From positions 1 to 32,199 of the forward strand of contig DAOURK010000042.1 of NCBI GenBank assembly GCA_030625085.1: a stretch of 32,199 nt of DNA, in the 5' to 3' direction. The position numbers and the translations under genes are program-made. The notes under the pieces are model-generated. The model searched no databases. It had not been told where the DNA came from and worked only from the letters and a program-made list of their open reading frames with translations. Shown in pieces: positions 1 through 32,199 of the stretch. Source of the DNA: Pseudomonadota bacterium. GTDB taxonomy: Bacteria > SZUA-182 > DTGQ01. How positions within the stretch are numbered: position 1 is the stretch's first letter; the number at the start of each line of letters is the position of its first letter.

Positions 1-33
1 CAGATACAAGAGCTTGGCTCCCAGTTGCAATAA
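1..33 (+). CDS. possible 3' end of an upstream gene
   Basis: The first frame is open from the window edge and ends at a TAA at 31-33, giving the ten residues QIQELGSQLQ. The composition is plausible for a soluble C-terminus. Ten codons cannot prove coding or indicate a family. Confidence 0.2.
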   Translation, partial: QIQELGSQLQ

Positions 34-278
34 ATTTTATTTCTAAAAGGTCATTTCTAATGATTTCATATGGTTAGCTTCTTGGAGATGGGTTCAGTGC
101 TTGTAGCTAATGGTGGGTTTGGTGCATACCGGCCGTGACGCTCTATTAGACAAAGGGTAATGAATCGTTGGACAGCCGCCTAAATTCCTGCAATAATTTC
201 AATACACATTTTACCCTATAAACCAAATGAGTTAGACCCTTTCAGAAAAATAATTTCGTAACCGATATTTAATCGAAA

Positions 279-362
279 GTAGCGCAGGGCTTTAGCCTTG
301 CCAAAATGCAGAGCTAAAGCCCTGCGCTACAATATGAAATTTAATATCTGAAAATCTATAGA
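279..362. repeat. dispersed palindromic repeat, copy 1
   Basis: Two perfect 18-base arms (279-296 and 313-330, beginning GTAGCGCAGGGCTTTAGC) enclose a 16-base loop. They are followed by a tail (about 335-362) containing ATCTGAAAATCTATAG. A second copy with the same palindrome and nearly the same tail lies at 27448-27547. The form is that of a REP/MITE-like intergenic repeat. Similar GCGCAGGGCTTTAGCCCTGC-type palindromes are familiar from several bacterial genomes. Confidence 0.75.
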
Positions 363-376
363 GGCTGGGAAAAAGT

Positions 377-391
377 TGACAATTATTGTCA
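377..391. promoter_or_regulatory. palindromic operator-like site TGACAA-N3-TTGTCA
   Basis: A perfect 6+6 dyad with a 3-base spacer. A 10-of-12 match lies at 489-503 (cGACAA-ATA-TTGTtA) and a TTGTCA half-site at 572-577. All lie upstream of the sigma-54 promoter, at about -240, -128 and -45 relative to the predicted start. That is where an NtrC-family activator such as PilR would bind. The same 12-base dyad recurs at 17155-17169. The function is inferred. Confidence 0.4.
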
Positions 392-589
392 CCAGGCTTC
401 TTTTTTTTGTCAGGCGGATTTATTTACACAATTACAATATGTTATAAAAATTAGCTCTCCAAATTGTACCAAATTGCATCCTGCTAAGCGACAAATATTG
501 TTAGTTCTTCCCATTGTTGGAGAAGGCATTTTTTTGTTAGCATTGGTTAACCTTTTGAAAATACTGGAATATTGTCAACAAAAATAAGG

Positions 590-606
590 TTGGCATCATC
601 CTTGCT
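590..606 (+). promoter_or_regulatory. sigma-54 (RpoN) promoter of the pilin gene
   Basis: TTGGCATCATCCTTGCT matches the -24/-12 consensus (TGGCACG-N4-TTGCW), with GG and GC exactly ten bases apart. The predicted transcription start is near 617, giving a leader of about 180 bases. An SD-like AAGGAGGGG at 654-662 in that leader has no start codon behind it. RpoN- and PilR-dependent pilA transcription is established in Pseudomonas, Myxococcus and Geobacter. Confidence 0.8.
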
Positions 607-797
607 AATATAAAAAAATGTTCTCATAAAAAGGCTGATAAAAAAAATCAAAAAAGGAGGGGAATCATAAAAAGAAAATACGTAACATGATGTAGTATGC
701 GGGTAGTGAAAATGGATGGAGATTTTGATAATTGGAAGTGTAATTGGTTGTTCATGTTAACCCTAACTCATTAACCCCTTAGAAGGAGGATAACACC

Positions 798-1253
798 ATG
801 TTAAGGAATCTCAAGAATCAAAAAGGTTTTACCCTGATCGAGCTGATGATCGTTGTGGCTATTATTGGTATTTTGGCAGCTATCGCTATCCCGAACTTTA
901 TGACCTTCCGGCTGAAAGCAAAAACCAGTGAAGCCAAATCCAACCTTGGATCAATTCGTACCTGCCAGGAAGCCTACAGAGCCGAAAAAGATTTATATTA
1001 TGGTGTTACTCGTTATCCCCTCGCCGTTGCCATCGTGACATCTACGCCATGGGTTACGGCCAATACTGAATTTTCAGCTATTGGTTTTGCTCCCTCGGGT
1101 AAGGTATATTATAACTATCTAGTTGATACTATTACGGACACTAGCTTCTTGGCTCACGCTTATGCTGACCTCGATGGTGATGGTGTAGAGGCTGAATATA
1201 GGATCACTCAAGCCTCGGATATAGCTAACCCGACCGGCGGCAGTGTTTATTAA
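798..1253 (+). CDS. pilA: type IVa major pilin (PilA family)
   Basis: Structural subunit of a type IV pilus, made as a prepilin and cleaved and N-methylated by PilD at the inner membrane. The sequence has a short basic leader ([10 protein letters not shown]), the cleavage site G10/F11, the motif [20 protein letters not shown] with Glu5 of the mature protein, and a pilin-like globular part of about 115 residues. A DLDGDG segment near residue 124 resembles a Ca-binding loop. There is no obvious C-terminal cysteine pair. The length of 151 is usual for deltaproteobacterial pilins. A perfect SD (AAGGAGG, 783-789) sits 8 bases before the ATG. Transcription is probably from the sigma-54 promoter at 590-606, ending at the hairpin at 1304-1339. 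A minor pilin or a type II secretion pseudopilin is less likely given the strong promoter, SD and terminator. Confidence 0.93.
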
Positions 1254-1303
1254 TCTTCATCATACTCATCATACAATAAGAATAGTCTGACCCTTTTTCA
1301 ATA

Positions 1304-1339
1304 ACCACCTGCGGGAAAATCCTGCAGGTGGTGTTTTTT
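1304..1339 (+). terminator. rho-independent terminator after pilA
   Basis: A 12-bp stem (1304-1315 with 1321-1332, one G-U pair) and a 5-base AAAAT loop are followed by a run of T at 1334-1339. It lies 51 bases past the pilin stop and closes that unit. The next gene starts only about 20 bases later, so it depends on read-through or on a promoter inside pilA. Confidence 0.88.
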
Positions 1340-1361
1340 CATCCCAACGCATAGGTTGCTC

Positions 1362-3293
1362 ATGTTTTTTTTAGTTCAAGTGGATAAAAATAATTTACCA
1401 AGATATCTGTTCTTGCTCCTCTTAGCCTTTGCCCCTCTTTTTCATGGAGGAGTTTCTCGTTTTCCGGTGATGGTAATTGAAATCCTCATTATTACAATTT
1501 TTTTTATTTTTTGGTTAAGCGCCTTATCCCGTCAGCCAAAGATTCCATCCTCGGTTTTTGATATATTTTTATTCCTTTTTTTAATCATTACCTTTTCTTC
1601 TTACTTTTTTGCGCACTATAGACACGATGCCCTCCGGAGTTTACTGTTAATTGGTGCGTATATTACTTTATATTATATGATCTTGTTTAATTTCAGTCGC
1701 TCCAACCTCCGCGGCCCTTTAAGAGTCTTGATTTTGTCTGCTGTTCTCCAGGGTATAATCGGCCTTTTCCAGTACAGGTTTCTGGGCATGAACCGCGTAG
1801 CAGGGACCTTTGTCAATGCCAATTTCTACGCCGGATTTTTAGTGGCTATTCTTCCTCTTTCTTTGGGGGAATTTTTATTTCGTCGAAAAAACCCTCTTTG
1901 GTATTTTTCTAATATTATTATATTGGCGGGTATTGTTTTGAGCTGCTCTCGGGGAGTGACCTTGGTTTTGGTAGTGACTGTTTTTTTTCTACTCTATTTT
2001 TTTCAAAAAAAGAAGATTATTCTCTGTTTTTTATTACTGATTTTGGCCGGCCTTATTTTTCCGAATCCATTAAAAAAAAGAATATATACAGTAGGAAAGA
2101 CAGATGTTTATGCTTACAGCCGCCTTTCTATCTGGAAAAGCGCTCTAAGCATGGTCCAAGACCATTGGAAAAGTGGGATCGGCCTTGGACAATATCGGTA
2201 CTTGTCAACTGCCTATAGTTTCCCTGTAGAAAAAGCCTGGGCTCGCTATAGCCGGGTGGCTGCTTATGCTCATAATGAATATTTTCAAGTGGGCGCTGAA
2301 TTGGGGTTGCTTGGATTTTTATTAGTTTTAGCAGCAATTGTGTTTTTCTGGTATGATGCCGGACGTCAGATTCAATTTCAACGATTTCTCAAGAGAGAAA
2401 ATAAAAAGGCCCAGTTTTTTTTATTGGCCGGTATATTGGCCATTTTACTCCATGCTCTGGTGGATTTTAATCTACATATTCCTTCTATCACCCTTTTACT
2501 GATAACCTTTGCCGCCTTTTTTCGCATACTCAACGAACGTATCAATAAAAAAAAGCAGGAATATATTTGTTTTAATAACAGAAAAATTTACCGGATTCCT
2601 ATTATAGTTGTGCTGCTTGGGTGTTTGATAGCCTGTGTAAGACCATATATCGGGTTTCGTTTTTATCAAAAAACCAATCCCAGCGGAGAAGTAACCCAAA
2701 ATATTCGTCTCCTTAAAAAAGCCCTGAAAACAGATTTTTTATGCGCTCCATATCATAATTCCCTGGGGGGAGCTTACTTTGCCAGGTATGGACAATCCCG
2801 AAATATTATCTGGTTACTTAAAGGGGTTGAACATGCGGAATTGGCCGCTCAATTAAATCCTTTTGATTATCGATTTCCCAGAAGCCTGGGTGATGGTTAT
2901 TATAATATTTATCGATCCATCTTAAAAGATCATGCTTATCTGGACAATGCCAAGCAGGAATTCCTTAAAGCCCTTCAATTGGCTCCCTATGATTACAGGC
3001 TTTATGATCGTTTGGCTTCAGTAGAATTTTTACGTGGAGATATTAAAAAAGCTCAGGAATATATGGTCGAAGCCCTTCAATTAGAGCCTAACTATTTGAA
3101 AGGCCATTATCAACTAGCCTTGATCAAGCAAAAGTTGGGGGATACTGAAGGTTCTGCCGAAGAATATAACAAGATTAAGGAAATTCGGAAACTACACCTG
3201 GAGAAGAAAGTATCTTCAGAGTATGAGGCAGAACTGATCGATTTCGATTATGCTTTTATTGAGAGAGATTCTACTGATAGGGAAGCCATATGA
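1362..3293 (+). CDS. O-antigen ligase / Wzy-type membrane protein with C-terminal TPRs
   Basis: Multi-spanning inner-membrane protein of the Wzy_C/O-antigen ligase superfamily. Members transfer lipid-linked glycan to lipid A, to a growing chain, or to protein. Hydrophobic segments fill residues 1 to about 425. Family hallmarks visible are GTFVNANFYAGFL, the long periplasmic loop with RLSIWKSALSMV and SGIGLGQY near residues 254-280, and AHNEYFQVGAELGLLGFLL near 303. Residues from about 445 to 610 form TPR helices (AYHNSLGGAYFARYG, PYDYRLYDRLASVEFLRGD). An in-frame TTG at 1356 is an alternative start; ATG at 1362 has a weak AGG 6 bases upstream. It sits directly after pilA, as pilin oligosaccharyltransferase genes (TfpO/PilO) do in some bacteria, so its acceptor could be pilin rather than LPS. 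Its end overlaps the next gene by ATGA. Confidence 0.85.
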   Translation: MFFLVQVDKNNLPRYLFLLLLAFAPLFHGGVSRFPVMVIEILIITIFFIFWLSALSRQPKIPSSVFDIFLFLFLIITFSSYFFAHYRHDALRSLLLIGAYITLYYMILFNFSRSNLRGPLRVLILSAVLQGIIGLFQYRFLGMNRVAGTFVNANFYAGFLVAILPLSLGEFLFRRKNPLWYFSNIIILAGIVLSCSRGVTLVLVVTVFFLLYFFQKKKIILCFLLLILAGLIFPNPLKKRIYTVGKTDVYAYSRLSIWKSALSMVQDHWKSGIGLGQYRYLSTAYSFPVEKAWARYSRVAAYAHNEYFQVGAELGLLGFLLVLAAIVFFWYDAGRQIQFQRFLKRENKKAQFFLLAGILAILLHALVDFNLHIPSITLLLITFAAFFRILNERINKKKQEYICFNNRKIYRIPIIVVLLGCLIACVRPYIGFRFYQKTNPSGEVTQNIRLLKKALKTDFLCAPYHNSLGGAYFARYGQSRNIIWLLKGVEHAELAAQLNPFDYRFPRSLGDGYYNIYRSILKDHAYLDNAKQEFLKALQLAPYDYRLYDRLASVEFLRGDIKKAQEYMVEALQLEPNYLKGHYQLALIKQKLGDTEGSAEEYNKIKEIRKLHLEKKVSSEYEAELIDFDYAFIERDSTDREAI

Positions 3294-4021
3294 AAAGAAA
3301 TTGTATCAGAATTTTTATTTTGAGCGCCTTTTTGACCACCATATTCTTTTGTTATAAAACTCAAAAGAAAATTGATGTCATTTCTCCGGCCAATCAGCCT
3401 GAGAGGCTCATGTATCTTCCCTCCGGAAAATATTTAAAACCGCTGATGTTGGGCTTTGACCAGATAGCAGCGGATATTCTCTGGATAAAGGCTATTGGGT
3501 ATTTTGGGGGGCATTATTTGACGGATAGAAATTATCAATGGCTGTATCATATTCTGGATTTGACGACTACCCTGGACCCATATTTTCGGTATGCTTATGA
3601 ATTTGGCGGAGTGGTTTTGGCTGTTGAAAAGGAGGACTTTGAACATAGTAATAAATTGTTAAAGAAGGGAATGCAGTATCATTCCGATTATTGGAGATTC
3701 CCCTTTTATCTGGGGTTTAATTCATTTTTTCGCCTCAAAGACCCGGAGACGGCAGCTCATTATATTTCCATAGCCGCTACTTTGCCGGATTGCCCATCTT
3801 ATTTGCCGAAATTGGCGGCTAGTCTTTATGCTCATTCCGGACAAAAGGAAACGGCCCTCAATTTTCTCAATCGGATGTATCAGGATTTGGAAGCCCCCTG
3901 GCTTAAGAAAAGCATGGCCCAAAAAATTTTAAACCTCCAAAAAGGGATCCTCCCCAAATCTTTGGGAGAGATTTTGGCCTCAGGTGAACCCAGCCATACT
4001 CAGGATGGGAGTAAATTATAA
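3290..4021 (+). CDS. membrane-anchored TPR-like protein of unknown function
   Basis: 243 residues. An N-terminal hydrophobic anchor (about 7-22) is followed by a conserved-looking block LGFDQIAADILWIKAIGYFG (about 54-73) and helical repeats. TLDPYFRYAYEFGGVVLAVE and YHSDYWRFPFYLGFNSFFRL resemble TPR helices. I recall similar proteins in deltaproteobacterial genomes but no assigned function. The ATGA overlap with the preceding ligase-like gene implies translational coupling, so it may be a periplasmic partner of that enzyme; that is inference. The 3' end overlaps the converging protease gene by 6 bases, with no terminator between them. Confidence 0.75.
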   Translation: MKRNCIRIFILSAFLTTIFFCYKTQKKIDVISPANQPERLMYLPSGKYLKPLMLGFDQIAADILWIKAIGYFGGHYLTDRNYQWLYHILDLTTTLDPYFRYAYEFGGVVLAVEKEDFEHSNKLLKKGMQYHSDYWRFPFYLGFNSFFRLKDPETAAHYISIAATLPDCPSYLPKLAASLYAHSGQKETALNFLNRMYQDLEAPWLKKSMAQKILNLQKGILPKSLGEILASGEPSHTQDGSKL

Positions 4022-5455
4022 TTGAACGTCAAACCCGAAAAATTTTCTTCCTGTTCGCCGGCACCGCTCCAGTTTATTTTGCAAGCTTGAGAGCCAGAGT
4101 TTCGTTTTCAACGAACTATGAGAGGCAAAATTTTCCACAAAGGTTTGAATCCCTTGTGTATCTTGTAAAATCCCATCTTGGTGATCCAGGATTTTTTGAA
4201 TTTCAGGCAGATTTTTTTCAATGAGTCTTTGGGCTTCAAGAATTAATTGAGGATTTGAATTCAAGATAGTAAGCAGTTCATTTGATTGTGAGTATAGACG
4301 TTTGACCTGGTATCTTCCGTTTGGATGCTGAAGTAAAATATCATCTCGATATTCTCTGAGGGCCTTAAGTTTTTCAGATGATTCCAGCAACATCTGGTAA
4401 GTTGAATTCCAACTTGGTTCTTCCGGGGAGCCATCACATGCTCCGTATAATGCTTTAATGCCGGCCACATCATCAGAGCTCAGGGTCCTTTGAACACCAC
4501 GGTAATAAGCATACATGATAGCCTTAGGGTCATTGGAATGGTCCAGGCATAGATAGTGGCCAAATTCGTGAAGCATGACCGTTTGGATGTCAAAATCATC
4601 AGTCCCATTGATATTCCAGGATTCACTGTCATTAAATTCACAATCAATTTCCAGAATACAGCCGGTTGAGGGGGTATACCATAGACTGGTTTGGGCCAGG
4701 ACTGGATAGGATAATTGATTGCCCCATAAGATGATATTTTCATCATCTTTACCTGTGCTTGAAGTAAAGGTAGTGCCGCCATAATCAAATTCAAAGCAGG
4801 CCCCGCATGAACTCCAGGTTGCGGCTGCTTGAGAAACCGCTGATTCTTCATTCGCAACATCCTGAGTATTCGCATGAATATAAAAATACTTTCCCATCGG
4901 ATTGGCAGTACACCAGTGATACCTGGTGACAGTGTAATTTAAGTCTCTTTGTGCTTTAAGACGAGATAGAAAAAATCCGTATCGTGGATAATATACTCCA
5001 CGTCTAATCTGGCTGAGGAAATTTTTTACCGGTAAATTTTGTTCAATAACCATACCCTCTTGTACGTGAAATTTCCCCTGATGTCCCCCCACTACATCTG
5101 AGTTTTTATTAATGAAAACGATCGTTTCTTCATGTAATTGAAAGATTGGGCTATTTGAATTTTTTTGGCCTATATTTCCCACGATTCCTCCGGGCACCAT
5201 AAAAGTTATTATGTCAGGAGATTTTTCCTTCACACTTTCAAGTACCGATAGTTTTACTGTTGTGAAGATATTTGTTGCATTTTCATTCCATTGGCTTTCA
5301 ACTTCCTCTACCCGGCCATAACAAATATATTGGGCGTTATTAGCCAAATAGGATAGAGCAACTTTTTGCATCATTGCCAGTGAATTATTGGATAGCAACA
5401 AGATGTTAAACAAAATCAGGCAAGATAAAGATAATTGTAATAATTTTTTTTTCAT
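4016..5455 (-). CDS. secreted matrixin-type zinc metalloprotease
   Basis: Exported endopeptidase of the metzincin clan (matrixin-like). A Sec signal peptide covers residues 1 to about 27. An N-terminal domain (about 30-145) with YICYGRVEEVESQWNENATN and VPGGIVGNIGQ resembles a region often found ahead of bacterial matrixins. The catalytic domain carries the zinc motif HEFGHYLCLDH at residues 296-306 and a Met-turn at AIMYAYYRG (Met314). Four cysteines in and near WSSCGACFEF and GCILEIDCEF may form disulfides. The last 130 residues are charged and helical, possibly coiled coil. The start is supported by SD AGAGAGG about 6 bases upstream on the minus strand. It is transcribed against the neighbouring genes and is probably a separate unit. 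Substrate unknown. Confidence 0.85.
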   Translation of the reverse strand: MKKKLLQLSLSCLILFNILLLSNNSLAMMQKVALSYLANNAQYICYGRVEEVESQWNENATNIFTTVKLSVLESVKEKSPDIITFMVPGGIVGNIGQKNSNSPIFQLHEETIVFINKNSDVVGGHQGKFHVQEGMVIEQNLPVKNFLSQIRRGVYYPRYGFFLSRLKAQRDLNYTVTRYHWCTANPMGKYFYIHANTQDVANEESAVSQAAATWSSCGACFEFDYGGTTFTSSTGKDDENIILWGNQLSYPVLAQTSLWYTPSTGCILEIDCEFNDSESWNINGTDDFDIQTVMLHEFGHYLCLDHSNDPKAIMYAYYRGVQRTLSSDDVAGIKALYGACDGSPEEPSWNSTYQMLLESSEKLKALREYRDDILLQHPNGRYQVKRLYSQSNELLTILNSNPQLILEAQRLIEKNLPEIQKILDHQDGILQDTQGIQTFVENFASHSSLKTKLWLSSLQNKLERCRRTGRKFFGFDVQL

Positions 5456-5670
5456 TTTTTGCCTCTCTTATTCCCTTTGTTTTAGATGATGTTTGTTTTT
5501 TGTATAAGCTAAAAGTTTTTCGGTAGGTATCTTTTTTAAGCTTTACAAATAAAACAGGCAAATTTTTTTTATTCTTTTTAAAAAGTTTAGGTATTTGGAC
5601 TATGGAGACAATCAGGTAAGACGATAAATATACTATAAAAAGAACCAAATGAATAATCTTCCATGATTCT

Positions 5671-6474
5671 ATGATAAAAAAGGAAACGGCTACGTCAAAA
5701 AATATTAAAATGGCCATAGTCTTGGCCGCCGGCCAGGGAAGCCGCTTACGCCCTTTGACCGAGTCTATGCCCAAAAGTTTGATTCCGATTGGAGGCATTA
5801 CTGTCCTTGAGCATCTTTTACAGGCTCTTTGCTCTCTGGGAATTGATTATGTTGTTTTGGTTGTTGGTTATTTGGGGAAATCTATTCGCCGGGAGATTGG
5901 TTCCAACTACCAGGGAATGCAGATTCATTATGTGGAAAATTCTCTTTATGAAAACAGTGAAACGATGATGTCCCTGTGGTGTGCAAGGGAATTTTTTTAT
6001 TCAGACCTTTTGCTGGTAGAAGGAAATATCATTATTGAGCCGGTAATTGTCCATGATTTGATTGCCTGTTCACATAAAAATGCTATGGTCGTGACCATGC
6101 GTGAGCCCGCTTATCAGAGTGGCACACTGGTTTCAATAGGGGATAAGGGGCTGGTTGATCGAATGCTTGTAAGCCGGGATGAGCAAAAAGATATTGATTT
6201 AAATTATATGTACAGAACAGTAAATGTGTATAAGCTGGCTTCTGATTTTTTACATGAGCAACTCAAACCTCGTCTTAAGTTATATCTTAATCTTGGTTTG
6301 ACCAAGGATTATTATCAAATTTTGATCCGGGATTTTGTTGCTGAAGGTACTGTGCATTTTGCTCCGGTTTTCATAGGTCAACACCAGTGCATTACCATAG
6401 ATACCCCCGAGGACCTGGATAGGGCAAACCGGATGTTTGCAGCCAGTTCCGAATTCTGCACTTCAAAGGGTTAG
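5671..6474 (+). CDS. nucleotidyltransferase (sugar-phosphate or phosphocholine type)
   Basis: Cytoplasmic enzyme that activates a phosphorylated sugar or alcohol with an NTP. The signature GQGSRLRPLTESMPKSLIPI (about 21-40) includes the nucleotide-binding glycines, Arg27 and catalytic Lys35. NSLYENSETMMSL and LLVEGNIII resemble the LicC/phosphocholine cytidylyltransferase branch more than RmlA or GalU. The acidic residues near the C-terminus (ITIDTPEDLDRA) are typical of the fold. ATG at 5710 (MAIVLAAGQG) would remove 13 unneeded N-terminal residues and is an equally good start; neither has a clear SD. It opens the glycan locus and probably supplies an activated precursor. The substrate cannot be told from sequence alone. 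Confidence 0.82.
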   Translation: MIKKETATSKNIKMAIVLAAGQGSRLRPLTESMPKSLIPIGGITVLEHLLQALCSLGIDYVVLVVGYLGKSIRREIGSNYQGMQIHYVENSLYENSETMMSLWCAREFFYSDLLLVEGNIIIEPVIVHDLIACSHKNAMVVTMREPAYQSGTLVSIGDKGLVDRMLVSRDEQKDIDLNYMYRTVNVYKLASDFLHEQLKPRLKLYLNLGLTKDYYQILIRDFVAEGTVHFAPVFIGQHQCITIDTPEDLDRANRMFAASSEFCTSKG

Positions 6475-6663
6475 GGCTTTTTAAAACGTAAATTAATGGC
6501 AGATTTTTCTCTTTTTTGGAATCGAGAGGGCGAAGCTTTATTTTAAATAGTTTTGTTCATATAAGTAATTAGGCTGGAAGAATTGAAACAACCAGACCTG
6601 GGACTTAACAATAATACGTTCCGGGGTTGATGAGAAGGACGTAATTGATAGGGGAAACTGAAT

Positions 6664-7521
6664 ATGGCAGAATCTCTTTTTGAAGTTACCTATACGCCCG
6701 ATAGCCGACTACGTCACCCCTTAAGACTTTTCCGGCAAATGTTTAGAGATTTGTGGAAGAGCCGAGGACTGGCCTGGCGGCTTTTGGTGCGTGATATCAG
6801 CGCCCAATATCGACAAACGGCACTCGGTTTGCTATGGGCTTTTTTACCCCCAATAGCCACAACCGCTGCTTTTGTCCTTCTCAATAAGGGTAAAGTACTT
6901 AATATTGGTGAAGGTACCAATATCCCTTATCCGGCATTTGTAATGTTGGGTATGATTTTTTGGGAGTTATTCAAAGAGGCGTTGAATGCGCCGATTAACA
7001 GTGTGATTAAAGCAAAATCCATGCTCAGTAAGATTAATTTCCCTCATGAAGCCATAATCCTTTCAGGCATTGGTCAGGTACTTTTCAATTTTTCAATAAA
7101 ACTATTATTGCTGATCCCCGTCTTCTGGTGGTTCAAGGTGTCGGTGGCAAGTTCCGTTCTTTTGGCGCCCGTGGCTGTATTATTTTTGTTATTATTTGGC
7201 AGCATGTTAGGGGTATTACTAGTTCCCTTTGGTATGCTGTTTCATGATTTTTCTAAGATTTTACCTATGATTACCATGTTATGGATGCTCATTACTCCTA
7301 TAGTTTATCCTCCCCCAAAGGAAGGTGTTTTGAGTAAGATTATCAGTTTTAATCCGGTTTCCCCGCTTATTGTTACCGCAAAGAATTGGGTCGTATCAGG
7401 ATTTGGGGCCGACAGTTTAGCCTTTTGGGTCGTGGGAAGTGTAAGTTTACTGCTGCTCTTTTTGGGATGGATTTCATATAAACTATCCATACCGATCATA
7501 ATCGAAAGAATGCAAGCCTAA
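6664..7521 (+). CDS. polysaccharide ABC transporter permease (Wzm type)
   Basis: Inner-membrane half of an ABC-2 exporter that moves a finished undecaprenyl-linked glycan to the periplasm. The amphipathic N-terminus contains RDISAQYRQTALGLLWAFL (about 42-60), the conserved region of Wzm/TagG/KpsM permeases. About six hydrophobic helices follow, with the usual HDFSKILPMITMLWMLITP. The length of 285 is a little above the common 260. It pairs with the ATPase gene 88 bases downstream. In ABC-dependent pathways the whole chain is built in the cytoplasm, which fits the many cytoplasmic glycosyltransferases here. AGGGG about 10 bases before the ATG serves as SD. Confidence 0.92.
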   Translation: MAESLFEVTYTPDSRLRHPLRLFRQMFRDLWKSRGLAWRLLVRDISAQYRQTALGLLWAFLPPIATTAAFVLLNKGKVLNIGEGTNIPYPAFVMLGMIFWELFKEALNAPINSVIKAKSMLSKINFPHEAIILSGIGQVLFNFSIKLLLLIPVFWWFKVSVASSVLLAPVAVLFLLLFGSMLGVLLVPFGMLFHDFSKILPMITMLWMLITPIVYPPPKEGVLSKIISFNPVSPLIVTAKNWVVSGFGADSLAFWVVGSVSLLLLFLGWISYKLSIPIIIERMQA

Positions 7522-7609
7522 CTAAATACTGAATTTAAGCCCATTTTTATCAAATATGCCGTAAGATATTTTATTGCTTGACCACTCATATTTAAGGATG
7601 TAGCTGTTA

Positions 7610-8809
7610 ATGAGTGAAATTCTTATTAGCGTTGAAAATATAAATAAAAAATTTTGTCGTGATCTCAAACGTTCCCTTTGGTATGGAATTAAAGATTTAT
7701 CCTATGAATTTATTGGGCTTAATAAAATAAATGGACATCTTCGGAAACATGAATTTTGGTCTCTTAAAAATGTTAGTTTTGAGGTTAAGCGAGGCGAATG
7801 TTTAGGACTAATTGGTCCTAATGGAGCAGGGAAAAGTACTTTGTTGAAGATGCTACACGGCTTAATTAAACCGGATGCTGGGAAAATTATAATGCGTGGG
7901 CGGGTAGGGGCCCTGATCGAATTGGGAGCCGGTTTCAATCCTATATTAACAGGAAGAGAGAATATATATATCAACGGCGCAGTATTAGGATTTTCTAAAA
8001 AAGAAATGGACAAAAAGCTTGATGATATAATTGATTTTGCTGAAATCGGTGACTTTATTAACGCACCTGTCCAGAGTTACAGTTCGGGCATGAAAGTGAG
8101 ATTGGGTTTTGCTATAGCTGCCCAAATGAACCCGGATATACTTCTTATCGATGAAATATTGGCGGTTGGAGATGTAGGTTTTAGGGCAAAATGCTATAAT
8201 GCTATCCACAAATTAAACATGAATGCTGCCGTAATTTTTGTATCACACAGCATGCCCTCAATTGCGCGTATATCTTCTAAGTGCATGGTTCTAAATAAAG
8301 GCCGCTCAATTTTTCAAGGTACGGCAGATAATGCTATTCAGCAATATTATTCTCTTTTTGAGGAAGAAAAATTAGATATTCAATATCCGGCGGGAAGTGG
8401 CGAAGCATTAATTGAGAGAATGGAAATCTATGCCATAGAAGGGCATGAAAACGAGATATTTCGATTCGGTGATTCCATGACTATTTCTTGTGATATAAAG
8501 GTTTCACCGAAATATAAGACTTTTTTAATCTCAATCACCTTCATGAATCAAGAAATGCAGCTTATCGCCCAGTGTCATTCCGGCTATAATAAAGTTGTTC
8601 TTGAAAATGATGGTCATTCGAAAAAGATACAAATAACCATACCAAAACTTATTCTTAATCCGGGAACGTACGCAATTAATGTAATTATATTTGATGAAAC
8701 AAATCAAAAATATTTGGGTTGGTACCTCAAGGCTAAAAAATTCAAGGTTGTTGGTGAATTTGTCGGAGGCGCTCATATTCAATTACTCGGCGCATGGAAC
8801 GTGATGTAA
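7610..8809 (+). CDS. polysaccharide ABC transporter ATPase with glycan-recognition domain (Wzt type)
   Basis: ATPase that powers export with the preceding permease. Walker A GPNGAGKST is at residues 69-77, the ABC signature YSSGMKVRL at about 157-165, Walker B ILLIDE at 177-182, and the switch His at 213 in VSHSM. These sit in an N-terminal domain of about 240 residues. Residues from about 245 to 399 form an extra beta-rich region (FRFGDSMTISCDIKVSP, LNPGTYAINVIIFDE) matching the position and style of the Wzt C-terminal carbohydrate-binding domain. In O9a-type systems that domain recognises the terminal modification of the chain, so the exported glycan probably carries a capping group. A methyltransferase follows immediately, which is suggestive. 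Confidence 0.93.
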   Translation: MSEILISVENINKKFCRDLKRSLWYGIKDLSYEFIGLNKINGHLRKHEFWSLKNVSFEVKRGECLGLIGPNGAGKSTLLKMLHGLIKPDAGKIIMRGRVGALIELGAGFNPILTGRENIYINGAVLGFSKKEMDKKLDDIIDFAEIGDFINAPVQSYSSGMKVRLGFAIAAQMNPDILLIDEILAVGDVGFRAKCYNAIHKLNMNAAVIFVSHSMPSIARISSKCMVLNKGRSIFQGTADNAIQQYYSLFEEEKLDIQYPAGSGEALIERMEIYAIEGHENEIFRFGDSMTISCDIKVSPKYKTFLISITFMNQEMQLIAQCHSGYNKVVLENDGHSKKIQITIPKLILNPGTYAINVIIFDETNQKYLGWYLKAKKFKVVGEFVGGAHIQLLGAWNVM

Positions 8810-8815
8810 TTGCTC

Positions 8816-9763
8816 ATGAAGGAGATTACTGGTCAATTATATTGTTCCTTCTGTGGTGGTGAATGTTTTTTTCGTTATCGGATGGGGGAGTATAATATTT
8901 GGCAATGCCAAAAATGCAAGACGGGAAGTGTATGGCTGAAGCCGAGTCTGGAAGTATTGAAAAAATATTATGATGGATTTTTACCTCATCTTGACGTAAA
9001 AAGGATAGTTGTTGTGAAATCGGCTGCCAAAAATTTGTTTCCCCATCTGGGTATTTGCTCTGCAGGTAATTTAAAAATGCTCGATATCGGAGGAGGAGGA
9101 GGTTTCTTCGGTAAGGCCTTTGAGGATTTAGGGTATGGAGAGTGTACCTATGTAGATCTTGATGTGAAGTCATGCCGTTTTGCCCGAAACAGCCTCAGGC
9201 TTAAAAGAGTATTTAATTGTGATGCAATGAATATAAAAGAACATATAAATCAAAAATTCGATTTTATTTATTGTCGTCATCTTATTGAACATCTTCCGGA
9301 TCCTACAGCGTTTCTAAAAAAGATAATGTCCTATTTAAATGATCACGGAATATTTGTTGTTCAGTTTCCTAACGGTAATTCTTTAGAATATCTCGCCTAT
9401 TCTAACCCAGGCATAACCCGGAGATTTGTCCAAGTTCGTGAAACAAATAATTATTCGAAGCTAAGGGTTTATTGGATAATGATCAGTGGGGGTATGCTTC
9501 ACGGGCTCGATCCGCCCCGCCATCTATGGGCAATTACCGAAGCAGGGATTAAGAAGTGGGCTGATGATAAAAAGGTAATGTGCCATGTTAAGGCTTATCA
9601 TCTAGGTGATCCGGCCTACTCGCCTTATTATAAAAAAGGAAAAACCCTGAAAGGTAAGGTAAGAGAGTTCCTTGGGCAGCGAATACTGAGTTCGGTTTAT
9701 GGCGGCACCCATCTGGTAGCTGTCCTTCAACAAAAACCTTCCCCAAAAATAGAAAAATGCTGA
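8816..9763 (+). CDS. SAM-dependent methyltransferase with N-terminal zinc ribbon
   Basis: A class I methyltransferase. Four cysteines (CSFC at 10-13 and CQKC at 31-34) make a small zinc-ribbon-like N-terminus common in glycan-locus methyltransferases. The SAM-binding motif I is MLDIGGGGGFFG, and CRHLIEHLPDPTAFL is the later conserved block typical of the Methyltransf_11/23 type. The C-terminal part (PPRHLWAITEAGIKKWADD) also fits. It lies 6 bases after the Wzt-like ATPase; a TTG at 8810 is an alternative start. Position suggests it methylates the glycan or its terminus, or a sugar intermediate, in the cytoplasm. The end overlaps the next gene by 7 bases. Confidence 0.85.
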   Translation: MKEITGQLYCSFCGGECFFRYRMGEYNIWQCQKCKTGSVWLKPSLEVLKKYYDGFLPHLDVKRIVVVKSAAKNLFPHLGICSAGNLKMLDIGGGGGFFGKAFEDLGYGECTYVDLDVKSCRFARNSLRLKRVFNCDAMNIKEHINQKFDFIYCRHLIEHLPDPTAFLKKIMSYLNDHGIFVVQFPNGNSLEYLAYSNPGITRRFVQVRETNNYSKLRVYWIMISGGMLHGLDPPRHLWAITEAGIKKWADDKKVMCHVKAYHLGDPAYSPYYKKGKTLKGKVREFLGQRILSSVYGGTHLVAVLQQKPSPKIEKC

Positions 9764-11106
9764 GAATTTGTTTATATTGTTCTCGATATAATTTTGAACC
9801 GATGAACCTTATGCCTTTGGGGATTGGGTATATTGCCGCTTATCTTATTCATCAGGGAATAGTCAGCGAAACCGAAATATGTATTGTTGATAATCTTGAT
9901 GAGGCTATGGCTTTTAAACCCGATATTTTAGGTGTAAGCGCCGTTAGTCAGGTTATTAAACAAGCGCGTGATTTTGCCGGGGAGTGCAAGAAAAAATTTG
10001 GGTGCCTCACTGTTTTAGGGGGCTACCATGTTACCTCTATTCCCGATAAACTTCCTCAAGAATTTGATATCGGCGTTATAGGAGAGGGAGAGAATACCTT
10101 TGCCGAAATTGTCAGACTTTATCAAACGAATCAACTGACAACAAAAGCTTTGACACAGGTTAAAGGCATTTGCTGGCGCCAAGGCCTTGAAATTGTAATG
10201 AATGAGCGCAGAGAGTTAATTGAAAATATAGATTCTCTTCCATGGCCATACAGACATAAAGAATATTCAAAAGAGGCCCCAATATTTACTTCCAGGGGCT
10301 GTCCCTACAACTGCATTTTCTGCGCTTCTCATCAATTTTGGTGCGATCGTTTTCGTTTGCGCAGTTCAGATTCCATTGTTGCGGAGATTCATTACCTCGT
10401 CAATAAATATCAACCAAAGGAATGTGTTATTTTGGATGATCTTTGGATGGCTAATAAAAAACGTTTTCGGGAATGTGTAGAGAAGTTAATAGAACTTAAG
10501 ATCCCCGAAAAAGTAAGTTTTAGAGGATTTTGTCGCTCAAATCTCATTGGGGAGGAAGAGATTATCCTTTTAAAAAAGATGAATTACAGATTTATTCGTT
10601 TTGGAGCGGAAACAGGTTCTGACAAATTACTCAAATATTTGAAAGGAGATAATATTTCAGTAGCTGATCATCAAAGGGTAATCGACTTGTGCCAAAAGCA
10701 TAATATAAAATGCGGTGCTTCGTTTATGTTCGGCGTGCCTGGAGAAACAAGGGAAGATCTGGAAGCCACCATACATTTTTTACATAAAAACGTGGGTAAG
10801 TTTAAAATTATAGGTTTTTACTTTTTTAATCCTATTCCAGGGACCACAATTTGGAATCGGATGAAAAGTAAGGGTATGATTACTGATGATTTTCAATTTG
10901 AGCGTTTGCAACTGGATTTTAAAAAAGTGAATTTTTCCTGGGATAAGGTCATGTATTTTAATCGGGAAAATGTTCCTCTTGATGAGTTTCGGAAAATAAT
11001 AGAAAAAATCAGAGCTGATTTTATCGACATAAACAAACCAAGGAAAAAGCTTATCTGGTATAACCGGCTAAACAGATATCTTGCTAAATGCTTGCCAATA
11101 AGATAA
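9757..11106 (+). CDS. B12-binding-type radical SAM protein
   Basis: Radical SAM enzyme with the order N-terminal cobalamin-binding-like domain (1 to about 155; PLGIGYIAAYL, VLGGYHVTSIPD, IGEGENTF) and a TIM-barrel with the cluster motif C182-P-Y-N-C186-I-F-C189 preceded by TSRG. The second half has FRFGAETGSDKLLKYLKGD and SFMFGVPGETREDLEATIHF, both usual for the family. Members methylate unactivated carbons or rearrange substrates. I do not see a clear DxHxxG cobalamin ligand, so B12 may be bound base-off or not at all. In this position it may act on a sugar or lipid carrier intermediate; that is inference. The cluster is oxygen-sensitive, which fits an anaerobe. Confidence 0.87.
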   Translation: MLRICLYCSRYNFEPMNLMPLGIGYIAAYLIHQGIVSETEICIVDNLDEAMAFKPDILGVSAVSQVIKQARDFAGECKKKFGCLTVLGGYHVTSIPDKLPQEFDIGVIGEGENTFAEIVRLYQTNQLTTKALTQVKGICWRQGLEIVMNERRELIENIDSLPWPYRHKEYSKEAPIFTSRGCPYNCIFCASHQFWCDRFRLRSSDSIVAEIHYLVNKYQPKECVILDDLWMANKKRFRECVEKLIELKIPEKVSFRGFCRSNLIGEEEIILLKKMNYRFIRFGAETGSDKLLKYLKGDNISVADHQRVIDLCQKHNIKCGASFMFGVPGETREDLEATIHFLHKNVGKFKIIGFYFFNPIPGTTIWNRMKSKGMITDDFQFERLQLDFKKVNFSWDKVMYFNRENVPLDEFRKIIEKIRADFIDINKPRKKLIWYNRLNRYLAKCLPIR

Positions 11107-11132
11107 AAACCATTTAAAAGATTAATAAGTGT

Positions 11133-13835
11133 ATGGTAATGCCAACAGTTAAAGAAACAACACAAAAACAGGGGATATGTGTTGGTTGTGGGCTTTGTGC
11201 TTTCATCTGTCCAAAAGATGCCATTAATATGCACTGGAGCAAAGAGCAGAAATGGTGGCCCATAATTGATGAGGCGAAATGTAATGAGTGCGGGCTTTGT
11301 ACTGAAGTGTGTCCGCAAACACCCAAAATGATAGCGAAATATGCAATAGAGGCAGCAAGAGAAGGTGAACGTTTCGGCCTTCAAGATGCCGGGTATTTTA
11401 TCGCCTATGATTTGAATCAGGAGAATCGGATTCGCAGCGCTTCAGGAGGTGCGACGAACGCTATACTGAAACATCTTCTGGGCACAGGGGAAATCGATGG
11501 GGTGATTGCCTCCGTCCCTGTGATGGCGCCTATAGGGCAACCGCACTATGAAATGAAAATTATTAGATCCATGGAGGAATTGGAAAAAGCAAGAAGTTCA
11601 CATTATTATCCCTTACGATACGATAATGTCTTAAGAAAAATAAGTCAGGATAAGAGCAAATATGCTGTTACAGGGACACCTTGTATCTTTCATGGACTTA
11701 AAAAATTACCTGAACATATTTTAGATAAAATTAAATTTACCTTTTGTTTAGCCTGTGGCTATTCGGTTAACGGACAATTTTTAGATTGTTTGGCCAAGCA
11801 GGAAGGGGTCCGGGATAAAGAAGGCTATATCGCCAATTTGCGAGATAAATTTGGAGGCATTCCCAATGGAAAAAACTATAATGACTATTTTAAGCTGAAG
11901 GATCGAGATATCCGTCGCAATCGCTTTAAGACTGCTCATACCCATATGTGGCGAAATTATTACTTTGCCCGGGAATGCTGTTTTTATTGTGCGGATTTTT
12001 ATGGCTCAGAGGCAGATCTTACAGTGAAAGACGCCTGGGGTCCTTTGAGCAATGATCCTTTAGGAATCTCCTTGCTGGTGGTTAGAAATCAAAAACTTAT
12101 TTCCCTTTTACATGAACTCAAAAGGATGGAAAAGCTTCATCTTGAGCCATGTTCTGAAGAAGAAGTTTTTCGTTCTCAGAGGATTACACCCATATTTAAG
12201 CATATACAAGTTCGGGATAGACTGGTGTGGAAAAAAAGTATTCGCCGTGAGTTAGCCAAAGACAATTATCCTTTAGGCGCTACACGAAGATTTTGTCACA
12301 AAGATTCCTGGAATTATTTCCGGCTCAAATCTATAATGCATTCAGTAAAATTTATATATACACATTTTGGCCACAGGCCGATAAGCGGCATGGTTATCAC
12401 AGCCAAAACCTTTAATAGGTTAAAAAAGAAATTGAGAAAATATGCATTCACGCTGTTTCAGCGCCTAAAGCATATTAGCGATAGATATGCATGCCCGGGA
12501 AAACGTAAAAAACAAAAATACTATCTCAATAATGGAAATCTTAGGGTGCTCATTTCCGGGGGGTATGGTTACTGTAATGTCGGAGATGAAGCACAGCTTG
12601 CTGCAAATCTTCAACATTGGAGGAGAGCAGCGCCTCATTGTCGGCTGACTGTTCTGACACCAAATCTAAAGTATACGCAAAGAATCCATCATGATGTAAA
12701 ATTAGAGCATGCCCCACGAATTACCCTGTTTAGATGGGGCAGTAAGCCATATTTTGGCTCGGAAAAGTTATTTAAAAAATTGTTTTTTCTGCTGGCTCCC
12801 CTCTATATAATAAATGCCCATCTGATCAAGGCAGGATTCCCACCCTTGGGACTGACCACCCGACAGGCTCGAATGCTGAAAGAAATTAAAAGGGCTGATG
12901 TTTTATTTTTTTCCGGGGGGGGATATTTGACTGGAATGACCTTGACCAGGCTGTGGGATAATATGTTGCTTATCCGGTTGGCCCATGTCTTTGATGTGCC
13001 TGTCTTGTTATCAGGGCAAACAATTGGTGTTTTTAAAGATTCAATAAGCCGATCATTAGCCAAATGGGGCTTAAAAAAAGCCGAACTTATTTATTTGCGT
13101 GATCATTCTGATTCCCCCAGGGCTTTGTCTTCTATTGGTATTCAAGCCAAAAGGATAAGGAGTACCTTTGACGACGCCCTTTTTTTTCAGGCTGCTCCAT
13201 CGGAAAAGATTGCTGATTTTTTGAAAAAAAACAGCATTGATTCAAACAAACCCTATCTAGCGGTAAACGTGCATTATTGGGGGCAGAGTTTAAGAGATTC
13301 CAGGATAATCATGAAAGAAATAGCTTCTTCTCTTGATGCTATTCAGGAAGATTTAGATCTTCAAATTGTATTTGTGGCTATGCACAAGAAAGATGAGCCG
13401 GCTATTGACGAGGTAATCGTTTCAATGAAAAAATCCGGCGTCTTATTAAATCATGATTATTCTCCTGAATTAGCGGTGGGTATTATTCATAAGGCCGGCT
13501 TATGTCTGACCATGAAACATCACCCCATTATTTTTGCCTTGGCAGGGGGGGTGCCTACTGTCTCTATGGCCTTTGACGACTATTACTGGCATAAGAATAG
13601 AGGGGCCCAAAAGATATTCGGGCTCGAGGAGTTTGTTATTTTTGGATGTATTGAGGAGTTAAGTAAAAATATTTATGAAAAAATACGGGAAATTCACTCT
13701 CAAAGAGAAAAGCTTTCCTTTCAGATTAAAGCCCGCCTTGAAGAACTAAGACCGGAGGCCGGAGAAATAATATATCGATGGCGGGAGACTATACATTATC
13801 CTTGGCCTTCATCTACAGATTCCTTAACGCGCTGA
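11133..13835 (+). CDS. fusion of FrhB-like iron-sulfur protein and polysaccharide pyruvyl transferase
   Basis: A 900-residue two-part protein. Residues 1-65 hold two 4Fe-4S motifs (C16-C19-C22-C26-P and C50-C53-C56-C60-P). Residues from about 85 to 400 match the coenzyme F420 hydrogenase/dehydrogenase beta-subunit (FrhB N and C) type: RSASGGATNAILKHLL, VTGTPCIFHGLKKL, CCFYCADFYGSEADLTVKDAW. After a basic linker, residues from about 470 to 830 are a polysaccharide pyruvyl transferase domain: LISGGYGYCNVGDEAQ, FFSGGGYLTG, MKHHPIIFALAGGVPTVSMA. These two families often occur as neighbouring genes in capsule loci. Here they form one reading frame with no break, suggesting they work together on one modification. 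Pyruvyl transferases ketal-link pyruvate to sugars using PEP. The role of the FrhB part is unknown. ATG at 11139 is an alternative start. Confidence 0.88.
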   Translation: MVMPTVKETTQKQGICVGCGLCAFICPKDAINMHWSKEQKWWPIIDEAKCNECGLCTEVCPQTPKMIAKYAIEAAREGERFGLQDAGYFIAYDLNQENRIRSASGGATNAILKHLLGTGEIDGVIASVPVMAPIGQPHYEMKIIRSMEELEKARSSHYYPLRYDNVLRKISQDKSKYAVTGTPCIFHGLKKLPEHILDKIKFTFCLACGYSVNGQFLDCLAKQEGVRDKEGYIANLRDKFGGIPNGKNYNDYFKLKDRDIRRNRFKTAHTHMWRNYYFARECCFYCADFYGSEADLTVKDAWGPLSNDPLGISLLVVRNQKLISLLHELKRMEKLHLEPCSEEEVFRSQRITPIFKHIQVRDRLVWKKSIRRELAKDNYPLGATRRFCHKDSWNYFRLKSIMHSVKFIYTHFGHRPISGMVITAKTFNRLKKKLRKYAFTLFQRLKHISDRYACPGKRKKQKYYLNNGNLRVLISGGYGYCNVGDEAQLAANLQHWRRAAPHCRLTVLTPNLKYTQRIHHDVKLEHAPRITLFRWGSKPYFGSEKLFKKLFFLLAPLYIINAHLIKAGFPPLGLTTRQARMLKEIKRADVLFFSGGGYLTGMTLTRLWDNMLLIRLAHVFDVPVLLSGQTIGVFKDSISRSLAKWGLKKAELIYLRDHSDSPRALSSIGIQAKRIRSTFDDALFFQAAPSEKIADFLKKNSIDSNKPYLAVNVHYWGQSLRDSRIIMKEIASSLDAIQEDLDLQIVFVAMHKKDEPAIDEVIVSMKKSGVLLNHDYSPELAVGIIHKAGLCLTMKHHPIIFALAGGVPTVSMAFDDYYWHKNRGAQKIFGLEEFVIFGCIEELSKNIYEKIREIHSQREKLSFQIKARLEELRPEAGEIIYRWRETIHYPWPSSTDSLTR

Positions 13836-13851
13836 TATTGTTAACTAATTG

Positions 13852-14697
13852 ATGATTAATACTTTAAACAGACTTTTTGCTCCAACCCAAACCAACTTCG
13901 CCTCCAACGGCTGTAAGGGAGAGCTTCCTCTTTGTTTTTTTATGCATATTCCAAGATGCGGAGGAACATCCGTCGAACACGCCCTGAGGAAAATCTATCC
14001 TAATGCGGCAGGTTTACAGGCTGCTGCCTCATTTAGGGCCACGCAGGCCCTTTATCCGGAAGCCTCATCCAGCGAGAAAGATTTTCATATGTTCAAACTT
14101 CGGGAAAGTCTTCTGCTGTATCATATGGGCTGGCATATTCCATTGGTGCATGGTCATTATGGATTCAGCGAGCCGGCCTATCGGGAGTTTGGAACCAAAT
14201 ATAGATTTATTACAGTTCTTCGCGACCCGGTTGAGAGATTTATCTCTCTTTATTTTTACAACACTTTTAAATCCCAAAACTACGCCAAAATTAACATGGA
14301 CCTCAATACATTTATTCATTCGGAAGAAGGGCGATCGCAGGGGCGCCAATACGTTAAATTTATTGGAGGAGTTGCCGAAGGTGAGGACTATAAGTCTAAT
14401 AAAGCGATCGATAGAGCATTGGGCAATCTGGAAAAGTTTTCCGCAGTGGGAGTACTTGAACGGCTGGATGCGTTTATGGTAACTATACAGTCCGTTTTCG
14501 GTCACCGGATTTGCATACGCCATGAGAATAAAAATCCAAAACCGAGGATCGAATGGGAAGAGAGTGTTTCCGAAGATCTTCGGAACGAGGTTCGTTCCCT
14601 TTGTGGTCCGGATATAGAAGTTTATAATCATGCTCTGACCTTTTGTAAAAATGCCCCAGTAATCTTTTTGGATGACACGGGCGAGTTGAGAAGATGA
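13852..14697 (+). CDS. PAPS-dependent sulfotransferase (Sulfotransfer_2-like)
   Basis: Transfers sulfate from PAPS, probably to a sugar hydroxyl. The 5'-phosphosulfate loop FMHIPRCGGTSVEHALR is near residues 31-46, and the 3'-phosphate site FITVLRDPVERFISLYFYN near 118-136. These are the two diagnostic motifs of the carbohydrate sulfotransferase fold; the HIPRCGGTS form resembles the heparan 2-O-sulfotransferase-like group. The length of about 281 is typical. TTG at 13849 is an alternative start one codon earlier, and there is no good SD. It overlaps the next gene by ATGA. No PAPS-forming gene is in the window. Confidence 0.87.
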   Translation: MINTLNRLFAPTQTNFASNGCKGELPLCFFMHIPRCGGTSVEHALRKIYPNAAGLQAAASFRATQALYPEASSSEKDFHMFKLRESLLLYHMGWHIPLVHGHYGFSEPAYREFGTKYRFITVLRDPVERFISLYFYNTFKSQNYAKINMDLNTFIHSEEGRSQGRQYVKFIGGVAEGEDYKSNKAIDRALGNLEKFSAVGVLERLDAFMVTIQSVFGHRICIRHENKNPKPRIEWEESVSEDLRNEVRSLCGPDIEVYNHALTFCKNAPVIFLDDTGELRR

Positions 14698-15992
14698 AAA
14701 CTTTTAAGACGGTGTTATTTAGATTGACTAAAATACCAATACCCTTTTTAAAAAAAATATTGGTTGTTGATTTAAGGAAGTGGCATGGCCTCAATTATCA
14801 AATTATTTCAGCTTTGTGTTTATGGAAGGGGTATAAAGTAATATTTTTTAAATACAGAAAAATCTTTGAGCTCAAGGATGATTTTACCAAAGATAATGTT
14901 ACCAAAGATGCTTATAAGTCTATTATTTTGCATGATATACCTATTTATGAGGTAGCCATTTATTCCATTTGTGTAGATCTTAAAATTTTCCCGTCTGAGC
15001 TGGACCTCGATAATCCGGAACATATTCAGACAACCATAAAATGGTATAAGAGGTCGGCTGAGATCATAGAAAACATGGTTTATTATTTTAACCATTACCC
15101 GATTGTCAGGGTGGTTATATTACAGGGACATTTACCTGAAGCAACTGCATCCCGGATAACAGCTCATAGGAGAGGGATAGAAGTGATTTCTTTTGAAAAT
15201 ACCTTCAATAAAACAAAATTAGTATGGGATGATGTGTCTGGTATTACGGTAAATAAAAATTTGGCCAAAAATTATTTCTGGAAATGGGAAAATACTATCA
15301 ATCACCAACTTGCCTGGCAAAGTGTGGATACCTATCTTAAGAATATAAAGAATAATAAAACTGAAGAACATGAGAGCCCTTTAGAGAGTTTGTCAATTCC
15401 CAAAAAGAAAAAGTGTATTTTGTTTTTTGGGCAAGTCTATACGGATTCTTCCGTCTTATTCGGAATTAACGATTTCAATAATCCGGTCACCATTATTCAT
15501 GAATTGGCTAAATACTCTGAAGCAAATGATTTTGAGTTGATCATTAAATTACATCCAAAAGAGGTAGAAGGTATTGACATTTTAAAAAGAAAATATGATT
15601 TACTTACTTACCAAAAAATTATGTCTCTTCAGGCTTTATCAGAGATCATTCGATCAACGAATATCTTCATAGATTCTAAAAATCAATACGATACATATAA
15701 TTTCATTGACAGGGCAGACATTTGCGTTACCATAAATTCTCAAGCAGGATTAGAAGCCTTGATAAAAGGGAAAGATGTTATTTCTTGTGGTAATGCAAGC
15801 TATGGCGGGTTAGGGTTTACCTTTGACGCCCAAAACAGAGATATGTTGATATTTTTTTTAGACTTAAAATTAAAACACGGAGTTTCTTTTATAGATGATA
15901 ATAAAATAAATAAATTTTTTTATATTTTTAATGAGCTCTATTGTATAAATAAAAATGAAGAAGACTTTGTAACTAAAATTATTGAAGGATGA
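14694..15992 (+). CDS. capsule-synthesis-type glycosyltransferase (KpsC/KpsS-like)
   Basis: 432 residues, resembling the Capsule_synth family that includes the Kdo transferases KpsC and KpsS. Supporting motifs are FFGQVYTDSSVLFG near residue 246 (the QVxxDxS pattern), LIIKLHPKE near 284 (the His-Pro motif), and DICVTINSQAGLEALIKGKD near 345. GNASYGGLGFT follows, as expected for the nucleotide-sugar site. The N-terminal half (LVVDLRKWHGLNYQIISALCLWKGYKVIFF) is a Rossmann-like domain. In classic capsule systems KpsC/S builds the Kdo linker on phosphatidylglycerol; here it may add an acidic sugar within the chain. ATGA overlaps at both ends show tight coupling with the sulfotransferase and the next glycosyltransferase. 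Confidence 0.72.
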   Translation: MKTFKTVLFRLTKIPIPFLKKILVVDLRKWHGLNYQIISALCLWKGYKVIFFKYRKIFELKDDFTKDNVTKDAYKSIILHDIPIYEVAIYSICVDLKIFPSELDLDNPEHIQTTIKWYKRSAEIIENMVYYFNHYPIVRVVILQGHLPEATASRITAHRRGIEVISFENTFNKTKLVWDDVSGITVNKNLAKNYFWKWENTINHQLAWQSVDTYLKNIKNNKTEEHESPLESLSIPKKKKCILFFGQVYTDSSVLFGINDFNNPVTIIHELAKYSEANDFELIIKLHPKEVEGIDILKRKYDLLTYQKIMSLQALSEIIRSTNIFIDSKNQYDTYNFIDRADICVTINSQAGLEALIKGKDVISCGNASYGGLGFTFDAQNRDMLIFFLDLKLKHGVSFIDDNKINKFFYIFNELYCINKNEEDFVTKIIEG

Positions 15993-16813
15993 ACATGCAA
16001 CCCCTCGTTTCGGTTATTATGCCGGCTTATAATGCTCAAAATTTTATCGCTGAAGCCATTGAATCGGTTATTCATCAAACATATAAAAATTTAGAATTGA
16101 TTATTGTTGATGACGGGAGCAAAGACAAAACCTATGATATTTGCCGGCATTATTCCAACAAATACGGCAACATAAAATTGCTTAGGCATCACCATGGAGG
16201 CAATCAAGGAGTAAGTAAATCGAGAATGCTGGCGCTGAAGAAAAGTAATGGAAAATATGTGGCTTTCTGTGATGCGGATGACCTGTTTTTGCCGAATAAA
16301 ATTGAAATACAAATAGCAAAATTAGAACAATATAATTATATTGCCATGTGTCATACAGCCGTAAAACTTAAATCAGATTCTGATGTCAATAATAAGCAGT
16401 TAAAAGCCTTCCATCCCTTTTCACAAGATTATATTTATGCATACCATAAGCAATCATATTTTCTCAAACATAATAGAATTTGTAATTCTACGGTAATTGC
16501 TCGTGCGGAATTACTCAAAAATTTGAATTTTTCCTTCAGGCAGCTCTTTCAATTTGAGGATTGGTTGTTGTGGGTTTTGTTATCAATAAAGGGCAAGTTT
16601 CTGTTTTTAAACGAGCAATTAACCGAGTATCGTTATCACAGGGAATCATCATCATATTTAGTAAACAGGCAGCCCTTAAAAAAACATTATTCATTCATTG
16701 AATTTTACTTCCTTGTTTTGATTAAGTCCCCTAATTTGGCTTATCGATTGAAATCATTGCATCAACTATTTATGACTTTGAGAAGGCTTCATTCGGTGTA
16801 TAAAAAGGACTAG
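15989..16813 (+). CDS. family 2 glycosyltransferase
   Basis: Cytoplasmic or membrane-associated inverting glycosyltransferase of the GT-A fold. Motifs are VSVIMPAYNAQNFIAEAIES at the N-terminus, LIIVDDGSKDKT, and the DxD metal site FCDADDLF near residue 93. FEDWLLWVLL near 190 includes the usual ED pair. At 274 residues it is a plain single-domain enzyme without membrane helices. It starts by ATGA overlap with the preceding gene. Its TAG stop (16811-16813) is built from the CTAG target of the insertion described at 16811-20190. In the reconstructed uninterrupted operon it would be followed 13 bases later by the GT4 gene now at 20205. Confidence 0.9.
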   Translation: MNMQPLVSVIMPAYNAQNFIAEAIESVIHQTYKNLELIIVDDGSKDKTYDICRHYSNKYGNIKLLRHHHGGNQGVSKSRMLALKKSNGKYVAFCDADDLFLPNKIEIQIAKLEQYNYIAMCHTAVKLKSDSDVNNKQLKAFHPFSQDYIYAYHKQSYFLKHNRICNSTVIARAELLKNLNFSFRQLFQFEDWLLWVLLSIKGKFLFLNEQLTEYRYHRESSSYLVNRQPLKKHYSFIEFYFLVLIKSPNLAYRLKSLHQLFMTLRRLHSVYKKD

Positions 16814-16824
16814 TGTCATGTCAA
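16813..16824. repeat. left terminal inverted repeat of the insertion
   Basis: GTGTCATGTCAA, identical to the inverse of 20177-20188. Including the symmetrical CTAG target the match is 15 bases. Similarity stops directly inside. Confidence 0.8.
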
Positions 16825-17018
16825 GCTATGAAACCTTTCCTCCAGATAGGGCAAAGGCGTTATGGGATAAATTTGAATTTGTGTATACTCCGAAGCATGG
16901 GAGTTGGTTGAATATGGCAGAGATAGAGTTGAATGTGCTGACTGGTCAGTGTCTAAACAGAAGAATTGACCTCTCCGGGAATACCTACGTCTATATCTTT
17001 CTCCCAGAAATTGTTTAA
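16818..17018 (+). pseudogene. IS630-family transposase, C-terminal remnant
   Basis: The translation SYETFPPDRAKALWDKF, then FVYTPKHGSWLNMAEIELN and CLNRRI, is the highly conserved region around the last catalytic Glu of IS630 DDE transposases. The N-terminal domain and the first two Asp motifs are missing. After NRRI (about 16968) the reading frame continues into unrelated residues until a stop at 17018. It begins immediately inside the left terminal repeat, so an internal deletion or rearrangement joined the IS end to this fragment. It cannot encode an active enzyme. Confidence 0.85.
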
Positions 17019-17036
17019 CAGTAAGGGCTTTATATA

Positions 17037-17077
17037 AGTGACAATTTTTGTTTATAAGACGTTCATTTTTTGTCACT
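17037..17077. repeat. short inverted repeat
   Basis: AGTGACAA (17037-17044) and TTGTCACT (17070-17077) form 8-base arms around 25 AT-rich bases. The arms contain the same TGACAA/TTGTCA words as the dyad 80 bases downstream. It could be a spaced operator, a small hairpin or a worn IS end. Confidence 0.4.
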
Positions 17078-17154
17078 GTGAAATATGAAGAGTCATTTCA
17101 GTAATTTACCTTAGCTCTGCTCTTTAAAAATGAGCGGATGCCTTTACTTTTTAT

Positions 17155-17169
17155 TGACAAATATTGTCA
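17155..17169. promoter_or_regulatory. palindromic operator-like site TGACAA-N3-TTGTCA, second locus
   Basis: Identical in both 6-base arms and the 3-base spacing to the dyad upstream of pilA (377-391). It lies about 190 bases before the predicted start from the sigma-54-like element at 17324-17340, a normal distance for an enhancer-bound activator. Function inferred. Confidence 0.4.
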
Positions 17170-17323
17170 TTTTTGTTTTTTTGAAAAATGATATATGCGG
17201 CCTACCCCACGTATTACGTTATTGCCATAAGGGGAGTTTTTGATAGCTAAGTTTAAGAAATAATGTGATTTAGGCTCACAGAGACATCAAGAAATAAGAG
17301 AATATTCAAGTATTCAATTATGA

Positions 17324-17340
17324 ATGGCACTATTCTTGAT
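17324..17340 (+). promoter_or_regulatory. sigma-54-like promoter of the cargo genes
   Basis: ATGGCACTATTCTTGAT has a perfect -24 box (TGGCAC) and a -12 box TTGAT in place of TTGCT, at the right spacing. The usually invariant C of the -12 GC is A, so strength is doubtful. It lies 87 bases before the start of the 111-residue gene. Confidence 0.45.
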
Positions 17341-17426
17341 GATAAAGAAAGATTACGAAAGGGCAGAAGAGACAATTCATTTCAAGATTAAGTAAAAATT
17401 AAATTGTCTGAAGGGAGGTAAATAAA

Positions 17427-17762
17427 ATGGAAAAGATTAATATAGCCCGCAGGCGATGGGAAAAGCAAAAGTCCTTATCATTGAATAATACCGATCCAAA
17501 TATCTTTCCGGGAAAGATGAAGAATCTCGCCTCATCTATAGTGTCAGCATTAAATGAAATAGTTAACGTAATTCATACTGAAAAGATTAAGTTAACAATG
17601 GAAATTTTTTCTCATCCTGAACATTCCTATTGTCTTTCTTCAGCCCCTGCTTTTAAGGTGAATCTTTGTAATTGCCTTTCAAAAATCCAAAAAGGAAGTT
17701 TGAATAAAAAGAAGGGAGACATTTATATTTTTCAGTTTTCAGGAAACAACTATTTTGAATAA
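17427..17762 (+). CDS. small protein of unknown function (cargo gene)
   Basis: 111 residues, not recognised. A strong SD (GGGAGGT, spaced about 7 bases) makes translation likely. The N-terminus is basic (MEKINIARRRWEKQKS). The middle (LASSIVSALNEIVNVIHTEK) looks helical and amphipathic. There is no signal peptide or membrane helix. The C-terminal half has three cysteines (YCLSS, LCNCLSK). It lies behind a sigma-54-like promoter and 125 bases before the secreted fibre gene, so the two may be cotranscribed. A regulatory or export-accessory role is possible, but nothing in the sequence decides it. Confidence 0.6.
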   Translation: MEKINIARRRWEKQKSLSLNNTDPNIFPGKMKNLASSIVSALNEIVNVIHTEKIKLTMEIFSHPEHSYCLSSAPAFKVNLCNCLSKIQKGSLNKKKGDIYIFQFSGNNYFE

Positions 17763-17887
17763 AGGAGTGAGGCGCAACAGAGCATTTCGGCCATAATTTT
17801 TTAAGAATGAGGTCCAGGGGAGAGGCGAAATATTTTTTATTCTGAGGGCTAATTTTTCTAACCTCAAAGTATAAGGAGATTCAAAAA

Positions 17888-19735
17888 ATGAAAAAGGAGG
17901 AAATATTCATAGTATTCGCTGCAACACTAGCGTTGTATTTCTTTTTCACTCCTTCTATACTCCAAGCCAAGAAGACAAATAACCCTTATTTTCAATATGT
18001 TGTCTTTCCAACTCCGATTTATACTGAGAGTGAAATTAGCTTAACTATTTGCCTTGTTAATCTGGGTGGCGAAGGGGAACTGATCTATGAGGGATCAGAC
18101 ACAGATCAGATAGTCATATCTGTTCCTCTGGGCAGTGGTCCTGGTGATTTGGTGGATGATACCAGTACCTCTCTTTTTTATTGTACATCTCAATCTCCTT
18201 TATGGGTGTGCGAAGAGCCGGATATCTTTGGCGATAAGATATTCTTTACCTTTCATCCGGAGGGCATAATACAAGTTAGGGAAGGAGAAACTATTTGTTT
18301 TGATATAAATCCGATACAGGTCAATTTAGAACCAGGACTGGTTTTTTTAGATGTGGATCAACAGATCGATAAAAGAAGAGTACAAAGTGATAAGAATAAT
18401 ACAATAAGCATTTTAAAAATCGGTCATGACACAGCCACATTTATCGAGACGGACCCTCTATTTTTCGAAATGAATACAGAAATGGAATTGGAAGATCAGA
18501 TAGAAGACGTATCCGATATCTTTACGAATAATGATGGCAATTTAGCTGATGATGACCTATCAGATAACCAAATAGCCGACTTATCAGATGTTGACACAAC
18601 CGGGATGACGAATGACAAAATATTAAAATATCTAAACGGTGGATGGAAAATTGCCGATGACAACACTGGCATAATGACTGAGACCGATCCTACTGTAAAT
18701 GCTGAAGTCAAGGATGGTGTGGATTGGTCTGAGCTATCGGGGATACCTCTAGATATCATCGATGGTGATGATAAAGGCATTATCAAAGAAACCGATCCCA
18801 CTGTATTATCTAGTGTCAAGGATGGTGTATCCTGGGATGAGATCACGGGTATTCCCTTGAGTTTCGCTGATGGCATTGATAATGTTGGCATAACTGCAGA
18901 GATGGACCCAAAAGTAGGGAGCACTATAACAAATCGAATTTCTAAATGGAATGGAGCACAACTTATTGATTCAAAGTCAATTTTTGAGAATTCAAGTGGA
19001 AATGTCGGCATAGGCATGATGAATCCGGCAAGCGCATTAGACGTAAATGGCACTGTTACAGCTATAGCCTTTGTAGGTGATGGTTCCGGATTGACTAATC
19101 TTTCCTCTGGTCCGTGGTCGGAAATTGAAGGTAATGTAGTGAGAAATTCGGGCAATGTCGGAATAGGAACACAAAGTCCAGTTGCGCGGGTTACCATTGC
19201 ATACACTGGGACCATTGGCAATCCACTTGATCCGGATTTTTCCGGGGCAGGACTTGTGTTGGATGATGGAAAATATAAGCTTGCCCTTGATGAGAATCAA
19301 ATTTTATCAACACACAATTTAAACTTTGCCACCCAAAACGGCACTAGTTTGCATATAGCGAGTAACGGGAACGTCGGTATTGGTACAACGCAGCCTGTAG
19401 GCAAGCTAGACGTAAATGGCCTCATCTACCAAAGGGGAGATGAATTCAATGCTGATTATGTTTTCGGCACAGAATATGAGCTTGAGTCAATCGAGGAGCA
19501 TGCTGATTTTATGTGGGATAACAAGCACCTTAAGGCAATTCCAGTGGCGCAACAAGTGGATGATGATAGCGGCCGGCAAATCATAGAAACTGGCGCTCAT
19601 CGAAGGGGTATTGTAGAAGAGTTGCAGAAGGCACACATTTATATTGTACAACTTCACAAGCTTATTGAACAACAGAATATAATAATTGAAAATTTAGAAG
19701 TACGCATCGATGCTTTAGAAAATATGGAGTATTAG
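17888..19735 (+). CDS. secreted fibre-like protein with repeats and C-terminal coiled coil
   Basis: 615 residues with an N-terminal signal sequence (about 1-27, ending ILQAKK). Residues from about 30 to 180 form a beta-rich domain with cysteines. From about 262 come two near-identical units of about 37-40 residues (ETDPTV..VKDGV.W.E..GIPL...DG.D..GI) plus a third partial unit. From about 370 there are three GNVGIG(T)..P repeats (SALDVNGT, GKLDVNGL), the pattern of phage tail-fibre and trimeric surface proteins. The end (YELESIEEHADFMWDNKHL, then EELQKAHIYIVQLHKLIEQQ) is a conserved-looking coiled-coil tail similar to intramolecular-chaperone-type C-termini. It is probably a trimeric exported fibre or adhesin. 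SD AAGGAG lies about 10 bases upstream. It is the main cargo of the insertion. Confidence 0.82.
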   Translation: MKKEEIFIVFAATLALYFFFTPSILQAKKTNNPYFQYVVFPTPIYTESEISLTICLVNLGGEGELIYEGSDTDQIVISVPLGSGPGDLVDDTSTSLFYCTSQSPLWVCEEPDIFGDKIFFTFHPEGIIQVREGETICFDINPIQVNLEPGLVFLDVDQQIDKRRVQSDKNNTISILKIGHDTATFIETDPLFFEMNTEMELEDQIEDVSDIFTNNDGNLADDDLSDNQIADLSDVDTTGMTNDKILKYLNGGWKIADDNTGIMTETDPTVNAEVKDGVDWSELSGIPLDIIDGDDKGIIKETDPTVLSSVKDGVSWDEITGIPLSFADGIDNVGITAEMDPKVGSTITNRISKWNGAQLIDSKSIFENSSGNVGIGMMNPASALDVNGTVTAIAFVGDGSGLTNLSSGPWSEIEGNVVRNSGNVGIGTQSPVARVTIAYTGTIGNPLDPDFSGAGLVLDDGKYKLALDENQILSTHNLNFATQNGTSLHIASNGNVGIGTTQPVGKLDVNGLIYQRGDEFNADYVFGTEYELESIEEHADFMWDNKHLKAIPVAQQVDDDSGRQIIETGAHRRGIVEELQKAHIYIVQLHKLIEQQNIIIENLEVRIDALENMEY

Positions 19736-19852
19736 ATAAAATATTTACACGAACACCATTTACGAAATTTATGTGTAATTAATCGTAATTATTAGTCGTT
19801 CTTTATTGACGATTGGCCCATTTATGAAGAACCTTATATTACAATAAATTAA

Positions 19853-20077
19853 GCTGCTTGTGCTTATCAACGGCCACGAGTAGAGGACAGGTGTATCCAT
19901 TTTTTGTTTAAATCACTTTCAAAATTGAAGGCATGTGTATATTCCTTACAAAATTTTTATAAATTTTATGGAGATCTTTTATTTGCCTTACCAAAACCGG
20001 TTGATATAATAGATCTTTCAAAAAATTCTAAATTTGTAAAAATGGTCCTTCAAGAAGGTATTGTACTCTATGGCTGA
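19853..20077 (+). pseudogene. MNT-type nucleotidyltransferase, C-terminal remnant
   Basis: A frame open between stops, whose last third reads YGDLLFALPKPVDIIDLSKN then KFVKMVLQEGIVLYG. This matches the end of minimal nucleotidyltransferases (MNT antitoxins of HEPN/MNT pairs), with the VD.IDL acidic strand and the (R)EGIVLYG ending. The GSxARG-type active site and N-terminus are absent upstream, and there is no usable start with SD. No HEPN partner was recognised. It is a decayed piece, so the insert has gathered or kept old genomic debris. Confidence 0.5.
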
Positions 20078-20176
20078 TTATAAAACACGTAATGTTGGAT
20101 GAAGCCGAGCCAGCTTTATCTGATATCTTTGGTCTATTATAGGTAAAATATATTACATTTTTACGACATAACAAAG

Positions 20177-20188
20177 TTGACATGACAC
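20177..20188. repeat. right terminal inverted repeat of the insertion
   Basis: TTGACATGACAC, the exact inverse of 16813-16824, followed by the TA of the duplicated target (20189-20190). Confidence 0.8.
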
Positions 20189-20204
20189 TAGAGGCTGAAG
20201 ATCA

Positions 20205-21428
20205 ATGAGAATTGCCCTGGTTACAACCATATTTCCCTGCCTATCGCAGACCTTCGTGCTGAATCAGATTACCGGCTTATTGGATCTGGGACACGACGTT
20301 CACATCTTTGCTCTGAGCGCGCAGAATGAAAAGTGTCACCCGGATGTCATTAAGTATAATCTCCTAGGGCGGACGACATATCTTAAAAATTTCCCCATAC
20401 CTAAGGGTAAAAGGATTTCCAAGGCGTTTCGATGGATAGCCCAAAATGCCTGTTATCATCCCCGCTCGATTATAAACGGCCTCAATCCATTAGGGGGTTG
20501 GAAAAGTGCGATAGATCTCACGCGTCTCTTTTATACAATTTCCTTCCTTGATAAGGGGCCTTATGATATCGTGCATTGTCATTTTGGAGGTATGGGTCGT
20601 TTATTATCAGCTATCATTTCCTCTATACCGCATAAAGTGTTTGTTACCTCTTTTTATGGATACGATGTCACAAGACGTTCGCAGATCAGCACAGGAGTTT
20701 ATAAACGGTTAATAAAAAGAGGGGATTTTTTTCTTCCCCTTAGCCGTACTATGGAGAATAAATTGATAAAGTTAGGTTTCCCAGAGGAGCGAATTATCTG
20801 TCATCAGATCGGCATTCAACCATCTAAATTTGAATTTTTCGAACGAATTCACAGCAATGGAAGGCCGATTCACCTTCTTACCATAGCGCGGTTGGTTGAG
20901 AAAAAGGGTGTTGAATATGGTCTTAAGGCCATAGCCAAGATTCTGCAAGGCAACGGTGTCGAAATCCGTTATCGTATTGCCGGCGATGGCCCTTTACGTG
21001 AGGAATTAGAAATACTTACTTGGCGACTTGGTATTTCAAAATATGTGGAGTTCCTTGGCTGGAAAGAGCAGAGTGAAATGGTAAAATTATTCCAAACCTC
21101 CGATATTTTTATGCTGCCGAGTATAACAGCCTCTGATGGTGATCAGGAAGGCACACCGGTAGCCCTGATGGAAGCCCAGGCCATGGGTTTGCCTGTATTG
21201 TCAACCTTACACAGCGGCATTCCCGAAATTGTCCGACATGGGAAATCGGGTTATCTGGTTCCCGAGCGTAATGCGGAGGCCCTAGCGGAGAGGCTGGAGC
21301 ATCTTATAACGCATCCGCAAGAATGGCCGCTTTTAGGGCAAGAAGGCCGCCGGATTATCATGGCACATCACGATGTAAGCAAATTGAATAGACTGTTGGT
21401 TGAAATTTATCAGCGATGGGAGCACTGA
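20205..21428 (+). CDS. family 4 glycosyltransferase (WcaL-like)
   Basis: Retaining GT-B glycosyltransferase, 407 residues. The N-terminus MRIALVTTIFPCLSQTFVLN, then VHCHFGGMGRLLSAI and VTSFYGYDVTRR, is the pattern of colanic acid WcaL and related enzymes. The C-terminal half has LLTIARLVEKKGVEYGLKAI and the EX7E donor site EGTPVALMEAQAMGLPV near residue 314. It is soluble or membrane-peripheral and cytoplasmic. Its start lies 14 bases beyond the insertion edge. In the reconstructed locus it would directly follow the GT2 gene at 15989-16813 with a 13-base gap, so its expression now depends on read-through from the insert or a new promoter. Confidence 0.92.
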   Translation: MRIALVTTIFPCLSQTFVLNQITGLLDLGHDVHIFALSAQNEKCHPDVIKYNLLGRTTYLKNFPIPKGKRISKAFRWIAQNACYHPRSIINGLNPLGGWKSAIDLTRLFYTISFLDKGPYDIVHCHFGGMGRLLSAIISSIPHKVFVTSFYGYDVTRRSQISTGVYKRLIKRGDFFLPLSRTMENKLIKLGFPEERIICHQIGIQPSKFEFFERIHSNGRPIHLLTIARLVEKKGVEYGLKAIAKILQGNGVEIRYRIAGDGPLREELEILTWRLGISKYVEFLGWKEQSEMVKLFQTSDIFMLPSITASDGDQEGTPVALMEAQAMGLPVLSTLHSGIPEIVRHGKSGYLVPERNAEALAERLEHLITHPQEWPLLGQEGRRIIMAHHDVSKLNRLLVEIYQRWEH

Positions 21429-21474
21429 GACACTTTAACATGGTAAATCAATTGAGTCGGAAAGAGAGTTATCA

Positions 21475-22380
21475 GTGCTGCCAAATTTTTTGATTATTGG
21501 TGCACAAAAATCAGCGAGTACTTTTATCCAGTTATGCTTAGCAGAGCATCCCGAGGTATTCATGCCTTCCGGTGAAATACCTTATTTTGAGGACCCCGAT
21601 TATTCTAAAACGGAACGGGAAAAGTTTGAAAGGCTTTTTCATGGCGCACAGGGCAAGAAAGCCATAGGAATGAAGAGGCCAAACTATTTAGCGAAATCTG
21701 AGTGCCCGGGGCGAATACATGAGGTTATTCCCAAGGTAAAACTTATTGTTGTTCTTCGTGACCCAATCGAAAGAGCCATATCAGCATATTTTCATTATAT
21801 TCGTGAAGGCTTTATTCCTCCCTGTCCCATTGAAGAGGGCATGATAAAAATACTTGATGGGAAGTACCGGCAAAAGTGGCCAAGGTCCCGGGAAATTGTT
21901 GAATTTGGTTTTTATTATCAACATCTCAAAAGATATTTCGCGGTATTTGATGAAGAACAGGTATGTATTTTATTCCACAAAGACATTCTTCAAAATAGGT
22001 TGAAACAGATACAAAAAATTTATCAATTTCTTGGAATTGATGTTTCATACATTCCTCAGCAATTAGATAGCAGACCTCAAGCGGCCCTTTATTCCCTTTG
22101 GAGACTTTGGATTTTAAGGCTTCGCAATAATTCCCTGTATATTTACTCGAGAGAGAGAACTCGTCTGTATTTCAAAGAACAAAGCTCACTGGATAAGATG
22201 ATATGTTTTGCAATTAATGGTATAGATAGCCTTTTTTTATCACGATTATTGTGTGCGAAAAGACCAAATATAAGCGAGAGTTTACGGCGAAGATTATCCT
22301 TACTTTATAAACACGATATCAGGGACATTGGCAAGCTCTTGAAGATAAATTGCTGGAATTCAATCAGAAATTCTTATTGA
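21475..22380 (+). CDS. PAPS-dependent sulfotransferase (NDST/Sulfotransfer_1-like)
   Basis: Second carbohydrate sulfotransferase of the locus, of a different subtype from the one at 13852. The 5'-phosphosulfate loop is FLIIGAQKSASTFIQLCLAE at residues 5-24. The 3'-phosphate site is VVLRDPIERAISAYFHYIRE near 94-113. The early block HPEVFMPSGEIPYFED is usual for the heparan N-sulfotransferase-like group. The length of 301 is normal. The start is GTG with a weak AAAGAGAG upstream; no better in-frame start exists. It lies 46 bases after the GT4 gene. The acceptor is probably a sugar of the exported glycan. Confidence 0.88.
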   Translation: MLPNFLIIGAQKSASTFIQLCLAEHPEVFMPSGEIPYFEDPDYSKTEREKFERLFHGAQGKKAIGMKRPNYLAKSECPGRIHEVIPKVKLIVVLRDPIERAISAYFHYIREGFIPPCPIEEGMIKILDGKYRQKWPRSREIVEFGFYYQHLKRYFAVFDEEQVCILFHKDILQNRLKQIQKIYQFLGIDVSYIPQQLDSRPQAALYSLWRLWILRLRNNSLYIYSRERTRLYFKEQSSLDKMICFAINGIDSLFLSRLLCAKRPNISESLRRRLSLLYKHDIRDIGKLLKINCWNSIRNSY

Positions 22381-22426
22381 TGAGTTTTAGGATCAGTATC
22401 TTCATCCGGCACATTGGGGATAAATT

Positions 22427-23356
22427 ATGAACTGGCAGGGAGCCGACAAAAACATAGCAAAGCCCTTTGTTTCGGTAATAATACCGGTTTTTAATGATGC
22501 CCATCGACTTCAAATCTGCCTGGAAGCATTAGGAAATCAGACCTATCCTGAAAATCTGTACGAGGTCATTGTGGTTGACAATGGTTCTGATGAGGCAGTT
22601 GAAAAAATTGTCGGTCATTTCGCTCAAGCATCGGTTATTGTGGAAAACCGGCCCGGCTCCTATGCTGCCAGAAACAAAGGTATTGCTTTGGCCGGAGGTG
22701 AGATTATTGCTTTTACTGATGCTGACTGTATTCCAGGAACAGATTGGATTAAAAAGGGCGTATTCAATATCCTCCGGCATCCTAATTGTGGATTGGTTGG
22801 CGGCAAGATAGAAGTTTTTTTTAAAAATCCCCAACGGCTTACGTCCGTGGAACTTTATGAGTCTTTAAGGGCCTTTCCCCAAAAAAAATATATTGAAAAG
22901 CTTCATTTTGGGGCCACAGCCAATATGTTTACCTTAAAAAGAGTTTTTGATACAGTGGGGTTGTTTAATGACAAACTTACATCCGGTGGAGATAGAGAGT
23001 GGGGGCAGCGCGTTTTTTATTTCGGCTATAAGCATGTGTATGCTGAAAATGCCTGTGTAGCTCATCCGGCACGGTTTTCTTTTAGACAATTACATCAAAA
23101 AATAGCTCGTATCAATTCATCAGGAAATCATGATTTGCCTGCAGAAGGGAGTCAATTCCATTTCAATAGAGTTGGGTGCTTGATGAGATTTCTCATCCCT
23201 CCTCTTAAAACGATTATTTCAAAGGCTTTCTTAGAACCTCGATTACCTTCAACCAAGGATAAACTCAAGCTTGCTTTTGTTTTGTTGTATAGACACTATG
23301 TAATATCTGCTTATAGAATACATGCTTGCTTCTGGATGGTACATCAAAAAACATGA
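22427..23356 (+). CDS. family 2 glycosyltransferase
   Basis: GT-A enzyme of 309 residues. It has VSVIIPVFNDAHRLQICLEA, VIVVDNGSDE, the segment RPGSYAARNKGIALAGGEII, and the DxD site FTDADCIPG near residue 103. GGDREWGQRVFYFGY near 187 supplies the ED-like acceptor-side motif. The C-terminus is basic and weakly hydrophobic, with no clear membrane span. The stop overlaps the start of the next gene (ATGA at 23353-23356), so the two are translated together. The donor sugar cannot be predicted. Confidence 0.9.
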   Translation: MNWQGADKNIAKPFVSVIIPVFNDAHRLQICLEALGNQTYPENLYEVIVVDNGSDEAVEKIVGHFAQASVIVENRPGSYAARNKGIALAGGEIIAFTDADCIPGTDWIKKGVFNILRHPNCGLVGGKIEVFFKNPQRLTSVELYESLRAFPQKKYIEKLHFGATANMFTLKRVFDTVGLFNDKLTSGGDREWGQRVFYFGYKHVYAENACVAHPARFSFRQLHQKIARINSSGNHDLPAEGSQFHFNRVGCLMRFLIPPLKTIISKAFLEPRLPSTKDKLKLAFVLLYRHYVISAYRIHACFWMVHQKT

Positions 23357-24387
23357 AGTCTTCAAAGGAATACCCTCGCCTTAGCTTTGGCATCATTGTT
23401 TTGAATGGAGAGCCCTTTACCAAATATTGCCTTCGGCAGATTTATCCTTATGCCCATGAAATTATTGTAGTTGAGGGGGGCTCTCTTAAAGCTGTTGATG
23501 AAGCCCCCCATGGCCACTCTACCGACGGGACCATCGAGGCGCTTTGGGAATTTAAAGAAACAGAAGACCCGGAGAATAAACTCAAAATCATTACCAGCGC
23601 CGGCTTCTGGAGCGAAAAAGATGAACAGAGCCAGGCCTATGCCAGGGTAGCCACCGGAGATTATCTCTGGCAGATTGATATTGACGAATTTTATACTCAC
23701 GCGGATATGGAAAAGATTTGCCGACTGCTTTGCCTGCATCCGGAAATTGCGGGTATGTCCTTTCAGCAGACTACGTTTTGGGGATCACCGGATTTTTATT
23801 GTGACAATTATTTCCTCCGCTCTTTTGAGTATCATCGGCTTTTCAAGTGGGGCAAGGGATTTTGGTATATCAGTCACCGGCCTCCTACCGTTTACAATGA
23901 CAAGGGTGAAGATCTTCGTAAGTTAAACTGGTGGAATGCCCAAAACACATTTTCCCAAGGTATCTCCCTTTATCATTATTCTTTGCTGTTTCCGGATCAG
24001 GTAAGGAAAAAATGTAGTTACTATGCTAGAACCTCGGAAATTACTGAGAAGGGGTTTAATAAGGGGATAGAAAAATGGATGAGGAATTGTTATTTTCGGC
24101 TGGGGAATCCCTTTCGGGTGCATAATGTACATAGATATATAAGCTGGCTCTGTCAATATAAGGGAGTCCATCCTGAGCAGGTGGTAAAATTGTGGGAAGA
24201 TATCAGAAAGGGAAAAATTAACGTGAACATAAGGGACAACGCCGACGTAGAAAGATTAATGGCAAATCCTCTCTATCAAAGGGCTGCGGCTGTTTGTAAT
24301 GCCTGGGCAACTATTTTAGAGAAAACTCCTCTCCATAACCTTTGGAAATTATGGAATGGATTCATATATAAAGTAGCCAAAATTTAA
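23353..24387 (+). CDS. glycosyltransferase, GT2-like
   Basis: About 344 residues, GT-A type. The start LSFGIIVLNGEPFTKYCLRQ with EIIVVEGGS, and the metal site WQIDIDEFY near residue 112, mark a GT2-like enzyme of the glycosyl transferase family often seen in capsule loci. A long helical C-terminus (RKCSYYARTSEITEKGFNKG) follows. The frame extends to a TTG at 23326, but ATG at 23353 overlaps the previous stop as ATGA and is the better start. It is the last gene before a repeat-rich gap of about 160 bases. Specificity unknown. Confidence 0.82.
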   Translation: MKSSKEYPRLSFGIIVLNGEPFTKYCLRQIYPYAHEIIVVEGGSLKAVDEAPHGHSTDGTIEALWEFKETEDPENKLKIITSAGFWSEKDEQSQAYARVATGDYLWQIDIDEFYTHADMEKICRLLCLHPEIAGMSFQQTTFWGSPDFYCDNYFLRSFEYHRLFKWGKGFWYISHRPPTVYNDKGEDLRKLNWWNAQNTFSQGISLYHYSLLFPDQVRKKCSYYARTSEITEKGFNKGIEKWMRNCYFRLGNPFRVHNVHRYISWLCQYKGVHPEQVVKLWEDIRKGKINVNIRDNADVERLMANPLYQRAAAVCNAWATILEKTPLHNLWKLWNGFIYKVAKI

Positions 24388-24409
24388 CAAACTCCCTATC
24401 GAATAATAA

Positions 24410-24522
24410 ATGTCCCAAACAACAACCATTTACTCAGCACTCAGTCCTCAGCACTCGGCCCTCAGTCCTCAGAACTTAGCACTATAAAGAATAAAGAGTA
24501 ATGAATGTCTCAAACAATAACC
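24410..24522. repeat. short direct repeats in an intergenic gap
   Basis: ATGTCYCAAACAAYAACC occurs at 24410-24427 and 24505-24522 with two differences. Between them (about 24433-24482) is a degenerate tandem array of CTCAGCACTCAGTCCTCAG-type units. Tandem CTCAGCACTCAG arrays are common in intergenic DNA of unrelated bacteria. No function is implied. Confidence 0.6.
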
Positions 24523-24549
24523 TAATAAGTATATACTCAAATCGTTACA

Positions 24550-25242
24550 ATGAATAAGCCGATAGAGAATAAAGAATTCAGACAAAACGTTTCCGCCCAT
24601 TATGTTGGGGATAAGGGAAAAGCCTATTTTCGGATACAGAATGAAGGAGGGGATCAGCGAGGGCGAATCAATGCCAGAAAATTTATCCGCTATATCCATC
24701 CCGATGATGTTGTTTTAGATTTTGGCTGCGGTGGCGGTCATCTGTTTCGGCATCTTGATTGTCAAAGAAAAATTGGGATTGAACCAAACCCCTCGGCACG
24801 AAAAATTGCCGGCCCCCAAAGTAAAATTTATGATTCACTTGCTGCCATAGAAGATTCTTCAGTTACTGTTGTTATTTCCAATCATGTTTTAGAGCATGTG
24901 AAGGACCCTTGCCAGACGTTACAGGACATAGCTTCAAAGCTTGTTTCCGGAGGAAGACTTATCATGTATTTGCCGGTTGATGATTGGCGGACACAGAGAA
25001 AAGTGGAAAGTAATAATGTAGACAAACATCTTTATACATGGACTCCGTTACTTCTTGGGAATCTATTGGGTGAAGCCGGTTATCGCGTAGATACAATTAA
25101 AATATACACACATGCCTGGCCTCCTCGATGGTGGCGGGTTTTGGATAGGTATCTGCCTGTTTGGTTATTTGATGGTATTTGTATGTGTACCTCCTTGGTA
25201 CTGAAGCGGCGACAAGTTATGGCTGTAGCGACAAAGATTTAA
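24550..25242 (+). CDS. class I SAM-dependent methyltransferase
   Basis: 230 residues with motif I VLDFGCGGGHLFRHL at about 55-69, an acidic residue at the end of strand 2 (KIGIEPNPSA), and SNHVLEHVKDPCQTLQDIAS near 109-128, the Methyltransf_11/23 hallmark. VSGGRLIMYLPVDDWR gives strand 5. The N-terminus HYVGDKGKAYFRIQN is typical of glycan-locus methyltransferases. There is no membrane segment; the weakly hydrophobic C-terminus (WLFDGICMCTSLVLKRR) may be peripheral. It probably methylates a sugar of the surface glycan. No good SD is visible before the ATG. Confidence 0.85.
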   Translation: MNKPIENKEFRQNVSAHYVGDKGKAYFRIQNEGGDQRGRINARKFIRYIHPDDVVLDFGCGGGHLFRHLDCQRKIGIEPNPSARKIAGPQSKIYDSLAAIEDSSVTVVISNHVLEHVKDPCQTLQDIASKLVSGGRLIMYLPVDDWRTQRKVESNNVDKHLYTWTPLLLGNLLGEAGYRVDTIKIYTHAWPPRWWRVLDRYLPVWLFDGICMCTSLVLKRRQVMAVATKI

Positions 25243-25316
25243 TGAAACCGAGGCTAATAGTTATATTACGTTACAGGATTTAGATCCATTATGCTGATTA
25301 TGAGGATTATACTTTC

Positions 25317-26651
25317 ATGAGAATTTTATGGTTTGTGAATACACCATTTCCTGAAATGATTACCCATTTTAACATAAAAGGCGACTGTATGGGGTCCTGG
25401 ATGCCGGCGTTAAAGCGGGCCCTGTTAGATAATCTTGATTGCGGCTTTGGCCTTGAGGATCAATTAGCTATTGCTTGTTCCTCACCACATTTCCCTCAAT
25501 TTCAAAAATTTGCAACCAATAAGGTTACCTATTTCTGTGTGCCTAAATCGAGAATCTGTGAATATTTTCAATCCTATGAAAAAGAGTTATCTTATTGTGA
25601 GCAGGTTGTCAAAGAATTTAATCCCGATATTGTCCATATCCATGGCACGGAAGAATTCTATGGGCTTCTTACAGAAAGAATAAACACCCCTGTTGTGGTT
25701 TCCCTTCAGGGAATATTATCCGCCTATGTTCGGGTTTATTTTGGCAGTATGCTCTGGAGGGAAATCTGTTGTTCTCCACGGATCATCAGGCATTTTCTCA
25801 TGATGAATAGAAAGACCAAAACTGAGAAGAAAATTTTTAAGACAAATCGCTATTTTATGGGAAGAACTCAGTGGGATAAGAGTCATCTGACAAGTCTGGC
25901 TCAGGATAACCATTTATATTATCACTGTGATGAAGTTATGAGAAAGGCGTTTTACGAGGAAGAATGGAATATCAATGAGACCAAACCAGGGACAATCGCC
26001 TGCATTTCTTCCTCCTATGCTTATAAGGGTATTGATTGTCTCTTGGAAGCAATTGCCCATGTAAAAAAGAAACTCCCCAAGGTAAGGCTGCATATTTATG
26101 GATCTTTTCCTCAAAAAGGATATGGGGCCTTTTTGCAGGAGAAAGTAAGGAAATTCAGATTAAATCACCATGTTCAGTTTTGTGGTTTCAAAAATTCCAG
26201 ACAATTGGCCGGAGAATTAAAAAAAACCAGGGCCTTTGTTATAGCCTCGCATATTGAGAATAGTTCGAACAGTTTGCAGGAGGCTTTATTAATGGGCATC
26301 CCTTCAGTTGTTTCCTATACCGGCGGTCTTCCTTCTTTTGCTGAACATGAAAAAACCTGCCTGATGTTTCCCAGAGGCGATGCGGCTATTTTAGCGGAAT
26401 GTCTCTATCGAATCCTCACAGAGGAAAGATTAGCCGTGCGCATTTCAAAGGCCGGAAGGTTAAGGGCAAAGAATGTTAATAATCCGGATAAGATTGCCCA
26501 AGATTTATTGGAGATTTATCAAGACATCATCATTCGACATTATCAATTGTTAAACAAGCCGTTAGACTCTGGCCACCTTGATATTCCATGGGATTTAGAG
26601 GACAGTATCCATGATAGCGCTGATAGGGAATTGGTGAAAAATCGTTGTTAG
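25317..26651 (+). CDS. family 4 glycosyltransferase
   Basis: GT-B glycosyltransferase of 444 residues. The N-terminal domain has MRILWFVNTPFPEM and FNPDIVHIHGTEEFYGLL. The C-terminal domain has AYKGIDCLLEAIAHVKKKLP, VQFCGFKNSRQLAGELKKTR and the EX7E donor site IENSSNSLQEALLMGIPSVV. The order and spacing match Glycos_transf_1 enzymes. GAGG about 12 bases before the ATG is a weak SD. It is probably cytoplasmic and adds one sugar residue in chain assembly. The 3' end overlaps or adjoins the acyltransferase gene. Confidence 0.9.
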   Translation: MRILWFVNTPFPEMITHFNIKGDCMGSWMPALKRALLDNLDCGFGLEDQLAIACSSPHFPQFQKFATNKVTYFCVPKSRICEYFQSYEKELSYCEQVVKEFNPDIVHIHGTEEFYGLLTERINTPVVVSLQGILSAYVRVYFGSMLWREICCSPRIIRHFLMMNRKTKTEKKIFKTNRYFMGRTQWDKSHLTSLAQDNHLYYHCDEVMRKAFYEEEWNINETKPGTIACISSSYAYKGIDCLLEAIAHVKKKLPKVRLHIYGSFPQKGYGAFLQEKVRKFRLNHHVQFCGFKNSRQLAGELKKTRAFVIASHIENSSNSLQEALLMGIPSVVSYTGGLPSFAEHEKTCLMFPRGDAAILAECLYRILTEERLAVRISKAGRLRAKNVNNPDKIAQDLLEIYQDIIIRHYQLLNKPLDSGHLDIPWDLEDSIHDSADRELVKNRC

Positions 26652-26668
26652 GCAAAATCCTGAAATAT

Positions 26669-27346
26669 ATGAAAGGGTATGAATTCCCTATTAATATTTT
26701 TATGTTATACAGAAAATTCATCACCAAACTTTCTCTGTTTTTTTCTACCTTGAGAGTAAAAGCTATGCTTTTTTTTCTTGGGTGCAGCCATGGAAAGAAC
26801 CTTCGTGTAGATGGGAAAACTGTTATTCATATTGATAAAAAAGGATCTCTTCGTTTTGGAGAGAATGTAGAAATAAATTCGCGATTTTCTTCCAATCTGG
26901 TAGGCATGACAAACCCCTCTGTTTTTCAATGTATTGGTAATGGAAGTATACATATTGGAGATAACAGCGGATGTTCCTCCACTGTTTTCTCTTCACGATG
27001 TAACATTACCATAGGGCGAAATGTGAAAATAGGTGGTAATGTTCGCATTTTTGATCATGATTATCATCCATTAGATTATAAACAAAGGACAAATGTTTAT
27101 TTGCCTGATACCGGGATTCCATCATATCCGGTAATTATTGGCGACGATGTGTTTATAGGCACTAACGCCTTTATTTTAAAAGGAGTTAAAATTGGTGATC
27201 GCAGCATTGTTGGCGCCGGCGCTGTTGTGTCAATAAAAAATATACCTCCCGATTCCTTAGTGGTCGGCAATCCGGCAAAAATAGTCAGCAAGAGTAAAAA
27301 CAATGTCGCCCCTTGTCCTTTGCCCACCCTTGCGCGTATTGTTTAG
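26669..27346 (+). CDS. hexapeptide-repeat acyltransferase (acetyltransferase type)
   Basis: A left-handed beta-helix acyltransferase of the maltose/galactoside acetyltransferase group, using acetyl-CoA on a sugar. Hexapeptide turns run from about residue 60 (GSLRFGENVEINS, SIHIGDNSGC, ITIGRNVKIGGNVRI). The catalytic His lies in IFDHDYHPLD. The C-terminal coil IIGDDVFIGTNAFILKGVKI, then IVGAGAVVSIKNIPPDSLVV and GNPAKIV, is diagnostic. The N-terminus is longer than in LacA-type enzymes and basic-hydrophobic, perhaps membrane-associated. The frame extends to a TTG at 26645 that overlaps the previous stop; I prefer ATG 26669. It is the last gene before two repeats. Confidence 0.88.
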   Translation: MKGYEFPINIFMLYRKFITKLSLFFSTLRVKAMLFFLGCSHGKNLRVDGKTVIHIDKKGSLRFGENVEINSRFSSNLVGMTNPSVFQCIGNGSIHIGDNSGCSSTVFSSRCNITIGRNVKIGGNVRIFDHDYHPLDYKQRTNVYLPDTGIPSYPVIIGDDVFIGTNAFILKGVKIGDRSIVGAGAVVSIKNIPPDSLVVGNPAKIVSKSKNNVAPCPLPTLARIV

Positions 27347-27447
27347 GTGCATAGTATCGTTATCCTCAATTTTATAATTTTTCGATCCTGCTTGTCAGGG
27401 TTATAGTATTTCAGGTATTAAATTTCATGCACTAATTTTTTTATAAT

Positions 27448-27547
27448 GTAGCGCAAGGCTTCAGCCCTGCATTATGGCAGGGCTGAAGCCCTGCGCTACT
27501 ATTGTATGAATATCGATTGTGAAATTATTTATCTGAACATCTATAGG
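27448..27547. repeat. dispersed palindromic repeat, copy 2
   Basis: Two 23-base arms (27448-27470 and 27477-27499, one mismatch) enclose a 6-base loop. The outer 18 bases correspond to copy 1 at 279-330, and the tail GAAATTATTTATCTGAACAT (27521-27540) followed by CTATAG parallels copy 1. The better-paired arms suggest a younger copy than copy 1. Because it follows the acyltransferase gene by 100 bases, it might also act as a weak transcription stop. Confidence 0.75.
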
Positions 27548-27585
27548 ATAAATTCAGACTCCTACGTAAAAAATCTCATTAAGTT

Positions 27586-27687
27586 GTCATTTCGAACGAA
27601 TGTGAGAAATCTTTGTTAGACAATATACTGAAAAATATGAGATTTTCCCTGAAGTTTACACTGAACGTAGTGAATGTTAGAAATGAC
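27586..27687. repeat. GTCATTTCGAACGAA-type inverted repeat element
   Basis: GTCATTTCGAACGAATGTGA (27586-27605) followed by GAAATCT is answered at the far end by a degenerate inverse ending GAAATGAC (27680-27687), with AGATTTT inside. GTCATTTCGA...GAGAAATCT elements of about 100-150 bases are known as widespread intergenic repeats. No coding content. Confidence 0.65.
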
Positions 27688-27739
27688 AGATTTACCAAAT
27701 ACGACTTTTTACGAGACCATTATACATGAATTGATGTAA

Positions 27740-29080
27740 ATGAAGGAAACCATAAAGGTGAAAAAACCGCGTGTTCTGTTTTTAACCGAAGGCAAGACGA
27801 GCCCCTCAACCCGGTTTGCTGTTTTATCACATATCCCCTATTTGCAGAAAAGAGGCATCGTTTGCTCTATAGCTCATCGCCGGCCTGAAAAATACGCCTT
27901 GATCAATCTGCCCTGGTTCAATTACCGGCCCTTGCGAGTTGTGGTCTATTGTCTTTTCTGTTATCCCTTTTCTCTTATTTTACGTTTAGCTGACCTGTGG
28001 AAATTGCACTCCCATGATATTATCTTTATTCAACGAGATCTGGATGAAAATCATGTTACCCCCTGGCTGGAAAGATTATATCGAAGATATGCAAAACGCC
28101 TGGTATTTTATTTTGATGATGCCCTCTGGCTTTCTAAAAATCACCTTGGGAAATCTATGGAGAAAAAAATCCGGCACATTATTAAAATGGCTGATTGGGT
28201 CATTGTTTCCCATGAGTATCTGGCTGATTACGCCAGGCAGTTCAATCAATCGGTTTTGATTTTCCCTCTATCCATAGACACTCATTATTATTTCCCAGCC
28301 ACTACCTGCCGGAAAGGTACTACACCTCCTTCTCAAAATTGTATACCATCCTACGATGTTTTTCCCTCACAAAAGGAGAGTTTTCAAAAAAAGGAAAAAT
28401 TGCCTCATTCATGCGCTTCTCAACTGACCATTGGGATACCTGGAGTTTTAGAAAGCCACAAGAATCAGCCAGAAGATGGGGCTTGTCAAGTGACTATCGG
28501 TTGGTCTGGAGGCGCCTGGAATTATCCGCACCTGGTAGAATTAGCCGAAGTCCTTGAAGAAATAAAAAAGGAAACCGGGGTTGCCATTCTCATTCAGTCA
28601 GGAGAGCCTCCCCCTCGGGAAATACAGAAAATCGGAGTTCAATACATCCCCTGGGAAAAAGAAACAGAACGTAACATCCTTCAAAGAATGGATATTGCCC
28701 TGTGCCCTTTAAAAGATACCCCCTGGACAAGGGGTAAATTCAGCATCAAACTCCTTCAATATCTGGCGTGCGGTATACCGGTGATCTGTTCTGATGTTGG
28801 CGTAAACAGACAGATTATTCTTGACGGCCAGGAAGGGTTTGTGGTGAAAAATCAGCAAGAATGGCAATTGCGTCTTTTAACCTTAATTTATGATAAAGAA
28901 AAACGAAAACAGATGGCCTTAACTGCCAGGCAACGGGCTGTAAAATACTATCGCCTTGAAGAGGGCAGTGATCGCTTAGCTACTTTTTTTCTTTCTCTGG
29001 CTGAGGAAAATTCAAAAGAAGCCATAAAAGAAAAGTTTCATTCCCCCCAAATATCTACCCCTCATTATTTCCTACCATAG
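27740..29080 (+). CDS. family 4 glycosyltransferase with an inserted linker
   Basis: GT-B enzyme of 446 residues. The N-terminal domain starts PRVLFLTEGKTSPSTRFAVL and includes FYFDDALWL and ADWVIVSHEYLADYA. The donor-binding domain has VTIGWSGGAWNYPHLVELAE, MDIALCPLKDTPWTRGKFSI and KLLQYLACGIPVICSDVG. Between them, residues from about 190 to 245 form a polar, low-complexity stretch that related enzymes normally lack. It includes a second, diverged copy of the CQVTIGW region 22 residues earlier. The C-terminal 25 residues are also low complexity. No SD is visible. It is the last plus-strand gene of the glycan locus and is separated from it by repeats, so it is perhaps a late addition. Confidence 0.87.
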   Translation: MKETIKVKKPRVLFLTEGKTSPSTRFAVLSHIPYLQKRGIVCSIAHRRPEKYALINLPWFNYRPLRVVVYCLFCYPFSLILRLADLWKLHSHDIIFIQRDLDENHVTPWLERLYRRYAKRLVFYFDDALWLSKNHLGKSMEKKIRHIIKMADWVIVSHEYLADYARQFNQSVLIFPLSIDTHYYFPATTCRKGTTPPSQNCIPSYDVFPSQKESFQKKEKLPHSCASQLTIGIPGVLESHKNQPEDGACQVTIGWSGGAWNYPHLVELAEVLEEIKKETGVAILIQSGEPPPREIQKIGVQYIPWEKETERNILQRMDIALCPLKDTPWTRGKFSIKLLQYLACGIPVICSDVGVNRQIILDGQEGFVVKNQQEWQLRLLTLIYDKEKRKQMALTARQRAVKYYRLEEGSDRLATFFLSLAEENSKEAIKEKFHSPQISTPHYFLP

Positions 29081-29433
29081 CACCATCATAACAACCCACT
29101 ATCATAACAACCCACCTTACTATTACTTAATCCCCTTTATCCCCTGAAGCATTTATAATATTTGGAGACGAAGAAAGCAATACTTTTTTGCTTATAGGCA
29201 AAAAATCATCAAGACAAATTTGCCTTAAAGCAAAATTTTAATATCCTTACTTTCATGGTTCCTTTATCCTTGGGCTTAATTTCACTGCACGATCTGCTTT
29301 CCCATTAATCCGGACAAAGAACCAATAGGTGGATTTATATGCTCCTTTAACCTGGCTCGATAACCCATATAATTTTTGATCCATTACTTTTTTTTATAAT
29401 TTTGCTCAAAGGTATTATAACGTAGGCTACATC
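29081..29433. other. intergenic region with a 16-bp tandem repeat
   Basis: ATCATAACAACCCAC occurs twice in tandem (29085-29099 and 29101-29115). The rest is AT-rich and shows no gene, RNA or clear terminator on either strand. Confidence 0.5.
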
Positions 29434-30613
29434 CTAAGTCGCGTTATCTTTTGGCAGAAAAGGAATAAGAGGGATCCCAAGGAGCATTATGAATGAACTG
29501 AGAATGTAGGCCTTGCGCAGTTGAAAGAGAGCTCCTATCGCCCCTACTATTACTGCTGATATAGAGCGCATGATGAAACTAAGGCACATATAGGTGCCAT
29601 GCCAGAGCACGGTTTTGGGGGAAATTTTCTTGCACTAAGGCCATAATAACAGGACCCATAGACAGCAAGCTGAATCCAAGGATAATCAATAGGGGGAATT
29701 GGACCCAACCACTAACTGCTGGGAAGAGAAACATAAAAAACGAAGAGGTAAGCATGGCTGACAAAAGAATGATTCTGCGGCCAAACCGATCACTCAATGA
29801 ACCGCCGCACAGCGCCCCCGCCGCACCTGCTGCTTCCAATACTGAAAGAGAGGCCCCCGCCAACCAAAGATTAGCCCCTTCTTCAGTGAGATATGTGGGC
29901 AAATAAGTGGTGAGTGAAGAGACCATAAAGGAGCGTACAGTAACCAGACCGGCTACGGGCAGCATAATTGATCTTATCCCTTGTAATCCGGAAAGACATG
30001 AGATCTTTCCCCAGGTATGGCCGGAGGCAGATACCTTTATTCCTTTAAGACAAAAAGAGAAAATAATTGAAGCGAAAATGCCTCCAATCATAAGCCACGA
30101 TATACCTTTGAAGCTCACATATTGGAGGGCTGTTACAATAACAATGGGGCCAAGCGCGCGGCCAAGCTCACCCCCAACCATCCAAAATCCCATACCTCGG
30201 CCCAGGTTTAGGCCTGACAAATTGCCGGCAATCACCGGGGCTACAGCGTGAAAGCATGCAGAACTCAAGCCGACTATTAACAAAAGGAGAGATAACAGGG
30301 TATAGTTTTGAGGCCGGCCCACAAAACACATCATTGCGGCCGTAATTGTGGGGGCGAGGGCAACAAGACTAAGCACGTTAAATTGGTCGGCTACATGACC
30401 GATGAGAGGTTGAAACACAGAAGGCGCCTGCATAAACACCGTCAGCAGTCCTGCCTCGGTTTTTGATAAGGTTAAATTATCTATGAATTTTGGTAAAAGG
30501 GGCGCCAGGAAGGCAGTATATGTGTCGTGCATAGCATGGGTAGCCGAAATAGTTACTACACTGCCTGTTTGAAATTGTATCTCTTGATTGTCAATCTTTT
30601 TGGAAGGTTCCAT
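29434..30613 (-). pseudogene. MFS transporter, fosmidomycin-resistance (Fsr) type, frameshifted near the C-terminus
   Basis: An inner-membrane drug or metabolite exporter by family. The N-terminal ISATHAMHDTYTAFLAPLLP, with LSKTEAGLLTVFMQAPSVFQ and PLIGHVADQ, and the later GGSLSDRFGRR loop are Fsr-type signatures. The open frame (30613 down to 29579, 344 residues) ends abnormally at NFPQNRALAWHLYVP. From 29598 down to 29434 another frame continues the family: GTYMCLSFIMRSISAVIVGA, then FQLRKAYILSSFIMLLGIP, and LIPFLPKDNAT. Two missing bases between 29599 and 29600 (AA of an Asn codon in RALANGTYM) would restore a protein of about 392 residues, the normal length. Either the gene lost its last two helices or this is a sequencing error. 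Confidence 0.85.
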
Positions 30614-30973
30614 CGGGCAGCATCCAATCCGAGTGATATTCTCCTCGCTCTTCCATTTGAAATCTGAGGCATTGTTCCCAGTTCCCTTTACAATATAATT
30701 TTATCCATTGTTTGTCCAGTTTCCCTTCCCTTGCTCATACAATATTTTCATTGGACATACAGGAAACCATTTACATTCCATTATTATCGCCACTTATAGA
30801 AAACTGCTGCGCTTTGCTCCGCAGTTTTTACGCCGCTCAATTCTTCGAACCAGGCGCTATCTTTTAGACGAAAGTGTCAAGGATAAAAGTGATTCCCCTT
30901 CGGTAGAAGAGAAACGATGCATCCGGACATAATCACTTAACAGCTCGAACGAACTGGCCAGGCCCAAACAATC

Positions 30974-31117
30974 ATGTGGGCGATTCAAAAAAAGATGAAA
31001 GAAATTCTTCGAGAGAAGACACTGGAAAATATTGTTGATTTTGATGTAGAAGAGGTAGAAGAAATAGCTAATGATTCAAGAACAAAGAAATATAAATTTG
31101 TCATTCCCTGTTTATAG
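30974..31117 (+). CDS. possible small or remnant gene, charged helical peptide
   Basis: 47 residues starting MWAIQKKMKEILREKTLENI and ending YKFVIPCL. The composition is typical of real soluble protein: charged, amphipathic, with the middle VDFDVEEVEEIANDSRTKK. There is no SD before the ATG, and the frame is open for another 11 codons upstream. It may be the end of a decayed gene rather than a complete small protein. Not recognised. Confidence 0.3.
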   Translation: MWAIQKKMKEILREKTLENIVDFDVEEVEEIANDSRTKKYKFVIPCL

Positions 31118-31131
31118 ATAATAGGCGATAC

Positions 31132-31169
31132 CCGGTTAGGCGAGACCTCTTGTGGTCTCGCCTAACCGG
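31132..31169. terminator. strong symmetric hairpin, possible bidirectional terminator
   Basis: Perfect 16-base arms (CCGGTTAGGCGAGACC and its inverse) around TCTTGT. It lies 31 bases past the end of the minus-strand gene at 31201-31734, where a terminator is expected. No T-run follows on either strand, so it may instead be an mRNA-stabilising stem or a repeat unit. Confidence 0.55.
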
Positions 31170-31200
31170 ATTAAGCTTAGATTGGTTCTAGACTAACTTC

Positions 31201-31734
31201 TTATGGAATCAATTTTGGAATCAACACAGGTATGCCAAGAAACGCAGCAGGAGTTGCCAAGGGAGCAAATTGAGGATAGGCGGTATAATAAGCATTATTC
31301 GCCACCGGTACAACTGCTGATAGCCAAGCAGTCCCCGTAGGGGCCAAGGTGCTCCAATTGCTTGATAAGTTGATGGGAAGTGGAATACCCAAAATTGTCA
31401 AATAATCCGGGGGCCATAAATCGATTCCAAAAAAGGGATCATAAAAAGCTAGACCGGATGGTGTGTTGTAAAGGAGCCATGGGTACTTTAAGGCAGGGTC
31501 CCAGGTGAGGCCCGGTTGCACTGGAAGCACAGTATTCGGTGTTAAGCTGTTCACTATAGGAACTGGAATTCCGGCGGCATTCAGTGGAGACAAAACGGGT
31601 GACCATAAGGGCCATAATGTATTATACGGAGGCAGCGGCCACCAATCTAATTGAGCATGACTTAACGGTATACAAACAAGAAAGATCATTGTAAAAATAA
31701 TAATACTTTGAGCTAAAATTTTTCTTGCATTCAT
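31201..31734 (-). CDS. secreted proline/tryptophan-rich protein of unknown function
   Basis: 177 residues. A clear Sec signal peptide (MNARKILAQSIIIFTMIFLV, then CIPLSHAQ, cleavage after about residue 28) leads a mature part rich in Pro, Leu, Trp, Ala and Thr. It has WWPLPPYNTLWPLWSP and repeated IPVPI, IPLPI and IPVLIP motifs, and no cysteine after the signal. SD GAGGAGAAAGG about 5 bases before the ATG is strong. It lies 34 bases downstream of the low-complexity gene at 31769-32101 and before a strong hairpin, so they may form one small unit. Not recognised; a surface or extracellular structural role is only a guess. Confidence 0.7.
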   Translation of the reverse strand: MNARKILAQSIIIFTMIFLVCIPLSHAQLDWWPLPPYNTLWPLWSPVLSPLNAAGIPVPIVNSLTPNTVLPVQPGLTWDPALKYPWLLYNTPSGLAFYDPFFGIDLWPPDYLTILGIPLPINLSSNWSTLAPTGTAWLSAVVPVANNAYYTAYPQFAPLATPAAFLGIPVLIPKLIP

Positions 31735-31768
31735 AATCCTTTCTCCTCAAGCAAAATCATCAAATTAT

Positions 31769-32101
31769 TTATAAAAGCCCAAGTAAAAGTAAGGTTGTAG
31801 TATTAATGCTGCCGCCGAGTAATATGGCTGTAGTTGTTCCGATAGTTGGTGTGGCTATGCTCGGAGCAGTGGTTAGTGGAATTGTGTTAAGCAAGGTCAA
31901 AGTCGTAGCAATACCTCCGCCTCCGCCGCCAAGAACTAAGGCAGTAGTAATTCCTATGGTTGGAGTAGTAATCGTTGGAGTAAGCGTTGGGAAAAGCGTT
32001 GGAGTAAACGTTGGGGTAAGAGCAGGTAGAAATAACGAGGTTAACCCTCCTCCCGGGGCAACGTCATTCGGAGATTTTTTAAATCCTCTTAAGTGTTTCA
32101 T
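31769..32101 (-). CDS. low-complexity Thr/Pro/Leu/Gly-rich small protein, uncertain
   Basis: 110 residues without a signal peptide. It starts MKHLRGFKKSPNDVAPGGGL and runs into TPTFTPTLFPTLTPTITTP. The unit TPTIG.TTA..LGG then occurs twice about 40 residues apart, with a GGGGGG run. At the DNA level the TP part is a tandem repeat with a 12-base period. The frame is favoured over the opposite strand by its ATG start, its fit with the next gene and the same orientation, but the SD is poor. It could be a repeat-generated open frame rather than a gene. Confidence 0.4.
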   Translation of the reverse strand: MKHLRGFKKSPNDVAPGGGLTSLFLPALTPTFTPTLFPTLTPTITTPTIGITTALVLGGGGGGIATTLTLLNTIPLTTAPSIATPTIGTTTAILLGGSINTTTLLLLGLL

Positions 32102-32199
32102 TTTACAGTCTTAAAAAAAATTTATATTCCCTGTTGACATTTTCGATTATCTGTACTACCCTATAATAAAAGATCTTACCTTCAACCTTTTTACAGTAA

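Follow-up and report, generated by a model that had tools for sequence, protein, structure and literature searches.

An iron-sulfur protein of the FrhB family fused to a polysaccharide pyruvyl transferase: a possible lactyl-ether synthase of bacterial surface polysaccharides

An FrhB-like iron-sulfur protein and a polysaccharide pyruvyl transferase (PSPT) form a single 900-residue chain encoded in the window, a 32,199-nucleotide stretch of DNA from a Pseudomonadota bacterium. The preferred interpretation, to which we assign a probability of about 0.45, is that the fusion is a bifunctional polysaccharide-decorating enzyme that would build a 1-carboxyethyl (lactyl) ether on a sugar. The reading frame has the following features; the CsaB numbering (PEP-binding residues R148, H308 and K328, and R306 in the PEP site) is that of PMC10435577.

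11133..13835, + strand: FrhB-PSPT fusion reading frame, 900 amino acids, ATG start, single frame, 0 internal stops
11178..11318, + strand: ferredoxin-type dicluster domain, residues 16-62 (Fer4_7, 35.7 bits; gathering score 27)
11400..11633, + strand: FrhB_FdhB_N (PF04422), residues 90-167, with an SGG motif (37.1 bits; gathering score 22)
11658..12158, + strand: FrhB_FdhB_C (PF04432), residues 176-342 (64.6 bits; gathering score 23.3)
12450..12527, + strand: linker joining the FrhB and PSPT parts, residues about 440-465, a low-confidence prediction of a helix followed by a loop
12576..13574, + strand: PS_pyruv_trans domain (PF04230), residues 482-814 (100.4 bits; gathering score 25.3; profile positions 1-278 of 280)
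13098..13100, + strand: R656, aligned to PEP-binding R148 of CsaB
13515..13523, + strand: K795-H796-H797, with H797 aligned to PEP-binding H308 of CsaB and K795 at the R306 position
13593..13595, + strand: K821, counterpart of CsaB K328 according to inspection and motif comparison with WcaK (YEHKSAG)

All domains exceed their Pfam cut-offs, which bears out the description, in a first-pass annotation of this DNA, of one continuous 900-residue frame with both ferredoxin motifs and the full transferase domain. Membership in the FrhB/FdhB family is indicated by both Pfam domains, the N-terminal ferredoxin motifs and four FrhB cysteines, and membership in PF04230 by the full-domain score together with the equivalents of R148, H308 and K328. 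The ferredoxin cysteines are complete (8/8: C16, C19, C22, C26 and C50, C53, C56, C60). An additional set in FrhB_FdhB_C that the annotation had not listed (C184, C208, C283 and C286) is, to judge from the sequence, a putative third 4Fe-4S site. The PSPT domain finds its best NCBIfam match in CsaB and falls below the cut-off of the CsaB ketal pyruvyltransferase equivalog TIGR03609 (124.1 bits vs 213.1). As in a MurA/MurB-like scheme, a PEP-type transferase domain is here coupled, physically, to a partner of reductase fold.

The fusion looks real. The annotation had named a missed stop or a chimeric join near 12430-12530 as grounds for rejecting it; there is no break in composition at the junction and no internal stop, and the nearest relatives of both halves sit in FrhB-PSPT gene pairs, which argues against a chimera. 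Nor is the fusion an oddity: when 386 genomes were searched with a profile, 37 FrhB matches came to light, six of which, besides the one in the window, lie in fusions, with FrhB first in L081, L082 and L084 and PSPT first in L083, L085 and L086. All halves of the resulting four FrhB-PSPT and three PSPT-FrhB fusions exceed the Pfam cut-offs (12/12 for the six outside the window). Fused sequences are scattered over a tree of 127 FrhB domains, and the AU test rejects a single clade for either order (FrhB first, four fusions, p 7.6e-6; PSPT first, three fusions, p 2.1e-5); a shared origin of the window and L081 fusions is not rejected by this test (p 0.29). These results imply that fusion took place four times or more, unless fused genes have repeatedly split. 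The genome of the window carries a second, split FrhB/PSPT pair (L025, on contig C107), whose genes overlap by 4 nt, and the arrangement is likewise split in a same-family relative (L026), in which two tandem PSPT genes come after FrhB, with a 4-nt overlap between FrhB and the first of them (L026:4868-8745). A third FrhB_C gene of the host genome (G000:C60:56648-56956) has no PSPT match on its contig. A scan of viral contigs with the fusion sequence found no relative, and tblastn searches of phage and plasmid sequences gave half-length matches only.

The association extends far beyond the fusions. A scan of 84,980 species genomes was run with six FrhB queries, all PSPT-linked except that of Croceicoccus (L038), whose surroundings lack a PSPT; the 80 named loci obtained belong to cyanobacteria, Proteobacteria, Bacillota, Actinomycetota, Bacteroidota, Verrucomicrobiota and other groups. 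In this set, which represents the PSPT-linked branch of FrhB and not the whole family because the queries were nearly all PSPT-linked, a PSPT lies within 3 kb of FrhB in 72/80 loci and, in 43 of these, within 150 bp on the same strand; four of the eight loci that have no PSPT (L134, L147, L167, L169) stop at or close to the FrhB gene. A separate FrhB branch on the tree is without PSPT. All 30 PSPTs of one alignment (A8) match PF04230, many low-scoring ones included. The commonest other neighbors of the pair are Wzx flippases and glycosyltransferases; nitroreductases, considered as frequent neighbors, are absent from the 25 commonest neighbor families. The window PSPT groups with that of the fused L081 and the FrhB-linked verrucomicrobial L139 (support 95), and further close matches are FrhB-linked PSPTs of Nostocales.

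Split pairs overlap by 4 nt in L025, L026, L041 and L109, so that a single mutation could join them. It is accordingly conceivable that two genes of a polysaccharide locus were fused by chance through loss of an overlapping stop and that the fusion signifies no special chemistry. We consider this very improbable in view of fusions that recur in both orders and for which a single origin is rejected, the 72/80 linkage across phyla, and the clustering of FrhB-linked PSPTs on their tree (11 changes vs 30 when shuffled). The fusions, which arose repeatedly and independently in both orders, the overlaps within gene pairs and the 72/80 linkage instead strongly support a direct functional link between FrhB and PSPT, as had been proposed from the fusion itself, and the co-occurrence of the two families elsewhere, which the annotation had put forward for survey, proves to be widespread. 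The dependence is not mutual. Most PSPTs are without FrhB (about 6/69 PSPTs in 145 genomes sit at an FrhB, by position), and PF04230 occurs in E. coli and B. subtilis, where PF04432 is absent; ketal formation therefore needs no FrhB. FrhB is, so read, a dedicated partner of a subset of PSPTs and dispensable for ordinary pyruvate ketals.

Several loci deserve separate mention. The pair of Klebsiella aerogenes p35_D (L041) lies on a 13 kb plasmid with polysaccharide genes, among them a flippase-like gene and two glycosyltransferases, and has no match in E. coli genomes. On Ensifer, Sinorhizobium and Paracoccus plasmids (L044, L045, L036) the pair is found near genes for a zinc-binding dehydrogenase, a Gfo/Idh/MocA oxidoreductase and a histidine phosphatase, in a conserved cluster that in L044 and L036 also includes inositol-3-phosphate synthase. 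FrhB homologues on haloarchaeal plasmids (L046, L047, L048) overlap the gene upstream, which encodes a ferredoxin--nitrite reductase in L047 and L048 and a rhodanese-domain protein in L046; this is another reductase partnership of the FrhB family.

The two parts of the fusion were modeled apart and not at full length because rows that contain PSPT alone become misaligned to the FrhB half; each model has the expected fold. That of the FrhB part (mean pLDDT 75, with poor C-terminal helices) matches solved members of its family with Z scores of 21-30 (8riu_B, 30.0; F420-dependent sulfite reductase, 25.1; HCAR, 22.2), the matches being F420-reducing subunits, F420-dependent sulfite reductase, FrhB and HCAR. 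This family fold includes substrate-reducing enzymes, such as HCAR and sulfite reductase. The fold match and the SGG motif are consistent with FAD binding by the modeled FrhB part. F420 as cofactor was rejected for the host genome (4.9 Mb, 95.6% complete), which has no detectable F420 pathway: a search for F420 biosynthesis there gave no CofD match and a CofG match below the cut-off. On the gene content a role of coenzyme F420 is unlikely here, and for the same reason the name "coenzyme F420 hydrogenase" misleads. A flavin supplied with electrons by ferredoxin-type clusters is a plausible cofactor system. The PSPT model (pLDDT 86) has a GT-B-like fold; Pvg1p (5ax7), its sole sequence-profile match, is not among the best 50 fold matches listed.

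Among 55 aligned PSPT-linked FrhB relatives, eight cysteines (C16, C19, C22, C60 and C184, C208, C283, C286) are invariant, which would suffice for two 4Fe-4S clusters. The four remaining ferredoxin cysteines are missing from these 55 and are retained in the window protein and in most sequences from anaerobes. The conservation, 55/55, implies selection for electron transfer, and the FrhB fold is that of an oxidoreductase. Both considerations speak against the proposal that FrhB acts through its flavin with no net redox change, or serves as a redox-sensing or structural subunit, the reduced flavin or the scaffold stabilizing or gating the PSPT reaction. What recommends that proposal, which we regard as improbable, is that the reversed fusions L085 and L086 have no ferredoxin-domain match and that the PSPT-linked FrhB homologues of Lactiplantibacillus plantarum (L039:11947-13116) and Fundicoccus ignavus (L168:7968-9386) keep the fold and have lost the Fe-S ligand cysteines except the C208 equivalent. 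The latter two are possibly iron-free versions, for which a non-redox role is possible.

A redox step on the pyruvyl-type substituent, as the first-pass annotation had suggested, is the best reading of the FrhB part; the step, whose direction and product that annotation had left open, would reduce an enolpyruvyl ether and so yield a lactyl ether. In the PSPT domain, one sugar hydroxyl would attack phosphoenolpyruvate with departure of phosphate, and the product would halt at the enolpyruvyl ether instead of closing to the ketal. Low-potential electrons would enter the FrhB part through the ferredoxin-type 4Fe-4S clusters and pass by way of the FrhB 4Fe-4S cluster to the flavin, which would reduce the enolpyruvyl C=C bond. 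This path cannot be universal, since of the Fe-S cysteines the partners from L. plantarum and Fundicoccus retain only the C208 equivalent. In peptidoglycan synthesis MurA and MurB carry out enolpyruvyl transfer from PEP followed by flavin reduction, generating the lactyl ether of muramic acid; the enolpyruvyl route to F420 likewise ends in a lactyl group. By analogy, the logic proposed for the fusion would be that of MurA/MurB (muramic acid) and FbiA/FbiB (F420), on unrelated scaffolds. F420 synthesis from PEP passes through an enolpyruvyl intermediate and is completed by FbiB, which is in part of nitroreductase type (PMC8498797).

Glycan structures offer support. The Klebsiella K37 and K66 capsules contain 4-O-[(S)-1-carboxyethyl]-GlcA; K8, which has a pyruvyltransferase gene, is not known to carry a lactyl ether, and this counts against the lactyl reading. 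The same substituted sugar is present in the K22 capsule, as given by a reference title in PMC3857182. According to a Klebsiella cps survey, K8, K22, K37 and K66 are the only non-pyruvylated K types with pyruvyltransferase genes, and they have no ketal (PMC4616057); over all cps loci the survey also counts one gene for a coenzyme F420 hydrogenase and two for nitroreductases. The polysaccharide of Nostoc commune contains 3-O-[(R)-1-carboxyethyl]-D-glucuronic acid (PMC6017307, PMC5983295), and Nostocales carry the FrhB-PSPT pair, a correspondence at the level of the order. The Nostoc glycan and K22, with its transferase gene, lactyl ether and absence of a ketal, support the preferred reading. 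In the open literature, no paper was found that joins FrhB with polysaccharide pyruvyl transferase; the Klebsiella survey was the only one found to contain both coenzyme F420 and pyruvyl transferase, a review of pyruvylation makes no mention of hydrogenase, iron-sulfur, fusion or lactyl, and no biosynthetic route to non-peptidoglycan lactic-acid ethers was found in the open papers searched.

The main rival of the lactyl-ether reading assigns ordinary pyruvate-ketal formation to the PSPT domain and, to FrhB, a separate redox reaction on that glycan or on a precursor of it, before or after pyruvylation, such as reduction, deoxygenation or epimerization of the acceptor sugar. The PSPTs characterized in the literature consulted are all ketal formers (PMC6801904, PMC10435577), and the window PSPT, its best NCBIfam match being CsaB, retains R656, H797 and K821. 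Its residue at the R306 position (K795) is basic, as in ketal-forming enzymes. The H797 equivalent is invariant in all 126 PSPTs compared. In favor of the lactyl-ether reading, the R306 position is Arg in 30/34 solitary PSPTs and is changed in 55/92 that are FrhB-linked or fused vs 4/34 solitary ones (Fisher p 9e-7, uncorrected for kinship, a value that overstates the evidence because the sequences are related); since K795 is basic, this shift alone does not mark the window protein. FrhB pairs with many PSPT sub-types across phyla, which would require a single accessory to serve many acceptor chemistries; a step on the shared pyruvyl product is simpler, and we judge the separate redox step to be unlikely.

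The fusion sits in an ABC-type polysaccharide locus (contig C92) with glycosyltransferases among its genes, where its neighbors are as follows.

6664..7521, + strand: ABC-2 permease, Wzm-like
7610..8809, + strand: ABC ATPase with a Wzt_C domain
8810..9763, + strand: SAM-dependent methyltransferase
9757..11106, + strand: B12-binding radical SAM protein, adjoining the fusion upstream
13849..14697, + strand: sulfotransferase-like protein, adjoining the fusion downstream (Sulfotransfer_2, 22.6 bits, barely over the cut-off of 22)
14694..15992, + strand: KpsS/capsule-synthesis-like protein
15989..16813, + strand: family 2 glycosyltransferase

A second sulfotransferase-like gene is located at 21475-22380, and these two genes (13849-14697 and 21475-22380) suggest that the surface polysaccharide may be sulfated. 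In Pseudobutyrivibrio (L037:9708-10880), too, a radical SAM gene lies directly upstream of the PSPT/FrhB genes. A further modification of the substituent or the sugar by such radical SAM neighbors is possible.

Many bacterial glycans are known to carry lactic-acid ethers on sugars other than those of peptidoglycan. Tentatively, FrhB-PSPT, fused or paired, could represent a widespread and previously unrecognized lactyl-ether synthase, a ketal-type transferase turned enolpyruvyl transferase and joined by an Fe-S flavoprotein reductase, which would make 1-carboxyethyl sugars (e.g., nosturonic acid) in cyanobacteria, Proteobacteria, Bacillota, Bacteroidota and Actinomycetota; in lactic acid bacteria it would take iron-free forms. 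Were this so, the gene pair would predict a chemical group from sequence, polysaccharide genes of Nostoc, Klebsiella and others would become readable, a large number of FrhB proteins that currently take their name from F420 hydrogenase would gain a function, and the logic of PEP transferase and flavin reductase would have evolved apart from MurA/MurB.

Comparison with known systems places the fusion between several of them. With the ketal pyruvyl transferases CsaB, WcaK and Pvg1p (PF04230) it shares the PSPT domain, the GT-B-like fold, the R/H/K set of the PEP site and the location in a polysaccharide locus; it differs in its fused FrhB part, its score below the CsaB equivalog cut-off and the K in place of R306. 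With the FrhB/FpoF/Fsr/HCAR family (PF04422 and PF04432) it has in common the ferredoxin domain, the FrhB_N/FrhB_C fold and the conserved cysteines, whereas it is tied to PSPT and has no link to hydrogenase, formate dehydrogenase or an F420 pathway. The split pairs (Klebsiella aerogenes p35_D, Sinorhizobium, Paracoccus, Bacteroides, Nostocales, Bacillus, Bifidobacterium) combine the same two families, adjacent and often overlapping, in polysaccharide loci; they are encoded by two genes, and outside anaerobes most have lost one of the two ferredoxin clusters. MurA and MurB exemplify the logic proposed for the fusion, enolpyruvyl transfer from PEP and flavin reduction to a lactyl ether, whereas the fusion has unrelated folds in a single chain and would act on surface polysaccharide with electrons supplied through Fe-S clusters instead of NADPH. 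FbiD/FbiA and FbiB resemble the proposal in that a flavoenzyme completes an enolpyruvyl intermediate (PMC8498797), and differ from it in their phosphodiester chemistry with GTP activation and in their nitroreductase-type reductase.

Follow-up and report, generated by a model that had tools for sequence, protein, structure and literature searches.

The window, the whole 32,199-nt stretch of DNA analysed here, carries genes for a GT2 and a WcaL-like GT4 glycosyltransferase that are now separated by 3391 nt. Gaps between neighbouring genes (8809 to 23356) range from -31 to +46 nt, mostly from -7 to +46 nt. The features recognised in and beside the gap are as follows.

15989..16813, + strand: GT2 glycosyltransferase (Pfam Glycos_transf_2, 1.4e-37); its TAG stop codon holds the target TA
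16811..16824, + strand: left terminal inverted repeat TAGTGTCATGTCAA, including the target TA (16811-16812)
16827..16970, + strand: scrap from the C-terminal end of a transposase (ISPna1-type IS630, DDE_3), directed inward; 89.6% amino acid identity to a relic on contig C181
17427..17762, + strand: 111-aa open reading frame that database searches matched to nothing convincing and that may not be a gene
17888..19735, + strand: intact gene for a putative exported fibre protein of 615 aa, with an N-terminal hydrophobic signal-like helix, a beta-rich N-terminal domain, fibre repeats and a C-terminal helix
19807..19957, + strand: tail of an IS91-type Y2 transposase (ending ..DDWPIYEEPYITIN and a stop) plus non-coding DNA 3' of it; both sides are cut short
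19949..20094, + strand: fragment with the C-terminal part of an MntA-like antitoxin nucleotidyltransferase, followed by the first codons of a HepT-like partner
20115..20190, - strand: IRL-type right end of IS630, carrying the decayed start of a transposase; its terminal repeat occupies 20177-20190 and the target TA 20189-20190
20205..21428, + strand: GT4 (WcaL-like) glycosyltransferase (TIGR04005, 9.3e-72, aligned from residue 1)

A TA is present at both outer ends of the segment, with C and G outside, the form expected for TA duplication within CTAG. When the flanks are joined in silico at one TA (...AAAAAGGAC-TA-GAGGCTGAAGATCAATG), the GT2 gene ends in ...SVYKKD and its TAG stop, and the ATG of the GT4 gene follows after 13 nt, a distance in keeping with the tight packing of the surrounding genes. 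A preliminary description of this DNA had proposed both the TA duplication and the restoration of an operon on removal of the insert, and both are borne out. The GT4 start appears to be the natural one because the WcaL model matches from the first residue. The base outside the end is C in 31 of the 39 distinct ends of the repeat family described below, and CTAG is therefore the usual target. That a unit with IS630 ends inserted at the GT2 stop codon is well supported. We did not find an orthologous GT2-GT4 site: the best match of the GT4 protein among 60 relatives has 35% identity, none being close enough to provide an empty site, and the best match in the wider set of genome contigs has 30%.

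IS630 is a common bacterial jumping gene. The segment, 3.4 kb long (16811-20190), is bounded by a fully complementary inverted repeat, CTAGTGTCATGTCAA, at 16810-16824 and 20177-20191. The perfect repeats noted earlier are thus real, and are 15 bp rather than 12 bp in length. Two matches to the 14-mer occurred in none of 100 shuffles of the window. A genome census of ends, suggested in the preliminary description and based on pattern and BLAST searches, recovered 10 sites for the 14-mer (allowing one mismatch) and none for a reversed control; eight of these lie elsewhere in the 4.94-Mb genome. The repeat forms miniature elements (MITEs) of 107-120 bp, with 107-bp copies on five contigs (C212, C91, C31, C236 and C40) and a 120-bp copy on C60, which the right window end matches at 72%. 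Single ends occur too. On contig C65 a related transposase relic has the repeat immediately at its 3' end (..RLYPALES), and on C181 the longer relic is closely followed by a degenerate copy of the repeat. Several contig breaks in the class relative G005 fall within an IS630, and there too the repeat directly follows the 3' end. On plasmids of Polaromonas and Caballeronia, ISPna1 and its kin lie in CTAG and carry TAGTGTCGCGTCATGA or similar sequences as terminal repeats. Because the same repeats are found on MITEs, at transposase 3' ends and on ISPna1 elements, the window ends can be assigned to ISPna1-group IS630 elements and the miniature derivatives of these.

Matches to the 14-mer occur in seven of the eight relatives searched, with more than 20 in two of them and so few in some others that they may be chance. 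Among class relatives, IS630-type ends number 23 in G006 and 36 in G008; where paired, they mostly form MITEs of 44-190 bp, several of which resemble long palindromes. In the genome under study, a 107-bp-type MITE directly adjoins another IRL-type end on contig C40 (L017, 9390-9527), a tandem or nested insertion. A lone IS630-type end lies beside a frame that by eye resembles an Rpn nuclease (L016, contig C158, 1348-1361). Its partner was not found on this 6-kb contig, and it may belong to another cargo-bearing unit.

Beside the left repeat, as previously described, lies a scrap of an IS630 transposase (frame 16827-17015, + strand; Pfam DDE_3, 2.7e-7), which shares 91.6% DNA identity over 143 bp with the longer C181 relic. 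The earlier observation that the interior lacks a transposase also stands, in that an intact DDE transposase is absent and the IS630 scrap is C-terminal. The segment is therefore not an autonomous IS630. It has the features of a mobile insertion cassette: insertion sequence ends, a passenger gene and no intact transposase. Among the DDE_3 matches in this assembly (95.6% complete), we did not identify an intact transposase of the scrap's subgroup, and for this reason the element is probably now immobile and stranded. An intact IS630 on contig C159 was considered as a mobiliser and rejected, as it belongs to a different subgroup and is only about 35% identical to the relic; its own ends, looked for by eye, were not resolved. 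The preliminary description had named full IS630 copies with different ends as an argument against the insertion. The difference in subgroup takes the C159 copy out of that argument, and ISPna1-type elements elsewhere bear these very ends.

The bases behind the repeat distinguish the two end types of the family, IRL and IRR. G005 served as the reference: there, IRL is followed by the transposase start (MPKIKYTVTLTQAEREELQQI) and IRR is preceded by the transposase end. The right window end aligns with IRL-type ends at scores of 44 (G002), 36 (right end of C60), 32 (C98) and 22 (G005), and with IRR-type ends at lower scores of 19-20; by this comparison it is classed as IRL. On the left, the scrap reads inward on the + strand, and its start side consequently points outward. 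By this orientation the left end would also be of IRL type, with 14-16 bp left before the scrap. The layout, with a repeat and scrap on the left and an IRL-type end on the right, may be of composite type, and the left copy is very short. Start sides that both point outward would correspond to the geometry of a composite transposon formed by two inverted insertion sequence copies, largely deleted since.

The most substantial content of the segment is the fibre gene. As had been proposed, it lies inside the insertion, is intact, and encodes an N-terminal hydrophobic helix. In its fibre repeats (NVGIGTT..LDVNG) the protein resembles families of phage tail fibres (PHROG tail fibre, 4e-11), and residues 245-615 weakly match the Bdellovibrio MAT adhesin bd2133 (E = 0.0032). 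The structure predicted from the single sequence is of low confidence (mean pLDDT 36.6). No paralogue was identified in this genome and no copy was found in viral contigs; plasmids gave two weak partial matches. Relatives, and the phylum to which genome G037 belongs, gave partial matches confined to the repeats. These features suggest an exported, trimeric-fibre-like adhesin.

The interior is not a clean cargo: an IS91 tail and an MntA/HepT fragment, which the preliminary description did not mention, are also inside. The IS91 tail, directly downstream of the fibre gene, has 79-99% DNA identity over all or part of its length to copies on four contigs (C176, C171, C89 and C26), and the C171 copy is 65% identical at the amino acid level to a Y2_Tnp frame on C25. 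The MntA/HepT fragment has 97% DNA identity to C144:1296-1441, a copy recognised by Pfam as Polbeta (2e-10), with its HepT part identified by eye. The BLAST matches of the two pieces overlap by about 9 bases (11 bases, CAAAATTTTTA, by eye), and the join looks like a microhomology junction. Since some pieces are near-identical to other loci of the genome, part of this patchwork is probably recent and local. Searches of Pfam and other databases found nothing recognisable at 17020-17880 besides the 111-aa frame. An Rfam search gave no matches, and the yield of promoter and terminator scans did not exceed that of shuffled sequence. At 31769-32114, close to the window's right edge, both strands carry overlapping frames of repetitive, low-complexity sequence.

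We suggest that two degenerate ISPna1-group IS630 copies, with their transposase-start sides outward, bound a non-autonomous transposon of composite type. An IS630 transposase acting in trans would have moved the unit by cut-and-paste to the CTAG of the GT2 stop, with duplication of the TA. The unit would have carried in, or at least bounds, the intact gene for the adhesin-like protein. The transposases would have been lost by internal deletions, and the IS91 and MntA/HepT scraps may have entered the interior by illegitimate recombination. We hold this account, in which the fibre gene moved together with the ends, to be reasonably probable, and the gene likely arrived with the IS630-ended unit. 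Counted against it are the presence of the whole segment only once in this genome, so that there is no proof that the whole unit ever moved, and the near-identity of interior pieces to other loci, which suggests late patching.

The same two observations give some weight to a different history, in which the CTAG first received a plain IS630 or MITE that later captured the fibre gene and scraps in place, by recombination or by rolling-circle IS91 activity, so that the ends never moved the fibre gene. A mosaic interior, parts of which reach 97-99% identity to DNA found elsewhere in this genome, and the position of the IS91 tail just behind the fibre gene, would fit such a capture. It requires an extra event, however, and start sides that both point outward fit two insertion sequence copies better than one. 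We favour travel of the fibre gene between the ends, and regard later capture as a rather unlikely alternative.

It is improbable that two independent IS630 or MITE insertions flanked DNA that had always lain between the GT2 and GT4 genes. An arrangement of this kind does exist on contig C5 of G008, where inward-facing ends separated by 2.4 kb enclose housekeeping genes (fabF- and rnc-like); that contig was considered as a second long unit and rejected, as these genes lie between separate MITE ends. At the present locus, one insertion would need to have hit the GT2 stop codon and the other the stretch immediately ahead of the GT4 start, the inner ends are missing (no inner match has fewer than 3 mismatches in 12), and the neighbouring genes are tightly packed. 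An inverted repeat arising by chance and unrelated to transposition seems hardly credible, given 10 family sites as opposed to none for the control pattern and the fact that relatives have MITEs and IS630 elements with these ends.

The locus is a clean example of IS630-type ends around an adhesin-like gene inside a glycosyltransferase cluster, from a poorly sampled phylum in which class relatives are rich in the same ends. If the unit did move as a whole, surface fibres would join the known cargo of IS630. A broader proposal, that the abundant ISPna1-type MITE family also forms long adhesin-carrying units that enter polysaccharide clusters, with IS630 ends spreading cell-surface variation in trans, is a doubtful extrapolation. 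The locus mainly illustrates how a site between two operon genes can turn into a collecting place for mobile scraps.

The view in the preliminary description that a non-autonomous element moving a large exported protein would be unusual for the IS630 group is not supported. An IS630-associated composite transposon entering CTAG, and with it CTAG as an IS630 target, was published in 1991, as stated in the title of Tenzen and Ohtsubo (1991) cited in PMC2170065, and MITEs mobilised by IS630 have been described, RUP among them (PMC2229807). Novelty is modest because of that 1991 report: this is a fairly ordinary cargo insertion, though a clear case, of a type that laboratory work has demonstrated for IS630, and the new details are the type of cargo and the lineage. 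As far as that title describes it, the 1991 transposon shares with the window segment the IS630 ends, the passenger DNA between them and the TA of a CTAG target; it differs in that here the insertion sequence copies are decayed, the cargo is an adhesin-like fibre with scraps, and the mobility of the unit is putative. Elements of the ISPna1 group in Polaromonas and Caballeronia also target CTAG, and their repeats resemble those found here; their transposases are homologous to the C181 relic (about 56-64% amino acid identity), but they have a full-length transposase gene and no cargo. MIC elements (PMC3913671) and TIMEs (PMC4133298) likewise have insertion sequence or transposon ends around passenger genes and lack a transposase; TIMEs are derived from Tn3, whereas the window segment is IS630-ended and present in one copy. 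The pneumococcal RUP, a 107-bp IS630-related MITE at TA, resembles the MITEs of this genome and, unlike the segment, is without cargo. The fibre resembles the Bdellovibrio MAT fibres (PMC10769870) in export, a beta-rich region after the signal and fibre repeats; bd2133 is its best match of solved structure, albeit a weak one, and, unlike in MAT fibres, an S74 domain was not found in the window protein, whose fold is a low-confidence prediction.
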